Assembly (NCBI RefSeq): GCF_002879615.1
Contig: NZ_PNRF01000013.1
Span: 1 to 64,000, forward strand
Direction of reading: 5' to 3'
DNA length: 64,000 nt
Origin: Billgrantia endophytica
GTDB lineage: Bacteria; Pseudomonadota; Gammaproteobacteria; Pseudomonadales; Halomonadaceae
The position numbers and the translations under genes are program-made. Positions 1 to 64,000 of the stretch are shown here, piece by piece. The notes beneath the pieces are model-generated. The model was not told the DNA's origin. It did not search any database and was given only the letters and a program-made list of their open reading frames with translations. The stretch's first letter is position 1. Every line of letters begins with the position of its first letter.

Positions 1-1022
1 TAAGTGGCTTTTCAAAATTAATCGCGTACTCAGATCCGTAGCCACCGAGTAGGCGATCGACCTCGTTGCAGAGCCGATCAAACGAGAGATAGGCACTCAA
101 CGGCAACCATGCGTACTTCATCTGCCGCCACAGAATCTCAATCAGATTCAGCTCCGGCGAGTAAGCCGATAGGTAGACCAGGTGTACACGATGCGACATC
201 CACTCCACTATCTTCCGTCTGAAGGCTTTGGAACGATGCATGCTGGCATTGTCGAGCACCACGACGGCGAAGGTATCGGGGTCTTTCTGGGCCACAAACT
301 GGTCAAACGCTTCGATGACCGTCTCGGTGGTCACCGCTTTGGTGGCGGTGTGGTAGATCAGCTTCCCGGCACGGCTGAGGAACCCCAGTACGTTCAGCCT
401 TCGGCTATGAGAGTAAGCGGTCACCTCGCAGGGCTTGCCGATGGGGCTCCATGCATATGGGACCGATGACGATTGTGAGAAGCCCGATTCATCAAAGTAG
501 TAGAGCTCATGTTCCCCTTGGTCTTCACGCTCCTGGAGCGCTTTCAGCAGGCCCTGAGTGTTGCGGAAATCCGTCTCGTCACGCCGCGCCTTGAGGGAGT
601 GCCGAATGCGCTTGAAGCTGAAGTCATTTTTTTTTCAATGCCCGGCGAAGGGTCACCGTGCTGACCGTCTTGCCGGTCTCTTCTTGCAGACGTGCCTGCA
701 AAGATCGAATCTGATGAGGTTGCTCGGCGACCAGCTCCTGCAGCCGCTGGTGATCGCACTCATCCAGGATCGGCGTGCGTCCACTGCGTGGCTTATCGAT
801 GAGCCCGTCGAGGCCCGACGTCTCCCACTGTTTGAGCCATCGAGATACGGCATCGCGGCGGACCTGCAGTATCTCACTGATCTGGTCGATGGTATGGCCT
901 TGATCACTCAGCAGGATGGCATGCGCACGCCGACGTGAGGCGCGCTTCTCACCGTGGTGATAGGCGGAGGTCAGCGTCTGCTGCTCAGATTCAGTGAGAG
1001 GGGCAACGAAGCGCCTAGCCAT
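1..1022 (-). CDS. IS630-family transposase, two frames joined at an A9 run, C-terminus cut by window edge
   Basis: DDE transposase. The first frame (ATG at 1022, 132 codons) encodes a helix-turn-helix domain and ends in three lysines and TGA directly after nine A (minus strand, 627-635). The downstream frame from there to position 1 encodes the catalytic domain: DESGF, DNASMH and SPELNLIEILW carry the D, D, E residues. The second frame is +1 relative to the first, so loss of one A by transcriptional slippage, or +1 ribosomal shifting, would give one full protein. Other IS630 members use frameshifting, so this may be a live element rather than a mutant. A simple inactivating indel cannot be excluded. 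Confidence 0.85.
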
Positions 1023-1081
1023 GGTTCCATCCGTGTTAGAGATCCTAGCATGGATTCTACACGAAAATTTTTGATCAGGTA
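1..1081 (-). mobile_element. IS630-family insertion sequence (one end, rest outside window)
   Basis: The element is identified by its transposase. Its internal boundary with the gajB gene lies between about 1075 and 1086, where the helicase reading frame stops abruptly. IS630 elements insert at TA and duplicate it; TA dinucleotides at 1080-1081 and 1084-1085 are candidate junctions. The other end lies before position 1, so terminal repeats could not be compared. The exact end is inferred. Confidence 0.8.
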
Positions 1082-2247
1082 CTTAACGCACGGCGAAGCC
1101 CACGCCGTTCGTTAGCGGCTAGCTTGGTTGCACCGGACCGCTCAATCAGTGCCTCTGCAGTCAACTGCTGGTCGAAGCGCAACCTCAGCACATCCGAGAA
1201 AAGGCTTGCCTCGGCTGCCGGCGCGGCCTGGAAGGGTCTCTCTTCGAAAAGATGGTGGTCAAGGCCAAGGTGGTCAGCAATTAACCGCGCTGAGTGCTGA
1301 TGTCGGCACAAAATAGCGACCTTATCTGCCGATGCAACTTGGTAGTAGTGCATGAGATGGGGAACGGCGGTTGCCAACCAGGCACTCATCTCACGTTGGT
1401 CACCATTGATCGTCTTGATGAACACTCGCATGTCGTTCGTCGACACGATCGGGTGATTCGGGTCAAGTAAGCGACGCGCAAAGTTGTTGATGGACGGATG
1501 GCTACGGAAGTTGGTGGTAATGGAAAAGCACGCAAAGCCGCTGCCTGGCTGCGTAAGGTCCCTCAAGTAAGTTGGGTCTTTATGGGCGAATGCGTAAATG
1601 GATTGATCAAGGTCACCGACCGCGACAGCGATCAATCCTAGAGCCTTGAGCTGCTGAAAAAGTCGATTCTGAAAATACCCGCAGTCCTGATACTCGTCGA
1701 TATACACGGCGCGATACCTTGCAACGAGGTATTTCTGACAGGCAATTGACTGTTTGACAATGTAGCAGGCAAGCATACCCACCGCTTCAAGGGGGACGAA
1801 TCCCTGTGCCAGCGCCCCCTGTAAAAAAGGCAGGGATTCTAGCGTGTCTGCAACGATAACGTTCTGGATCGGTTTTACCGGCAGCAGGCGTGTCACTGAC
1901 TCGGGCAGCTCCCTGATCTTGACCGTCTTGATTTCAGCGGCCACAGGCATCAGCTGCCGCGCGAACGGAAACACGATCTCACGAAGGCTGAAATCGTCTA
2001 TCGTGCCGAAGAAAGAACTCTTCACATCGAAAGCGTCGGCTTTGCAGCGACGCTCCAACTCATCGCTCGCTTTGTTAGTGAAGGAAATGGCGATGATGCC
2101 TTGGTAGGGGCGCAGCTCCGAAACTAGCTGCCTGACCTTACATGACAGAACGCTGGTTTTTCCGCTACCGGGACGGGCGACAATAACCATGTTGCTCTGG
2201 CATTGAATGGCTTGGTCTTGTTCCGCACTTGGAATGAAGGGAGCCAT
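1075..2247 (-). pseudogene. gajB: Gabija helicase GajB, truncated by IS630 insertion
   Basis: UvrD/Rep-like superfamily 1 helicase subunit of the Gabija antiphage system. The start chosen is ATG at 2247, two bases after the gajA stop; an earlier in-frame codon at 2277 would overlap gajA. Visible motifs: Walker A ARPGSGKTS (residues 24-32), FTNKA (about 56-60), DEYQD Walker B (184-188), GDLDQSIYAF motif III (210-219) and TNFRS (245-249). The frame ends after about 390 residues, where known GajB is near 490. The C-terminal HSAKGLEF and TTRAK-type motifs V and VI are missing. The break coincides with the IS630 end, so the helicase is very probably dead. Confidence 0.88.
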
Positions 2248-2249
2248 TA

Positions 2250-3968
2250 TTAGGCCTGCGCAGTAGCGTTTATGCAATAGAGCAGCGGCTTTAGCAGATG
2301 CCCATGGGCCGGTGCGCTGAGCTGATCACCGCAGTGTTCAACAAACTCATGCATACGGATGGCTTTCTTGCCTTGCAGATAATCGACAGCTTGAGCCAAT
2401 GCATGGCCCTTGAAGCCGTTCAACAGCATCGGGAGCTCGGTGGCAATGTCATGCTCCAGATCGATCTGCGAGAGAAATATGCCATAGGGGGCAACGGCGA
2501 CACTGACTGCTTGCCAGGTGCCATCTGCTAACGTGGCTCTTTGATCGTATGGCGTCCGGCGGTGTGGCTGGGTAGGCATACCTGCCAACGACAGAGCGCG
2601 ATTGATGCCAGCAACTTGGCGCCACACCACTTGCGACCCTTGGGGGCCGAGCTGGATATTGGAGATGTCGTTGTCGGTTCGCATGGCCCATGGAATTTCC
2701 AGCGCGTCCAACACACGCTTGTAAACCTCAAACGCCACCCCATCGACAGACAGCAGGGATATATTGTGATGATCAAGATCGAAGCCGTGTGCGCGTGCCA
2801 GCGCGGCGTAGAACAGCATTTCCGACGGACCCTCGACCAGCATGACTGCTGAGGCGAAAAACGCTTCCGCAGGAAGGATGCTTATTCGATAGCCAAGCCC
2901 TGTCCATGCACTCTCGATGCAATCAGAGCGCCCCTGACTTGCCGCGCGAGACGCTCCGTTGTCACGTAGTAGGCGGACGACCGAGTCAGGTCGGTAGCTT
3001 GCAGCGATCTGCGGAGAATGCGAGGTTACAATGGTCTGGCCGGGCAACGCGCTGATAAGATAGCTCGCAAGCTTGCGCTGCTGATGGGGGTGCAGGTGCG
3101 CTTCGGGCTCTTCGATACAATAGATCACCACCTCGCTGCTTTGATCGTGCTCAAGCACGCTCTTGGCCTTCCACAAGGCCAGCAGGATTTGGTTATTGCG
3201 GCCGTCGCCCCCGAGCATCACGCGCGAGCCGTTGGTGCTTGCCCCCAGCTCCAACTGTTCGATGAACTGCTGAATGCCGATTGCACCGGTATCCAGCGAC
3301 ACGTTGTACCCTGCATGATGATGGGAGAGCGCCCTCAATTCGTCGTTGAGGTCTTTGGTCGCTTCGGCTACGTAGTGTAGATTCTTCACCCCATCATTCA
3401 CAGACTCCAGCAGCACATTTAGCGCCTGCAGTTGCTGGGCGTCGGCATCCGCCTCAGCCTGGCTGCGGGCCGCCTGCGCAAGACGTAGTAGGTGACGCTT
3501 CTCCGAGCGGATATATCGCACCAAGTCACGCTGGGAATGGATGTACTTCAGATGAAGATACTTCAGATAGAAGCGGCTAGGAATAACCTCCATCGCATCG
3601 GGGTCATGGCCGGCAGCAATCTCATAGCTGTGGTCCGCCCTGGTGGCGCGGAACTCAAGGAAAAAGTGACCAGTAGCACTCACAAGGCCCTTGAGCTGGG
3701 AAAGAACGGCGTCCTGCGTTACTTCGGAGAACGCAACCCGAATGAAGAAGTAATCAGCCTGCGTGCTATCTTGCGCACAATGGAAATCACGTGTTGACGG
3801 CTCGATATCCGCTTCCGACATACTCTTGTCCAGCAAGAGCCGCAACGCATGGATCATGTTCGTTTTTCCAACGTCATTGCTTCCGATCACCAGGCTTTTG
3901 TTGGCCAGATTGATGTGAGCATCAGTAAAATTTCGGTAGTGCTTTAATTTTACGTAGTCAATTTTCAT
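2250..3968 (-). CDS. gajA: Gabija nuclease GajA (OLD-family ATPase with TOPRIM domain)
   Basis: DNA-nicking endonuclease subunit of Gabija; in characterised systems it is restrained by nucleotides and activated on depletion during phage infection. The 572 residues match the usual length (about 580). Walker A GSNDVGKT lies at 29-36, the ABC-type Walker B/D-loop EEPEAHLHP near 286-294, a switch histidine in TSHSP near 315, and TOPRIM metal ligands in VEGPSE (about 378-383) and TDND (about 431-434). The late segment with FLSQIDLEHD matches the GajA C-terminus. It is followed at once by gajB. The gene itself appears intact, although its partner is broken. Confidence 0.92.
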   Translation of the reverse strand: MKIDYVKLKHYRNFTDAHINLANKSLVIGSNDVGKTNMIHALRLLLDKSMSEADIEPSTRDFHCAQDSTQADYFFIRVAFSEVTQDAVLSQLKGLVSATGHFFLEFRATRADHSYEIAAGHDPDAMEVIPSRFYLKYLHLKYIHSQRDLVRYIRSEKRHLLRLAQAARSQAEADADAQQLQALNVLLESVNDGVKNLHYVAEATKDLNDELRALSHHHAGYNVSLDTGAIGIQQFIEQLELGASTNGSRVMLGGDGRNNQILLALWKAKSVLEHDQSSEVVIYCIEEPEAHLHPHQQRKLASYLISALPGQTIVTSHSPQIAASYRPDSVVRLLRDNGASRAASQGRSDCIESAWTGLGYRISILPAEAFFASAVMLVEGPSEMLFYAALARAHGFDLDHHNISLLSVDGVAFEVYKRVLDALEIPWAMRTDNDISNIQLGPQGSQVVWRQVAGINRALSLAGMPTQPHRRTPYDQRATLADGTWQAVSVAVAPYGIFLSQIDLEHDIATELPMLLNGFKGHALAQAVDYLQGKKAIRMHEFVEHCGDQLSAPAHGHLLKPLLYCINATAQA

Positions 3969-4345
3969 AAGAAATGTAGAATAGCGTGCCGTGTGTTATT
4001 GGGAAGCCTACTAGAAAATGGAGCCTAATGATGGGGAACCATAAGTTTGGATAAATAGTCCATAACGCCATGCTAGCCGCTAAGATTTCAAAGGAGCCAG
4101 CAGCGCGCGCCGAAAAGAGCACCCAAAAGGCCGTCTAGGGTCGCCATCTTCCAAGTTCGTTTCATCAGCCTAGACTCAAATTTCTCATTCAGGCCGAAGC
4201 GGCCATTGAGATTTTTTTGATATACAGCCCCTGAGCTCTGGTGCGTTTAAAACAACACCTGTTTTCGGTAGAAAAATGGGCAGTGGCTCTAATATCACCT
4301 GCATCGATTTGTTAGGCTTTTCCTGTCATGAACCAATAATCTTCC
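3969..4345. other. 377-bp intergenic region upstream of gajA
   Basis: No credible gene. The stretch is AT-richer than the core chromosome and must contain the gajA promoter for minus-strand transcription. The only clear structure is a hairpin followed by seven T on the plus strand, listed separately. Confidence 0.6.
4184..4218 (+). terminator. Orphan terminator-like hairpin
   Basis: CTCA/TGAG outer pairs and a GGCC-GAAGC-GGCC inner stem are followed by TTTTTTT at 4212-4218 on the plus strand. No plus-strand gene precedes it, so it may be a relic of a lost gene or end an unannotated plus-strand RNA. Confidence 0.45.
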
Positions 4346-5473
4346 TCACAAATCTCTCTTATCGCGATTACAAGGGATACAAAGCATCTGGCAGTTTTCC
4401 GCTACCGTCTTGCCCCCTTTTGACCACGGGGTGATATGGTCACCATGCATTTCTTCAAGCTCAAAGACATGACGACCATCATCGTTTCCTGGTGTTTTGC
4501 ACTTGGCTCCGGCGCCACACATGCCGTTTTGGGCTTGGTAGGCGGCATGTTTCATATTGTCATCAAACTGCCGGATGCTCAGGTGCCGCTCATCTCCGGT
4601 GAGTATGTACGTATAGATCCCTTTTTTCTTGGTCACATCCGGATCACGCACTAAGGCGACAATCCTCTTCTCTAGCTCGGCCGGGTCGTACGGCTCATCC
4701 TTGAACTTGTCGTAGAGCGGCCCCCACTCGATACCTTTCATCTCTTTACGGTATGTTGTGAACGTTAGCTGAACCCACTCTATTACGTTCCGGAAGTAAG
4801 TCCATAGCTCGTTGGCAGTTGGATCGTGTTGATGATCGGACATGTAGTACTCGATCTTGCCGCCTGACTTCCACTTGAGCGCAATCTCCAGCAGCTCCTG
4901 ACGAATGGGTGAGCCCGGGACATACTTGCTAGCCAGTCCGTAGGCCGCTCCGTTGGATTTGCTGAAAATTGACTTAGCGTGAGTCAGCCAAGGCCCAGTA
5001 TAGACGGCATTGCGCAGTTCTTGATCGGTAAGCTTTTCACCAGCAATATTAATCGTTCGGAACCAGTCGAGCTTTTCGGTTTCGTTGCCTTCACAAACAT
5101 AGACCATCAGCTCGTAGTCGAGAATAGCCTCTTTCTGGGGTTGTGTGAGATTATGGAAGGCCATCGGGCGGCCATCAATCGAAATCGAGAAATCACCAGC
5201 AACATACTGACAAAATGAGATCGTGCGTTGCTGACCATCTAACACCTCGTAGGTGCCATCCTCATTAAGTGCCCAATAAATAACATTCAATGGGAATCCT
5301 CTTCGGATCGTATCTAGGACAGCTCCTCGCTTTTTCTCATCATAGACAAACTCCCGCTGATACTTTGGTCTTATATTGAGCTTGCCTTTATAGCCGGTTA
5401 CGCCTTGCTCATCGTTATCAACGAAGTCTTCGGCGACATCGCGGATTGTCACCTCTTTTAGCTCAATCTTCAC
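4346..5473 (-). CDS. DUF262 (GmrSD N-terminal type) fused to HNH endonuclease
   Basis: Probable nuclease of a restriction-type defence module. The N-terminal DUF262 domain shows the DGQQR motif (residues 79-83) used for NTP binding in GmrSD- and SspE-type enzymes. The C-terminus (about 314-375) is an HNH nuclease with a zinc knuckle: CGAGAKC at 319-325, GDH at 344-346, N360 and CIPC at 365-368. It starts with GTG at 5473, overlapping the methylase stop by 4 bases (GTGA), so the two are translationally coupled. GmrSD and SspE usually carry a DUF1524 nuclease; here a classical HNH domain takes its place. The substrate is unknown. Confidence 0.8.
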   Translation of the reverse strand: MKIELKEVTIRDVAEDFVDNDEQGVTGYKGKLNIRPKYQREFVYDEKKRGAVLDTIRRGFPLNVIYWALNEDGTYEVLDGQQRTISFCQYVAGDFSISIDGRPMAFHNLTQPQKEAILDYELMVYVCEGNETEKLDWFRTINIAGEKLTDQELRNAVYTGPWLTHAKSIFSKSNGAAYGLASKYVPGSPIRQELLEIALKWKSGGKIEYYMSDHQHDPTANELWTYFRNVIEWVQLTFTTYRKEMKGIEWGPLYDKFKDEPYDPAELEKRIVALVRDPDVTKKKGIYTYILTGDERHLSIRQFDDNMKHAAYQAQNGMCGAGAKCKTPGNDDGRHVFELEEMHGDHITPWSKGGKTVAENCQMLCIPCNRDKRDL

Positions 5474-6588
5474 GCCTCACCCCCCCTCACATGCTTAATT
5501 ACAACACGCTGATAAACGCCGCGGTGCTTTCCGTCCCCGATAGGGACGAAAAATTTTCCGGTTCCACCCACAATACGACCGGATGCGCTGGCGTAGTCTT
5601 CCTTTGCCGCATATCGTGACATGGGTTCTGCAAGCTCTATGCTTTGACCAATAATTTCAAACTGGTCAGGACTATACTTATCCAGAAAAGTTACAGGGAC
5701 ACCCATTTCTTTATCGTAGTTCATCGGTATTTCGGAAACCTTTGAAACTTCAATTGCCGGATAATTAGTATAGGTTGGATATTCCTCGGGGGAATAACGC
5801 TTATACAGGGTTAAGGGCTCGTGGCGCTTACTGTGGTCAAGGTTTGTAAACCAGCATGCTCGTCCCATGCTGAAGTATTTAACCCCGTCAACGATTTTCT
5901 TGCGTGTTTCTGTCTTTATCTCGTAGTCGTTGGGCACTCGGAACCATTTTGTGCCGCCGTTGTTATAGCCGAACCACAGTTTATTGTTCTGAATTTCTCG
6001 AAATATCTCGCGATACGTCACGAAATTCTGATCGCCGAGCACGAGGAATTGCTTACCGTGGTCCAAGAGCAGTGGGATGAATGACCGAATCAAGCTCCAT
6101 GGGGGGTTCGTTACAACAATGTCGGCCTCGCTCAGCAGAGCTACACATTCTGGACTGCGGAAGTCGCCATCATCTTGCAGTGGAATAACAACATTCGAGT
6201 CGTAGCGCAGAAGGTGCTCAACGTCAAGCAGATCAATTGCACCGTCAGCATTGAGGTCTGGGACTTCGGTGATCTCAACCTTGTAAACGCCACGAACGGG
6301 TCGAGTGGTGCGCAGACCTTCAACATCGAAAAGAGACAACTGCTTGCCAGTGATTGGCGAGCCGGCATAGCTGGTCGATATTAGCTTCTTTAGGCCAAGG
6401 TGATGGAAGTTCATGGCAAAGTACTTGAAGAAATTGCTCTCGAACGGATCGTCGCAATTGCACAGTATGACTTTCCCCTGAAAATGTGCACGGTAGTGCC
6501 GCAGTTCATCTTCGATATCGGCAAGCTGAGTGTAGAACTCATCTGCTGAGTTCCGATTTCTTGCGCTCAACGCCTCGTTAAGTGCCAT
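5470..6588 (-). CDS. EcoRI-type adenine-specific DNA methyltransferase
   Basis: Probable N6-adenine methylase related to M.EcoRI. Motif IV appears as TNPPW at residues 160-164, and an early DDPFESNFFKYF-type segment (about 46-57) is typical of the EcoRI methylase family. The 372-residue length fits. It is the first gene of a coupled pair with the DUF262-HNH nuclease, so it most likely protects host sites that the nuclease attacks, or marks DNA the nuclease senses. The region has lower GC than the neighbouring guaA, consistent with horizontal transfer. The recognition sequence cannot be read from the protein. Confidence 0.82.
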   Translation of the reverse strand: MALNEALSARNRNSADEFYTQLADIEDELRHYRAHFQGKVILCNCDDPFESNFFKYFAMNFHHLGLKKLISTSYAGSPITGKQLSLFDVEGLRTTRPVRGVYKVEITEVPDLNADGAIDLLDVEHLLRYDSNVVIPLQDDGDFRSPECVALLSEADIVVTNPPWSLIRSFIPLLLDHGKQFLVLGDQNFVTYREIFREIQNNKLWFGYNNGGTKWFRVPNDYEIKTETRKKIVDGVKYFSMGRACWFTNLDHSKRHEPLTLYKRYSPEEYPTYTNYPAIEVSKVSEIPMNYDKEMGVPVTFLDKYSPDQFEIIGQSIELAEPMSRYAAKEDYASASGRIVGGTGKFFVPIGDGKHRGVYQRVVIKHVRGGEA

Positions 6589-6749
6589 TCGTGATGCCTC
6601 CTAGCAGACAGTTGTTCTGTTTCGCCCCTCATTGTACCTGCTGGAGCATTGGCTGTCCCTCGGAGAAGCCTAAAGGCATTGACGCCCAAACTCTTCGGTG
6701 GCGATAGAGCGTAGCGGAATTGCCATCCGATGCAGCGTCTGGTTCGGCT

Positions 6750-7832
6750 TCAGCACCTCGCCACCACAATTGAGGCTATTTGGTTGACAGGACCGGGATC
6801 AATCCTAGGCATTCGCCGGAAACCATTCCCAGCATCCTTATACGCAACATAGATATCCGAATTCTCGGTAGGCCTGAGTTCAACTGTCCCAGTGGGGAGA
6901 GTGATCGTAGGGATGTTATTTTGCCAACGCCAATTTTGAATACGTGTTCGCATCGAGGTAAGTTCTGCGGCCACATCCGCCGTACTTGCCAATCTATTAT
7001 TTGGATCAGGGTGCGTCATTCGTTTAATCGCCCGCCGAGATGCACCATCTATCCATCCTGGCAGCGTACTCATGTCAACCATTCGTCCGGCTTCTGCCTT
7101 TTGTTGAATCACGTCGTCTATGAAGAGTGATCGTTCAACCTCGTCAGCGATTGCAGCATATTCGTTCCTCTGGCGCGCTGAAAAATATTCGGTCCCGTCG
7201 TACGGCAACAACCCACCGAGAAGCTGATAGGTAACCAAGCCAATCTGATAGACATCACCTCTTACTGAATAGCGGCCAGATCCGAAGGATTCTGGCGGCC
7301 TATAAAGAATGCTGTGTTTAGATGCATTAATATCTTCTGTATCATTAGAAAGCCGCCTGACACTACCAAAATCGGCGATTCTTGGCTGTCCTGACGAAAC
7401 CACGATATTGCCTGGCTTGAGATCACGGTGAAGCATTTTAAGAGCATGGATTGCGCTACACCCTGAACATATACCGAGAGCCACATCAATCGCACGGTGC
7501 GCTTCCGGGCATGCACTTATCAAGTCATCCAAATCACCTTCAAAACAACGCGGCGTAATGAAGTAACCCCACTCATCGGAAACCACCCTTGCGTCCAAAA
7601 TCTGCAATACATTAGGATTGGCTACCGCGGTCAACTGTCTGGGCTCATCGTGCCTACCATCACCGGGTTCTCCGTAATAAAACTTGATAGCAACATCCAT
7701 GTGAGAAACCGAATTTCGCGCGAATATCATGTATCCATTTGCGCCTCGATCGTTTCGTTCGAAGCCTTCGTAATGTTTCTGCAGATGATCCAAAGCTTCG
7801 ATTATCGCTGGCGGCAGATCGTCAGTTTCCAT
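6750..7832 (-). CDS. Soluble Hanks-type serine/threonine protein kinase
   Basis: Eukaryotic-like protein kinase of 360 residues with the catalytic core intact: VAIK lysine at residue 50, HRDLKPGN at 135-142 (catalytic Asp137), DFG at 154-156 and a RPPE-type activation-segment motif. No transmembrane segment or extracellular domain follows the kinase, unlike PknB-type housekeeping kinases. The C-terminal 60 or so residues are unassigned. It starts 8 bases after the DUF3010 gene, and both starts are preceded by CCTAGGATAA, so they look like one operon. Position in a defence island suggests an abortive-infection kinase such as Stk2; that role is inferred. Confidence 0.82.
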   Translation of the reverse strand: METDDLPPAIIEALDHLQKHYEGFERNDRGANGYMIFARNSVSHMDVAIKFYYGEPGDGRHDEPRQLTAVANPNVLQILDARVVSDEWGYFITPRCFEGDLDDLISACPEAHRAIDVALGICSGCSAIHALKMLHRDLKPGNIVVSSGQPRIADFGSVRRLSNDTEDINASKHSILYRPPESFGSGRYSVRGDVYQIGLVTYQLLGGLLPYDGTEYFSARQRNEYAAIADEVERSLFIDDVIQQKAEAGRMVDMSTLPGWIDGASRRAIKRMTHPDPNNRLASTADVAAELTSMRTRIQNWRWQNNIPTITLPTGTVELRPTENSDIYVAYKDAGNGFRRMPRIDPGPVNQIASIVVARC

Positions 7833-7840
7833 AAAAAGTA

Positions 7841-8230
7841 TTATCCTAGGGCTACTACGGCGGCCCTTAGCGCAGGCTCAAAGTACTTTGGCAGCACTCC
7901 CCGAGAAGCTGTGCATTGATTTATGCGGGCACCAGAGATAAATTCGACAGGGCAAGGGGCGTTTGCCAATGTGATTCCCTCCATTTTTAACGCTGCAGCG
8001 CCCGCCTTCATCCTGCCTGACTCCGGTTTTTCCTTTATTGCTACGCGGTCCGGCGCAGTGGCGTTGTATAATGTCTGCATCGCATTTTGAAATGCAATCA
8101 ACGCATCTCGGGAACGGGTTTCGGCAAGCACCAGGCGATTACTCTGGAGAACCTGGAAGTCTTCTCCGCCTTCTTCCACTAGCACATAGTGAAGGCTGTT
8201 GCCGCTGAATTCGATTCCCAATACTTTCAT
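7841..8230 (-). CDS. DUF3010 family protein (RNase H/RuvC-like fold suspected)
   Basis: Small protein of 129 residues resembling DUF3010. The N-terminal strand (MKVLGIEFSGN), a central KEKPESGRMKAGAAALKMEG segment and the PKYFEPALRAA end are the family-like parts. The fold is thought to be RuvC/RNase H-like, but the first acidic residue sits in an EFSG context rather than DxS, so nuclease activity is uncertain. It is the first gene of the pair with the Ser/Thr kinase. A kinase target or a sensor of phage DNA are both possible; no function is known to me. Confidence 0.7.
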   Translation of the reverse strand: MKVLGIEFSGNSLHYVLVEEGGEDFQVLQSNRLVLAETRSRDALIAFQNAMQTLYNATAPDRVAIKEKPESGRMKAGAAALKMEGITLANAPCPVEFISGARINQCTASRGVLPKYFEPALRAAVVALG

Positions 8231-8429
8231 ATTTATCCTAGGCAGGCCTCACATGTATGACGTCGAACAGAGAAAAACGTGCACGTCACTTATTTGGTAA
8301 TGCACGCTACCGCCCGGGGATGACATCCTTTCCCTGCGACAGCCCTGTCTGCGTTGTGCTACCTGTTCTATCGGCGGTCGTCTCAGCAACCTTAACCTGA
8401 GTTAACTAGACCCTGTAACGAATTGCAAA
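8231..8429. other. Intergenic region between defence island and guaA terminator
   Basis: No gene. The region must hold the promoter for the DUF3010-kinase operon. A short palindrome CGTGCACG near 8279 and the inverted repeat TTAAC-CTGA-GTTAA near 8393 were seen. This is the junction between the core chromosome and the island. Confidence 0.5.
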
Positions 8430-8459
8430 GAAAAAGGGCCTACCCTTTGGTAGACCCTT
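8430..8459 (-). terminator. guaA intrinsic terminator
   Basis: An 11-bp stem (8434-8444 with 8449-8459, one G-U pair) and a 4-base loop are followed on the minus strand by a T run (8431-8435). It lies 47 bp past the guaA stop. Confidence 0.88.
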
Positions 8460-8505
8460 GATCCCGATCATCTTAGCCGCATCAGACGTTCTGCCTAGGC
8501 GTGCC

Positions 8506-10080
8506 TCACTCCCACTCAATCGTCGCCGGCGGCTTGCTGCTGACGTCGTACGTCACGCGGGATACGCCAGCGATCTCGTTGATAATGCGGTTGGAGACGG
8601 TCTCCAGCAGCTCGTAGGGCAGATGCGCCCAGCGGGCGGTCATGAAATCAATGGTTTCCACGGCGCGCAGGGCGATGACCCATTCGTAGCGGCGGCCGTC
8701 GCCGACCACGCCGACGGACTTCACCGGCAGGAACACGGCGAAGGCCTGGCTGGTCTTGTGGTACCAGTCGGCGTTGTGCAGTTCCTCGATGAAGATGGCG
8801 TCGGCTTCGCGCAGGATGTCGGCGTACTCCTTCTTCACTTCGCCGAGGATACGCACGCCCAGGCCCGGTCCCGGGAAGGGGTGCCGGTAAACCATGTCAT
8901 ACGGCAGGCCGAGTTCGACGCCGAGCCGGCGCACTTCGTCCTTGAACAGCTCGCGCAGCGGTTCGACCAGCTTGAGCTTCATGGTCTCGGGCAGGCCGCC
9001 GACGTTGTGGTGCGACTTGATCACGTGGGCCTTGCCGGTCTTGCTGGCGGCGGATTCGATCACGTCGGGGTAGATGGTGCCCTGGGCCAGGAAGTCGACG
9101 CCTTCGATCTTGCTGGCTTCCTCATCGAACACGTCGATGAAGGTGTTGCCGATGATCTTGCGCTTGGCTTCCGGGTCGTTCTCGCCTTCCAGCTTGCCGA
9201 GAAAGAGCGCTTCGGCGTCGACGCGGATCACCTTGACGCCCATGTGCTTGGCGAAGGTCTCCATCACCTGCGCGCCTTCGTTCTTGCGCAGCAGGCCGTT
9301 ATCGACGAACACGCAGGTCAGCTGGTCGCCGATGGCGCGGTGCAGGAGTGCGGCCACCACGGAGGAGTCGACGCCGCCGGAGAGGCCGAGCAGCACGTGG
9401 CGGTCGCCCACCTGGTCACGCACGCGGGCGATCTGGTCCTCGATGATCTTGGCCGGGGTCCACAGGCATTCCGCTTGGCAAATACCGACCACGAAGTGCT
9501 CAAGGATGCGCTGGCCCTGCAGGGTGTGGGTTACCTCGGGGTGGAACTGCACGCCGTAGAAGTGCTTTTCGGCCCAGCTCATGGCGGCGATGGGGCAGCT
9601 CGGGGTGGAGGCCGTCACGGTGAAGGTGTCCGGCGCGCGGGCGACCTTGTCGCCGTGGCTCATCCACACGTCGAGCAGCGCCTTGCCGTCGTGGTCCACA
9701 TGGTCCTTGATGTCGCGGAACATGTCGTCGCTGCTGTCGATGGTGACCTGGGCGTAGCCGAATTCATGCTTGTTGGAGCCTTCCACGGCGCCGCCGAGCT
9801 GCTCGGCCATGGTCTGCATGCCGTAGCAGATGCCCAGCACCGGCAGGCCCAGCTCGAACACGCACTGCGGTGCCCGAGGCGAGCCCTCAGCCACGGTGGA
9901 CTCCGGCCCGCCGGAAAGGATGATGCCGTTGGGGGCGTACTCGCGGATCTCGTCTTCGGTGATGTCGAAGGCGCGAACCTCGGAGTAGACGCCGATCTCG
10001 CGCACGCGGCGGGCAATCAGCTGAGTGTACTGGGAGCCGAAGTCGAGGATCAGGATCTTGTGGGCGTGAATATCGGTCAT
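8506..10080 (-). CDS. guaA: GMP synthase (glutamine-hydrolysing)
   Basis: Converts XMP to GMP using glutamine and ATP, the last step of GMP synthesis. The 524 residues include an N-terminal class I glutamine amidotransferase domain with nucleophile Cys in GICYGMQ and His in VQFHPEV, an ATP pyrophosphatase P-loop SGGVDSS, and the C-terminal dimerisation domain ending IEWE. It follows guaB on the same strand with a 183-bp gap, the usual guaBA order, though the gap leaves room for a separate promoter. The 3' end of guaA is a known insertion point for genomic islands, and here a defence island follows it. Confidence 0.98.
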
Positions 10081-10263
10081 CTGGGCGTCTCTACTGGCAA
10101 CGTAATGCGGCGGGCCAAGGGCAAGGCATAGGTAAGAGCGAGCGGTGTCGCTGGCTGAGCGTCAGGCTAGGCGAAAACGGCCGAAGCAGCGGAGTTGACG
10201 TGGTTGTCAATGAGCATGCTGAGGCCGTTTTCGACAACGCATGGCGCCAGATCAGCGGCGCCG

Positions 10264-11733
10264 CTATCCCGCTCGATAGTTCGGCGCTTCTTTCGTTATC
10301 TGCACATCATGCACATGGGATTCGGCGAAACCGGCACCGGTGATCTGCACGAATTCCGGCTTGGTGCGCATCTGCAGGATGTCGGTGCAGCCGGTGTAGC
10401 CCATGGAGGCGCGCAGGCCGCCCATCAGCTGGTGGACGATGGCGCTCATCACACCCTTGTAGGGCACGCGGCCTTCGATGCCTTCCGGCACCAGCTTGTC
10501 GGTACCGGCGTCCTTGTCCTGGAAATAGCGGTCGGAGGAGCCCTGGCTCTGGGCCATGGCACCCATGGAACCCATGCCGCGGTAGGCCTTGTAGGTACGG
10601 CCCTGGAACAGCTCGACCTCGCCCGGGGCTTCCTCGGTGCCGGCCAGCAGGCCGCCGACCATCACCGCGCTGGCACCGGCGGCAATCGCCTTGGCCAGGT
10701 CGCCCGAGAAACGCACGCCGCCATCGGCGATCAGCGGGATATCGTAGGGCTTGAGCGCCTCGGCCACGTTGGAAACCGCGGTGATCTGCGGCACACCGAC
10801 GCCGGCCACGATACGGGTGGTGCAGATGGAACCGGGGCCAATACCGACCTTGACGCCGTCGGCGCCGGCTTCGGCCAGGGCGCGGGCGGCATCGGCGGTG
10901 GCGATGTTGCCGCCGATCACCTGGATGTGCGGGAAGTGCTCCTTCACCCAGGCGACGCGGTCGATCACGCCACGGGAATGGCCGTGGGCAGTGTCGACGA
11001 TGATGGCATCAACGCCGGCTTCGGCCAGGGCGGTCACGCGGTCCTGGGTCTCGGGGCCGGTGCCGACGGCGGCGCCAACCAGCAGGCGGCCGTCGATGTC
11101 CTTGGCAGCGTTGGGAAAGGTACGGGCCTTCTCGATATCCTTGAAGGTAACCAGGCCGCGCAGGTGGAACTGGTCGTTGACCACCAGCATCTTCTCCACG
11201 CGGTGCTCCTGCATCCTGGACTTGATCACGTCCAGGGTGGTGTCCTCGGTCACGGTAACCAGGCGCTCGCGAGGGGTCATGATGTCGGCCACGCGGTCGC
11301 CGTGGTTGGGCTGGAAGCGCATGTCGCGCTCGGTGACGATGCCGACCAGGGTCTCGCCCTCCACCACCGGGAAGCCGGAGAAACCGTGCTCCTCGGCCAT
11401 GGCAAGCAGGTCTTCGAGCTTGGCCTTGGGGCCCACGGTAACAGGGTCCTTGACGATCACGCTTTCGTGCTTCTTGACCTTGCGCACCTCTGTCGCCTGC
11501 TGCGCGATAGTCATGTTCTTGTGAATGATGCCGATGCCGCCTTCCTGGGCCATGGCAATAGCCAGTCGCGCTTCGGTCACGGTATCCATGGCGGCGGAGA
11601 CGAGCGGAATGTTGAGAAAGAGGTCGCGGGTCAGGCGGGTCCGGAGGCTGACATCCTTGGGCAGGACCTCCGAGTAGCCGGGTACGAGCAAGACGTCATC
11701 GAACGTAAGAGCTTCTTGTGCCATGCGGAGCAT
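10264..11733 (-). CDS. guaB: Inosine-5'-monophosphate dehydrogenase
   Basis: Oxidises IMP to XMP with NAD, the committed step to GMP. The TIM barrel is interrupted by two CBS domains (about residues 90-200); the active-site Cys is in [11 protein letters not shown] and the flap in [10 protein letters not shown]. The start chosen is ATG at 11733, giving [13 protein letters not shown], which aligns with the E. coli start; a GTG at 11745 would add four residues. A sigma-70-like promoter lies 50-80 bp upstream. It precedes guaA. Confidence 0.97.
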
Positions 11734-11782
11734 AATCGGCAACACCCAGTGCGCTGGTGGGAGGGGAGAAGGTTAATCGACC

Positions 11783-11812
11783 ATTATAACGGGCGGGCTC
11801 GGGGTCGGGCAA
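11783..11812 (-). promoter_or_regulatory. guaB promoter, sigma-70 type
   Basis: On the minus strand TTGCCC (11807-11812) and a perfect TATAAT (11783-11788) are separated by 18 bp, 50 bp upstream of the guaB ATG. No clear PurR-type operator was recognised. Confidence 0.7.
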
Positions 11813-11967
11813 TGCGTAGACGCGGGCCGTGGCAGCAGCGAAAGCGGAAACATTTTGCAACCCAAGGAAACGTCTTCTCACTTACAGGATGGCAATCCTG
11901 ATCTAGGGTGAGAAGTGCATGCATGGAATCACTCGAGGCGGAACCACTCAAGGATAGGAGTGTTGAC

Positions 11968-12165
11968 ATGAACTGGGACCAGATCGAAGGCAAGTGGAAG
12001 GAAATGAAAGGCAAGGCTCGTTCCAGTTGGGGCGACCTTACCGACGATGAACTGGATCAGGTCGGCGGCAAGAAAGATGAGTTGATCGGCAGGGTGCAGA
12101 AGCGGTATGGCCTGGAGCGCGAGGAAGCGGAACGCCAGGTCGACGATTGGGCCAAGGGTCTCTAA
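11968..12165 (+). CDS. CsbD family stress protein
   Basis: Short hydrophilic protein of 65 residues with the CsbD signature: MNWDQIEGKWKEMKGK at the start, then WGDLTDDEL and a GKKDELIGRVQ repeat-like half. CsbD proteins are abundant under general stress; their biochemical role is unknown. The start at 11968 is chosen because it matches the family and has AGGAT/GGAG upstream; an open frame extends 60 bp further but lacks homology. It sits 105 bp before the PRC-barrel gene. Confidence 0.93.
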   Translation: MNWDQIEGKWKEMKGKARSSWGDLTDDELDQVGGKKDELIGRVQKRYGLEREEAERQVDDWAKGL

Positions 12166-12270
12166 GAACTGAGACAGGGCTTCAATCGGCAAGGAAGCAG
12201 GAAAGGCAGTTTTCATGGATGTCAGCAAATCAAGATCCAAGGTCTAAGGATAGGTCTAAGGAGAATCAAG

Positions 12271-12726
12271 ATGAAGAAGCGTGTAATGACAATCGCTGTT
12301 GCGGCCATGGCCGGTGGGCTTGCCTTCGGTACCCAGGCGGTTGCAGAGGAGGATCTCAGAACGGCACAGGGTCTGTATTCAGCCAATGATATTATCGGTG
12401 CCAATGTCTACCACGCTGATGATCCCGACGATGAAGTCGGTACCGTCGAGAACATTCTTCTGGACGATGACAGGCAGGTAACCGCGCTGGTGGTGAACGC
12501 CGGCGGTCTGTGGGGCATGGGTGGCGATGACGTCGTCGTCGATGTCGATCAGTTCAGCCTGGAAACCGAACTCGACGACGACCAGATGTTCGGTGATGGC
12601 AATGTCACCCACCGCATCGTGGTCGATGCCAGTGAGGAAGAGCTGGAAAACTTCCCGGAATACAACGAGGATTGGTTTAACGAAGAGCGTGAGCAGCGCC
12701 GCACCGACGGTGAAGGCTCCTGGTAG
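12271..12726 (+). CDS. Exported PRC-barrel domain protein
   Basis: A 151-residue protein with a Sec signal peptide (KKR then a hydrophobic stretch to AVAEE, cleavage near residue 25) and one PRC-barrel domain (about 36-115: NDIIGANVY, EVGTVENILLDDD, VTALVVNAGG). The tail is very acidic, as expected for a periplasmic protein of a halophile. PRC-barrel proteins of this kind are common in Halomonas and other proteobacteria, and their function is not established. A GGAG site lies 8 bases before the ATG. Two tandem hairpins follow the gene. Confidence 0.88.
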   Translation: MKKRVMTIAVAAMAGGLAFGTQAVAEEDLRTAQGLYSANDIIGANVYHADDPDDEVGTVENILLDDDRQVTALVVNAGGLWGMGGDDVVVDVDQFSLETELDDDQMFGDGNVTHRIVVDASEEELENFPEYNEDWFNEEREQRRTDGEGSW

Positions 12727-12745
12727 GGTAAGCCACACTGGAAAC

Positions 12746-12769
12746 CGTCATGACCCACCGGTCATGACG
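12746..12769. repeat. Perfect inverted repeat after PRC-barrel gene
   Basis: CGTCATGACC and GGTCATGACG form a 10-bp stem with a CACC loop. No T-run follows. It is either an RNA hairpin protecting the 3' end or a protein-binding palindrome. Confidence 0.75.
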
Positions 12770-12781
12770 TACTGAACGATG

Positions 12782-12812
12782 ATGACGCCGGGCCTTGCCC
12801 GGCGTCATTTCG
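12782..12812 (+). terminator. Intrinsic terminator of the PRC-barrel gene
   Basis: A perfect 12-bp stem ATGACGCCGGGC (12782-12793) with loop CTT is followed by TTTCGTT on the plus strand. It separates the stress genes from xseA. Confidence 0.85.
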
Positions 12813-12863
12813 TTGGTGCCCCGTATGATAAAGTAGTGCCTTCCCCGTCAGGAAAGACACCGT

Positions 12864-14204
12864 ATGCCCCGCTCCGACGACCCAGCCCTTTCGGTCAGTG
12901 AAGTGAACCGCCGCGCCCGGCAGCTGCTCGAGAGCGGCATCGGCGAGCTGTGGGTGGAAGGCGAGCTGTCCGGAGTGTCTCGCCCTGCCTCGGGGCATAT
13001 CTATTTCACCCTCAAGGATGCCTCCGCTCAGTTGCGCTGCGCACTGTTTCGCACCCGTGCCCGCTTCGTGGCGGCCCCGATGCGCGATGGCGATAGGGTC
13101 AAGGTACGCGGACGCGTGTCGCTGTTCGAACCCCGTGGCGACTACCAGCTGATTGCCGAAGCGGTGCAGGCCGCCGGTGAAGGCGAGCTTCTCGCGGCAT
13201 TGGAGCGATTGAAACAGCGCCTGGCCGCAGAAGGGGTCTTCGCCAACGCACGCCCCCTGCCCTGCCCGCCGCGCCACCTGCTGGTACTCACCTCGCCTAC
13301 CGGAGCGGCGATCCGCGACGTGCTGGCGGTACTGGCCGCTCGCTGGCCGCTCGCCCAGGTCACGCTGATTCCCGTGCCAGTGCAGGGGCATGAATCGGTG
13401 CCGGCATTGATCGCCGCCCTCGGGCTGCTCAACCGCCAGCAGACGCTCGACCCTGGCCAGGACGTGATATTGATCACCCGCGGCGGCGGTAGCCTGGAAG
13501 ACTTGTGGGCGTTCAATGACGAGAACCTGGCCCGGGCCATTTTCCATTCACGGCTGCCGGTGATGTCGGCGGTGGGCCACGAGGTGGACACTACTCTCTC
13601 GGACCTGGCTGCCGACGTGCGTGCACCGACACCCTCGGCGGCGGCGGAACAGCTGGTACCGGACCGACACGACCTGCTTCGCGGCCTGGATAGCCTGGAG
13701 CGTCAGCTAACACGCACCACCCAGGCCCGACTGAATCGCGAGGCGCAGCGCCTGGATCACCTGAGGGCACGGCTGCGCCACCCCGGCGAGGTGTTGGTCC
13801 GTCAGCGGCGCATGCTGGACGAGGTCGATGCCCGCCTGTCCCGGGCCCTGAAACGCCGGATTGGCGAAGAATGCTACCGCCTGGACCAGTTGCAGCGGCG
13901 CCTTTCGGCGCGACCGCCCAGGCGTGAGGTGGAGCTGGCCGGCAAGCGGCTGGCAAGTGCCGGGGCCCGACTCGGCCAGGCCATGCAGCACGGCCTGACC
14001 CGCCAGCACGAACGGCTTGCCGGCCTGGTCCGCCAGTTGCAGGCGGTGAGCCCGCTGGCGGTATTGGGGCGCGGCTACGCCATCCTGCAGGACGATTCGG
14101 GCAAGGTGGTGCGGCGGGCGGCCGACACCCAGCCCGGCCAGGCACTGACGGCCCGGCTGGGCGAAGGGAAGCTGAAAGTGGAAGTGAAGCGCCGCCTGAA
14201 GTAG
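12864..14204 (+). CDS. xseA: Exodeoxyribonuclease VII large subunit
   Basis: Catalytic subunit of ExoVII, which degrades single-stranded DNA from both ends into short oligonucleotides together with XseB. The 446 residues show the N-terminal OB-fold (SVSEVNRRARQLLE, then LWVEGELSG), the catalytic core with TSPTGAAIRDVL, ITRGGGSLEDLWAFNDE and SAVGHEVDTTLSDLAAD, and a long coiled-coil arm. No xseB lies next to it here. It is terminated from the upstream stress genes, and its start ATG at 12864 gives a normal N-terminus. Confidence 0.97.
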   Translation: MPRSDDPALSVSEVNRRARQLLESGIGELWVEGELSGVSRPASGHIYFTLKDASAQLRCALFRTRARFVAAPMRDGDRVKVRGRVSLFEPRGDYQLIAEAVQAAGEGELLAALERLKQRLAAEGVFANARPLPCPPRHLLVLTSPTGAAIRDVLAVLAARWPLAQVTLIPVPVQGHESVPALIAALGLLNRQQTLDPGQDVILITRGGGSLEDLWAFNDENLARAIFHSRLPVMSAVGHEVDTTLSDLAADVRAPTPSAAAEQLVPDRHDLLRGLDSLERQLTRTTQARLNREAQRLDHLRARLRHPGEVLVRQRRMLDEVDARLSRALKRRIGEECYRLDQLQRRLSARPPRREVELAGKRLASAGARLGQAMQHGLTRQHERLAGLVRQLQAVSPLAVLGRGYAILQDDSGKVVRRAADTQPGQALTARLGEGKLKVEVKRRLK

Positions 14205-14276
14205 GGAGAAGTTAAAGGTTTCTTCTGCGTCGCCGATATACCTAATATTCCTTTCTCCGCTACACGGAAGCTGCCC

Positions 14277-14936
14277 ATGGAAATGGCCAACGGCCTCGGC
14301 CCGACTTTCCGTCCCCTGCCTTCCACCGGCGAGTCGCCGCTGGCTAAGCGCATGCAGACGCAGCTGAAACAGTTGCAATCGCTACCGAGCCCCGATGAGA
14401 TCAAGAAGGAGAAGGATCGCAACAAGATCGGCATGTTGCTAATGCGCCTGGAAATGCTCAAGGCGATGTTGAAATACGCCTCGCCCCAGCAGCTCAAGGC
14501 ATTGGCCCGGGAGATCAAGGAGATCGCTCAAGAGCTGGCTGCCCTGGCCAAGCAGGCCGGCAGTACATCGCGCGCCACGGATCACCGCGAAGGGCTGGTC
14601 CAGCCCCAGGTAGAAGGCACGCCGGAACCGGCCGAGGCTGCATCGGTCGCTCCCACACAGCCACCTTCCGCTTCCGCCACTGGCGATGTGGAGCTGCGTG
14701 CCTTACTGGAGCTGGCAAAGGAGAGGTTGCAGGAGGTAATGGACCTGCTGCGTACGCGGGCGGCCGAACTCGACCGAGAATCGAAGCGTGATCTGAAAGA
14801 GGCCGAGGAGGCCTTGGGCGAGCTCACCCGCGGCCTCGACGCCACACCTCGCGGCGATTCGTTCTATGACAGCTTGGGCCAGATCGGTTCCACCGCCTTG
14901 GGCGGGGGAGTGGGGTTGGTCTCAGTCGACGTCTAG
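14277..14936 (+). CDS. Hypothetical protein with helical/coiled-coil regions
   Basis: Not recognised. The 219 residues are highly charged, with a long predicted helix around residues 35-95 (many Lys, Glu, Leu), a low-complexity Pro/Ala/Thr linker (about 95-140) and a second helical block (about 140-190). There is no signal peptide, transmembrane segment or Cys. It follows xseA by 72 bp in the same direction and could be cotranscribed. Start evidence is modest (CGGAAGC upstream of the ATG). Confidence 0.7.
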   Translation: MEMANGLGPTFRPLPSTGESPLAKRMQTQLKQLQSLPSPDEIKKEKDRNKIGMLLMRLEMLKAMLKYASPQQLKALAREIKEIAQELAALAKQAGSTSRATDHREGLVQPQVEGTPEPAEAASVAPTQPPSASATGDVELRALLELAKERLQEVMDLLRTRAAELDRESKRDLKEAEEALGELTRGLDATPRGDSFYDSLGQIGSTALGGGVGLVSVDV

Positions 14937-14986
14937 CAAGCTTTTCGAGCAAGTTGAAAGCAAAGGCTACCGCACTCGCCGCCGTA

Positions 14987-16402
14987 TCACTCCGGCTTGA
15001 AGGTGCTCGGCTCCAGCTCATGCCGGGCCAGCAGCTTGTAGAAGTCGGTTCGGTTACGCCCGGCGATACGGGCCGCCTGTGTCACGTTGCCCTCGGTGAT
15101 CTTGAGAACCTTGACCAGGTAACTGCGCTCGAAGGTGGCGCGGGCGTCATTGAAGGTGGGCAGGGCACACTCTTCAGCGACCAGGGCCTGGGCCACCAAG
15201 GCCTCGGGGATCATCGGCGAACGGGTCAGTGCCACACACTGCTCTACCACGTTGACCAACTGACGCACGTTGCCCGGCCAGGCGCTGGTCGCCAGCAGGT
15301 TGAGCGCTTCCGGCGAGAAACCTTTCACGAAGGGCTTGTGCCGCGCCGCCGCCAGGGCCACCAGGTGGCGCGCCAGCAGCGGCACGTCCTCGGCACGCTC
15401 CTTGAGCGGCGGAAGCTTGAGATTCACCACGTTGAGCCGGTAGAAAAAGTCCTCGCGGAACTCGCCCTGGTGCATGGCCTGACCGAGGTCCCGGTGGGTC
15501 GCGGAAATGATGCGCACGTTCACCGGCATCGAGGTGGTGGAGCCCAGCGGGCGAATCTGGCGCTCCTGCAGGGCCCGCAGCAGCTTGACCTGCAGGGCCA
15601 GCGGCATGTCGCCGATCTCGTCGAGGAAGAGCGTGCCGCCGTCGGCCGCCTGGAAAAGGCCCTGGTGTTCGCTCACGGCGCCGGTGAACGACCCCTTGGC
15701 ATGGCCGAAGAGTTCGCTCTCCAACAGTTGCTCCGGCAAGGCACCGCAGTTGATGGCGACGAAGGGCTTGCCGGCTCGCGGACTCGCCTGGTGAATGGCC
15801 CGGGCCAGCAGTTCCTTGCCCGAACCGGAGGGGCCGGTGACCAGTACGCTGACGTCCGAGGCCGCCACCATGCGCGCCTGTTCCAGCACCCGCTCCATCT
15901 CCGGGCTGCGCGTAATGATCTCGGCACGCCAGGCGTCGTCGCCCTCGCCGCCTGCCGGCGCCTGTGACAGGGCTTCGTCGATGGACTGGAAGAGCTCGTC
16001 CCGATCCACCGGTTTGGTGAGAAAGCTGAACACGCCCTGCTGGGTGGCATTGACCGCATCGGGTATCGAGCCATGAGCGGTCAGGATGATGACCGGCAGG
16101 CCCGGCACCTGGCGCTGGATCGCCTGGAACAGCGCCAGGCCATCCATTTCGTCCATACGCAGATCGGAGAGCACCAGATCGGGCCGCTCGGCACTCAGGC
16201 AGCGCAGCGCTTCCGAGCCACTCTCGGCCGTGGTGACACGAAAGCCGCGGCTCTCGAGCCGCATGCCCAACAGGCGCAGGAGACTGACGTCATCGTCTAC
16301 CAACAGAATATGTGCGCTGGATACCTTCGCGCCGGGTATCCGGACGCTGGCATGTCGAGCCTCGGACTTACGAGCATCAGTCAGTCGAGCCGCATCCATC
16401 AC
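14987..16402 (-). CDS. glrR: Sigma-54-dependent response regulator GlrR (QseF)
   Basis: Response regulator and bacterial enhancer-binding protein. The receiver domain carries VDDD and phospho-acceptor Asp80 in SDLRMDEMDG; the AAA+ domain has GPSGSGKE Walker A and LFLDEIGDMP Walker B; a Fis-type helix-turn-helix ends the protein (GNVTQAARIAGRNRTDFYKLL). Residue identity to E. coli GlrR is high by eye. The sigma-54-contact loop reads GSFTGA instead of the usual GAFTGA. The N-terminus has about 29 extra residues before the receiver, so the true start may be internal. It is the last gene of glrK-qseG-glrR; its likely target site lies upstream of glrK. Confidence 0.95.
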   Translation of the reverse strand: MMDAARLTDARKSEARHASVRIPGAKVSSAHILLVDDDVSLLRLLGMRLESRGFRVTTAESGSEALRCLSAERPDLVLSDLRMDEMDGLALFQAIQRQVPGLPVIILTAHGSIPDAVNATQQGVFSFLTKPVDRDELFQSIDEALSQAPAGGEGDDAWRAEIITRSPEMERVLEQARMVAASDVSVLVTGPSGSGKELLARAIHQASPRAGKPFVAINCGALPEQLLESELFGHAKGSFTGAVSEHQGLFQAADGGTLFLDEIGDMPLALQVKLLRALQERQIRPLGSTTSMPVNVRIISATHRDLGQAMHQGEFREDFFYRLNVVNLKLPPLKERAEDVPLLARHLVALAAARHKPFVKGFSPEALNLLATSAWPGNVRQLVNVVEQCVALTRSPMIPEALVAQALVAEECALPTFNDARATFERSYLVKVLKITEGNVTQAARIAGRNRTDFYKLLARHELEPSTFKPE

Positions 16403-16421
16403 GTCGTTTCTCCCATGTCGC

Positions 16422-16970
16422 TCAGGGCGACTGCTGTCTCAAGTTGATATTCTGCTCGATGGCGGTCAACGCCTCGAGCTTTTCGGCGAGCTGTTCGTTT
16501 TCCTGCTTCATGGCGGCCACGTCGCCGCGGGCGCGCGCCAGTTGGCCGGACATGGAGCGTCTTCCCTCCAGCTCATTGAGCCAATAGCGCAGCAGCGGCT
16601 GCAGCTTGGCAGGCGCCTCGTGGAGGTTGTCCCTGTAGAGGTCCGCAGCCTGTGACCACTGGCGCTCACTCCCCCAGGCCAGGGCCACGGCCCGGGCCAG
16701 GCTCAACTCGATCTCTCGCCCTGCCAGCCGTGCTTCCAGCGTTTCCAGCTTGGCGTTACGCCACGTGCTGTCGCCTCGCTGGGAGGCCAGCCCGAAGGCG
16801 ATCCAGTCGGGCAGCAGACAAACTTCCTCGTCAAAGGTCGGTACGGTGGCATGGCATTCCAGCGCCTCGGCTGCTTCTTCTGGCCGGGCGTGAGTCTGTT
16901 CGGGCAGAAGCTCGCAACCCGCCAACCACAGGGCCGAAAAAAAGGCACAGAAAATCTTCGTCGTCTTCAT
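16422..16970 (-). CDS. qseG: QseG-like outer-membrane lipoprotein
   Basis: Small lipoprotein between the kinase and regulator genes. The signal peptide ends in a lipobox LAGC (Cys19), and the C-terminal half is a coiled coil (about 145-175). In enterobacteria QseG interacts with the GlrK/QseE periplasmic part and tunes signalling. The position is the same here: it overlaps the end of glrK by 4 bases and ends 19 bp before glrR. Sequence similarity is weak outside the architecture, so the name rests mainly on synteny. Confidence 0.8.
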   Translation of the reverse strand: MKTTKIFCAFFSALWLAGCELLPEQTHARPEEAAEALECHATVPTFDEEVCLLPDWIAFGLASQRGDSTWRNAKLETLEARLAGREIELSLARAVALAWGSERQWSQAADLYRDNLHEAPAKLQPLLRYWLNELEGRRSMSGQLARARGDVAAMKQENEQLAEKLEALTAIEQNINLRQQSP

Positions 16971-18463
16971 CGTTCGCTCCTTGCGCCGATACCCGCCTGC
17001 ACGGGTTTCCTATTATTTATAGTGGTACTCAGCGGTACCGCCCGATGCGGCAGCGTCAGGCGGAAACACACATCCAGCTGCCTATCCTCGACAAGCTGCA
17101 GGCTGCCTTGATGAAGCCGGGCGCAGTCGGCGGCCACGGAGAGCCCGATGCCCGAACCCTTGAGCGGCCCCTTGCGCCGGGAGCGCCCCTGGTAGAAGGG
17201 TTCGAAAAGCTGCATGCGGTCATGCTCGGCAATGGGCTGGCCACTGTTGGCCACGTCCAGCACCAGATGCTCATGCCCTGCATGTGCCCGGATCAGCATG
17301 ACGCCGTCATCTTCGCCGTAGGCGATGGCGTTGGACACCAGATTATCGAGAATGCGCCCCATGGCGGTACGATCGACGACCCATTCCAGCGGGCCATCGA
17401 ACGCGGTCACCCGCATGCCCTTCTGCTCCAGCGCCAGCCGATGCTTGGCGAGGGTGCTCTTGACCAACGTAGCCAGATCCACGGGCTCGAGGGTAAGCCG
17501 ATGGTTATGCTGCAGCAAATTGTAATCGAGAAGCTGCTCGATCAGTCGCTGAAGCTCGCTGCCACTCGCGTCGATCAATGTGAGTATCTCGCGCTGATGC
17601 GGGCTCAGCTCACCCGCCACCCCATCGGCAAGCAGCGCGGAACCTTCCCGGACGCTGGCCAGCGGGGTCTTGAGTTCATGGGACATGTGACGCAGGAACT
17701 GCTGCTTCTGTGCCTCCAGCTCGTTGAGGCGAGACGAAAGCCAGGTCAGCCGTTCGCCCAGTTGCACCAGTTCTGCCGGGCCCTGGATCTTCTCCATCTC
17801 GGTATCTTCAACACCGCTGCCGATACCCAGGATACGGCGCTCCAACTGACGCACGGGCCGGATGATCAGCCAACTGAACAACAGCATCAACAGCAGACTG
17901 GCCGAGACCAGGGCGCCAGTCTGCAGCCAGAGCCGCGACTGCACGGCCACGGCCTGCTCACGGATCATCTCGATACGAGCATCGATGTGGCGGTTGGTGG
18001 CCCGCCGCATGGCTTCGGTATGCTGGGCGAAGGGGGCGAAGAGCGACAGCCAGACCTCCAGCTCCTCGGCATTCAGCTCCGGCAGCTGGGACAACAGCAG
18101 CAATTGTTCACCCAGGGCAATGACGTCGGGGTTATTGGGCAGCAAACGACGCTGCTGCGCCAGCAGATCCGCGAATTCGGCATGCCGCTCGGCATAGATA
18201 TCGAGCAGGCTCTCCTGTTCGATAACCGCATACTGGCGGGCGCTGCGCTCCATCTCCAGGGCCAGGCTGCTGAGTACTCGGGCGCGGCGGGTTTCTTCGA
18301 TTGCCTGACGCGCGCTGACATCCGCCAGTCGGGACAATTCGGAAAGGGCCTGACCAGCCTGGAACATCAAGATACCCAATGGCAGCATCACTACCAGAAA
18401 GGCCATCAGCACCAGCTGCGGCAGAGAGCGTGGACGCCATTGGCGCGAGACCCGTTCGGTCAT
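16967..18463 (-). CDS. glrK: Sensor histidine kinase GlrK (QseE)
   Basis: Membrane sensor kinase partner of GlrR. From the ATG at 18463 the order is one transmembrane segment (LVLMAFLVVMLPLGILMF), a periplasmic helical sensor of about 140 residues, a second transmembrane segment (TGALVSASLLLMLLFSWLII), HAMP, HisKA with phospho-acceptor His in MSHELKTPLASV, and HATPase_c with DNLVSNAIAYG and GSGIGLSVA. An open frame runs 144 bp further upstream but begins with unrelated residues, so the shorter start is preferred. The gene is directly downstream of the candidate small RNA gene on the same strand, as glmY precedes glrK in enterobacteria. Confidence 0.94.
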   Translation of the reverse strand: MTERVSRQWRPRSLPQLVLMAFLVVMLPLGILMFQAGQALSELSRLADVSARQAIEETRRARVLSSLALEMERSARQYAVIEQESLLDIYAERHAEFADLLAQQRRLLPNNPDVIALGEQLLLLSQLPELNAEELEVWLSLFAPFAQHTEAMRRATNRHIDARIEMIREQAVAVQSRLWLQTGALVSASLLLMLLFSWLIIRPVRQLERRILGIGSGVEDTEMEKIQGPAELVQLGERLTWLSSRLNELEAQKQQFLRHMSHELKTPLASVREGSALLADGVAGELSPHQREILTLIDASGSELQRLIEQLLDYNLLQHNHRLTLEPVDLATLVKSTLAKHRLALEQKGMRVTAFDGPLEWVVDRTAMGRILDNLVSNAIAYGEDDGVMLIRAHAGHEHLVLDVANSGQPIAEHDRMQLFEPFYQGRSRRKGPLKGSGIGLSVAADCARLHQGSLQLVEDRQLDVCFRLTLPHRAVPLSTTINNRKPVQAGIGARSER

Positions 18464-18579
18464 GACCAGTGTTCTATTCAATAATAAAGAGGGAACCACC
18501 ATGGTGCATGCCTGAAGGATAACAGAAATCGTCGCATTTAACGGCGCCTGGTTCAGCCCACCGTGCGCCTTGGTCCTAT
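18464..18579. other. Spacer between small RNA terminator and glrK
   Basis: About 115 bp between the T-run of the small RNA terminator and the glrK ATG. It should hold a separate glrK promoter unless terminator read-through is used. No clear promoter was picked out. Confidence 0.5.
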
Positions 18580-18605
18580 AAAAAAAGAGGCCGGCATAGC
18601 CGGCC
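18580..18605 (-). terminator. Terminator of the candidate small RNA
   Basis: GGCCGGC-TAT-GCCGGCC stem (18589-18605) is followed on the minus strand by CTC and seven T (18580-18586). It lies upstream of glrK and downstream of the RNA motifs. Confidence 0.9.
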
Positions 18606-19040
18606 AAGTACGCAGGGAACTGAAGGGGTTGAAAAATATGGGCATCGGTCGCCTGGCCGAGCCATGTCCATACTTTTCATGGGCCCGAGGGCCCCGAAGC
18701 ACTGTTGCCGAACCATGGCCACCAGGAGCAGGCCGAAACAGGTGAGCGGTGAACCACTCGGCTTCGTTTCCGTTGCACCACCGCCGGTGTCGCTTAGCCA
18801 GCGGTGGTCGTGCGCAATTCGATCCCCCGAGGGGGAGAGGCATCCTTGCCGGGGCATCCTTGCCCTACTGGTACCATTCCTTGCCTGTTGGCGGTACCCG
18901 TCTCATCGCAACCTAAGTTACACATCGCGGAGCAGACGCCGATCATCGTTGGGCCCGGGTGCACAGGGCATGGGGGGTGGTACCCGAGCTTCCCGATGAT
19001 CAAAAGTGGTTCGAGCCGTTTGAACCACTTCCGTTGCTCA
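18580..19040 (-). ncRNA. Candidate sigma-54/GlrR-driven, Csr/Rsm-type structured small RNA
   Basis: No credible protein gene lies here, but RNA signals agree. Start: a sigma-54 promoter at 19051-19066 predicts a 5' end near 19040. End: a GC-rich hairpin with T7 at 18580-18605. Inside, on the minus strand, two compact hairpins share an AAGGAT loop: GGGCAAGGATGCCC (18852-18865) and GGCAAGGATGCC (18839-18850). Further GGA sites occur in CAACGGAAG, ATCGGGAAG, CAAGGAATG, CAACGGAAAC and TATGGACATG contexts. Other stems are AAGTGGTTC/GAACCACTT, GATCATCG/CGATGATC and CCACCGC/GCGGTGG. GGA in hairpin loops is the CsrA/RsmA binding signature, so a CsrA-sequestering role is inferred. A glmY counterpart is the alternative, from position. 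Confidence 0.68.
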
Positions 19041-19050
19041 CCATGCATAG

Positions 19051-19066
19051 TGCCAAAGGCATGCCA
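19051..19066 (-). promoter_or_regulatory. Candidate sigma-54 promoter (-24/-12)
   Basis: The minus strand reads TGGCATG-CCTT-TGGCA against the consensus TGGCACG-N4-TTGCA: the GG at -24 and GC at -12 are kept, with two mismatches elsewhere. The predicted transcription start is about 19040. Confidence 0.7.
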
Positions 19067-19172
19067 TAAGCAGTAAATTTCATGTAAATGAATAAGTTAT
19101 ACCCAAAAAAACATCCAGCTCGTTTATTGATCCGCAAAACAGGAGGAAAAAGCGGGCTCGCAAGGCCTTTTC

Positions 19173-19190
19173 TGTCACCATATGGCGACA
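19173..19190. promoter_or_regulatory. GlrR-type activator binding site
   Basis: TGTCACCATATGGCGACA exactly fits TGTC-N10-GACA, the known GlrR/QseF recognition pattern, and is nearly palindromic throughout. It is centred about 140 bp upstream of the predicted sigma-54 start, a normal enhancer distance. Confidence 0.75.
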
Positions 19191-19269
19191 GTAAAATCAC
19201 TTAAATACATATAGCCTTTTGAATCAATGGTTTGAAACGTAGCTTTTTAGAGACAAGGCTTCAGGCAGC

Positions 19270-19317
19270 GTTGCCCCGAAGCGACAACCCGCCGCCATCG
19301 GCGGGAGTCGGGGCAAC
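19270..19317 (-). terminator. Large two-tier hairpin directly after argA
   Basis: Outer stem GTTGCCCCGA/TCGGGGCAAC (10 bp) encloses an inner stem CCCGCCG/CGGCGGG with loop CCAT. It starts 7 bp past the argA stop. No T-run follows, so it may act as a transcript 3' stabiliser or a U-less terminator. Confidence 0.6.
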
Positions 19318-19324
19318 AAGGTCT

Positions 19325-20638
19325 TCACGCGAGGGATTTGATAAGGATTTTCGACTTGCGGGCATGGTTATAGGTGTCCCGCTTCAACGGCGGGAGCGCC
19401 TCTATATCGGCATCGCGGAAGCCTTGCTCGACGAACCAGTGCGCCGTGTGAGTCGTCAGTACGAACAGGGCAGAGAGCCCCATTCGCCGGGCCCGGTGTT
19501 CGATCGCAGCCAGCAATAGCGCTCCCCGGGCTCCACCCCGGTAATCGACGTGGATCGCCAGGCAGGCCAACTCGCCCATCTCGGCCTCACCGAAGCGATG
19601 CAGCGCCGCGCAGCCGATGATCATCCCGTCCCGGTCGATCACGTGATAGTCGTCGATTTCATGTTCCAGTCGCTCGCGAGAACGCGGCACCAGCATGTCG
19701 CGGCGTTCCAGCGGCTCCAGCAGCTCCAGCAGACCACCGATGTCAGCCAGTTCCGCGGGACGAAGCTGTTCATATCGATGCTGGGTGATCATGGTACCCA
19801 CCCCGTCGCGGGTGAACAGTTCGCCGAGCAGGGCGTTGTGATCGTGCCAAGACAAGAGGTGGGTTCGCGCCACGCCATGGCGGGCGGCCGCACAGGCGGC
19901 GGCCAGATGACGTGCCTGCTCGCTGCCCGGCTCGGACTGCCCCAGCAGCGGTTCGGCTTCGGATGGCGTCAACTGACGCTGCAGGGCCCCGCTTTCATCG
20001 TAGAGACCGACGGCCTCGCCCAGCAGGATCAGTTTGTCGGCTGCCAGTGCCATGGCCGCATGCTGCGCCACCTCGGAGGCATCCAGGTCGAATACCTCGC
20101 CGGTGCTGGTAAAGCCCAGTGGCGGCAGCAGCACCAGCGAACCCCGGTCCAGCAGCCCCTGAACGGCCGCCGCCCTCACCCGGCGTACTTCGCCACTATG
20201 GTCGAAGTCGATGCCCTCACGTACGCCCAGGGGCTTGGCCATTACCAGATTGCCCGATACCGCCGTCAGCTCGACGCCGTGCAAGGGCGTGTTGGGCAGG
20301 CCCAGCGAGAGCCGGGCCTCCAGCCACAGGCGCTGTTCGGCGGCCACCCTTTCCACATGCCCCATGATGGCGGCATCGGCTACCCAGCGGCCAACATGGC
20401 GAACCGGATCGATTCCCGCGGCGTCCAGCGCCTGCTGCACCTGGGGGCGAATACCAAACACCACGACCAGTCGCACACCCAGCGTATGCAGCAGCGCCAG
20501 GTCCTGGATCAACTGCTCGCCTCGCCCTCGCGCCATGGCTTCTCCTTCGATGAGAATCACGAAGGTTCGGCCCCGATGCGCATTGATATAGGGCGATGAA
20601 TTGCGGAACCAGTCAACGAAAGGGAAACGAGTATCCAA
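19325..20638 (-). CDS. argA: N-acetylglutamate synthase
   Basis: Acetylates glutamate with acetyl-CoA, the first step of arginine synthesis. The 437 residues follow the classical ArgA plan: an N-terminal amino-acid-kinase domain (FVILIEGEAMARG, then VVVFGIRPQ) that binds arginine for feedback inhibition, and a C-terminal GNAT acetyltransferase (IIGCAALHRF, LAIHVDYRGGARGALLL). The first residues (FVDWFRNSSPYINAHRGRTFV) are the family hallmark. It stands alone, followed by a strong hairpin. The protein lacks a discernible ArgR box upstream that I could identify. Confidence 0.97.
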   Translation of the reverse strand: MDTRFPFVDWFRNSSPYINAHRGRTFVILIEGEAMARGRGEQLIQDLALLHTLGVRLVVVFGIRPQVQQALDAAGIDPVRHVGRWVADAAIMGHVERVAAEQRLWLEARLSLGLPNTPLHGVELTAVSGNLVMAKPLGVREGIDFDHSGEVRRVRAAAVQGLLDRGSLVLLPPLGFTSTGEVFDLDASEVAQHAAMALAADKLILLGEAVGLYDESGALQRQLTPSEAEPLLGQSEPGSEQARHLAAACAAARHGVARTHLLSWHDHNALLGELFTRDGVGTMITQHRYEQLRPAELADIGGLLELLEPLERRDMLVPRSRERLEHEIDDYHVIDRDGMIIGCAALHRFGEAEMGELACLAIHVDYRGGARGALLLAAIEHRARRMGLSALFVLTTHTAHWFVEQGFRDADIEALPPLKRDTYNHARKSKILIKSLA

Positions 20639-20694
20639 GGCCGCTCTCCGGCAGCAGATGAAAAGGAAGTGTCTGCTTTTCGACTATATCAGAG

Positions 20695-20730
20695 CAGCGA
20701 AACGGCGGTAGGCATGTCGCCGTTTCGCTG
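20695..20730. terminator. 13-bp hairpin after pit
   Basis: CAGCGAAACGGCG (20695-20707) and its exact complement (20718-20730) flank a 10-base loop, 20 bp past the pit stop on the minus strand. There is no T-run after it, so termination efficiency is uncertain. Confidence 0.65.
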
Positions 20731-20749
20731 TTGGAAACAGGCCAGGGCG

Positions 20750-22018
20750 TCAGCCGCCGAAAATGGCCTTGAAGAGGAAGAAGAACATGATGGCCAGGCC
20801 GGCGCCAGCCGGCAGGGTAATCAGCCAGGACATGACGATGGTGCCGATCACGCGCATGTTGAGTGCCGCCATGCCTCGCGCCAGGCCCACGCCCAGCACC
20901 GCCCCCACCAGGGTGTGGGTAGTGGAAATCGGCAGGCCGGTTCCCGAAGCCAGTACCACCGTGGTGGCGGCAGCCAGGGTGGCAGCGAAGCCACGACTGG
21001 GGGTCAGCTCGGTGATACCGGTACCGACGGTGGCGATCACCTTGTGGCCATAGGTGACCAGGCCGACCACGATACCGCCGCCGCCCAGTATCAATACCCA
21101 CCAGGGTACCAGGGCCGATGTATCGATCATCCCGTCGCTGTGGACAACACTGATGACCGCGGCCAGCGGGCCGACGGCGTTGGCCACATCGTTGGAGCCG
21201 TGGGCGAAAGCCATGGCGCAGGCGGTGAAGATCATCAGCACGCCGAACACGCGCTCGACGTTGTCGTAGCCGAACTGGTCGCCGGCACGGCGTTCGACCT
21301 TGACCCGATTTTCCAGCACGATGCCGATGCCCGTGATGACGAGCCCCAGCGCCACCGAGAGCATGAAGCTTTGAGCGAAGGTGAAATCCAGACCCACATG
21401 GGTGAGACCCTTGGTCAGGGTCACCATGGAGACGACGAAGCCGACCAGGAAAATGTAGAACGGCACGGTGCGCTTGGCCGCGGCGAAGGGGTCGCGGGCT
21501 TCGAAGATGAGATGCTGTACCGACTTGAACAGGATGAAGGCAACGGAGCCGGCCAGCAGCGGCGAGAACAACCAGCTCGAGGCGATGATGCCGACCTGGC
21601 CCCAGGCCACGGCCTCCACACCCAGCCCCACCGCGCCAAAACCGACGATGGCGCCAACGATGGAGTGGGTGGTCGAGACCGGCCAACCCTTGGCCGAAGC
21701 GATCAACAGCCAGATGGCCGCCGCCAGCAGCGCCGACAGCATGCCGTATACCAACAGATGCGGGTCGTTTCGCAGCAGGTCCGGATCGACGATGCCGCCA
21801 CGAATGGTCGCGGTGACTTCACCACCCGCCAGCCAGGCACCGAGGAATTCGAAGATGACGGCGATGATGATCGCCTGCTTGATGGTGATGGCCTTGGACC
21901 CCACAGAGGTACCCATGGCATTGGCGACATCGTTGGCACCGACACCCCAGGCCATGAAGAAACCGAAGAGGCAGGCCAGGATGATGAAGATTTCACCATG
22001 CTGCGCGATGATCGACAT
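20750..22018 (-). CDS. pitA: Pit-family inorganic phosphate transporter
   Basis: Low-affinity phosphate (metal-phosphate/H+ symport) permease of the inner membrane. The 422 residues hold about ten hydrophobic segments and the duplicated PHO-4 signature: GANDVANAMGTSVGSKAIT near residue 26 and GSNDVANAVGPLAAV near 280. It is the second gene of an operon with the PhoU-like DUF47 protein, 71 bp downstream of it. This Pit plus DUF47 pairing is common and the small partner is thought to regulate the permease. Confidence 0.95.
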   Translation of the reverse strand: MSIIAQHGEIFIILACLFGFFMAWGVGANDVANAMGTSVGSKAITIKQAIIIAVIFEFLGAWLAGGEVTATIRGGIVDPDLLRNDPHLLVYGMLSALLAAAIWLLIASAKGWPVSTTHSIVGAIVGFGAVGLGVEAVAWGQVGIIASSWLFSPLLAGSVAFILFKSVQHLIFEARDPFAAAKRTVPFYIFLVGFVVSMVTLTKGLTHVGLDFTFAQSFMLSVALGLVITGIGIVLENRVKVERRAGDQFGYDNVERVFGVLMIFTACAMAFAHGSNDVANAVGPLAAVISVVHSDGMIDTSALVPWWVLILGGGGIVVGLVTYGHKVIATVGTGITELTPSRGFAATLAAATTVVLASGTGLPISTTHTLVGAVLGVGLARGMAALNMRVIGTIVMSWLITLPAGAGLAIMFFFLFKAIFGG

Positions 22019-22089
22019 AGGGGGTTGGTTCCTATGTGGCTGTCAAAGTGGGAGAGCATCGCCCCGGGATCGCTGGGGGGAAGGCTGTC

Positions 22090-22770
22090 TTACCGGGCAG
22101 TGAGTATCTGCAGGCGGCTGCCGACACGTTCAGCACGGTCGGAGAGTTCACCCACCCAGTCGATGATCTTGTAGAGGAAGATCACATCCACCGGCTTGAG
22201 CCGGCCCTCCAGGTCGAAAAGCTGGCGGCGAATCGCCACCTGCTGGTGGTCGGCCTGCTGTTCGAGAATGTGCAGCTCGCGAATCATGTTCTGCATCACG
22301 TCGGAGACATGCCTGCCGAAGCCGGATTCCAGAAGATCCTCGAGCTCTTCCAGGGCCTGGCGGGCCTGGGCCACACAGGCGACGGCCGTCTGCATGTAAT
22401 CGCGCATGGGCTGGGCCAGCTCGGCAGGCACCTGCATCTTGCGGCCCAGCATGATCCCGGTGATGTCGCGTACCTTGTTGGCGATCTTGTCCTGTACGGT
22501 GATCAGGTCCAGCAGGTCGCTGCGGGACACCGGCAGGAAAAGTGTATTCGGCAGGTTGAGGCGCAGCTCGGTCTTCAGGCTATCGGCTTCATGTTCGAGC
22601 CGGGTGATGGTCTCGCGGACCCTGCCTGCCTCCTCCCAGTCACCTGTCAGTGTGGCTTCGAAGAAGGGCAGCAACTGATCGGCACATTCACTGGCCTTGA
22701 CGATATGCGCCAGCAGGGGCTGGAACGGCGAGCGACCGAACATCGCGGAAAACGGATTGGGTTTGACCAT
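22090..22770 (-). CDS. DUF47 PhoU-like protein (TIGR00153 family)
   Basis: All-helical cytoplasmic protein of 226 residues that starts NPFSAMFGRSPFQPLLAHI, the usual opening of the family. ETITRLEHEADSLKTELR and QDKIANKVRDITGIMLGR carry the acidic, metal-binding-type helix motifs shared with PhoU. It lies directly upstream of pit on the same strand and probably modulates phosphate uptake through it. The ATG at 22770 matches the family start. Confidence 0.92.
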   Translation of the reverse strand: MVKPNPFSAMFGRSPFQPLLAHIVKASECADQLLPFFEATLTGDWEEAGRVRETITRLEHEADSLKTELRLNLPNTLFLPVSRSDLLDLITVQDKIANKVRDITGIMLGRKMQVPAELAQPMRDYMQTAVACVAQARQALEELEDLLESGFGRHVSDVMQNMIRELHILEQQADHQQVAIRRQLFDLEGRLKPVDVIFLYKIIDWVGELSDRAERVGSRLQILTAR

Positions 22771-22886
22771 GGCGTATCATGCGCTTGGGAAATGGCGGCG
22801 CCAGTATAAAGACAGCCGCCCTGCTACGTCATTGAAAAATTACCGATGCTTGTACTGACCAGGGTCGTTTCACAGGGAGCCGTACC

Positions 22887-23729
22887 GTGAGCCAAGAGAT
22901 CGAACTCAAGCTGGCACTGGGTAATGAAGGAGCCGAAAGCCTTTGTTGCCATTCACGTCTGTCCACTCTGCAGGCGGAAACACAGCGGCTCGCCAATACG
23001 TATTTCGATACACCCCAGGGCGATCTGGAAGCCGCACGCATGGCCCTTCGGCTGCGGTGCCGGAACGACAGATGGATACAGACCCTGAAGACCAGCGGCA
23101 AAGCCTCGGGGGGGATGAGCCACCGCGGCGAATGGGAGTGGACGGTAGCGGGCCCGGAACTCGACCGGGAAGGACTTGCCGCCCTGCCGCCCTTGGCGGA
23201 GCTTGGGGCCTCGGTGCTCGACCGGCTGACACCACGCTTCACCACCGATTTCCAGCGCCGGCTCTGGCTGCTCGACCACGCCGGCGCCACCATCGAGGTG
23301 GCACTCGACCAAGGCGAGATTCGCACTGCCGGCCATGCCGTGCCGATCCGCGAGCTGGAACTGGAGCTCAAGCGTGGCAACCCCGACGCACTGTGGGAAC
23401 TAGCTGTCGGGCTTGCCGAGACGATACCGCTGCGCCCCGCCGACGCCAGCAAGGCCGCCCGGGGTAGCGCCCTGCTCGCCGGCCACTGGACGCTGCCGGA
23501 AGGCGACACTGCCAGCGAGCGGCTGCACCACGCCATCCTGGCGTTGGACGCCCTGGGCGATACCGGCAACGATACCTGGAGGATGACGGCCCGGGATGCC
23601 TTCAGGCAATTGGCCGAGAACGGCGAGACCGAAGCCGGCGCGCTCGCCGCCATGCTCGACGAGCCGGACTGGCTGAGCATCGACTTCGGCAGACAGGCAC
23701 TGAGACTCGCGCATCGCCTGGCCCCGTGA
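22887..23729 (+). CDS. CYTH domain protein, inorganic triphosphatase-like
   Basis: Triphosphate tunnel metalloenzyme. The EIELKL signature (ExExK) is at residues 4-9, with further Arg/Lys and acidic residues along the tunnel strands (TYFDTPQGDLEAARMALRLRCRNDRWIQTLKTSG). The CYTH domain covers about 1-205. E. coli YgiF is about 430 residues with a CHAD domain; here only a short tail of about 75 residues follows, so the CHAD part is reduced or missing. The likely activity is hydrolysis of inorganic triphosphate. It is divergent from the pit operon and 60 bp before the K+ channel. Confidence 0.9.
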   Translation: MSQEIELKLALGNEGAESLCCHSRLSTLQAETQRLANTYFDTPQGDLEAARMALRLRCRNDRWIQTLKTSGKASGGMSHRGEWEWTVAGPELDREGLAALPPLAELGASVLDRLTPRFTTDFQRRLWLLDHAGATIEVALDQGEIRTAGHAVPIRELELELKRGNPDALWELAVGLAETIPLRPADASKAARGSALLAGHWTLPEGDTASERLHHAILALDALGDTGNDTWRMTARDAFRQLAENGETEAGALAAMLDEPDWLSIDFGRQALRLAHRLAP

Positions 23730-23789
23730 GACGGCACAACCAGCAGGGGATGTCACGCTAATGAGCGAAGCACGGCAGGGAGCAATCGT

Positions 23790-24665
23790 ATGACCGAGCC
23801 ATTTCGGCCGGCCGAAGACGGCCTGCGCACGCGCCTGTTCCAGGTCATCTTCGAATCGGACACGCCTCTGGCCAAGGGCTTCGATATCGCCCTGATACTG
23901 ATGATCCTGGCCAGTGTGCTGGTGGTAATGCTCGATACCGTCGAGCGGTTCGGCGCCACCTATGGCGTATGGTTCTACTGGATCGAGTGGGGCTTTACTC
24001 TCGCGTTCACCATGGAGCTTGCGATACGTATCTACATTCTCGACAAGCCGCTGCGCTACCTGCGCAGCTTCTACGGCATCATCGACATCGTGGCTATTTT
24101 ACCCACCTGGTTGATGCTGTTGATTCCAGGCACCCAAACCCTGGTGATCGTGCGCCTGCTGCGCGTGCTGCGCATTTTCCGCGTGCTGAGGCTGATGCAG
24201 TTCGTCGGTGAAGGACGCCTGCTGGTGGAAGCACTGAAGAACAGCTGGCATCAGATCTTTCTGTTCCTGTTCACGGTATTCCTGCTCGTCACGCTGTTTG
24301 CCGCGCTGGTCTACATGATCGAACCCGCCGAGGCCGGCTTCACCAGTATCCCCATCTCGGTCTATTGGGCCATCGTCACCATGACTACGGTCGGCTATGG
24401 CGACATCGTTCCCGTCACGCCCCTCGGCCAGGCCATCTCGACCCTGGTGATGCTGATCGGCTATTCGATCATTGCCGTACCCACCGGGGTGTTCTCGGCC
24501 GAAGTGATCCGCTCGATCCGCGCCGACCGCTACTCCGACCAGGCCTGCCCCGGCTGCGGTCACGACCGTCACGAGAAACGCGCGCTCTACTGCCTCAAGT
24601 GCGGCACCTGGCTCGATGAGGAGACGCAGGACCCCAACGCACCAAAGGCGGGGGATGAGCGGTAA
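23790..24665 (+). CDS. Voltage-gated potassium channel with C-terminal zinc ribbon
   Basis: Six-transmembrane Kv-type channel of 291 residues. The S4 voltage sensor has regularly spaced arginines (VRLLRVLRIFRVLRLMQF, about 126-145), and the pore filter is TVGYGDIVP (about 201-209), which is K+ selective. After S6 a short cytoplasmic tail carries two CxxC pairs (CPGCGHDRHEKRALYCLKCG, about 252-272), a zinc-ribbon not found in standard KvAP-like channels, though it recurs in proteobacterial homologues. It may serve in assembly or redox/metal sensing, which is inferred. The gene follows the CYTH gene in the same direction. Confidence 0.93.
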   Translation: MTEPFRPAEDGLRTRLFQVIFESDTPLAKGFDIALILMILASVLVVMLDTVERFGATYGVWFYWIEWGFTLAFTMELAIRIYILDKPLRYLRSFYGIIDIVAILPTWLMLLIPGTQTLVIVRLLRVLRIFRVLRLMQFVGEGRLLVEALKNSWHQIFLFLFTVFLLVTLFAALVYMIEPAEAGFTSIPISVYWAIVTMTTVGYGDIVPVTPLGQAISTLVMLIGYSIIAVPTGVFSAEVIRSIRADRYSDQACPGCGHDRHEKRALYCLKCGTWLDEETQDPNAPKAGDER

Positions 24666-24679
24666 CCCCGCTCCCCCCT

Positions 24680-25303
24680 TTACACCCTGAACGGTGTCAG
24701 GTCGCCACGTCCCTCTCGGACGATCGTTGGCGGCAGTTCGCGCAGGTCGATGACGCTGGTGGCGTCCAGGTGACAGGCGCCGCCGTCGATGATCAGGTCG
24801 AGCTGTGTACCGAAACGGTCGCGGATCTCTTCCGCATCGGTCATCGGCAGGTCGTCGCCCACCGGAATCAGCGTCACGCTCATCAGCGGCTCGCCCAGCG
24901 CCTCGAGCAGCGCATGGGTGATCCGATGATCCGGCACCCTCACGCCGATGGAGCGCCGTTTGGGATGCAGCAACAGGCGCGGCACTTCGGTCGTGGCGTT
25001 GAGGATGAAGGTGTAGGCCCCGGGCGTATGCGCCTTGAGCAGCCGGAATACCGCATTGTCGACCTTGGCATAGGTCCCGATCTCGGAGAGGTCGGAGCAC
25101 ACCAGGGTGAAATTGTGCTTGTCATCCAGTGAACGCAATCGCTTGATGCGCTCGACGGCCTTCTTGTCGCCCAGATGGCATCCAAGGGCATAACCCGAGT
25201 CGGTGGGATAGGCCACGACACCGCCATTGCGAATGATCTGGATCGCCTGGTCGATCAGACGCTTCTGGGGGTTCTCCGGATGCAGCTGGAAATACTGGCT
25301 CAT
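24680..25303 (-). CDS. yciO: YciO/YrdC/Sua5 family protein
   Basis: Member of the Sua5/YrdC fold, close to E. coli YciO (MSQYFQLHPENPQKRLI aligns directly with its start). The start is placed at ATG 25303 for that reason. YrdC relatives make threonylcarbamoyl-AMP for tRNA t6A; YciO itself has weak or uncertain activity. Conserved stretches are GGVVAYPTDSGYALGC, HNFTL and SIGVRVPDHRI. The nearby PHP nuclease and YciI gene mirror the yciV-yciO-yciI neighbourhood of enterobacteria. Confidence 0.93.
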   Translation of the reverse strand: MSQYFQLHPENPQKRLIDQAIQIIRNGGVVAYPTDSGYALGCHLGDKKAVERIKRLRSLDDKHNFTLVCSDLSEIGTYAKVDNAVFRLLKAHTPGAYTFILNATTEVPRLLLHPKRRSIGVRVPDHRITHALLEALGEPLMSVTLIPVGDDLPMTDAEEIRDRFGTQLDLIIDGGACHLDATSVIDLRELPPTIVREGRGDLTPFRV

Positions 25304-25394
25304 GATCACTCCCTGACGGTCATCGTTCAAAGCGGGTCGACTCCTAGTCTCGTGCGATGCCCCAGTTTATCGTGCGGCCGGGCCATGCGCGACA

Positions 25395-26303
25395 TCAGGC
25401 CGGGTCGTTGGCTGACTGGAGAAAGCCGGCCAGGCGCGGGTGCGTCCAGACCGGCGCCACGGCGGTACGAGGAACCGGGCTCATGCTCCCCGGCGCCAGG
25501 TGGCCACCGAGGAAATGGAAGTCGCTGCCCACCGAGGCATAGAGTTCCCGCTCGTCGAGCTGGCGGGCCAGGTCACGGGTGACATCGGCATTCTGGAAAC
25601 CGCTGATCAGCTCAGCGGCTTGCCCGCCGGTCTCGCGGAAGTCGTCCAGCAGCAGCCCCCTCTTGCGACGGGTCAAGCCATGCCGCAAGGGGTGGGCCAG
25701 TACCGCCACGCCACCGGAGTCGACGATCCAGCCCACGACTTCGCTCATGGCCGGCCAGTACGCCTTGACATCACCGGCCTTGCCGTTGCCCAGATGCTTC
25801 TTGAAGGCAGTCGTGATGTCCGGCACCAGCCCCGCCGCCACCAGTGCACGAGCAAAGTCCGGGCGACCCAGCGGCCGGTGCGGCCCGGCCTGTTCACGGG
25901 CCAGGGCCAGCGCGTCATGCAGGCCAACCTTCTCGAGCCGCCTGGCAATATCCACGGCACGCGCTTCACGTGCCTCGGCCTGGGATTGCAACCCCAGGGC
26001 CAAGGCACCGCTGGCTCCCTGGGGCAGCAGGCCCACCACATGGATGTTGATGCCATGCCAACGGGTCGAGAGCTCGGTGCCCGGCAGCAGTCGAATCGCC
26101 AGACGGCTGGCCGCGTCATGGGCCTCGTCGATGCCGGCCATGCTGTCGTGGTCGGTCAAGGCCATCAGCCTCACCCCCCGTTCGGCACACAGGCCGACCA
26201 GGTCGGCAGGTGCCAGGGCACCGTCCGACGCAGTGGAATGCATGTGAAGGTCGACACCCAGAGGCACGGGATCGCCGGTAAAATTGGCGGGAAATAAGGA
26301 CAT
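25395..26303 (-). CDS. PHP-domain 5'-3' exoribonuclease (RNase AM/YciV-like)
   Basis: Metal-dependent phosphoesterase of the polymerase-histidinol phosphatase family. [11 protein letters not shown] (about 18-28) and LTDHDSMAG supply the first metal ligands, LPGTELS a further acid, VLAHPLRH and GSDFHF the later His/Asp ligands. The length of 303 residues suits RNase AM (Rnm/YciV/TrpH), which trims the 5' ends of rRNA and degrades short RNAs. The start ATG at 26303 is two codons after another possible ATG. It lies upstream of yciO on the same strand. Confidence 0.93.
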
Positions 26304-26433
26304 TGGCATGACGCAGGGGAGCGATTTTGTCAGAATAATGGCCCCATGGTGCGCGCCCGGCGATGACCGGTCAATGTCAGCGCCCCGTTCGAGACCTGCG
26401 GCTCACGCCGCGCAAGCCCGAGGAAACACTGCG

Positions 26434-26733
26434 ATGCTTTACGCAATCATCAGTGACGACGTCAAGAACAGCCTGGAACGCCGCCTGGCTGCCCGTCCGG
26501 ATCACTTGGCACGCCTTGAGAAACTGCGTGACGAAGGCCGCCTGGTGCTGGCCGGCCCCCATCCCGCCATCGATGCCGACAACCCCGGCGACGCCGGTTT
26601 CAGCGGCAGCCTGGTGGTGGCCGAGTTCGACAGCCTCGAGACCGCTCAGGCCTGGGCCGATGCCGACCCCTACATGATCGCAGGCGTCTATGCGAAGGTC
26701 ACGGTGAAGCCGTTCAAGAAAGTCCTGCCCTGA
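26434..26733 (+). CDS. YciI family protein
   Basis: Small dimeric ferredoxin-like protein of 99 residues. It starts [21 protein letters not shown] and contains the [11 protein letters not shown] and [16 protein letters not shown] segments that define YciI. The conserved His in GPHP and Asp in ADPY form the presumed active site; the function is unknown. The ATG at 26434 is preceded by AGGAA. It diverges from the PHP nuclease. Confidence 0.95.
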
Positions 26734-26850
26734 GCGCGAGCCGACAGCTTCCGGTTCCATATCGTCATCCCCTGACGAACGAGAACACGGCTGGCCGCAA
26801 CGGGAATCGAGGCCGCTGAGCCATAGCCTGCGGTCATGGAGGGGCAGCCA

Positions 26851-26900
26851 TTGTCCACGGTCATCATCCACAACGCGTTACTCACAGCTCCTGTGGATAA
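26851..26900. promoter_or_regulatory. Cluster of DnaA-box-like sequences
   Basis: The 279-bp gap before mnmC contains an exact DnaA box TTATCCACA on the minus strand (26892-26900), TCATCCACA (26864-26872, one mismatch) and TTGTCCACG (26851-26859, two mismatches) within 50 bp. No AT-rich unwinding region or origin genes are adjacent, so an origin is unlikely. Confidence 0.4.
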
Positions 26901-27012
26901 CACTGTTGAAACGACGAGTATGGCCGCCGCTACGCCCCATGATCGGCCGCTGACATGAAATTGATCATATCTTGAGCACCGGCCAACCAGCTCGTGCTCC
27001 CTGGAGAGGCCC

Positions 27013-29028
27013 GTGTCCGCCAGCCCCCCTACCCTGCCCCCACTGGCCGGCCTCGAGACGGCCAAGCTCGACTGGTCGACCAACGACCTCGGCGAGACGG
27101 CCCCCCTGTCGGCCCAATTCGACGATGTCTATTTCTCTCGACAGGATGGCCGAACGGAAACCGAGCACGTCTTCCTCGCCGGCAACGACCTGTCGAACCG
27201 CTTCGCCAGTTGGCCGGCCGGCCGCCCCTTCGTGATCGGCGAGACCGGCTTCGGCACCGGGCTCAACATGCTCTGCGCGTGGGCCTGCTTCGATGCCCAC
27301 GCGCCGTCAGCGGCACGGCTGCACCTAGTGTCTACCGAGCGTTATCCGTTGTCCCGGGAGGATATCGAACGGGCACTGTCCGCCTGGCCGACGCTTGCGT
27401 CGCGCGCCGAGCGGTTGGTGCGCCAGTGGCCCCAGCCGGTGGCCGGCGTGCATCGCCTGTGGCTGGATGAACGGGTCACCCTGGACCTGCATTTCGGGGA
27501 TGCCGCCGAGCGGCTGCAACTGCTGGAGGGCGAGGTCGATGCCTGGTTCCTGGATGGCTTCGCACCATCGAAGAACCCCGACATGTGGCGACCCGAGCTT
27601 TTCGCCGCCATGGCGTCACGTTCACGGCCGGGAGCCACCTTTGCCACCTTCACCTGCGCGGGTATCGTCAAGCGTGGACTGGCCGAAGCGGGCTTCACCT
27701 GGCGCAAGGTACCGGGTGTCGGCCGCAAGCGGGAAATACTCACCGGCCACATTGCCGAACCACCGACACTGGCGCTGCGGGGATCGTCCCCCTGGTTCAC
27801 CCCGCCTCCCCGCCGTGCAGCCCGGCACGTGGCGGTGATCGGCGCCGGTATCGCCGGCACCAGCATGGCCCGCTCACTGGCCCGGCGCGGCCTGCGCGTC
27901 ACCCTGCTCGACCGCGAGGCACCGGGCGCGGGCGGCTCCGGCAACCGACAGGGAGTGCTCTACATCAAGCTGGCAGCGGACCCCAACGACCACAGCCGTT
28001 TCTACCTGGCCGGGCTGCAGCATACCTTGCGCTGGCTGCAGCACCTGGACCCCGGCCATGAGCTCTGGTCCCCCTGCGGACTGCTGCAGCTGGCCATGAC
28101 CGACCGGGAAGCCCGGCGCCAGGTGCGCTTCCTTGCCGCCCATCGTCTGCCCCAGGCGCTGCTCGCCGGCGTCGATGCCGACACGGCCACGCAGCAGGCG
28201 GGCGTCGAGCTCGATCACAGCGGGCTGAGTTACCCGGCCGCCGGCTGGGTCCGCCCCGGGGCCCTGTGCCAGTTCCTGGCCAGCGGCCCAGGCGTCGACT
28301 TCCGTCGCGGCGAAGTCACGGCGCTGGATGTCACGCAAGCCGGCTGGAAACTATCGCTGGCCGACGGCGAAGCCCTGGAGGTGGATCAGGTGGTTATCGC
28401 CAATGCTGACACGGCCAACCGCTTCGCACCCACCCATGGCCTGACGTTGCAGGTCATTCGCGGCCAGATCAGCCAGTTGACCCTTCCCGAGGGGGCCCCG
28501 GCGCTCTATCGCGTCGTCTGCGGCGGCGGCTATGTCACCCCGGCGCTGGATGGCGTACTGACGTTCGGTGCCACCTTCCTGCCCAACGATGCCGGCACGG
28601 CCATCCGTGAAGATGACCATGCCGCGAACCTGGCGGAACTGGAAAAGGGACTGCCGGCCTTCACCCGTGCGCTGCGCGAGGCCGGTGTGTCACTCGACCC
28701 GGCGAGCTGCCAGGGGCGCGCCTCCGTGCGTGCCGCCAGCCCCGACAAGTCGCCCTACGCCGGCCCGGTGCCGGATGTCGCCGCCTGGCGCAAGGACTAC
28801 GCCGTGCTGGCCAAGGACGCGACCCTGAGACCGGCCGTGGCCGGCAGGCACCATCCGGGTTTGTGGATCAGCGCCGCCCATGGCGCCCGCGGCATGGCCA
28901 GCGCCCCGCTGTGTGCCGAACTGATCGCTTCGAGGATCTGCGATGAGCCGCTGCCACTGGAGTGGCCGCTGGTGGATCACCTGCACCCGGGCAGGCGGGT
29001 GCTGCGCGACCTGGCACGTGGGAAGTAG
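27013..29028 (+). CDS. mnmC: Bifunctional tRNA modification enzyme MnmC
   Basis: Completes mnm5s2U at the wobble base of tRNAs: the C-terminal FAD domain removes carboxymethyl from cmnm5 and the N-terminal SAM domain methylates the amine. The 671 residues contain the methyltransferase (about 1-240: IGETGFGTGLNML, then WFLDGFAPSKNPDMW) and the FAD oxidoreductase (VIGAGIAGTSMARSLARRG near 273-291 as the dinucleotide motif, then SCQGRASVRAASPDKSPYAG and SAAHGARGM). An alternative start at GTG is not needed. It stands alone. Confidence 0.97.
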   Translation: MSASPPTLPPLAGLETAKLDWSTNDLGETAPLSAQFDDVYFSRQDGRTETEHVFLAGNDLSNRFASWPAGRPFVIGETGFGTGLNMLCAWACFDAHAPSAARLHLVSTERYPLSREDIERALSAWPTLASRAERLVRQWPQPVAGVHRLWLDERVTLDLHFGDAAERLQLLEGEVDAWFLDGFAPSKNPDMWRPELFAAMASRSRPGATFATFTCAGIVKRGLAEAGFTWRKVPGVGRKREILTGHIAEPPTLALRGSSPWFTPPPRRAARHVAVIGAGIAGTSMARSLARRGLRVTLLDREAPGAGGSGNRQGVLYIKLAADPNDHSRFYLAGLQHTLRWLQHLDPGHELWSPCGLLQLAMTDREARRQVRFLAAHRLPQALLAGVDADTATQQAGVELDHSGLSYPAAGWVRPGALCQFLASGPGVDFRRGEVTALDVTQAGWKLSLADGEALEVDQVVIANADTANRFAPTHGLTLQVIRGQISQLTLPEGAPALYRVVCGGGYVTPALDGVLTFGATFLPNDAGTAIREDDHAANLAELEKGLPAFTRALREAGVSLDPASCQGRASVRAASPDKSPYAGPVPDVAAWRKDYAVLAKDATLRPAVAGRHHPGLWISAAHGARGMASAPLCAELIASRICDEPLPLEWPLVDHLHPGRRVLRDLARGK

Positions 29029-29072
29029 GGCGGCGCTGGCGGACAGCCTTGTCTACCGGGCCGTCCGCCGGG

Positions 29073-31706
29073 TCAGTCGGGGAAAGTGAGCCGATACGGC
29101 TGCCTGGCGGGGGCTCGATCCATGACAAAATTCAGCGACGGCCGCCCCAGGTGATAGCCCTGTCCGAAGTCGATGCCCAGCTCCGCTACCGCCGCGAGCA
29201 CGTCCTTGTCCTCGATGAATTCGGCAACGGTACTGACTCCCAGGCTCTGGGCCAGGGTCACGATACTCTTGACGAAGGCCATGTACTTGTCATCGTCGAG
29301 CATGTTGCGGATGAAATCGCCCTCGATCTTGATCACGTCGATGGGGAACTGCTTCAGGTAGCGGAACGATGAGTAACCCGAACCGAAGTCGTCGATGGCG
29401 AAATTGAAGCCTTCCAGCTTCAGGTCGAGCACGAATTTTTCCAGCAGCTTGAGGTTGCTGACGGTTTCCCGCTCGGTCAGCTCGAAGACGATGCGTTCCG
29501 GCAGTATGTCGTAGTCGATGGCGAGCTGGTGAATGTGGCCGATGAACTCACCGATGATGAGGGACCTGGGCGACAGGTTGATGAACAGCAGGCCCTGGTA
29601 GCCCTGATCGTGGATCTGGGCGAAGGCCTTCTCGATCAGCAGGTAATCCATCTTGTGGATGACGCCGATGCTCTCGGCGATATCGATGAATTCGCCCGCC
29701 GGCACGATCCGGTCATCGACCTGGATACGCATCAGCAGCTCATGGATGTGCACCTGCCCCGTGCGTACATCGACGATGGGCTGGAAATAGGGCACGATCC
29801 GCTCTTCCTCCAGCGCGCTGAGCACCATCTGGTTCTTTGCTCCCACCTCGCGGAAGACCGCGGCCACTTCCTCGCTGTCAGGCAGGGCAACGCAGTTTTT
29901 CCCCTTGCGTTTGGCCTTGTACATCATGTTGTCGGCCATCAGGAAGAGATCGCGGGCATTGGTGGCATGGCGCGGGTAGGTGGCAACGCCGATCGAGATC
30001 GTCGCCCTGACGGTCGACCCGTCCGGGGCGGCCAGCGCCTGGCTGGTCAGGCTGTCGGCGATGCGCAGCGCCACGGAGTAGGCCTGCTGGTCCCCGGTTT
30101 CCGGCAGGATGATGGTGAACTCGTCGCCGCCATAGCGCGCCAGGAAGTCGCCGGGTCGCACCGAGCGTGTCAGGGTCTCGGCAACCGCCTGGAGGAAATG
30201 GTCGCCGAAGGCGTGGCCATGCCGGTCGTTGACGGTCTTGAAGTTGTCCAGATCCAGCATCAGCAGGCTGAAGTGATCCTGGTGCCGGGACGCCCGGCCC
30301 ACTTCGTAGCTGAGCATGTCCTTGAAGATGCGCTGGTTGTGCAGGTTGGTGAGGGGATCGCGTGTGGCGTAGAACTCGAGGTCCTGCGTGTACTTGTAGA
30401 TGGCCTTGACCGACCCCACCAGGTTCAGCAGTGTCGAGAGGATGCCGTCGATGACGATGTGCCGGATGGGGTCCTGTGCCAGATCCGACTGCACGCCGAT
30501 GCCGACGATGCCGCCGATCTTGGGCGCTTCCAGCAGCAGCGACTTGGTCTGCAGCCGGATGTCATCGGGAGTCAGATCCATCACCATGCGCTCCCCCGGC
30601 CCACAGGGGTGAACGGTGTGGTGGATCACCTTGAGTACCGTTGCTCCCGTCAGTCCCTGGGGCTTGTCTTCCAGCAGCTGCGTCAGGATTCGCTCGAAGG
30701 TTTCGCGCGTTTCCGCCGACACCTCGCGGTGCCAGAAGATTTCCAGCTCATAGCCTTCCTCCTCCACCTGGAAAATGGTCACCAGCGTATGCGCCTGGAC
30801 GATGGTGTTGATATCCGACAACAGCTCCTTGATGAATTCCCGCCAATCCCTCACCACGTCGGAGGTGATGATGAACTTGCTCAGCAGGCGAATCTCGAAC
30901 TCCAGGATGTCCTTATCGACGGCAACGTTCTTGAGCCGCCCCACCAGCTCATTGACGTGCTGGAAGGCAGCGTCGAGCTCCCTGAAGTGCACATTGGCGA
31001 CGCTCACATCCAAGTGGCGGAAGTCTTCGACGGAATTCACCGCCGAGAGACGCGAGCGGAAGGTATTCAGCGATTGGCGAATACGGCTGGCAAAGAACGT
31101 GGAAAGGGCCATGGCCAGCAACAGCACCATCATGGAGGCAGCGAGGAACAGGGCCACGTAGTTGCCACGCATTTCGCTGCTGATGGGGGTCATGTCGTGC
31201 TGGATATCGATGACTCCGAGCACGTCCCCGATAGCGGCGTTCTGGTGGCAGCCCAGGCAGTCGGACGTGGCCACCAGCGGCATGACGCGACGCACCTGGC
31301 CACTCTCCCGGTAGACGCGCTCCTCGCCGGATTCGAAGGCCTCCCCGATGGCGATATCCCGTGGTGGCTGATCGATCTCGCCGTACCGCTCGGATACCAG
31401 CTCACCGCGATATATCTCGAACTGGTAGGGAGAGCCGGCGTGAATGCTCCTGGTGTCGGCGATGAAGGCTTCCCTCTGCTCCCGGCTCCAGCCCTGGCGC
31501 ATCACCTGAAGCATGGAATTGAAGCTCTGTCGCGCCAGGGTTTCGGAAGTTCGTTCGGCCTGCCGGGCGATGATGTCCTCATAGAGCAGGGAAGCGACCA
31601 GGGTGACGCCGAGAAATACGATCAAGGAAGTCGACAGGATGGCCACCAGCACGAACCCCTTGAGGGTTCGCAGGTAGGCAAGGAGAAGGCGGGCCATGGT
31701 TAGCAT
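29073..31706 (-). CDS. Membrane GGDEF-EAL protein with periplasmic CXXCH haem-type sensor
   Basis: Cyclic-di-GMP turnover protein of about 877 residues. A transmembrane segment near the N-terminus (VLVAILSTSLIVFLGVTLVAS) is followed by a periplasmic domain of about 150 residues with one c-type haem motif CLGCH, then a second transmembrane segment, a HAMP-like/helical region, a roughly 200-residue cytoplasmic region, GGDEF with an intact YGGDEF, and EAL. The EAL motif itself reads ELL, but DDFGSGYSS and the other catalytic motifs are present, so phosphodiesterase activity is plausible. The sensor may read redox or gas through haem. ATG 31706 is favoured by GGGGA upstream. Confidence 0.9.
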   Translation of the reverse strand: MLTMARLLLAYLRTLKGFVLVAILSTSLIVFLGVTLVASLLYEDIIARQAERTSETLARQSFNSMLQVMRQGWSREQREAFIADTRSIHAGSPYQFEIYRGELVSERYGEIDQPPRDIAIGEAFESGEERVYRESGQVRRVMPLVATSDCLGCHQNAAIGDVLGVIDIQHDMTPISSEMRGNYVALFLAASMMVLLLAMALSTFFASRIRQSLNTFRSRLSAVNSVEDFRHLDVSVANVHFRELDAAFQHVNELVGRLKNVAVDKDILEFEIRLLSKFIITSDVVRDWREFIKELLSDINTIVQAHTLVTIFQVEEEGYELEIFWHREVSAETRETFERILTQLLEDKPQGLTGATVLKVIHHTVHPCGPGERMVMDLTPDDIRLQTKSLLLEAPKIGGIVGIGVQSDLAQDPIRHIVIDGILSTLLNLVGSVKAIYKYTQDLEFYATRDPLTNLHNQRIFKDMLSYEVGRASRHQDHFSLLMLDLDNFKTVNDRHGHAFGDHFLQAVAETLTRSVRPGDFLARYGGDEFTIILPETGDQQAYSVALRIADSLTSQALAAPDGSTVRATISIGVATYPRHATNARDLFLMADNMMYKAKRKGKNCVALPDSEEVAAVFREVGAKNQMVLSALEEERIVPYFQPIVDVRTGQVHIHELLMRIQVDDRIVPAGEFIDIAESIGVIHKMDYLLIEKAFAQIHDQGYQGLLFINLSPRSLIIGEFIGHIHQLAIDYDILPERIVFELTERETVSNLKLLEKFVLDLKLEGFNFAIDDFGSGYSSFRYLKQFPIDVIKIEGDFIRNMLDDDKYMAFVKSIVTLAQSLGVSTVAEFIEDKDVLAAVAELGIDFGQGYHLGRPSLNFVMDRAPARQPYRLTFPD

Positions 31707-31888
31707 TGTTATCCCCATCGCACGAAGACAGAATCCTGCCAAAACCATTACCCTAGATTAACGGCCGCCAATTCAGATACTAAAAAATTCATCCCCCATG
31801 GGGCAAAAAAGCCATGCCCTGACATGGATCAATTCCCGGTGAACCTCTCAGGCTACGGAGCTTGGACGATGGTAGGGCTCGCATTTCT

Positions 31889-34218
<2,330 letters not shown>

Positions 34219-34224
34219 TCAACA

Positions 34225-34254
34225 AGACAACCCCGTGATCGCTCACGGGGTTGT
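34225..34254 (-). terminator. Hairpin between zipA and ligA
   Basis: A perfect 13-bp stem GACAACCCCGTGA with a 4-base loop, followed on the minus strand by TTGTTG. It could partly terminate zipA transcripts and reduce ligA expression; the T-run is poor. Confidence 0.7.
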
Positions 34255-34290
34255 CGGTACGGCAGGCAGCAGCTGGCTTCGTGCAGGCCT

Positions 34291-36069
34291 TCAATTGACC
34301 TGGTAGCGATTGAGGCGGTTGCGGCGCTCGAACTCCTGAACGCGCTGACGGGCGAATTCCACGGTCTGTGCCGTCATGACACTATGGTTCTCGTCCTTCA
34401 GCTCACCACCCAGGTGACGCACGATGACCATGGCTGTCTCCACCATGGCCTCGAAGGCGGCAGCGGTGTCCAGCGCGCCCGGCAAGGGCATCAGCAGGGT
34501 GATGCCCGGCGTGTGGAAGTCGTCCATGGCTTCGATGGGGAAGGTGCCCGGCTTGAGCACGTTGACCATGGAGAACTGCAGTTCACTTTCCGGATCCTCG
34601 GTCTCGAAGCGGTGGAAGATGCCCATCTCCCGGCTGTAGCGCAGGCCGCAGGCCAGCATCAGGTCAAGCAGCGCCTCGCCGGAGAAACCCTCCTCCTGGC
34701 GGGACAGAACGCTGATGACGATGACTTCGTCGGCATGGCTGAGCGTATCCCGGGCACGCTCGGCGTTGACATCGTGGCGCAGTGCCTTCGCCAGGCTCGG
34801 ATGCGCACGCACCACGTCATCATCGAGAGCAGCCTCTTCGGCCGCACCGACGTCTTCCGGCCTGGCAGCAGCGCTGCCAGACACCGGCTCGAAGCTGCTG
34901 TCAGCGCTGTGATCGAACGCCTCGTCTCGGGCCGTCGGAGACGCCGAGTGCCGTGGACGCGGTGGCGCGAACAGTGGATCGTCGTCATCGGCCTGCTCGA
35001 TGGCCTGGGCTTCCAGGCGACGGCGTTCGGCGTCCCTTGCCGCCTGCTCGGCTTCCGCCTCACGACGACGCTGGGCATCCAGGGCGGCCTTTTCGGCACG
35101 AGCCTTCTCGCGACGCAACTTCTCCTCGCGCTTCTGTTTACGACGCTTGGCCAGTCGCCGCTGCATCGAGACGCCGAATCGCTGAACCGATTGGCCCATG
35201 CGGCGTGAGCCGCTCTTCAGGGAGTCTCCCATGCCTTCCAGGTCGACGAGCCGGTAGCGCTCGTCTTCGTCGCGGAGTTCTTCATGATCCTCGGGATCGG
35301 CTGCAAGCGGCTCGGCAGCCGTGGCGGCGGGCGCCTCGTCGTCATCCAGCGCAGAGAGCGTCGGCTCACGACGCTCCGCCCGTGCCTCGGGCGAGCCCGA
35401 GGCTTCCGCGCGCGCATCGGCGATTTCCTCGTCTTGACGCTGGGTCTGGCCCGTCGGTTCCGAGCTCATTTGGACCACAGGTTCTACGCTCCGCGACTCG
35501 GCGGAACGGGACTTGACGGGTTCAGGCGCAGCAGGCTCGGCAACATCGTCCCTGGCGCTCATGGCCGCGGTCTCTGCTTCTTCTGCACGCGCGGAAAGGC
35601 CGGCATCAGAAGCCGACGAAGACGAAATCGGAGCAGCGGGTTCACGCCGGGCAGCATCGGGCCGCAGTGGCGTTTCGCCACTGCGGGGCGCTGCCACGTC
35701 ATCCGACAGGCTCGCACTCGACAGGCCGGGCTCGGGCCGCCCGGGAGACACCGGCGCCCGTTCCGCCCGGAGGCTAGCCAGCACCCGAGACGGCCCGGGG
35801 TGCTCCTGACGCTTCAGCTTCGGCTTGCCCTGCACGCGTTCATAGCTGGCGGGCTTGACAACACGAGCCCCTCCATTGGGCAGTTCCCAGTTGGTGTCAT
35901 CCCCAGACTCGGCAATCGCATCGGTGCCCTTGCCGTCGAGGTTCCTGTTATCCCCTACCTGGTCCAGGCGGGGCACTCGGCGCTGGCGTTTAAGGCGACG
36001 AACCCCATCTACAACGATGAGGGTCACCAGTGCCAGCCCCAGAATGATCAGCCATTCTCTAAGTTCCAT
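34291..36069 (-). CDS. zipA: Cell division protein ZipA
   Basis: Membrane anchor that tethers the FtsZ ring in gammaproteobacteria. The N-terminal transmembrane helix (LREWLIILGLALVTLIVVDGV) is followed by a long Glu/Ala/Arg/Pro/Ser-rich linker of about 420 residues, which here includes a very charged Lys/Arg/Glu coiled segment (RRLAKRRKQKREEKLRREKARAEKAALDAQRR), then the C-terminal FtsZ-binding domain of about 140 residues (DEVIVISVLSRQEEGFSGEALL). At 592 residues it is much longer than E. coli ZipA (328), because of the linker. Neighbours smc and ligA fit the usual smc-zipA-ligA order. Confidence 0.95.
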   Translation of the reverse strand: MELREWLIILGLALVTLIVVDGVRRLKRQRRVPRLDQVGDNRNLDGKGTDAIAESGDDTNWELPNGGARVVKPASYERVQGKPKLKRQEHPGPSRVLASLRAERAPVSPGRPEPGLSSASLSDDVAAPRSGETPLRPDAARREPAAPISSSSASDAGLSARAEEAETAAMSARDDVAEPAAPEPVKSRSAESRSVEPVVQMSSEPTGQTQRQDEEIADARAEASGSPEARAERREPTLSALDDDEAPAATAAEPLAADPEDHEELRDEDERYRLVDLEGMGDSLKSGSRRMGQSVQRFGVSMQRRLAKRRKQKREEKLRREKARAEKAALDAQRRREAEAEQAARDAERRRLEAQAIEQADDDDPLFAPPRPRHSASPTARDEAFDHSADSSFEPVSGSAAARPEDVGAAEEAALDDDVVRAHPSLAKALRHDVNAERARDTLSHADEVIVISVLSRQEEGFSGEALLDLMLACGLRYSREMGIFHRFETEDPESELQFSMVNVLKPGTFPIEAMDDFHTPGITLLMPLPGALDTAAAFEAMVETAMVIVRHLGGELKDENHSVMTAQTVEFARQRVQEFERRNRLNRYQVN

Positions 36070-36294
36070 GGGTCGTCTTGCCTATCACTAGGGCGCCATG
36101 CCGGATGGATGTCCGTCAACAGCATAGCGCGATTGCCAAAAAAAGGGCTACTTTTTTTGTTTGTCAAGCCCAGGCATTCTCGCTTGAGAGTCCAATCGAC
36201 CCTGCGCCTTTCCCTGTCATATCACTTTTCAAGAGAGCGATACGACCATGATGATCTTTCTGATATCGCGTTTAATACGCGCTTGCAAGTCCTG

Positions 36295-39200
36295 TCAGGC
36301 TTCAGCAAGGGCGGCCGCTTCTTCCACCCCAACGGCAACCAGTCGCGAGACCCCCGGTTCTTGCATGGTCACCCCCATCAATCTTTCCGCCGCTTCCATG
36401 GCGATCTTGTTGTGAGTGATATAGATGAACTGTACCGAATCGGACATGTCCTTCACCAGCTTTGCATAGCGTCCTACGTTGGCATCATCCAGTGGCGCAT
36501 CCACTTCGTCTAGCATACAGAAAGGAGCCGGGTTGAGCTGGAAGATGGCGAAGACAAGAGAGAGGGCAGTCAATGCCTTTTCCCCACCCGAGAGCAAATG
36601 AATGGTGCTGTTCTTCTTGCCGGGAGGGCGCGCCATGATGGCGACACCGGTATCGAGCAAATCCTCCCCGGTCAGCGTCAACCATGCGGCTCCACCGCCG
36701 AAGACTCGAGGAAAAAGCGACTGCAGACCCTGGTTGACACGCTCGTAGGTGTCACGAAAACGGGTGCGGGTTTCCTGGTCAATGCGACGAATCGCCTTCT
36801 CCAGTGTTTCCAGCGCTTCATTCAATTCGGCCTGCTGAGCCTCCAGATAGTCGCGCCGCTCGGCCTGTTGGTCATACTCCTCGATGGCGGCCAGGTTGAT
36901 GGCGCCCAGCCGTCGGACCCGGTCGCCGACCTCCTCCAGCCGGGTTTGCCAGGCGGATTCCGTGGCGCCGGGGTCCAGCGTTTTCGTCAGTGCCGCGGCG
37001 TCGTGGCCCAGCTCCTGTAGCTGTTCGTCCTGGGTCTCGGCCTTGAGCGCCAGTGCCTGTACCTGCATGCGGGCTTCCTGCAGGCGCTCGCGTATGCCGT
37101 CCAGGTTACGCTCGTGTCCCTGGCGTGCCAGCTCATCCTCACGCAACCGCTCGACCAGCTCGGCGGCCCGGCCACGGACCTCGTTCAGGTCGCGCTCGTC
37201 GCGTTCGCGCCGATGCAGCAGCTCGTCGAGGCGCTCACGCTGCTCTTCATCCGGTTCTCGCAGTCGCTCCAGGGCTTCCGCCAACTCGCTGCAGCGCGCG
37301 GCGAGCCGCTGTCGAGCGTCGCCAGCGCGCCCTTGCTGTTCGGCCAGACCGGCACGCTCGGTGAGCAGTCGCTCGTGCTCCAGCGCCAGCTGTTGGGTAC
37401 GCTCGTTCAGCGGACGCTGTCGGGCACGCAGCGCGGCAAGCCTTTCCCGAGCCTCGCTGCGCGCACGCTCGAGCCGTTCACGACGTTCGGCTCCCTCCTC
37501 CAGCCGGGCCATGACCAGTTGCCACTGCTCCCGGGCCTGTTCGATGGCCAAGCGCGTCTCTTCCCCGGTTTCACGCAGAGCCTCTATTTCGTCGGTCAAT
37601 TCCGCAGAACGGCCCTTCAGGTGTTCGAGCCGGCTGGCCAGGCCAGTGTCCTGAACCGCCAACTGTTGGTGTTCTGCGGCGAGGCGGCGCTCGTCCTGCC
37701 GAATCGCCTCGAGGGCCTGATCCGCCTGCTCGACCCTCTCCCGCTCCTCGGCAAGGGCCGTATCCTGAATGGTCAGACAGGTTTCCACCTCGTCGAGTTC
37801 CGCGACGACTTCATTCCGGCGGCGCCGGCTGACCAGCAGGGCGTCAGGACCCGCGCCCTCTCCCCGGTGCCGGACCCAGTCGACTCCCAGCCAGAGTCCC
37901 TGCGGCGTGACCAGACTTTCGCCAGGCGCCAGGGTGTGGCGCTCGCTCCAGGCCTGTCGAGGCTCTTCCACGCAACGAATCGGCGCCAGCCAGGCCGCTG
38001 CCGCACCGGCCCCCCGGACCCGGGCCGCCAGGCTTCGGGGCGATACCTTGATGTCAGTATCGGGGGATAACGCTCCCAGCTCGGCGGGCGGCGCGCCCGT
38101 GGCGGCCTGAAAGGAGTCGGGTGTGGCGAGCCTCGCCTTGAGCCATGGTGCCAGTACCCAGGAGACGCTGGCCTCCCAACCGGAATCGACCTCGAGGGAC
38201 TCACCCAGGCGCGGTGCGTTGCCCAGCCCATGGTCGGCCAGATGCGTTGCCAACGCGTCGTCAGGATCGGTCAGGGCGGCCTGTATCAGTGCATCCAGTG
38301 AGGAGAGCTCACCTTGAAGGGTGCTGCGCCGGGCACGCTGCGCTTCGCGTTCCTGCTCCAGCGACGCGGCGCCTGCCCGGGCGGTATCACGCTGTTCCTG
38401 CAACTGCCGACGTCGCGCCTCGACGCTCTCCTGTTCCAGGGTGAACTCGGCCAGCCGCTCACGCAGCTCGTCCCGGCGCGCCTGCAGCTCGGCAAGGTCG
38501 GGCAGTTCCTGCTGCTGCTGACGACGGCGCTGCTCGTCGGTATCCAGTCGTGCCAGCCGGTTCTCCAGCTCGCGCAGGCGATCCTGGGCGCGCTCCGCCT
38601 CGCGGCTTGCTTCACGCCAGCTTTCATTGAACGTTTCAAAGGCCATCTCGGCCTCTTCGGTACCCGGCTCGGCCTCCTCCAGCATGGCCTCAAGCTCGGC
38701 GAGCTGTCCGGCGAGCGCCTCCTGTTCGGGGCCTACGGTCTCGAGCCGCGCTTCCAGCCCAGCCAGGCGCTCGTCGTCATCCTCGCCAAGGAGATCGAGT
38801 TCGGCGAGCTCCCGGCTGGCATTCTCCAGGTCCCGCGCCAGCTGCGCTTCACGACTGCGAGCGTGCTCCAGAGTCTGTTCGAGGCGGGCGATGGCGTTGG
38901 TGGTCTCGAAGAAGCGCGCCTGGCGGGCCTCGAGGGTTTCGGCCAGCTCATCGTGGTCGGCACGGGCCTCCTCCAGGCGGGCCTCGCACTGGCGCATGCC
39001 GAGGATCTCGCGTTCCACGGCGGTTTCGAGCTCGCGGACCCGTGTCTCCTCCTCGCCCTGCCGGGCACGCAGGGCACGGCCGCGCAGCAGCGCCAGCTCG
39101 CCCTTGAGCCGGTGTTCCTCCTGCTTGAGGGTCTGGTAGCGGCGTGCCGCCTCGGCCTGGCGACGCAGGCGCTCCAGTTGCTTGTCGAGCTCCTCGCGGA

Positions 39201-39789
39201 TGTCGTCCAGGCGCTCCAGGTTCTCGCGGGTCCGCCGCATGCGGTTCTCGGTTTCGCGGCGACGCTCCTTGTACTTGGAGATACCGGCGGCCTCCTCGAG
39301 GGTGGCACGCAGTTCCTCGGGCCGCGCCTCGATGAGACGCGAGATCATGCCCTGGCCGATGATGGCGTAGGAGCGGGGGCCGAGACCGGTGCCCAGGAAG
39401 AGATCGGCGATGTCGCGGCGGCGACACTTCTGGCCATTGAAGAAATAGGCGGACTGGCCGTCGCGGGAGACCTGGCGCTTGACGGCGATCTCGGCGTACT
39501 GGGCGTAGAGGCCGCCCATGCCGCCGTCGCTGTTGTCGAAGCGAAGTTCGATGGCAGCGAGCCCCACCGGCTTGCGCGCGGTGGAGCCATTGAAGATGAC
39601 GTCGGTCATCGATTCGCCGCGCAGGGTCTTGGCCGAGGACTCGCCCATGACCCAGCGCACCGCATCGATGATGTTCGACTTGCCACAGCCGTTGGGCCCC
39701 ACGATGGCGGTCATGTTGCCATCGAAGGGTACCGTGACCGGGTCGACGAACGACTTGAATCCGCTCAGGCGGATCGAGGTGAGTCGCAT
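36295..39789 (-). CDS. smc: Chromosome segregation protein SMC
   Basis: Condensin-type ATPase of 1164 residues that organises chromosomes with ScpA and ScpB. The N-terminal Walker A is GPNGCGKSNIID (about 32-43), two long coiled-coil arms flank the hinge (about 505-650), and the C-terminal head has LLSGGEKALTALSLVFA (ABC signature) and LDEVDAPLDDANV (Walker B). The start at 39789 gives the family MRLTSIRLSGFKSFVDPV. Only 5 bp separate it from the ccmI stop, so it may be transcribed with the ccm genes; zipA follows. Confidence 0.98.
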   Translation of the reverse strand: MRLTSIRLSGFKSFVDPVTVPFDGNMTAIVGPNGCGKSNIIDAVRWVMGESSAKTLRGESMTDVIFNGSTARKPVGLAAIELRFDNSDGGMGGLYAQYAEIAVKRQVSRDGQSAYFFNGQKCRRRDIADLFLGTGLGPRSYAIIGQGMISRLIEARPEELRATLEEAAGISKYKERRRETENRMRRTRENLERLDDIREELDKQLERLRRQAEAARRYQTLKQEEHRLKGELALLRGRALRARQGEEETRVRELETAVEREILGMRQCEARLEEARADHDELAETLEARQARFFETTNAIARLEQTLEHARSREAQLARDLENASRELAELDLLGEDDDERLAGLEARLETVGPEQEALAGQLAELEAMLEEAEPGTEEAEMAFETFNESWREASREAERAQDRLRELENRLARLDTDEQRRRQQQQELPDLAELQARRDELRERLAEFTLEQESVEARRRQLQEQRDTARAGAASLEQEREAQRARRSTLQGELSSLDALIQAALTDPDDALATHLADHGLGNAPRLGESLEVDSGWEASVSWVLAPWLKARLATPDSFQAATGAPPAELGALSPDTDIKVSPRSLAARVRGAGAAAAWLAPIRCVEEPRQAWSERHTLAPGESLVTPQGLWLGVDWVRHRGEGAGPDALLVSRRRRNEVVAELDEVETCLTIQDTALAEERERVEQADQALEAIRQDERRLAAEHQQLAVQDTGLASRLEHLKGRSAELTDEIEALRETGEETRLAIEQAREQWQLVMARLEEGAERRERLERARSEARERLAALRARQRPLNERTQQLALEHERLLTERAGLAEQQGRAGDARQRLAARCSELAEALERLREPDEEQRERLDELLHRRERDERDLNEVRGRAAELVERLREDELARQGHERNLDGIRERLQEARMQVQALALKAETQDEQLQELGHDAAALTKTLDPGATESAWQTRLEEVGDRVRRLGAINLAAIEEYDQQAERRDYLEAQQAELNEALETLEKAIRRIDQETRTRFRDTYERVNQGLQSLFPRVFGGGAAWLTLTGEDLLDTGVAIMARPPGKKNSTIHLLSGGEKALTALSLVFAIFQLNPAPFCMLDEVDAPLDDANVGRYAKLVKDMSDSVQFIYITHNKIAMEAAERLMGVTMQEPGVSRLVAVGVEEAAALAEA

Positions 39790-39794
39790 CCTGG

Positions 39795-41021
39795 CTACTC
39801 GATGACGCGGTCGATCACGACCTCCGCGGGTTCTCCGTCGACACTCCCCACGGCAACGCCGTCCAGGTCGCCGTACATGTCGCCCGTCTCGGGGGTGGCA
39901 TCGCCGCTGACCGTGACACGCACCAGCAGGCGCACCTCGCTTACCTGGGAGAGCGACGCCTCGCCGGACATGGCATGCCGGTCGTCGAGCACCAGCGTCG
40001 TCGGCAGGTCACCCAGCGTCACCCGAGCCACGGCCAGGGGAGGCAGTTCGCCCTCCATGTCCCGGGCCACGATGAACACGCGGGTATCGTCACCGAGCCG
40101 GCCCTGCAGGGCCTCGTCCAGACTCACCCGGAGATTGATGCCGGGCCCCTGGGCAACCGGCTCCGGCTCTTCCGGTGCCACACCCATGCGCTGCTGGGCA
40201 ATGCGAATCCCTTCACGCAGGGCTTCCGACGAACTGGAGTCGGACATGCCGGCGATGGCACGCCGCCAGTTATCGATGGCCAGTTCATAGTCGCCGCTGT
40301 CGAATGCCTGGACGCCGAGCATGCCGAGGATGGTCGGCTCCCGGGGGTCGCGTTCGAGGGTTTCATCGACCAGTGCCTGTACCTCGGCGGTCACGTTGCG
40401 GTCGGCCATGAAGAATTTCAGCTGCGCCTTCTGTGCCAGCAGCGATGGTACCCGCCCTTCCAGACCGATCAGGTTCTCCAGCGCATTCAGGGCATTGTCG
40501 CCCTGGCCGGAGTCGCGATAGATGGGATAGAGGGACGCCCAGACGTTGGGATTGCCCGGCTGACGTGCCGCCTCGCCTTCCAGGCGCTCCACCAGCGTCG
40601 GCAGGGAATCACTCTCCTGGTAGGCGTTGTACAGGGCCAGGTCTCCCTCGGCCCCATGCTGCTGATACCAGACCACCGATACGATCACCACGGCCACCGC
40701 CACCAGTGGCACGACAAAACGCCCGGATGTCGGCGAGTGCAGCGGCCCACGCTTCAGGGACTCGGTGTCCTCGAGCAGGCTGCGGTCGAGCTCCAGGCGA
40801 TCCTCCTCGAAGGTCGCCTGGTCGATATCGCCCCGTTCCAGCGCGGCCTCCAGCGATGCCAGCCGGCGACGATAGATCGACACGTTCTGCTCCGCAGACT
40901 GGTCGTTGGTCTCGAAGGCGGTCTGGGCATCGTAGACCAGGCGTGCCCGGCGCAGCGGGGCGACCAGCAGCCAGAGGGCGGGCAGCAGCAGGACGGCAAA
41001 GGCAATCCACAACAGGATCAT
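39795..41021 (-). CDS. ccmI: Cytochrome c maturation protein CcmI
   Basis: Part of the System I haem ligation complex, where it chaperones apocytochrome c to CcmF/CcmH. Two transmembrane helices in the first 120 residues (WIAFAVLLLPALWLLVAPL and FVVPLVAVAVVIVSVVWYQQ) frame a cytoplasmic loop rich in charged residues; the remaining part is a periplasmic TPR domain (LERDPREPTILGMLGVQAFDSGDYELAIDNWRRAI) and a C-terminal extension. It overlaps ccmH by 4 bases and ends 5 bp before smc. Confidence 0.93.
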   Translation of the reverse strand: MILLWIAFAVLLLPALWLLVAPLRRARLVYDAQTAFETNDQSAEQNVSIYRRRLASLEAALERGDIDQATFEEDRLELDRSLLEDTESLKRGPLHSPTSGRFVVPLVAVAVVIVSVVWYQQHGAEGDLALYNAYQESDSLPTLVERLEGEAARQPGNPNVWASLYPIYRDSGQGDNALNALENLIGLEGRVPSLLAQKAQLKFFMADRNVTAEVQALVDETLERDPREPTILGMLGVQAFDSGDYELAIDNWRRAIAGMSDSSSSEALREGIRIAQQRMGVAPEEPEPVAQGPGINLRVSLDEALQGRLGDDTRVFIVARDMEGELPPLAVARVTLGDLPTTLVLDDRHAMSGEASLSQVSEVRLLVRVTVSGDATPETGDMYGDLDGVAVGSVDGEPAEVVIDRVIE

Positions 41022-41491
41022 GGGGTTCTCCCGCGATTGATCAGGGCCTCGAGACGCGCGCGTTCTTCCTCGCTCAGGGCGCGAGCCGAGGCGTTACGCC
41101 GCGCCCGCACGACCAGGACCACCAGAATGCCGCCGAACACCACCAGGCCCCCCGGCAGCCCCCACAACAGATAGGTGCGGCCATCCAGGCGCGGGTTATA
41201 CAGCACGTAGTCGCCGAAGCGCTCGACCATGTGATCGCGGATCTCCATATCCGCTCTGCCGTCCTGCAGCATCATGTAGATACGGTCACGCATGTCGCGT
41301 GAGACCGGCGCGTCGGAATCGTTGATGGCCTGGTTCTCGCAGGTCGGGCAGCGCATGGAAGCCGTCAGGCTACGGTAGCGCTGCTCCATGACCGGGTCGT
41401 CGAATTCACGGACCTCGATGGCACCGGCCTGCGCCAGGCCGGCCATCAGCAACAGCGCGAGGCCAGCGAGCGTCAATCGAATCACTGCCAT
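41018..41491 (-). CDS. ccmH: Cytochrome c maturation protein CcmH (CcmL-type)
   Basis: Periplasmic, membrane-anchored thiol-disulfide protein that reduces apocytochrome c before haem attachment. A signal peptide (LTLAGLALLLMAGLAQAG) is followed by the redox motif RCPTCENQAI (about 48-57) and a C-terminal transmembrane helix with a basic tail. The length of 157 residues fits the short CcmL-type form, with the TPR part encoded separately by ccmI. It overlaps both ccmG and ccmI. Confidence 0.96.
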   Translation of the reverse strand: MAVIRLTLAGLALLLMAGLAQAGAIEVREFDDPVMEQRYRSLTASMRCPTCENQAINDSDAPVSRDMRDRIYMMLQDGRADMEIRDHMVERFGDYVLYNPRLDGRTYLLWGLPGGLVVFGGILVVLVVRARRNASARALSEEERARLEALINRGRTP

Positions 41492-42009
41492 TTTTCCACC
41501 TCCGGCAGGATGTGTTTACGGATGTCTTCCGGCGAGATATAGCCGGTATGGTGATAGCGGATGATGCCGTCGCGATCCACCAGGAAGGTTTCCGGCGCCC
41601 CGTAGACGCCGAGCTCGAAGCCCAGGTCGCCTTCGGGGTCAAAGATATTGACTTCGAAGGGGTCGCCGAAATCCTGCAGGAAACCCATGCCTTTCTCACG
41701 GGTGTCCTTGTAGCTGATGCCCACCAGGCGGATGCCACGGTCGGCGAGGTCCAGCAGCTGCGGCATCTCGCGCTTGCACTCCGGACACCACTCGCCCCAG
41801 ACGTTGACCAGGGTGACCTGCCCGCGGAACAGGGACTCATCCACCCGGCGCTCGGGATCTTCCAGGGTTTCCTTGTCGAAGACCGGGAAGTCCCGTGCCA
41901 TCAAGGCGGAATCGCGATGAAACGGGTTCAGCGACAGGCCCTGGTAGAGAAACACCGACAGCACCAGGAAGCCGATCAGTGGCAGCAGCAGCAGCAGACG
42001 ACGGATCAT
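41482..42009 (-). CDS. ccmG: Thiol:disulfide interchange protein CcmG (DsbE)
   Basis: Membrane-tethered thioredoxin-like protein supplying reductant for cytochrome c maturation. From ATG 42009 (MIRRLLLLLPLIGFLVLSV) it has one transmembrane anchor, then a thioredoxin fold with WGEWCPECKREMP holding the WCPEC redox pair. The longer open frame upstream (to 42141) lies inside ccmF and lacks homology, so the short start is used; it overlaps ccmF by 4 bases. Family length (about 175) is normal. Confidence 0.96.
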   Translation of the reverse strand: MIRRLLLLLPLIGFLVLSVFLYQGLSLNPFHRDSALMARDFPVFDKETLEDPERRVDESLFRGQVTLVNVWGEWCPECKREMPQLLDLADRGIRLVGISYKDTREKGMGFLQDFGDPFEVNIFDPEGDLGFELGVYGAPETFLVDRDGIIRYHHTGYISPEDIRKHILPEVEKWQ

Positions 42010-44021
42010 GCGGTGGCCTCCCGGGGCTTGGCCACGGTCGCTGCCTCTTCTTCCGGGTCGCGAGACGTCGCCAATCGACGATAGCGACGGTCGATCACGG
42101 CCAGGACACCGCCACCCGCCATCAGCAGGCCGCCCAGCCACAGCCAGCGCACGAACGGCTTGTACTGCACGCGCATGGCCCAGCTGTTGTCGCCAAGATC
42201 TTCACCCATGGCCACGTAGAGGTCGCGGAACAGGCCAGGGCGCAGGGCGACCTGGGTCATGGGCATGCCACGGGCGATGTAGAGCCGCTTCTCCGGCGTC
42301 ATGGTGAAGCTGCGACGGCTGCCGTCACGCTGCACCTCGATCACCGCGCGGTCGGCCAGGAAGTTGGCCCCGCGACGGCTGGTGAGCTCGGTCATGGTGA
42401 AGGTATAACCCGCCACCTGGGCGCTGTCGCCGATGCTCATGCGCACGTTGCGCTCAATGTTGTAGTTGGATACCACCGCGACACCGATGATGGTCACCGC
42501 CACACCCAAATGGCCCAGCTGCATGCCCCAGTAGGCCAGCGACAGCTTCTTCAACCCGGCGAGGCGCGTCGGTGCATGACGGGTCTTCTCGAAGATGTCC
42601 CGGAACATCGGCAGCACGATCCACATGGCGGTCACCAGGCCGATGGCGACCCAGGCGTTCCACTCGTTGCCGAAGATGAACGGCATGATGATACCGATGG
42701 CCAGCGCCGCGACACCGGCAAGCCACAGCCGCTTGACCAGTGCGCGGGCGTCGGTCTGCTTCCAGCGAGCTATCGGCCCCAGACCCATGAAGATGCACAT
42801 GATCACGGTGAGTGGCACGAACAGGGCATTGAAGTACGGGGGGCCCACGCTGATCTTGCCCAGGTCGAGGGCGTCGAGCAGCAGCGGATAGACGGTGCCC
42901 ATCAGCACGGTGACGGTGATGATCACCAGCATGATGTTGTTGATCAGCAGCAGGGCGTCACGGGAGAGCCAGTTGAAGCTGGTCTTGTGACTGACCCGCG
43001 GCGCCCGCAGAGCGAAGATCAACAACGACAGGCCGACGGTGATACCGAGCAGCACCAGGATGAAGAAGCCGCGGGACGGATCGTTGGCGAAGGCATGTAC
43101 CGACGTCAACACGCCGGAGCGCACCAGGAAGGTGCCGAGCAGCGATAGCGAGAAGGTGGTAATCGCCAATAGCAGCGTCCAGCTCTTGAAGGAGCCGCGC
43201 TTCTCGGTCACCGCCAGGGAGTGCATCAATGCGGTGCCCGTCAGCCAGGGCAGCAGCGAGGCGTTCTCCACCGGGTCCCAGAACCACCAGCCGCCCCAGC
43301 CCAGCTCATAGTAGGCCCACCAGCTGCCCAGGGCGATGCCGATCGTGAGGAAAGCCCAGGCCAGATTGGTCCAGGGGCGCGCCCAGCGTGCCCAGGCCGC
43401 ATCCAGGCGCCCTCCCAGCAGCGCGGCGATGGCGAAGGCGAAGACCACCGAGAAGCCCACGTAGCCCATGTAGAGCATTGGCGGATGCAGGATCAGGCCG
43501 ATGTCCTGCAGCAGCGGGTTCAGGTCGGCGCCATCCTGCGGCACGTTGGGCAGGATGCGCTCGAAGGGGTTGGAGGTGATCAGGATGAACAGCAGGAAGC
43601 CGACGCAGACCGCCCCCAGCACGCCGATGACCCGGGCCACCATGTCGCGTGGAAGTTCACGGGAATAGCGCGCGGCGAAGAAGCCCCAGCCGGCCAGCAT
43701 CAGGCTCCACAGCAGTACCGATCCCTCGTGGTTGCCCCACACGGCACTGAACTTGTAGTACCAGGGCAGCATGGAGTTGGAGTTGTTGGCCACGTTGAGC
43801 ACGCTGAAGTCGTCCAGCATGTAGCTGGCCGTGAGCGCGGCATAGGCAATGGCCACGAACAGGAACTGCCCGCTTGCCATGGGGCGGGCATAGGCCATCA
43901 GCAACGGCCGGCGCAGGGAGGCGCCGGCCAGCGGCATCAGCGTCTGGGCCATCGCCAGCAACAGGGCGATGACCAGGGCGAAATGGCCGATTTCGGGAAT
44001 CATCTGGATCTGCATGGACAC
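42006..44021 (-). CDS. ccmF: Cytochrome c haem lyase subunit CcmF
   Basis: Large polytopic membrane protein of 671 residues that ligates haem to apocytochrome c. It begins MIPEIGHFALVIALLLAMAQ and contains the tryptophan-rich WWD motif (ELGWGGWWFWDPVENASLLPWL, about 230-250) and the periplasmic histidines used for haem handling. About 14-15 hydrophobic segments are visible. It sits between ccmE and ccmG, overlapping ccmG by 4 bases. Confidence 0.98.
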   Translation of the reverse strand: MSMQIQMIPEIGHFALVIALLLAMAQTLMPLAGASLRRPLLMAYARPMASGQFLFVAIAYAALTASYMLDDFSVLNVANNSNSMLPWYYKFSAVWGNHEGSVLLWSLMLAGWGFFAARYSRELPRDMVARVIGVLGAVCVGFLLFILITSNPFERILPNVPQDGADLNPLLQDIGLILHPPMLYMGYVGFSVVFAFAIAALLGGRLDAAWARWARPWTNLAWAFLTIGIALGSWWAYYELGWGGWWFWDPVENASLLPWLTGTALMHSLAVTEKRGSFKSWTLLLAITTFSLSLLGTFLVRSGVLTSVHAFANDPSRGFFILVLLGITVGLSLLIFALRAPRVSHKTSFNWLSRDALLLINNIMLVIITVTVLMGTVYPLLLDALDLGKISVGPPYFNALFVPLTVIMCIFMGLGPIARWKQTDARALVKRLWLAGVAALAIGIIMPFIFGNEWNAWVAIGLVTAMWIVLPMFRDIFEKTRHAPTRLAGLKKLSLAYWGMQLGHLGVAVTIIGVAVVSNYNIERNVRMSIGDSAQVAGYTFTMTELTSRRGANFLADRAVIEVQRDGSRRSFTMTPEKRLYIARGMPMTQVALRPGLFRDLYVAMGEDLGDNSWAMRVQYKPFVRWLWLGGLLMAGGGVLAVIDRRYRRLATSRDPEEEAATVAKPREATA

Positions 44022-44027
44022 TCCGGA

Positions 44028-44540
44028 TCAGTACTGGCTCGCGCCTTCACTTTCCTCTCGTTCCTCGACGCGCTTGGCTACCTTGGCGGCCTTGGTCTGA
44101 AAGTCGGCGGGTGAATAGCCGGCCGCTTCCAGGGCATCGGCCACCTCGGGCGGCATGTAGTTCTCGTCGTGACGTGCCAGCACCTGGTCGGCACGGAACA
44201 GGCCATTCTGCTGGAGTTGGCCGACCACTACCACGCCCTGTCCCTCACGGAACAGGTCCGGCAGGATACCACTGTAGGAAACGCGAAGGTCCTCGACATA
44301 GTCGGTAACGGTGAACTCGACGTCCAGGCTGTCCGGATTTCGGGAGACGGTCCCTTCCCTCACCATGCCGCCTGCCCGGATCTGGCGTTCATAGGGCGCA
44401 TCGCCGGCCGCGATCTCGATCGGGCTGAAGAAGAGGTTGATGTTGGAGCGCAGTGCATAGAGCGTCAGGCCCACGGCAATTGCCGCAAGTGACACCAGGC
44501 CGAGGATCACGAACAGTTTCTGCTTACGTTTAGGCGTCAT
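44028..44540 (-). CDS. ccmE: Cytochrome c maturation haem chaperone CcmE
   Basis: Periplasmic haem chaperone that binds haem covalently. From ATG 44540 (MTPKRKQKLFVILGLVSL) it has one N-terminal transmembrane helix and an OB-fold with YSGILPDLFREGQGVVVVGQL; the haem-binding His is in LARHDENYMPPEV. The upstream extension of the open frame overlaps ccmD and is not conserved, so the shorter start was taken. The tail is longer and more charged than in E. coli. Confidence 0.97.
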   Translation of the reverse strand: MTPKRKQKLFVILGLVSLAAIAVGLTLYALRSNINLFFSPIEIAAGDAPYERQIRAGGMVREGTVSRNPDSLDVEFTVTDYVEDLRVSYSGILPDLFREGQGVVVVGQLQQNGLFRADQVLARHDENYMPPEVADALEAAGYSPADFQTKAAKVAKRVEEREESEGASQY

Positions 44541-44769
44541 TGGTGCTTCCACCCCTGCTAGTTTGAATCGGTTGCGCCCCGGCGGCCCGGGTCGCCAGAC
44601 GGCTTTCACGGCGAACGCGACGCGCAAGCTGCCGCAGCAGCTGTCGGCGCTCGGCGCGAGCATGTATCACGGTTCCCAGCAGCAGCGCTGCGGTAACGCC
44701 CCAGGCCGCCCAGACATAGGGGGCGTGGCCGCCCATGGCGAAGAAATCCTGCAACGTGTCGAATGCCAT
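44530..44769 (-). CDS. ccmD: Haem exporter protein CcmD
   Basis: Small membrane protein of 79 residues with one transmembrane helix (APYVWAAWGVTAALLLGTVIHA) and a basic tail (RRQLLRQLARRVRRE). It stabilises CcmE in the CcmABCD complex and releases holo-CcmE. It starts at the last base of ccmC and overlaps the ccmE start. The C-terminal tail after the helix is a little longer than usual. Confidence 0.93.
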   Translation of the reverse strand: MAFDTLQDFFAMGGHAPYVWAAWGVTAALLLGTVIHARAERRQLLRQLARRVRRESRLATRAAGAQPIQTSRGGSTNDA

Positions 44770-45509
44770 CAGTTCGCCTCCCCGGCCAGCTCACGGACCC
44801 AGCGCTTGTTGGCTTCCCGGCGCAGTATCTCGCTGCGGGTGCGCATCAGCGTCAGGGCGATGAAGAAGCTGTAGAAGCCCAGCACCATGATCAGCAGCGG
44901 CAGCCACATCTCCATGGGCATGGTCGGGCGGGATGTAATGGTGAAGGTGGCGGGCTGGTGCAGCGTATACCACCAGTCCACGGAATACTTGATGATGGGA
45001 ATGTTGATGACCCCCACCATGGCCAGCACCGATGCGGCCCGGGAAGCGCTGTCGCGGCTGGTGAAGGCACCGCGCAGGGCGATCACTCCCAGGTAGAGGA
45101 ACAGCAGGATCAGCATCGAGGTCAGGCGCGCGTCCCACATCCACCAGGTTCCCCAGGTGGGTACCCCCCAGACCGCCCCGGAGAACAGTGCAACGAATGT
45201 CATGGCGGCCCCGAGAGGCGCCATCACGGCAGCCGCCATATCGGCGATCTTGATCTTCCAGACCATGAAGATCACCGCCGATACGGCCATCGATACGAAG
45301 ATGGACTGGGCCAGGAAGGCGGCCGGCACATGGACGTAGATGATACGAAAGCTGTTGCCCTGTTGGTAGTCGGCCGGGGCGAAGGCCAGCCCCCAGATGC
45401 TGCCTACCACGATGAGGATCAGCGCCGCCACCCAGAACCAGGGCTGGAGCCGTGCACTGATACCGTAGAACCACTTGGGAGAACCCAGCTTATGAATAAA
45501 GGCCCACAT
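44769..45509 (-). CDS. ccmC: Haem exporter membrane protein CcmC
   Basis: Six-helix membrane protein of 246 residues that presents haem to CcmE. The WWD-type motif appears as [18 protein letters not shown] (about 105-122), and the start [15 protein letters not shown] is typical. Periplasmic histidines flank the motif. It follows ccmB by 14 bp and overlaps ccmD by one base. Confidence 0.97.
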
Positions 45510-45523
45510 GCCTCGTCAACCTC

Positions 45524-46264
45524 TCAACCGTTGATACTGATACGCAGCGACGCCGCGATCGCCAGGGGTGCCAAGATCAGCGCGAGCGCCAGCAGCGCGC
45601 CGAGAATCGCCAGATGCGCCATGACACCGTCACCCAAGATGGCGGCCTGCACGGCCCCGGCGCCGAAAATCAGCACCGGTATGTAAAGGGGAAGTACCAG
45701 CAGCGACAATAATACGCCGCCACGGGACAATCCCACCGTCAGCGCCGCTCCGATGGCACCGATCAAGCTGAGGCTGGCACTGCCCAGTGCCAGCGATACG
45801 GCCAGCACGGCATAGCTGCCGGCCGGCAATGCCAGCATGATGCCCAGCAGCGGCGCCATCAGCGCCAGCGGCAGGCCAGTCAGCAGCCAGTGCACGGCCA
45901 CCTTGGCCAGCGCCAGCAGAGCCAGCGGCTGTGGCGTCAGCAGTAGCTGCTCCAGGGAGCCGTCGTCATAATCGGCCCGGAACAGGCTGTCCAACGACAG
46001 CAGCGCGGCGAGCAGGGCCGCCACCCACAGCAGGCCGGGAGCGATGGCCGCCAGCAGCTGCGGATCGGGCGAGATGCCGATCGGAAACAGGGTGATCACG
46101 ATGGCGAAGAAGACCAGCGGGTTCATCACCTCGCTGCGACGACGAAGCAGAAGCACCAGATCACGCTTGAGCGTCGCCCAGAATGCGACCGTCAGGCCAC
46201 CGTGGGGTTCCCCACTCGTCAGCGTCATGGCTTTCCCTGTCAATGTGCCGTCAGTTCCCGTCAT
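45524..46264 (-). CDS. ccmB: Haem exporter membrane protein CcmB
   Basis: Permease component of the CcmAB ABC unit, which drives release of holo-CcmE. Six hydrophobic segments follow a short cytoplasmic N-terminus; the signature LLLRRRSEVMNPLVFFAIVITLFPIGI and LLSLDSLFRADYDDGSLEQLLL are conserved. Two starts are possible: ATG 46264, which has GGGGGAGG 5 bases upstream and overlaps ccmA by 14 bases, or ATG 46228, nearer the family length. The first is given for its ribosome site. Confidence 0.94.
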   Translation of the reverse strand: MTGTDGTLTGKAMTLTSGEPHGGLTVAFWATLKRDLVLLLRRRSEVMNPLVFFAIVITLFPIGISPDPQLLAAIAPGLLWVAALLAALLSLDSLFRADYDDGSLEQLLLTPQPLALLALAKVAVHWLLTGLPLALMAPLLGIMLALPAGSYAVLAVSLALGSASLSLIGAIGAALTVGLSRGGVLLSLLVLPLYIPVLIFGAGAVQAAILGDGVMAHLAILGALLALALILAPLAIAASLRISING

Positions 46265-46916
46265 CGAGGCCTCCCCCACCGAGTCGAATGCGGCGCAGCT
46301 CGGCACAGGGCGTCAGCTCGTGGTGGGTCGTCACCAGCACGCAGCCACCCTGGCGAGCGTGGTCGACCAGTCTCTGTTCCAGGGCATTGACACCGTCACG
46401 GTCGATGGCCGTGAAGGGCTCGTCCAGCACCCACAGCGGACGCGGCGTCAGCACCAGGCGAGCCAGTGCAACCCGCCGCTGCTGCCCGGCGGAGAGCTGA
46501 CCCGCCGGCAGGTCCTCGAATCCCGCCAGGCCCACGTCTTCCAGGGCGGCGTAGCGGGCGGCTTCGTCCCGAGGCTGCCCTGCGATGGCCTGGTACCAGG
46601 TCAGGTTCTCCAGCGGCGTCAGCGCCGCCTTCACCCCTGGCGCATGGCCCAGGTAAAGCAGGTTGGTCAGGAACGACTCACGGGCATCACGCATGGGACG
46701 ATCGTCCCAGAAGAGATCCCCTTCATAGTCGGCGAGCTGACCGGACAGGATTTTCAGCAGGGTGGTCTTGCCGCTGCCGTTGGGACCCTCGACACGCACG
46801 ATTTCGCCTGTGCGGATGTCCAGATCCAACTCTCTGAACAGCCAGCGGTCGTCGCGCTCACACGCCAGATTTCGCGCTTGCAGACGCAGGCTCACGGCTC
46901 TCTCCAGGAATGGCAT
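46251..46916 (-). CDS. ccmA: Haem exporter ATP-binding protein CcmA
   Basis: ABC ATPase of 221 residues for cytochrome c maturation. Walker A VEGPNGSGKTTLLKIL (about 42-57), signature LSAGQQRRVALARL, Walker B LWVLDEPFTAID and switch His in VTTHHEL are all present. ARNLACERDDRWLF near the start is characteristic of CcmA. It is the first gene of the ccm operon, facing away from the S24 peptidase gene with a shared 181-bp intergenic region. Confidence 0.96.
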   Translation of the reverse strand: MPFLERAVSLRLQARNLACERDDRWLFRELDLDIRTGEIVRVEGPNGSGKTTLLKILSGQLADYEGDLFWDDRPMRDARESFLTNLLYLGHAPGVKAALTPLENLTWYQAIAGQPRDEAARYAALEDVGLAGFEDLPAGQLSAGQQRRVALARLVLTPRPLWVLDEPFTAIDRDGVNALEQRLVDHARQGGCVLVTTHHELTPCAELRRIRLGGGGLDDGN

Positions 46917-47020
46917 TTTCGCCGCAAACTCTACACGGAATGGGTTTTTGCCGCTAGTGACCGGCCCGCGTCACGGCGTCACTCTTGCCACAGGTCAAGG
47001 GTTGTTTGTGACAAGGGAAC

Positions 47021-47048
47021 TTGCCAGCGGGCACCCTGCTGCTATGAT
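47021..47048 (+). promoter_or_regulatory. Sigma-70 promoter of the S24 peptidase gene
   Basis: TTGCCA (47021-47026) and TATGAT (47043-47048) are spaced by 16 bp. The predicted start falls at about 47055, just before the LexA box. Confidence 0.7.
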
Positions 47049-47057
47049 GTTTGATAC

Positions 47058-47073
47058 CTGTACATTTCAACAG
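47058..47073. promoter_or_regulatory. LexA (SOS) box
   Basis: CTGTACATTTCAACAG matches the gammaproteobacterial SOS consensus CTGT-N8-ACAG exactly. It sits at the expected transcription start, 25 bp before the ATG, where bound LexA would block transcription. Confidence 0.8.
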
Positions 47074-47097
47074 GCTCGTCCAGAAGGAAAACGCCAC

Positions 47098-47568
47098 ATG
47101 TCGCAGGCTTCCACGCACTATCTGCACCGACGTCCCAACCTGCCCCTGGCCCATTCCTGGGTCAGCATCGAGGGCGTGGACCTCGTCGAGATCCCGTTGC
47201 TGGGGGATGTCTCGGCCGGCATGCCCATCGAAGCCTGCCCCACCAACGGTTCCATTCGGGCTCCGTCCCGCATGGTGCGCCGCAATACCTACGCCTTGAG
47301 AGTTCGCGGCGACTCCATGATCGATTGCAACATCTTCGATGGTGACGTGATCATCATAGAGCGCCAGGAAAGCGCCGAGAACGGCGAAACGGCAGTGGTC
47401 CTGATCAACCATCAGGAAGTCACCCTCAAGACCCTCTATATCGAGAAGACCGGGGTGAGGCTGCAGCCGGCCAATACCAGCATGCCGCCCATCTACCTGA
47501 AGAACAGCGATATCCAGGTGCTCGGCATGGTCATGGGGGTGGTGCGCCAGCGCGAGCTGACCCACTGA
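47098..47568 (+). CDS. S24 family peptidase, UmuD/LexA C-terminal-like, SOS regulated
   Basis: Self-cleaving serine peptidase of 156 residues made of the LexA/UmuD-type C-terminal domain only, without a helix-turn-helix. The catalytic Ser is in RVRGDSMID (about residue 76) and the Lys in EVTLKTLYI (about 114). A possible Ala-Gly or Cys-containing cleavage region lies at GDVSAGMPIEA (about 38-48). ATG 47098 has AAGGA upstream; the earlier ATG at 47047 would place the LexA box inside the gene. UmuD normally pairs with UmuC, but the next gene is a YigZ protein, so it may be a lone UmuD paralogue acting on Pol V or LexA. Role inferred. Confidence 0.85.
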   Translation: MSQASTHYLHRRPNLPLAHSWVSIEGVDLVEIPLLGDVSAGMPIEACPTNGSIRAPSRMVRRNTYALRVRGDSMIDCNIFDGDVIIIERQESAENGETAVVLINHQEVTLKTLYIEKTGVRLQPANTSMPPIYLKNSDIQVLGMVMGVVRQRELTH

Positions 47569-48185
47569 TGCGTTACCCCGTGCCCGACATTGCCCCCGGC
47601 CAGTGGCTGGAACACGAGCTTATCGTCGAAAGGAGCCGTTTCATCGCCTGGGTCTGTCACGCCCCCGACGTGGCGAACTTCAATGTCTTGCTGACAGAAG
47701 CCCGCAGGACCCACCCCAACGCCAGCCATCATTGCAGCGCCTTTATCGCTGGAGCCCCCGGCGAACAGAGCGCCATCGGTTTTTCCGACGATGGCGAGCC
47801 CGGCGGCACCGCCGGCCGCCCCATGTTCCAGGTGCTGGAAGGCGCCGGCCTCGGCCAGGTAGGCTGCGTGGTCACGCGTTACTTCGGCGGCACCAAACTG
47901 GGAACAGGGGGACTGGCCCGAGCCTATACCCAGGCCGTGAGTCAGGCCCTGGCCATGATCCCACAGCGCCTGGTGACCGAAAGGACCCCGCTGAGGCTGA
48001 TGGTCGATTTCGCCGGCGAGGCCGAGGCACGCCACTGGCTCGCCGAACGGGAGATCCCCGTGAAGGCCGCCGACTATCACGCCAGCGGCGTGACCCTTCA
48101 GGTCGGCTGGCCCACCGGCGAAGACAGCGCTCACCTGAATGAGCTGGCCTCGCGGCTCAAGGGGCGACTCAACGTCACCGCCTGA
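47568..48185 (+). CDS. YigZ/IMPACT family protein
   Basis: UPF0029 protein of 205 residues with an N-terminal IMPACT domain (VERSRFIAW, THPNASHHCSAF, SDDGEPGGTAGRPMFQ, VTRYFGGTKLGTGGLARAY) and a C-terminal ferredoxin-like domain. The eukaryotic homologue inhibits GCN2; the bacterial role is not established. Its ATG overlaps the stop of the S24 peptidase gene, so it is likely co-expressed and possibly SOS-influenced. Confidence 0.95.
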   Translation: MRYPVPDIAPGQWLEHELIVERSRFIAWVCHAPDVANFNVLLTEARRTHPNASHHCSAFIAGAPGEQSAIGFSDDGEPGGTAGRPMFQVLEGAGLGQVGCVVTRYFGGTKLGTGGLARAYTQAVSQALAMIPQRLVTERTPLRLMVDFAGEAEARHWLAEREIPVKAADYHASGVTLQVGWPTGEDSAHLNELASRLKGRLNVTA

Positions 48186-48187
48186 CC

Positions 48188-48856
48188 CTACTTGCAGCTG
48201 CCCAAGGCCACCTCGTAGGAGCGCTCGATATGGTCTTCGAGTAGCGCCCGCGCCGCCTTGACGTCGCGCTCCAGCGCCAGCTCGACCAGCTCACCGTGCT
48301 GGGCATCGAGGATCCGGCGTACCGCCGGTACGCCGGGAGCCATGCGTCGGTAACGGTCGAACTGATCATGCAACTGGTCGATGAAGCGCAATAGCCATAC
48401 CGACCCGCAGGGCGCCACTAGCGTGCGATGAAAACGTCCGTGAAGTCGCTCCCACTCATCCACCTTGTCCAGAGACAGATCCGCACGCTTGAGGCGATGA
48501 GCCGCCGCCAGCAGTTCCGATTCCCACTCGGCATCGCCGTTGAGAATAGCCCGCTCCAGCGCCATACCCTCCAGCTCGCGACGCATGCCCGCGATATCAT
48601 CGAGTTCGCGACGATCGAGGCGCGGAACACGAAAGCCGCGCTGATTCTCCTGAACCAGCAGGCCGTATGCCGCCAGTCGATTGAGCGCCTCCCTCAGAGG
48701 GCTCAGCCCCACCCGGTACTGCTCCTTGAGCCCATTGATGGCCACTTTCTCACCAGCCGCGAAGCGGCCGTTGACCAGATCCTGACGCATGGCGTCGAAG
48801 ACTCTGCTGGAGGTCGTGGCACTCTCCTTACGTTCCTTGCGCTGCGGTATGTCCAT
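48188..48856 (-). CDS. GntR-family (FadR/FCD) transcriptional regulator
   Basis: Regulator of 222 residues with an N-terminal winged helix (FDAMRQDLVNGRFAAGEKVAINGLKEQYRVGLSPLREALNRLAAYGLL) and a C-terminal FCD ligand-binding domain with metal-type histidines (LHGRFHRTL, DAQHGELV, DHIERSYEV). Start ATG 48856 is taken; the open frame upstream is unrelated. It faces the chromate-transporter genes. An AAAATCGATTT palindrome in the divergent region and again before the TRAP genes is its probable operator, so it likely controls the whole uptake locus. Confidence 0.92.
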   Translation of the reverse strand: MDIPQRKERKESATTSSRVFDAMRQDLVNGRFAAGEKVAINGLKEQYRVGLSPLREALNRLAAYGLLVQENQRGFRVPRLDRRELDDIAGMRRELEGMALERAILNGDAEWESELLAAAHRLKRADLSLDKVDEWERLHGRFHRTLVAPCGSVWLLRFIDQLHDQFDRYRRMAPGVPAVRRILDAQHGELVELALERDVKAARALLEDHIERSYEVALGSCK

Positions 48857-48938
48857 CTCGCTTCGCCCCCCACGGGATGACCTTTCAATGATGACAAAGC
48901 TTGACGCATGCGGGGAAAATAATCTACTTTTCGATCTC

Positions 48939-48950
48939 AAAATCGATTTA
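48939..48950. promoter_or_regulatory. Candidate GntR operator, copy 1
   Basis: AAAATCGATTTA is palindromic at its core (AAATCGATTT) and lies between the GntR gene and the chromate-type transporter genes. An 11-base identical core recurs at 50376. Confidence 0.55.
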
Positions 48951-49024
48951 TTCATACCAAGACGATTACTGATGAAAAAATCACATTCTAACCAGGCAAC
49001 AACAGCCGCAGGCGGGGCTAGGCG

Positions 49025-49606
49025 ATGAACCACTCCTCGACCGAGCGGCTTCACGCCAGCCAGCGCGATCTATTCTGGACCTTCCTGCGCGTGGGCCTGC
49101 TGGGCTACGGCGGCGGTCCTTCGATGATCCCGCTCGTCCAGCAGGAGGTCGTCAAGCGACACGGTTGGTTCAACGATGAGGAGTTCGCCGATATCCTCGC
49201 CATCGGCAATACCCTCCCCGGCCCCATCGCCACCAAGATGCCCGGTTACATCGGCTATCGTCTGGGCGGCACCCTGGGCTGCATCAATGCCGTGCTCGCC
49301 GTGATTCTTCCCACCATTATCATCATGGTCCTACTCTTGGTAGCCTTCACCCGCTACCGTGATATCGGCTGGATACACGGTATGGGCAAGGGCGTCGTCC
49401 CGGTGGTGATGGTGATGATGGCCCAGTTGACCTGGGATTTCTGGGCAAAATCGCGCCAATCACTGGGCTGGATGATCAGCCTGGGCATGGTGGTTACCGC
49501 CGGGGTATTGATCTATGTGCTCGGAGTCCATCCGGGGGTAGTCATTGCGCTATTGCTGGCCACCGCCCTGCTGAGCCCCGGAGCCAAGCGGGAGGACGCG
49601 CCATGA
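49025..49606 (+). CDS. Chromate transporter family protein, first half
   Basis: CHR-family membrane protein of 193 residues. The hallmark FLRVGLLGYGGGPSMIPLVQQEVV and GNTLPGPIATKMPGYIGYRLGG lie in the first 90 residues, and about five to six hydrophobic segments are visible. It is a single-domain (short-chain) member that works with a partner domain encoded next. CHR proteins export chromate in some bacteria, but many genomic copies have unknown substrates. The next gene overlaps by 4 bases. Context with a TRAP transporter and an amidohydrolase suggests an organic anion instead; that is inferred. Confidence 0.9.
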   Translation: MNHSSTERLHASQRDLFWTFLRVGLLGYGGGPSMIPLVQQEVVKRHGWFNDEEFADILAIGNTLPGPIATKMPGYIGYRLGGTLGCINAVLAVILPTIIIMVLLLVAFTRYRDIGWIHGMGKGVVPVVMVMMAQLTWDFWAKSRQSLGWMISLGMVVTAGVLIYVLGVHPGVVIALLLATALLSPGAKREDAP

Positions 49607-50133
49607 TTTACTGGCACGTATTCCTGGCCTTTTTCATACCTAACATCATTGGCTATGGCGGCGGTCCTGCGACGATTCCCCTGATAGAAGCAGAAGTAGT
49701 GGGCCGCTATGGCTGGATGAGCAGCCAGGAATTTGCCGAAACATTAGCGCTAGGCAACGCGCTGCCCAGCCCTATCAACACCAAGATGGCCGGCTACATC
49801 GGCTATGAGGTGGCGGGCTTGAGCGGAGCCGTAATCGCCGTACTGGCCACCGTGGTGCCATCGCTGCTGCTGATGCTCGGTGCCCTGGGGTTGCTCTATC
49901 GCCACCGCGACTCGCCACGCGTCAAGCGCATGAGCCAGTGGGTACGCCCGGTGGTCGCGCTGATGATGGCCTGGCTGACCTGGAGCTTCTTCAGCGAGGG
50001 GCTGGCCAATGCGGGGCTGATCCACACCCTCATCATCGGTGGTATGGCCGCCATTGCATTGCTGCGCTTCAACGCTCATCCGGCCTTCGTGGTCATGGCC
50101 GCCCTGGCCTATGGAGGAGTGTTCCTCGGCTGA
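49603..50133 (+). CDS. Chromate transporter family protein, second half
   Basis: A 176-residue CHR-family protein paired with the previous gene. IGYGGGPATIPLIEAEVV and GNALPSPINTKMAGYIGYEVAG repeat the same signature. The two small proteins presumably form a heterodimer equivalent to one long ChrA, in opposite topologies. ATG overlaps the previous stop (ATGA). A terminator follows at 50218. Confidence 0.9.
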   Translation: MIYWHVFLAFFIPNIIGYGGGPATIPLIEAEVVGRYGWMSSQEFAETLALGNALPSPINTKMAGYIGYEVAGLSGAVIAVLATVVPSLLLMLGALGLLYRHRDSPRVKRMSQWVRPVVALMMAWLTWSFFSEGLANAGLIHTLIIGGMAAIALLRFNAHPAFVVMAALAYGGVFLG

Positions 50134-50217
50134 GAAAACCCCGTCTCTTCTTCGGTCTTTCTCCTGCCACCTCTCTTCCGATCACTTCCCTTTCAGCAAC
50201 CTCTTAGCGCACTGGTC

Positions 50218-50260
50218 CGCCACGCCGGGATGATTTTCCTCATTCCCGGCTTGGCGTTTT
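50218..50260 (+). terminator. Terminator after the chromate-type transporter pair
   Basis: CGCCA-c-GCCGGGA pairs with TCCCGGC-t-TGGCG across a 13-base loop and is followed by TTTT (50257-50260). It separates this pair from the TRAP genes. Confidence 0.85.
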
Positions 50261-50375
50261 CGGCGTATTACGATGGTCCCCTGCGGGCCGATCTCTCTCC
50301 ATCTTGGTGCGCGAGCAGCATCCGGCAGCCTCTTTCACTGACCGATGTTTTTTCCTTAAATACTTTATAACAAAG

Positions 50376-50389
50376 AAAATCGATTTTAT
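50376..50389. promoter_or_regulatory. Candidate GntR operator, copy 2
   Basis: AAAATCGATTTTAT lies about 65 bp before the TRAP solute-binding gene and shares the AAAATCGATTT core with the copy at 48939. The 321-bp gap here otherwise shows only the preceding terminator. Confidence 0.55.
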
Positions 50390-50454
50390 GGCATGACGCT
50401 TGCAGAGCAAGGAATGTCAGCACCACGTCCATAACAATTGCAAAGGTGACTTTC

Positions 50455-51561
50455 ATGACCTTCTCGCGTCGCAAATTCCTGACTACCGCCGCTGTCTCCT
50501 CAACTGCCGGCATGATCATGGGCGCACCCGCCATTGCCCGGGCCCAGCCTGCCGAGTCCTTCAACTGGCGCATGACCAATGCCTATGGCCCCAGTGCTCC
50601 GTTCTATACCGTAGGCCCCGGCAGCCCCACCGATGTCATCCAGAAGATCAACACCATGTCGGGTGGCAGGCTGAATATCCAGCACTTTGCCGCCGGCGAG
50701 TTGATCCCCGCCTTCGAAGGATTCGAAGCCGTGCAGAGCGGCACCATCGAGATGAATGCAGCGAACAGCTATTTCTGGTCCGGTAGTACCTTTGCCGCGC
50801 AGTACTTCACCACTGTGCCCTTCGGCATGAGCTATATGGGCCATATGGCCTGGCTGTACCACGGGGGCGGTCTCGAGCTGTGGCAGGAGGTCTATGAGCC
50901 CTACGGCCTGGTTGCCCTACCGCTCAACAATACCGGCGTGCAAATGACAGGCTGGTTCCGTGAGCCGATCGAGGACGTCAGCCAGTTGAACGGCCTGCGG
51001 ATGCGGATCCCCGGGCTGGCGGGTCAAGTCTATTCCGCCCTTGGAGTGGACGCACGGGCACTTCCGGGGGGCGAAATCTTCCCCGCGCTGGAACGCGGCG
51101 TCATCGATGCGGCGGAGTTCGTCGGCCCCTATCAGGACCGACGCCTGGGGCTGCAGAATGCCGCCAAATATTACCACACCACCGGCTGGCACGAACCGGC
51201 CACCACCGGCGAGTTGCTGATCTCGAAATCTCACTGGGACAACCTGCCCGAAGACCTGCAGATGATCGTACGCACCGTTTGCCAGGCTGCCTGCCTGGAA
51301 AGCTTGAGCTGGTCCGAGGCGGTGAATGGTGAGGCACTGACCGACCTGGTGGAAAATCACGGTGTAACGGCGTCCGTGCTGCCCCCTCCTGTCGTGGATG
51401 CACTGCGCGAAGCCACCCTCGACACGTTGGAAACGGAAGCGAATGCCGACCCCCTGGTGCGCAGGGTTCACGATAGCTACATGACCTTCAAGGCCAACCA
51501 TGACCGTTGGGCGGCCATCAGTGAAGGCCCATGGCTCAAAGATATCCTGGGAGTCGTTTGA
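50455..51561 (+). CDS. TRAP transporter solute-binding protein (DctP-type)
   Basis: Periplasmic binding protein of 368 residues. It has a Tat signal peptide (FSRRKFLTTAAVSSTAGMIMG, with twin arginines), typical for the larger DctP relatives of the mannonate/2-oxo acid branch. The binding-domain motifs include FGMSYMGHMAWLYHGGG and a conserved Arg in GLRMRIPGLAGQV. ATG 50455 is chosen over a GTG three codons earlier because AAAGG sits before it. The solute is unknown, probably a small organic acid anion. Confidence 0.93.
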   Translation: MTFSRRKFLTTAAVSSTAGMIMGAPAIARAQPAESFNWRMTNAYGPSAPFYTVGPGSPTDVIQKINTMSGGRLNIQHFAAGELIPAFEGFEAVQSGTIEMNAANSYFWSGSTFAAQYFTTVPFGMSYMGHMAWLYHGGGLELWQEVYEPYGLVALPLNNTGVQMTGWFREPIEDVSQLNGLRMRIPGLAGQVYSALGVDARALPGGEIFPALERGVIDAAEFVGPYQDRRLGLQNAAKYYHTTGWHEPATTGELLISKSHWDNLPEDLQMIVRTVCQAACLESLSWSEAVNGEALTDLVENHGVTASVLPPPVVDALREATLDTLETEANADPLVRRVHDSYMTFKANHDRWAAISEGPWLKDILGVV

Positions 51562-51562
51562 G

Positions 51563-52072
51563 ATGAGAGCCGTAGAACGGTTGGTTCTAGGGCTTGAGGC
51601 GGTGGTCTGGTTCTTTGGCTGGGTCGCTGCCTGGACCTGCATGGTGCTCGTTCTGTTGGTCACCGGAGATGTTGTCATGCGTTCTCTGTTTCGGATGGGG
51701 GCTATCTGGCTGCAGGAACTGCAATGGCACCTGATTTCCCCCATTGCGCTCTTCGGCATGTCCTATGCCCTTTACTGCGGGGAGCAGGTACGGGTGGACG
51801 TGTTTTACGAACGTTTTCCCGATGGGCTGCGCCGTGCGATCGAGGTGACGGGCGGGCTGTTACTGATGGGTATCGGGCTTTACATCGCCTGGCTGTCATT
51901 ACCCTGGCTGATCCAGTCCTGGGGGCGAAACGAGGGATCGCCCAATCCCGGTGGCCTGCCCTGGCGGTGGGCGCTGAAAGCCTTTATCCCGCTCGGGTTC
52001 GTACTGCTTGCCCTCCAGAGCCTGGCCCACGCACTGCGTCACGGGTTTGCCCTTACGCCGAGAGGTGAATGA
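51563..52072 (+). CDS. TRAP transporter small permease (DctQ-type)
   Basis: Four-helix membrane subunit of about 169 residues (WFFGWVAAWTCMVLVLLVTGDVV, LQWHLISPIALFGMSYALY, LLMGIGLYIAWLSLPW, FIPLGFVLLALQSLAHAL). The WLQELQWHL stretch is typical of DctQ. The ATG begins one base after the solute-binding gene stop. It works with the large permease encoded next. Confidence 0.93.
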   Translation: MRAVERLVLGLEAVVWFFGWVAAWTCMVLVLLVTGDVVMRSLFRMGAIWLQELQWHLISPIALFGMSYALYCGEQVRVDVFYERFPDGLRRAIEVTGGLLLMGIGLYIAWLSLPWLIQSWGRNEGSPNPGGLPWRWALKAFIPLGFVLLALQSLAHALRHGFALTPRGE

Positions 52073-52075
52073 TCG

Positions 52076-53401
52076 ATGTCTCCCAACGAACTGCTCGCGA
52101 TCGGCATGGTCGCGACATTTTTCGTGCTGCTGTTGGTTGGCTTACCGGTTGGAATCGCCATCGCCATCTCGGCGTTTTTTTTTGGCTATGTCGGCTTCGG
52201 CCCCTCCCTGTTCAACCTCCTGCCGTCGCGCATCTATGGCGTGGTGACCAACTACACCTTCATGGCGATACCGCTGTTCGTATTCATGGGGGTGATGCTG
52301 GAGAAGTCACGACTCGCCGAAGAGTTGATCGATGTCGTCGGGCATCTTTTCGGGAATATCTCCGGCGGCATGGGCGTGGCGATCATCTTGGTTGGCGTCC
52401 TGTTGGGTGCGGCCACCGGCATCGTCGGGGCGACCATCGTCACCCTGGGCCTGCTGACCCTGCCGACACTGTTGCGGCGTGACTATCCCAAGGCACTGGC
52501 GACGGGAATGATCTGCGCCTCGGGCACCCTGGGCCAGATCATTCCTCCGAGCCTGGTGCTGATCCTGCTGGCCGAGATACTGGGGGAGTCGGTGGGCACC
52601 ATATTTGCCGCGGCGATGGTCCCCGGGCTCACTCTGGCCACGATCTATCTCGTGGCGATTCTGGTACTGGCGACCCTTCGCCCGGACCTGATGCCGCCGA
52701 TCCCGGCGGCAGAGCGCGCGGCGCTGTCTCGGAGACAGCTGTTGCGCAAGCTGGTGCTGGTGGTCGGCCCGCCGGTGGGCCTGGTGGTAGCCGTACTCGG
52801 CTCGATCATCGGCGGTATCGCGGCACCGACGGAGGCAGCGGCCATGGGGGCGTTCGGTGCACTGCTGTTCGTCGGCCTCTCCGGTCGACTGACCATCAGG
52901 TTGCTGGCGCAGGTAGTCAAGGCCACGCTGCTCATCTCGGCCATGGTGTTCTTCATTCTGATCTGTGCACAGGTATTCGGCCTCGCCTTCCGCGGGCTTG
53001 GCGGCGAACACCTGGTAGGCCGGATGTTCGACTGGATACCGGGGGGCACCACCGGCTCCCTACTGTTCATGCTACTGCTGGTATTCGTGCTGGGCTTCTT
53101 CCTCGAATGGATCGAGATCACCTATATCGCCTTGCCATTGTTCCTGCCATTCTTCGTCCAGATGGGAGTGGATGTGGTCTGGATGGGCATACTGGTCGCC
53201 CTGGTCCTGCAAACCTCATTTCTGACTCCGCCGTTCGGCTGGTCGCTGTTCTTCCTCAAGGGCGTGGCTCCCAAAGAGGTCAGCACCCTGGATATCTACA
53301 AGGGAGCGATACCCTTCATTGCCTTGCAAGTCCTGGCAGTGGGGGTGGTATTCGTATTTCCACCCATCGCCACCTGGCTACCCGTGGCAATAGGCTGGTA
53401 A
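52076..53401 (+). CDS. TRAP transporter large permease (DctM-type)
   Basis: Large membrane subunit of 441 residues with about 12 hydrophobic segments; it forms the sodium-coupled translocation path. GLPVGIAIAISAFFFGYVGFG, YTFMAIPLFVFMGVMLEKS, ASGTLGQIIPPSLVLILL and FILICAQVFGLAF are family motifs. It follows the small permease by 3 bp and is followed by the Ntn-hydrolase after 2 bp, so all four genes form one unit. Confidence 0.96.
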   Translation: MSPNELLAIGMVATFFVLLLVGLPVGIAIAISAFFFGYVGFGPSLFNLLPSRIYGVVTNYTFMAIPLFVFMGVMLEKSRLAEELIDVVGHLFGNISGGMGVAIILVGVLLGAATGIVGATIVTLGLLTLPTLLRRDYPKALATGMICASGTLGQIIPPSLVLILLAEILGESVGTIFAAAMVPGLTLATIYLVAILVLATLRPDLMPPIPAAERAALSRRQLLRKLVLVVGPPVGLVVAVLGSIIGGIAAPTEAAAMGAFGALLFVGLSGRLTIRLLAQVVKATLLISAMVFFILICAQVFGLAFRGLGGEHLVGRMFDWIPGGTTGSLLFMLLLVFVLGFFLEWIEITYIALPLFLPFFVQMGVDVVWMGILVALVLQTSFLTPPFGWSLFFLKGVAPKEVSTLDIYKGAIPFIALQVLAVGVVFVFPPIATWLPVAIGW

Positions 53402-53403
53402 GC

Positions 53404-55014
53404 ATGACGAACAATCAAGGGTATTGCATGATTCACACTCGACGCAGTTATGGCGGCATGTGCGTAGCCCCTCATCATCTCGCCGCCGAAGCCGGCCGCG
53501 ACATCCTCAAGGAGGGCGGCAACGCCGTCGAGGCAATGGTCGCTGCCGCCGCTACCATTGCCGTGGCCTACCCCCACATGAACGCCCTCGGTGGCGACGG
53601 CTTCTGGCTGATCCACGAACCCGGCCAGCCACCAGTCGCCATCGATGCCTGTGGCCCCGCCGCCGGCTTGGCAACACCCGAGCTCTATGACGGCCACGAT
53701 ACCATTCCCGAGCGCGGCCCCCTGTCGGCACTGACCATGGCCGGCACCGTCGGTGGTTGGGATGCAGCACTAAGCGTGGCCAGCGGTTGGGGCCGGGGGT
53801 TGACGCTGACGAGATTGCTGGGCGATGCCATCCATCATGCTCACCAGGGCGTTGCCGTCTCGGCCAGCCAGCAGCAGCTGGCCACCAAGCACCAGCGACA
53901 TCTCTCTCAGAGCCCCGGCTTCGGCGATACCTTCCTCGTCGACGGCAACGTGCCGTCAGAAGGCCACCGCTTGCGTCAGCCACGCCTGGCGACCACCCTC
54001 GAACGTCTGACCGATGCCGGGCTGGACGACTTCTATCGCGGTGAGCTGGCCGCCGGCATGGCCCGCGACCTGGAAACACTGGGCAGCCCATTGCGCCAGG
54101 CCGACTTCGCCAACTATCGCGCCCAGTACGTCACACCGCTGGAAGTCGCGCTCAATAGCGCCACGCTCTACAACCTGCCTGCGCCAACCCAGGGCGTCGC
54201 GTCGTTGCTGATTCTGGCACTTTATGAACGACTGAAGGTCGCCGAAGGCGAGAGCGTGGCCCACCTGCATGGTCTGATCGAAGCCACCAAGCGAGCCTTT
54301 ATCCTGCGCGATCAGCATGTCACTGACCCTCAGCGCCTGCCCACACCACTGCAGGACCTGCTCAGCGATGCGGTGATCACCCGTGAAGCCGACCGGATCG
54401 ATATGGCCCGTGCCCTGCCCTGGCCCCACGAGCCAGCCCCTGGCGACACCATCTGGATGGGCACTGTCGATTCCGAGGGGCGCGCAGTAAGCTTCATCCA
54501 GAGCATTTACTGGGAATTCGGCAGCGGTGTGGTACTGCCCGAAAGCGGCGTGCTATGGCAGAATCGTGGCATCGGTTTCTCTCTCGATGCCGACTCGTTG
54601 CGCGGCCTCGGCCCGGGCCGCAAACCCTTTCATACGCTCAATCCGGCATTGGCACTCTTCAAGGACGGTCGGACGATGGTCTACGGCACCATGGGCGGCG
54701 AAGGACAGCCCCAGACCCAGGCTGCGGTATTCTCTCGCTACGCCCTGCACGGCATGCCACTCCAGGAGGCCGTCAGCGCACCCCGCTGGCTGCTCGGACG
54801 CACCTGGGGAGAAACCAGCACCAATCTGAAGCTCGAAGCACGCATTGCCCAGCCGACCATCGATGCTCTGCGCGCTGCTGGCCACGATGTGGAAATACTG
54901 GACGCAGCCTTCAGCGATACCATGGGCCATGCCGGTGGCATCGTATTGCACCCGGATGGCCTGATGGAAGGCGCTCACGACCCGCGTAGCGACGGCGGCG
55001 CCGCAGCCTGTTAG
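53404..55014 (+). CDS. Gamma-glutamyltransferase family enzyme, oxamate amidohydrolase (HpxW)-like
   Basis: N-terminal nucleophile hydrolase proenzyme of 536 residues. The GGT family features are GGNAVEAMVAAAATIAVAYPHMNALGGDGFW near the start and a self-cleavage site with Thr nucleophile in GDTIWMGTVDSEGRAVSFIQS (about residue 347). After that Thr the segment EFGSGVVLPESGVLWQNRG resembles HpxW more than classical GGT. No signal peptide is seen, so it would act in the cytosol on the TRAP substrate. Start ATG 53404 lies 2 bp after the permease stop. Oxamate as substrate is an inference from family resemblance only. Confidence 0.85.
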   Translation: MTNNQGYCMIHTRRSYGGMCVAPHHLAAEAGRDILKEGGNAVEAMVAAAATIAVAYPHMNALGGDGFWLIHEPGQPPVAIDACGPAAGLATPELYDGHDTIPERGPLSALTMAGTVGGWDAALSVASGWGRGLTLTRLLGDAIHHAHQGVAVSASQQQLATKHQRHLSQSPGFGDTFLVDGNVPSEGHRLRQPRLATTLERLTDAGLDDFYRGELAAGMARDLETLGSPLRQADFANYRAQYVTPLEVALNSATLYNLPAPTQGVASLLILALYERLKVAEGESVAHLHGLIEATKRAFILRDQHVTDPQRLPTPLQDLLSDAVITREADRIDMARALPWPHEPAPGDTIWMGTVDSEGRAVSFIQSIYWEFGSGVVLPESGVLWQNRGIGFSLDADSLRGLGPGRKPFHTLNPALALFKDGRTMVYGTMGGEGQPQTQAAVFSRYALHGMPLQEAVSAPRWLLGRTWGETSTNLKLEARIAQPTIDALRAAGHDVEILDAAFSDTMGHAGGIVLHPDGLMEGAHDPRSDGGAAAC

Positions 55015-55107
55015 ATCCCAAGGAGCCTGTATTCAGCGTTATGACGTGGTCCACTGCAGCGAACGAACGCCCCGATAAGTCTCATAATGGAGACGAAAGA
55101 GGTGTTC

Positions 55108-55158
55108 ATGACCAAGAAGACTCGACGTCAATACCAGAGTAGTAGCGCTGCCTCTTGA
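55108..55158 (+). pseudogene. Fragment of IS3-type transposase OrfA start
   Basis: ATG at 55108 opens MTKKTRRQYQSSSAAS and stops after 16 codons; the first nine residues resemble the start of IS3-type OrfA proteins. The rest of the element is missing. It looks like a truncated IS end left in the spacer after the Ntn-hydrolase gene. Confidence 0.5.
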
Positions 55159-55248
55159 CGGGTCCGCCCATCACGAACAATCCCACGTCCATATCTGGTT
55201 CGGCGCCGTGGTCCAACTGCTCGGAATAGACACGCGGCGCCGACAATA

Positions 55249-55504
55249 CTAGATGATCCCTGAGCATTCATCGGTCTCTACCACAGCGGTGTACTTGCCC
55301 CGGAAGGACCAGCCGTCCGCCCCTTGACCCCAAGGAGGGAGGGAGGCGGGCAGACAGCGACCCTCGGCATGGATTCCCTTGCGCCACTTGTAGACGGACC
55401 CAACGAGATCCCCCCCTACTCCCCCACCTCCTGCGGGGAGAGGTTGTGAGGGGTAGCGGCTTGGCCACCACGGCTTGTCGGCATTCCTCGGAATAGCGAG
55501 GCAT
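55249..55504 (-). pseudogene. Decayed IS3-type transposase OrfA
   Basis: On the minus strand the start MPRYSEECRQAVVAKPL resembles IS3-type OrfA. A GC-rich repeat then interrupts it, and in another frame the match resumes with VYKWRKGIHAEG and WSFRGKYTAVVETDECSGII before a stop. The gene is broken by insertion and frameshift and is clearly non-functional. Confidence 0.7.
55411..55465. repeat. GC-rich imperfect inverted repeat inside the IS3 remnant
   Basis: C-rich and G-rich arms (CTCCCC 55419-55424 with GGGGAG 55435-55440, plus outer CTAC/GTAG pairs) interrupt the OrfA reading frame. It has the look of a small mobile intergenic repeat (REP or MITE-like). Only one copy is seen in this window. 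Confidence 0.5.
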
Positions 55505-55806
55505 GAACGTCTCCTTTCGCCCCTTGGTCGGTTTATAAAAATAGGGTATCAGAGGGCACGACAGTCATCCTGACACTGGAGCGCTAAGCAGCTCACAAAA
55601 TAAAAAATCGTCATATAAAGAGCCAGGACGAGCACAAAACAATATTTATCATTCCAATGAATAGGACTTACAATGTATTTGAATAATAAAAACGGTAAGA
55701 CCCTCTAGGTTTACCCTTTCCTGCAGCACGCGAGCTATCAAAACACGAATCAGGTCAACACTATTGGCTTTGTCTTCGTGTTTGGCCTCGCACAGGGAGG
55801 AAGCTT
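55505..55806. other. AT-rich spacer at the start of the acquired cluster
   Basis: About 300 bp without a gene. Base composition drops from the GC-rich core here, and the change persists downstream. It should contain the promoter for the GntR-ABC transporter operon; AGGAGG lies just before the ATG at 55807. Confidence 0.6.
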
Positions 55807-56538
55807 ATGAATATGACTAACCGAAGCCTAGAGATTGTGCCAGGCGGCACCTCCAACTTGGCTGATGATGCCTATCATCGTATACACAGAGATATTATTT
55901 CGTGTCGTCTATTACCCGATTCGACAGTGACCGAGCCAATGCTGATGGAAACCTATCGAATTGGAAAGAACAGCTGCCGCAGTGCTCTTGCTCGTCTTGC
56001 TCACGACAACCTGATTATCTCCCGACCAAGAAAAGGTTATAGAATCTCCCCTATTCTTCTCCAAGATGTAGAAGAGATATTTACCATGCGAGCCGAATTG
56101 GAGCCTTTGGCGGCACGCTTGGCTGTCGGAAAAGTAAACATCGAAAGCCTTAAGCAGCTAGAAGCGGCTTGCCGTCAGCGTCATAAAGTCACTTTACCGG
56201 AGCGGATCGGGATATTCATGGACGCCAACAAGCTATTTCATCTGGAAATTGCAAAAGCGTCGGGCAATCAGCGCTTATTTTTAACACTTTCACGACTAAT
56301 GAATGAAATGTCACGCCTGGTCGCTCTGGGTTACAATGTCCAAGGAACGCAACCAGAAATAAAACATGACCATAATGCCATGATAGAGGCATTCATTAAA
56401 GAAGATAGCGACAAGGTGGAATCTATAACAAAACAGCACATACACACGTTTCAGAAAATGACATATGAGCATTTATACTCGACATTAAAATCATCTAAAA
56501 CGATACTACCCTTGATTGACAGAAGGATTTTTGGATGA
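55807..56538 (+). CDS. GntR-family regulator (FCD type) of the acquired cluster
   Basis: Regulator of 243 residues: winged helix (YHRIHRDIISCRLLPDSTVTEPMLMETYRIGKNSCRSALARLAHDNLI) and FCD domain (EEIFTMRAELEPLAARLAVG, FHLEIAKASGNQRLF, DHNAMIEAFIKED, KQHIHTFQ). An AGGAGG ribosome site stands 7 bases before the ATG. It is the first gene of the operon and its stop overlaps the ABC ATPase start by 4 bases, so it probably regulates its own cluster in response to the imported or activated substrate. AT-rich codon use contrasts with genes before 55 kb. Confidence 0.9.
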   Translation: MNMTNRSLEIVPGGTSNLADDAYHRIHRDIISCRLLPDSTVTEPMLMETYRIGKNSCRSALARLAHDNLIISRPRKGYRISPILLQDVEEIFTMRAELEPLAARLAVGKVNIESLKQLEAACRQRHKVTLPERIGIFMDANKLFHLEIAKASGNQRLFLTLSRLMNEMSRLVALGYNVQGTQPEIKHDHNAMIEAFIKEDSDKVESITKQHIHTFQKMTYEHLYSTLKSSKTILPLIDRRIFG

Positions 56539-57305
56539 CTACCGAGGAGAAGACAAAAACGAAAACACTTGGTAAAGCTGCGATATCTCTCAATGGAGTA
56601 GGGAAGAAATTCTCCAACACTCAAGTGCTTGAAGGCATCAGCCTAGATGTGTCAGAGGGAGAAATTGTTGCCCTACTGGGAAGGTCGGGATGCGGCAAGA
56701 GCACTCTGCTCAATATTATCTCGGGATTACTGCCCTTTGATCAAGGCACAGTATCTATCGAAGGAGTCATATCCAAGAATTACACTGACTGGCACTCTAT
56801 CGCATACATGTTCCAAGAGGACCGATTATTACCATGGAGGAGTATAATAGAAAATGTTTGCTTAAGCTTGGAAACCGGCTCGTCAAGTTTTAACGAACGC
56901 AGACAACGCGCCATGAAAGTATTAAAAATCGTGGGGTTAGAACAAGTCGCTCATGCTTGGCCATATCAGTTATCCGGGGGAATGCGCAGTCGTGCTGCAT
57001 TAGCTCGCAGCTTGGTCATAAACCCTAGCATTCTTTTAATGGACGAGCCTTTTTCAAAACTCGACCCCCTGACGCGAAGTCTGATGCACACTGAAGTTCT
57101 CCGGCTTCAGCGTGAGCGGAAAGTGAGTGTTCTTCTTGTAACCCATGATGTTGAAGAAGCGGTAGTCCTCGCTGACCGGATAGTCGTATTAGCTCCTTCT
57201 CCAGGAAGAGTTGCCACGATCGAGCCAAACCAGCTTTCTCATCCCCGCGTACCGACCGATCCGTTGGTTGCGGAGAAGATTCGTCAGCTTAGATTGAAGG
57301 TCTGA
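56535..57305 (+). CDS. ABC transporter ATPase, nitrate/sulfonate/taurine type
   Basis: ATPase of 256 residues in the SsuB/TauB/NrtD branch: Walker A LLGRSGCGKSTLLNIISGL, Q-loop MFQEDRLLPWRSIIENV (the DRLLPW wording is typical of this branch), signature LSGGMRSRAALARSL, Walker B ILLMDEPFSKLDPLTR, switch His VTHDVEEAV. It powers the permease encoded next. The start overlaps the GntR stop. Confidence 0.94.
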   Translation: MTTEEKTKTKTLGKAAISLNGVGKKFSNTQVLEGISLDVSEGEIVALLGRSGCGKSTLLNIISGLLPFDQGTVSIEGVISKNYTDWHSIAYMFQEDRLLPWRSIIENVCLSLETGSSSFNERRQRAMKVLKIVGLEQVAHAWPYQLSGGMRSRAALARSLVINPSILLMDEPFSKLDPLTRSLMHTEVLRLQRERKVSVLLVTHDVEEAVVLADRIVVLAPSPGRVATIEPNQLSHPRVPTDPLVAEKIRQLRLKV

Positions 57306-57308
57306 CCC

Positions 57309-58076
57309 ATGTCTATCATCAATCAACATTGGAGCCTGATTCTACAACGTCTCGTTCTTGTTTCCGTGTTCGTTATTGTATGGTGGCTGGCTTCTCTACA
57401 AATGCCTGCTTTCATACTGCCGGGACCACAAAGAGTTATCGAAGCCGTTCGAAGGTTGTTTGAAACACCATCGTTTCTCAACGATGTAAGTGCCACGTTC
57501 CGACGCGTACTCCTCGGCTTTACGCTAGCGATGATCGTAGGAGCTACCCTCGGCTTGCTCCTCGGTGCCAACAAGATATTGGCAAGATTTTTTGAGCCAG
57601 TCCTTGCTGTGATCAACACTGTGTCATCTGCCATCTGGGCCATCTTCGCCATTATCTGGTTCGGCATCTCGGATGCCACAACGGTTTTCGTAGTTTTCAT
57701 GACAGCTATGCCTCTGATCCTAACCAATGTCTGGCAAGGAGTGCAAACAGTGGATCGACAGTACATTCAGCTGGCGTTGAGCTTACGCATGTCAAAACTG
57801 GCGATTCTTCGTAAGATAGTTTTTCCGAGTATTCTTCCTTATTTTTTTTCCAGCGCCAGGTTAGCTTTCGGATTCGGCTGGCGTGTCTCACTGGTAGCCG
57901 AAACCATTGGTGCATCCGAAGGTATCGGCTACCGATTACGGCAAGCGGCAGACTTAGTGCAAACCGATCAAGTGTTCGCTTGGACCCTATTGCTTGTCAT
58001 GATGATGCTATTCATCGAATCCAGTGTATTAAAGCCACTAGAAAAAAGGTTGTTCCGCTGGAAGGCAACCACTTAA
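57309..58076 (+). CDS. ABC transporter permease, nitrate/sulfonate/taurine type
   Basis: Six-helix permease of 255 residues with the EAA-like loop (LSLRMSKLAILRKIVFPSILPYFFSSARLAFGFGWRVSLVAE). It resembles SsuC/TauC. It begins 3 bp after the ATPase gene and precedes the binding protein, completing the importer. Confidence 0.93.
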   Translation: MSIINQHWSLILQRLVLVSVFVIVWWLASLQMPAFILPGPQRVIEAVRRLFETPSFLNDVSATFRRVLLGFTLAMIVGATLGLLLGANKILARFFEPVLAVINTVSSAIWAIFAIIWFGISDATTVFVVFMTAMPLILTNVWQGVQTVDRQYIQLALSLRMSKLAILRKIVFPSILPYFFSSARLAFGFGWRVSLVAETIGASEGIGYRLRQAADLVQTDQVFAWTLLLVMMMLFIESSVLKPLEKRLFRWKATT

Positions 58077-58107
58077 ACAACCCCTCTATCATACCAAGGA
58101 TAACGAA

Positions 58108-59088
58108 ATGAAAAAGTCTATCTTGATTGCGACCATGACTGCGGGAGCACTGCTTTCCATGACTTCTAAAGCTGATGATATAATTCGAATCGGCTACTGG
58201 ACCAGCGGTGTCAGCCTGGGCTATGGCTCCGTACTTGAAGCGAAAGGTTTCTTAGCAGAACGAGGGGTAGAAGCGGAATTCATGCACTTCCCCAGTGTCA
58301 ATGCGCCGATGCAAGCTTTGGCTTCAGGATCAATTGATTTAGCCTTTGGGGCACCAGCAGCCGGAGTTCTGAACTCGGCATCTGAGGGAATACCAATAAA
58401 AATATTTGCCGCTACACAACCTGCAAATGTGCATTTCGTGGTACCGGAAGATTCGAACATCCAGTCGATCTCGGAGTTCAGAGGAAAGTCAATCGGTATG
58501 TCTCCAGAAGGATCATCAGTAGCGGTTATCGCTAGCGCCATCCTCGAGGAAAACTATGGAATCTCGTCCAACGATTTTTCATTGATAGGGGGAAACGAAT
58601 CCCGGCTAGTTCAGTTTATCGCTCAGGAGCAAGTCGATGCAGCGGCACTCAGAGCGGTAACGGTTGAGCAGCTTAGTGATGACTTAAAGGTCCGTAAGCT
58701 AGGTAGTTTTGCTGAAGAATGGAGCAAGCTAACCCAATCCGACGCTGTACCCTATATTGGCGTTGGCGCCGTCTCTAGCAACTTGGTCGACAACAATCCT
58801 GAAATCATCGCCAATGTCATTTCCGCCTTGCGCGACACCTTAGAATGGGGAAGTAATCACCAAGATGAAGTCGCACACATTCTTCAGGAAAATGCCAACC
58901 TGCCGGCACATGATGCACAAGTCTATGCCGGGTTGTGGGATGAAATGTATAGAATTTCACTTGAGCCGGAAGATATCGACACGCTGACATTGCAGCATCA
59001 GATATTTATGGATAATGGTGTCATAAGAGAAGAAATGCCGGACGACTTATTCGCCACCCGACCCTACGAACTCGCTACCAATCAATAA
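58108..59088 (+). CDS. ABC transporter substrate-binding protein (SsuA/NMT1-like)
   Basis: Periplasmic protein of 326 residues with a Sec signal (MKKSILIATMTAGALLSMTSKA) and a binding fold of the SsuA/THI5 group: IRIGYWTSGVSLGYGSVLEAKGFLAERGVE, then MQALASGSIDLAFGAPAAGV and SIGMSPEGSSVAVIASAIL. The group binds sulfonates, nitrate, pyrimidines or aromatic acids, so the ligand cannot be named. AAGGATAA lies before the ATG. It is part of the operon. Confidence 0.92.
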   Translation: MKKSILIATMTAGALLSMTSKADDIIRIGYWTSGVSLGYGSVLEAKGFLAERGVEAEFMHFPSVNAPMQALASGSIDLAFGAPAAGVLNSASEGIPIKIFAATQPANVHFVVPEDSNIQSISEFRGKSIGMSPEGSSVAVIASAILEENYGISSNDFSLIGGNESRLVQFIAQEQVDAAALRAVTVEQLSDDLKVRKLGSFAEEWSKLTQSDAVPYIGVGAVSSNLVDNNPEIIANVISALRDTLEWGSNHQDEVAHILQENANLPAHDAQVYAGLWDEMYRISLEPEDIDTLTLQHQIFMDNGVIREEMPDDLFATRPYELATNQ

Positions 59089-59111
59089 GATTGATCAACA
59101 AGGAGAAATTT

Positions 59112-60128
59112 ATGATAAGTCAAATGCGAGCCTTAGTGTTAAGTGAACATGGAAACCTTGATCAGCTTCAGGTAGTGGATGACTATGCGTTGCCCATTGC
59201 TGACAAGGGCCATGTGGTCATCCGAGTCGGAGCCTCCTCTTATAATTACCATGATGTTTTCACGGTAAAGGGCATGCCGGGTATCAAAGTACCCTTGCCA
59301 GTGATTATCGGACTGGATATTGCCGGGACCATCACAGAGATCGGTCCAGACATTGAGGGGTGGAAAACTGGAGACCGCGTATTGGTGAACCCGCTTAAGC
59401 CCAATGTGGGATTGATGGGCGAAATGGTTAACGGAGGAATGGCCGAATACGCCCGGGTTGATGTGAATCAACTGATACGGTTGCCAGATCAGGTCAGTTT
59501 CGAGCAAGCGGCTTCGCTACCGGTTGCCTATGGTACCGCACATCGTATGCTCATAACCCACGATACGATAAAGACCGGTGACCGGGTCATGATTCTAGGG
59601 GCCAGTGGTGGGGTAGGTACCGCCTGTGTAGTACTGGCCAAGTTGCTGGGCGCCGAAGTCATTGCCTGTGTCGGTAGTGATAGCAAGGGTGAGCGGCTTA
59701 AATCTCTCGGTGCAGATCACACTGTCAATTATCGCACCACCGATTTCTCCAAGTGGGCCATTGCCGAGTATGGCAAACCTCAGCGACGTACCTACGAAGG
59801 CGGTGTCGATGTGGTGATTAATTTCACCGGTGGTGAGACTTGGGTGCCCTCTCTCAAATGTCTTAAGCGGGGCGGCAAGTTGCTTGTCTGTGGCGCCACG
59901 GCAGGTCATGACCCTAAAGAGGATCTGCGTTATGTCTGGAGTTTCGAACTAGAAATAAAGGGTTCAAACAGTTTTTATAAGGAAAATTTAGAGGCGCTAC
60001 TGCAGTTGGTCGCGGACAAGAAAATCGATCCCGTAATTGATCGAATCTTACCCCTTGAGCATGCGGCCGCTGGTCTCGCTCTGATCCGAGATCGCGAAGT
60101 ATTGGGAAAAGTCGTCGTAACTCCCTAG
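59112..60128 (+). CDS. Quinone oxidoreductase-type medium-chain dehydrogenase
   Basis: NADPH-dependent MDR-superfamily reductase of 338 residues. The nucleotide motif is ILGASGGVGTACVVLAKLLGAEV and the early GLDIAGTITEIGPDIEGWKTGDRV lacks the zinc-binding GHE of true alcohol dehydrogenases. ATG 59112 has AGGAG ahead; an earlier start at 59091 lies before that site. Such enzymes reduce enoyl/enone or quinone substrates, so here it may act on a CoA-linked or free unsaturated intermediate. Confidence 0.9.
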   Translation: MISQMRALVLSEHGNLDQLQVVDDYALPIADKGHVVIRVGASSYNYHDVFTVKGMPGIKVPLPVIIGLDIAGTITEIGPDIEGWKTGDRVLVNPLKPNVGLMGEMVNGGMAEYARVDVNQLIRLPDQVSFEQAASLPVAYGTAHRMLITHDTIKTGDRVMILGASGGVGTACVVLAKLLGAEVIACVGSDSKGERLKSLGADHTVNYRTTDFSKWAIAEYGKPQRRTYEGGVDVVINFTGGETWVPSLKCLKRGGKLLVCGATAGHDPKEDLRYVWSFELEIKGSNSFYKENLEALLQLVADKKIDPVIDRILPLEHAAAGLALIRDREVLGKVVVTP

Positions 60129-60206
60129 TTTTAATACTTCTTCAGCCCACCTTCATTGGCGACGATATTGCTTCGTCGTGCCTACCTGGTTAGTTAAGGA
60201 GCCAGC

Positions 60207-60635
60207 ATGGATATAACCGAATCTACCATTTTGACGGCACAAGAGGTGCAGGCACTGTTACTTAAAGGCCCGTTTCACCAGTGGCTGGGGATAGAAGTCG
60301 CCCAAGTCGGGGAGGGTACCATCGAACTGAGCGCTACTTGGCGTGAAGAATGGGTAGTCAACATTGCCGGGGGTTACACACACGGAGGGATCCTGGCGAC
60401 GTTGATAGACCTGACCGCCGACTGGGCACTAGTATCGAAGACTAGACGCGGGGTGCCGACCATTGACATGCGAGTTGATTATCACCGACCAGCGAAAGGT
60501 AACTTGCGTTGCTACGGCAAGGTCATCAAGTTTGGTCGTAAAACCTCAGTGGCCGAAGCGCAAGTGCTCGATAGCGATAGTCAATTGGTCGCCAGCGGCC
60601 GCGGAGTCTACGCCATGCCCAGCGAGAGGGACTGA
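60207..60635 (+). CDS. PaaI-type hotdog thioesterase
   Basis: Acyl-CoA thioesterase-like protein of 142 residues. GGYTHGGILATLIDLTADWALVS holds the hotdog helix with the family HGG motif, and the DMRVDYHRPAKG strand follows. It probably hydrolyses a CoA thioester made by the acyl-CoA ligase two genes on. The ATG follows AGGAG. Confidence 0.9.
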   Translation: MDITESTILTAQEVQALLLKGPFHQWLGIEVAQVGEGTIELSATWREEWVVNIAGGYTHGGILATLIDLTADWALVSKTRRGVPTIDMRVDYHRPAKGNLRCYGKVIKFGRKTSVAEAQVLDSDSQLVASGRGVYAMPSERD

Positions 60636-60638
60636 AAA

Positions 60639-61433
60639 ATGTCAGGTGTCCTTGACCACCTCGTGATTAATACGAAGTTTGACACTGATGCAGTCTTCGA
60701 TATTTTTCAAGCGCTTGGATTTACGTTATCCCCTCGTGGTTATCATTCACTTGGTTCGATTAACCATGTAATAGTTTTTCCCCAAAGCTATCTAGAACTG
60801 GTCGGATTGCCGGTGGGAGGGGAGCGACTCCGTCAGGAAATACTCGACAGTCCCATCGGAATAGATGGGTTGGTCATGGCGAGTGACGATCCTGAGAAAA
60901 CACGTAACACCCTGCTTGAGAAAGGTTTCGATGTTCAACCAGTCCAGAGATTTTCACGGTTGGTTGACCTCGAAGAGGGTGAGCGGATGGCCAGCTTCGC
61001 CACGGTTCGCCTTGCACCAAATAGCTTCGCCGCGGGTCGAGTCTATTTCTGCCACCACGTTACACCGGAGCTGGTATGGCGCAGCGCGTGGATGGATCAT
61101 GCCAACGGGGTAGAAGCGATCGTCGGACTCACGATTGTCAGCGAGTCTCCGTCGTCTACTCGCGCCCGTTACGCCAAGCTAGGCGATTTCGATGAATCAT
61201 TTCAAATAGACATCATCGACGCCTCTACCTTTCACGAACGCTTCGGTTCGTTAGCAATATATGCCGGTGACCGCCGTGAACATTTCGCTGCTATTACGCT
61301 ACGCACGGCAAGCCCTAGCACTCTTCGTGACAGGGCGTCGAGTCAAGGGTTGCCTCACTGGATGGATAAGGACGGTCACCGACTAGTGATCGCACTGCCC
61401 CAGCAAGCCACTCTTCTGGAGATTTTATCGTGA
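60639..61433 (+). CDS. Glyoxalase-like (VOC superfamily) protein
   Basis: A 264-residue protein of the Glyoxalase_3 type. LDHLVINTKFDTDAVFDIFQALGFTLSPRGYHSLGSINHVIVF and YLELVGLP are the recognisable segment, with metal-type His/Glu ligands. The second half is a diverged repeat. Possible roles are a dioxygenase or isomerase step on the imported compound; no reaction can be given. It starts 3 bp after the thioesterase stop and its stop overlaps the next gene. Confidence 0.85.
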   Translation: MSGVLDHLVINTKFDTDAVFDIFQALGFTLSPRGYHSLGSINHVIVFPQSYLELVGLPVGGERLRQEILDSPIGIDGLVMASDDPEKTRNTLLEKGFDVQPVQRFSRLVDLEEGERMASFATVRLAPNSFAAGRVYFCHHVTPELVWRSAWMDHANGVEAIVGLTIVSESPSSTRARYAKLGDFDESFQIDIIDASTFHERFGSLAIYAGDRREHFAAITLRTASPSTLRDRASSQGLPHWMDKDGHRLVIALPQQATLLEILS

Positions 61434-62944
61434 AAGAAAAGACGAATCTCGGATATATACTTTCCTCTTCAGCGAGTGGTATGGGCGAACCAGGGGATCA
61501 GCCCGCCTTGATCGGGTTGGATTCCGAACGTCGCGAAACGAGAATTAGCTATCCTGAGCTGGATCACCTGGCCGACGGGGTCGCTGCCGGCCTGATCGAC
61601 CGTGGGTACCAACCCGGCGATCGGATCGCCTTGCTTGCCGCGAACTCGATCGCCCAGGTTGCTGTGCTGTTGGGTGGCATGCGTGCCGGGGTGGTGGTCG
61701 TCCCGGTCAATTATCGCTTTCCTGCCGAGATGATTGCCTACGTGATTGAGGACTGTGGGGCACGACTCATCTTCCATGACCTAGAATGCGCCTCTTGCCT
61801 TCCTCCAGCGGTAACGGCGGTGGCCTTGGACGGCGATGAAGGCCTTTCAGGCTTCATCAGCGCTGAACGCTATCTCCCCTACCTTCCCGGAAAGCACGAT
61901 CCCGCCTTGATGCTGTACACCTCTGGCTCAACCGGGCGCCCGAAAGGCGTGCTGCTTTCGCATGCCAGTCAATTATGGGTGGCGAAGGTACGCCAGACCG
62001 AAGGGTCACTCGCCAATGAGCGCGCCGTAATCGCGGCCCCGCTTTACCATATGAATGCGTTAGCCTTGGTATTTCTTAGTCTTTCCTCGCAATCGACGAC
62101 TATCTTATTGCCACGTTTCGAAGCGGCTCTCTACATTGATGCTATTCAACGATACCGAGCCACATGGCTCACGGCCGTTCCGCCGATGGTCGCCATGTTG
62201 ATGAATACGGGTGACATCCTGGCCAAATCCGATCTCTCTTCGGTGCGGGTCGTTCGCATGGGCTCAGCACCCGTCAGCGCCCAGCTGTTGGAGCAAATAC
62301 ATGAGCTACTCCCCAATGCACGAGTAATTAATGCCTATGGCACGACGGAAGGTAGCCCGGTGGTATTTACCCAACCGCCCAATGAGCAGGCTACTCCCCC
62401 TTTATCGCTGGGCGTGGCACATCCGGCAGTGAATATTCGGTTACGCAATGAGAAGGGAGAGCTTAGCGATCAAGGCGTACTTGAACTGAAGAGCCCAGGC
62501 CTCATGTTGGGTTACCATAGTAGATCCAAGTCCTCTGCAATCTTTACGGAGGATGGATACTATATCACTGGGGACGTTTTCTACCGTAATGCAGAGGGCT
62601 TCTATTTTTTTGTCGGCCGCCATGACGATATGTTCAACTGCGGTGGAGAAAATGTCTGGCCTGGTGAAATCGAGCGGTTGCTGGAGCGACACGATAAAGT
62701 TCAGCAGGCCTGCGTTGTCCCTATAGAGGATGACGTCAAAGGATACAAGCCAGTGGCCTTTGTTGTGCCTAGTCACGGCGCCGAAACCGGAGAGGAGGAG
62801 CTAAAAAACTTTACGCTCGAGCATGCACCAGCTTACCGCCATCCCCGGCGCATATGGACCGTCGAGTCCTTACCTCTGGCAGCCACGAATAAAATTGATC
62901 GTCGTGCACTCATCGATGAAGCCAGGCGACGCTTGCAGAACTGA
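61430..62944 (+). CDS. Acyl-CoA synthetase (AMP-binding, class I)
   Basis: Adenylate-forming CoA ligase of 504 residues. LMLYTSGSTGRPKGVLLSH (P-loop), NAYGTTEGSPV, GYYITGDVFYR and the A10 lysine in LPLAATNKIDRRAL are all intact. It starts with GTG at 61430, overlapping the previous stop (GTGA). It presumably activates the imported carboxylic acid for the rest of the pathway. The acid is not identifiable. Confidence 0.94.
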   Translation: MKEKTNLGYILSSSASGMGEPGDQPALIGLDSERRETRISYPELDHLADGVAAGLIDRGYQPGDRIALLAANSIAQVAVLLGGMRAGVVVVPVNYRFPAEMIAYVIEDCGARLIFHDLECASCLPPAVTAVALDGDEGLSGFISAERYLPYLPGKHDPALMLYTSGSTGRPKGVLLSHASQLWVAKVRQTEGSLANERAVIAAPLYHMNALALVFLSLSSQSTTILLPRFEAALYIDAIQRYRATWLTAVPPMVAMLMNTGDILAKSDLSSVRVVRMGSAPVSAQLLEQIHELLPNARVINAYGTTEGSPVVFTQPPNEQATPPLSLGVAHPAVNIRLRNEKGELSDQGVLELKSPGLMLGYHSRSKSSAIFTEDGYYITGDVFYRNAEGFYFFVGRHDDMFNCGGENVWPGEIERLLERHDKVQQACVVPIEDDVKGYKPVAFVVPSHGAETGEEELKNFTLEHAPAYRHPRRIWTVESLPLAATNKIDRRALIDEARRRLQN

Positions 62945-63001
62945 AGCGTCGGCTGTGGAGCTCATCGCCGCGACCTCATCAACCTGAACGAGCAAATCAG
63001 T

Positions 63002-64000
63002 ATGCCAAAAGGATATATGTCACCTAGCTTCGCTTCACTAAAGCTACCGAATATTGAAGATAAAGACTGGGAAAAACGTGCACTGTCCATCTTACAGGGA
63101 GACGGACTACGATCTGCCGACACTCACCTCATAAAACCTGTATTTCCCGGGCTTAAGGGTATTGATATTTATCTTAAGGATGAATCAACCCACCCAACGG
63201 GAAGCTTAAAACACCGCCTTGCTCGCTCGCTGTTTCTTTACGGAATATGTAATGGAAAAATTAAAAAAGGAACCACTTTGGTAGAGGCATCATCAGGCTC
63301 TACCGCTGTCAGCGAGGCATATTTTGCTCATTTACTTCACCTCCCCTTTATCGCGGTGATGCCTTTATCCACAAGCAGAAAAAAAATTGATGCCATAGAA
63401 AACTTTGGCGGAACTTGCCACTTCGTCTCCAACCCTTCAGAAGTATACGAAGCAGCTAGTCAAGTCGCTAGGGAAGTCGGTGGTCATTACCTTGATCAAT
63501 TTACCTACGCGGAAAGAGCCACCGATTGGCGCGGCAACAACAACATAGCAGAAAGCATTTTTAACCAGATGCGGCAGGAAGCTCAACCAACCCCTGAGTG
63601 GGTCGTAATGAGTGCTGGTACGGGGGGGACTTCCGCCACACTGGGGCGCTATATCCGATACCGTAATTTCGATACTCGATTATGTGTTGTTGACGTTGAA
63701 CATTCCGCCTTTTACAATGCCTACTTAACTGGAAACATGCAAGCAACATGTGTAACCCCTTCTCGTATCGAAGGGGTAGGTCGGCCCAGGGTGGAGCCCT
63801 CTTTCATTCCCAGTGTCATTGATCATATGATAAAGATATCAGATGCCGCTTCCATTGCCGCGATGCATGTATTATCGGAGCGCTTATGCAGACGTGTCGG
63901 CGGCTCTACCGGCACCAATTTTTTTGGTGTCTGCTGGCTAGCGGCAACCATGCTGAAAAAAGGTCAACGAGGCTCTCTAGTCTCTCTTATTTGCGATAGC
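63002..64000 (+). CDS. PLP-dependent cysteine synthase/desulfhydrase family protein (Cds1-like), cut by window end
   Basis: Fold type II PLP enzyme; 333 codons are visible and the stop is beyond the window. The PLP lysine is in GSLKHRLA (about residue 71), the phosphate loop is [10 protein letters not shown], and [13 protein letters not shown] is the substrate loop. [21 protein letters not shown] is a hallmark of the Cds1-like branch, which breaks cysteine down to H2S, pyruvate and ammonia. The gene is in the same direction as the cluster, 57 bp after the acyl-CoA ligase, with AT-rich codon use. Cysteine or another sulfur/oxygen amino acid may be its substrate. Confidence 0.88.

Follow-up and report, generated by a model that had tools for sequence, protein, structure and literature searches.

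A predicted RNA gene between argA and glrK

In the window, the whole stretch of 64,000 nucleotides of Billgrantia endophytica DNA that was analysed, the gap between argA and glrK contains on its minus strand what is predicted to be an RNA gene, about 460 nt long. The genes around it are arranged as follows.

14987–16402, minus strand: glrR, sigma-54 response regulator, whose product lies above the curated equivalog cut-off for GlrR (805.4 vs 763 bits)
16422–16970, minus strand: small putative lipoprotein in the qseG position, without a family match
16967–18463, minus strand: glrK, histidine kinase, the downstream neighbour; start codon uncertain
18580–19041, minus strand: predicted RNA of about 460 nt, its start placed from the −12 element and its end from the terminator
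19325–20638, minus strand: argA, the upstream neighbour

The name glrK is based on position and on similarity to histidine kinases; no curated kinase model reached its cut-off. Ahead of glrK, a conserved TGTTATCCT (18517–18527, minus strand) resembles by eye an extended −10 and is perhaps a separate glrK promoter. The full RNA sequence occurs once in its own genome, and a search for plasmid copies of the gene found none.

The initial annotation had proposed an RNA gene of this length directly upstream of glrK, to be followed by a comparison of gene order in relatives. The order argA-RNA-glrK is found in 72 of 73 primary loci (41 of the first 42 and all 31 further ones). At a single primary locus, L011 in genome G014, the RNA gene and glrK are there and argA is missing from the 1.5 kb upstream; L011, with argA absent from its stretch, was excluded from the slot alignment, which comprises 41 loci. 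No plausible protein had been seen in the gap, and a conserved ORF in relatives had been named as evidence against an RNA gene. Such an ORF was looked for and not found: the gap has seven ORFs of 60–111 aa, each of which stays open over its full length in only 0–4 of 40 relatives, and a Pfam scan of five gap ORFs gave nothing above the cut-off, with one line (E 0.06) below it. Protein coding in the gap was rejected because the ORFs are not kept and Pfam gives no match above its cut-off.

The predicted transcript contains the following elements.

19004–19030, minus strand: 5' hairpin with a conserved loop and a stem that changes yet still pairs
18898–18928, minus strand: GCGAUGUGUAACUUAGGUUGCGAUGAGACGG, the most conserved stretch of the core
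18870–18898, minus strand: GGUACC-closed element with the first ANGGA
18852–18865, minus strand: second ANGGA hairpin, GGGC-AAGGAU-GCCC, with a co-varying stem
18839–18850, minus strand: third ANGGA hairpin, GGC-AAGGAU-GCC, whose stem never varies among 39 diverse rows
18608–18627, minus strand: invariant 3' segment CCCUUCAGUUCCCUGCGUAC, a possible base-pairing seed, kept in 40 of 41 loci and common to a second RNA
18580–18605, minus strand: intrinsic terminator, a hairpin followed by a T-run, already present in the initial annotation

The fold of the RNA beats those of 100 shuffled sequences (z −3.1). We built a structural model, R1, and the alignments A1 and A2 from 27 of the 41 loci, hand-picked to thin near-duplicates. 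Across 77 matches to R1 (alignment A4), 97.4% of cells are in standard pairs, compared with 35–60% when the partners are slid, and 22 of 35 pairs show two-sided changes; A4 was fitted to R1, so these figures lean towards the model, and it includes a weak false match (L056:754–880), which was counted in the pairing test and excluded from the 76 cores described below. The 5' hairpin has matched stem variants, for example GUGGUU/AACCAC and GUGAUU/AAUCAC; misalignment caused RNAalifold to miss this hairpin in the full-length alignment, and its fold was not used for this element.

At gathering score, Rfam finds no family in the window or in nine loci. With E values up to 10, seven weak lines appear in the slot (E 0.27–8.6), all far under gathering and none of them GlmY or GlmZ; three (SorX, suhB and Hrs13) fall on the terminator. 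The RsmY family was tried and rejected, as 4 of 19 relatives showed lines under the threshold, none of the 19 had one above the cut-off and the own genome had no line at all. The co-varying structure, the lack of a kept ORF and a presence that tracks GlrR bear out the gene as first proposed, and on this comparative evidence it is almost certainly real and of the GlrR/sigma-54 type.

Sigma-54 promoter and GlrR-type sites

Upstream of the predicted RNA start lie four candidate control elements.

19051–19066, minus strand: sigma-54 −24/−12 element TGGCATGCCTTTGGCA
19173–19190, minus strand: first (near) GlrR-type site, an exact TGTC-N10-GACA (8/8)
19238–19255, minus strand: second GlrR-type site TGTCTCTAAAAAGCTACG (6/8)
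19269–19286, minus strand: third (distal) GlrR-type site TGTCGCTTCGGGGCAACG (6/8)

The sigma-54 element and the exact palindrome were both read correctly from the start, and all 41 aligned loci of relatives retain GG-N10-GC. The accompanying claim of control through one GlrR-type site stands in that the exact site is real, and has to be extended to three sites by the two further upstream. In the window alone, neither motif stands out: the sigma-54 pattern occurs at 34 sites with at most two mismatches (33.1 expected, no excess), and the exact palindrome occurs twice (0.72 expected), a count matched by 19 of 100 shuffles. The other exact TGTC-N10-GACA, at 27126–27143, lies inside the mnmC gene (27013–29028) and is probably there by chance. 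Elsewhere in the window, an exact sigma-54 pattern, TGGCATGACGCTTGCA (50389–50404, plus strand), is found about 40 nt before the ORF at 50446–51561, which encodes a TRAP-transporter binding protein of the DctP type.

Although these single-window counts match chance, the promoter motifs are significant because they are conserved across relatives. Measured from the −24 element, the GlrR-type sites fall into bands at about −113 to −128, −178 to −194 and −209 to −225. Sites scoring at least 7/8 are found in 29, 23 and 8 of the 41 loci in the near, mid and far bands, respectively, and sites scoring at least 6/8 in 40, 40 and 38. Among 205 control bands from the same promoters (−110 to −30, downstream of the site bands), none reaches 7/8 and eight reach 6/8. 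The three bands were scored separately from the best-site scan, which covered −230 to −30 and in some loci picked a site outside them. The distal site overlaps a terminator-like inverted repeat 3' of argA (19270–19317), and this repeat may explain the distal site in the window. A GacA/UvrY box, which we take to be TGTAAG-N6-CTTACA, matches the slot at best at 8/12 positions in the window and at 7–10/12 in 68 named stretches. The comparative evidence supports sigma-54/GlrR-type control of the RNA gene.

ANGGA hairpins in the conserved core

The initial annotation had overlooked both the ANGGA hairpins and the existence of another locus that shares the 3' end. The core is laid out as a GGUACC-closed ANGGA element, then GGGC-ANGGAN-GCCC, then GGC-ANGGAN-GCC, so that two of the three motifs lie within short hairpins. 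At least three ANGGA motifs are present in 75 of 76 cores, the exception (L022) having two. In the 27-row alignment, both hairpins vary at the N positions only. In alignment A5, whose 39 diverse rows are independent of the model, the two hairpins are paired in 98.5% of cells, compared with 40–59% for slid partners. The GGGC-type hairpin has two-sided changes in 3 of its 4 pairs, in 12 cells of the 39 rows: its stem swaps G-C for A-U and C-G for A-U or U-A, with ANGGA retained. In a shuffle control on the two hairpins, 34 of 500 shuffles reach three two-sided pairs and none of 500 reaches 12 cells.

The own transcript contains six ANGGA motifs and two closed ANGGA hairpins, counts reached by 9 and 7 of 2000 shuffles, respectively, in tests whose patterns were picked post hoc with the sequence already seen. 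Whole transcripts from the 41 loci have 3 to 9 ANGGA each. Short hairpins with unpaired ANGGA are given as the hallmark of CsrA decoy RNAs in the relevant passage of PMC7366521. The own genome has one csrA (94.6 bits), and an excerpt of PMC12889724 gives the CsrA of Halomonas hydrothermalis as 86% identical to that of E. coli. From the motifs and their conservation, CsrA very probably binds the core, and titration of CsrA is likely to be a main role of the RNA.

The 3' end and a second RNA

Directly ahead of the terminator, CCCUUCAGUUCCCUGCGUA is found in 40 of 41 loci. The 19-nt 3' segment and terminator also end a second RNA elsewhere in the own genome (contig C49 of G000, L044:1501–1760, E 6e-4), and at least 18 genomes of the genus contain further loci that match the 3' end only. 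Six second-locus RNAs (L044, L051, L052, L053, L057 and L058) all have a sigma-54-like element; three of them (L052, L057 and L058) have a palindrome scoring at least 7/8, and five lack a hairpin of the CANGGATG type. A GGDEF gene closely follows the second RNA in L044, L051 and L057, and a HIT-family gene is also close by. In genus g20 (L054, L055 and L056), second copies away from glrK carry the ANGGA core as well; the L054 copy adjoins the urease accessory genes ureF and ureG.

Across the class, the 3' segment was found in 2 of 369 genomes, both Halomonadaceae. We considered glmS as a pairing target and rejected it: against 12 glmS leaders, the 3' segment pairs no better than shuffles do (ranks 67–194 of 200), and none of the 12 leaders beats 95% of shuffles. 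Its near invariance and its sharing between two RNAs lead us to favour base-pairing of the 3' end with mRNAs, at somewhat lower confidence than titration.

Distribution of the RNA and its link to GlrR

A DNA match is present in 88 of 90 same-genus genomes, the own genome included; those without one are G033, in which the gene is lost, and G062, which is 72% complete. In a sample of the family, 132 of 201 genomes have a DNA match; searched with model R1, 131 of 221 genomes of the family contain the core, and these represent 16 of 24 genera. Across the order, R1 finds it in 12 of 390 genomes, 10 of them Halomonadaceae. The two hits outside the family, G261 and G352 (E 9e-4 and 5e-3 in the search of 390 genomes), were treated as chance because they have no adjacent argA or glrK and no GlrR ortholog. 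For a 27-nt piece of the core, GTDB gives matches only in Halomonadaceae and in one unclassified gammaproteobacterium, where glrK adjoins the RNA.

Among 68 named core-bearing stretches, whose genera we take to be Halomonadaceae (Litchfieldella was checked), 58 have both neighbours, eight have one and two have neither. In the eight, no more than about 600 bases separate the core from the end of the stretch; the two look like second copies because the same strains have a further listed stretch. The core is also present in Litchfieldella anticariensis FP35 (L159), presumably the renamed Halomonas anticariensis.

The co-occurrence with GlrR was analyzed in 38 genomes, hand-picked with the core-search result already known. 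A GlrR ortholog above 700 bits is present in 24 of them (22 over the cut-off) and absent from 14. The core is found in 19 of the 24 GlrR genomes, and all 12 family members that have no GlrR lack it; the RNA gene itself is kept in the slot by 23 of the 24. The genome that lacks it, G033 (L140, 2.9 Mb), has argA and glrK 16 nt apart, the RNA gene lost and glrR kept. The RNAs of G104 and G119 have diverged and contain one and two ANGGA hairpins, respectively. In G110 and G124 (L142 and L144), the promoter, 3' end and terminator are kept and the ANGGA hairpin is absent; the L144 promoter was identified by eye in the slot, as the script's pattern gave no flag. Judged by these exceptions, the RNA has its more general part in the 3' end, and the CsrA-type core is the usual part. 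CsrA binding cannot account for the whole function of the RNA, since L142 and L144 have no ANGGA hairpin and five of the six second-locus RNAs have none of the CANGGATG type.

Discussion

We propose that, upon a signal to GlrK, phosphorylated GlrR would bind the three phased sites and switch on transcription by sigma-54 RNA polymerase from one promoter; for the signal itself, we rely on analogy with enterobacteria. The product, a structured RNA of about 460 nt acting in trans, would end on its own terminator just before glrK. Its three ANGGA motifs, two of them in small hairpin loops, would bind CsrA and thereby keep it from its mRNA targets, and the nearly invariant 3' end beside the terminator would probably base-pair with mRNAs, perhaps with Hfq. 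A CsrA decoy switched by GlrR and sigma-54, with a probable base-pairing 3' end, is in our judgement the best reading of the sequence data, and a reasonably likely one. A more specific version, in which a lineage-specific dual RNA joins a CsrA-sequestering domain to a seed domain under a GlrK-GlrR/sigma-54 switch and has a sister RNA with the same seed, is plausible but falls a little short of probable.

The closest positional counterpart is GlmY of Enterobacteriaceae, with which the RNA has in common the slot before glrK/qseE and a sigma-54 promoter. GlmY is shorter than 200 nt, compared with about 460 nt here. The RNA here also differs in having no Rfam similarity to GlmY, in its ANGGA hairpins and in the lack of detected pairing with glmS. 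In Proteus, the consensus is TGTCN10GACA with three putative QseF sites (promoter description in PMC8745638); three GlrR-type sites are found here. GlmY sequesters the RNA-binding protein RapZ, according to an excerpt of PMC7073468, and an analogous role is proposed here for CsrA. The GlmY likeness drawn in the initial annotation thus holds for position and control and fails at the level of the Rfam family; the kinship is only positional and regulatory. That the RNA is nonetheless a working GlmY, a RapZ decoy that protects a GlmZ-like RNA and raises GlmS, is improbable. The shared slot and control logic, a sister RNA with an identical 3' end and a RapZ-type protein in 7 of 7 genomes checked would fit such a role, but the Rfam result and the shuffle-level pairing with the glmS leaders speak against it, and RapZ does not discriminate, being present also in G099, which has no GlrR, and in G033, which has lost the RNA. 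Even less probable is a role in cis, as a leader or attenuator of the glrK operon. The RNA does end directly before glrK, and Proteus glmY is co-transcribed with qseEGF (transcript data in PMC8745638), yet a complete terminator stands ahead of glrK, the core copies L054–L056 and six 3'-end loci lie away from glrK, and G033 retains glrK without the RNA.

The strongest alternative to the CsrA decoy is an sRNA that acts by base-pairing through its 3' segment, CsrA binding merely altering its stability or pairing, without titration; we regard it as rather unlikely. It accounts for the wide retention of the 3' segment, even in L142 and L144 without the ANGGA core and in the second RNA, and it has a precedent in E. 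coli, where CsrA alters the outcomes of sRNAs that it binds (as described in part of PMC10729762). CsrA might act on the RNA rather than being titrated by it. The conserved ANGGA motifs, moreover, number only three, and CsrB has 18 sites by the count in PMC7366521, a difference that counts against the decoy reading. On the other side, the ANGGA hairpins are strongly constrained, in 75 of 76 cores and with co-varying stems, and McaS, with four GGA, is able to titrate CsrA (McaS passages of PMC10729762).

Among CsrA-family decoys, CsrB/CsrC and RsmX/Y/Z have in common with the RNA several ANGGA motifs in short hairpins. They have 11 to 28 motifs, compared with three conserved ones here, and the RNA has no Rfam match to them. 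In Table 1 of PMC7366521, they are under GacA/UvrY-type systems, whereas the control here is of the sigma-54/GlrR type with no GacA box. RsmV and RsmW of Pseudomonas aeruginosa are described in the same review as Gac-independent decoys, as proposed here, and as specific to P. aeruginosa; its passages on these RNAs make no mention of GlrR control. McaS of E. coli has four GGA motifs, binds two CsrA and is also a base-pairing sRNA, and E. coli GlmZ is reported to bind CsrA in vitro at 6 uM (both from excerpts of PMC10729762). Rfam shows no sequence relation between McaS and the RNA. The promoter control of McaS differs as well. We found no paper pairing Halomonas with GlmY or GlrR in a search that mostly excluded subscription papers; for QseF with CsrB, and for CsrA with sigma54-dependent activators, titles and abstract openings contain no such decoy.

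In the table of Csr circuits in PMC7366521 (Table 1), the CsrA-antagonising sRNA of Halomonas anticariensis is given as unknown. Because the core is present in Litchfieldella anticariensis FP35, the RNA described here is a concrete candidate for it. If the decoy reading is correct, GlrR and sigma-54, rather than GacA only, would be coupled to CsrA activity, and a single slot and promoter logic would be used for decoys of two different RNA-binding proteins in two lineages. If the dual RNA is real, the decoy encoded in the glmY slot of Halomonadaceae would have another RNA-binding protein as its target, and the GlrK signal would replace or supplement Gac as the input of the Csr circuit. Through the global regulator CsrA, such a decoy could tie the GlrK signal to central metabolism.
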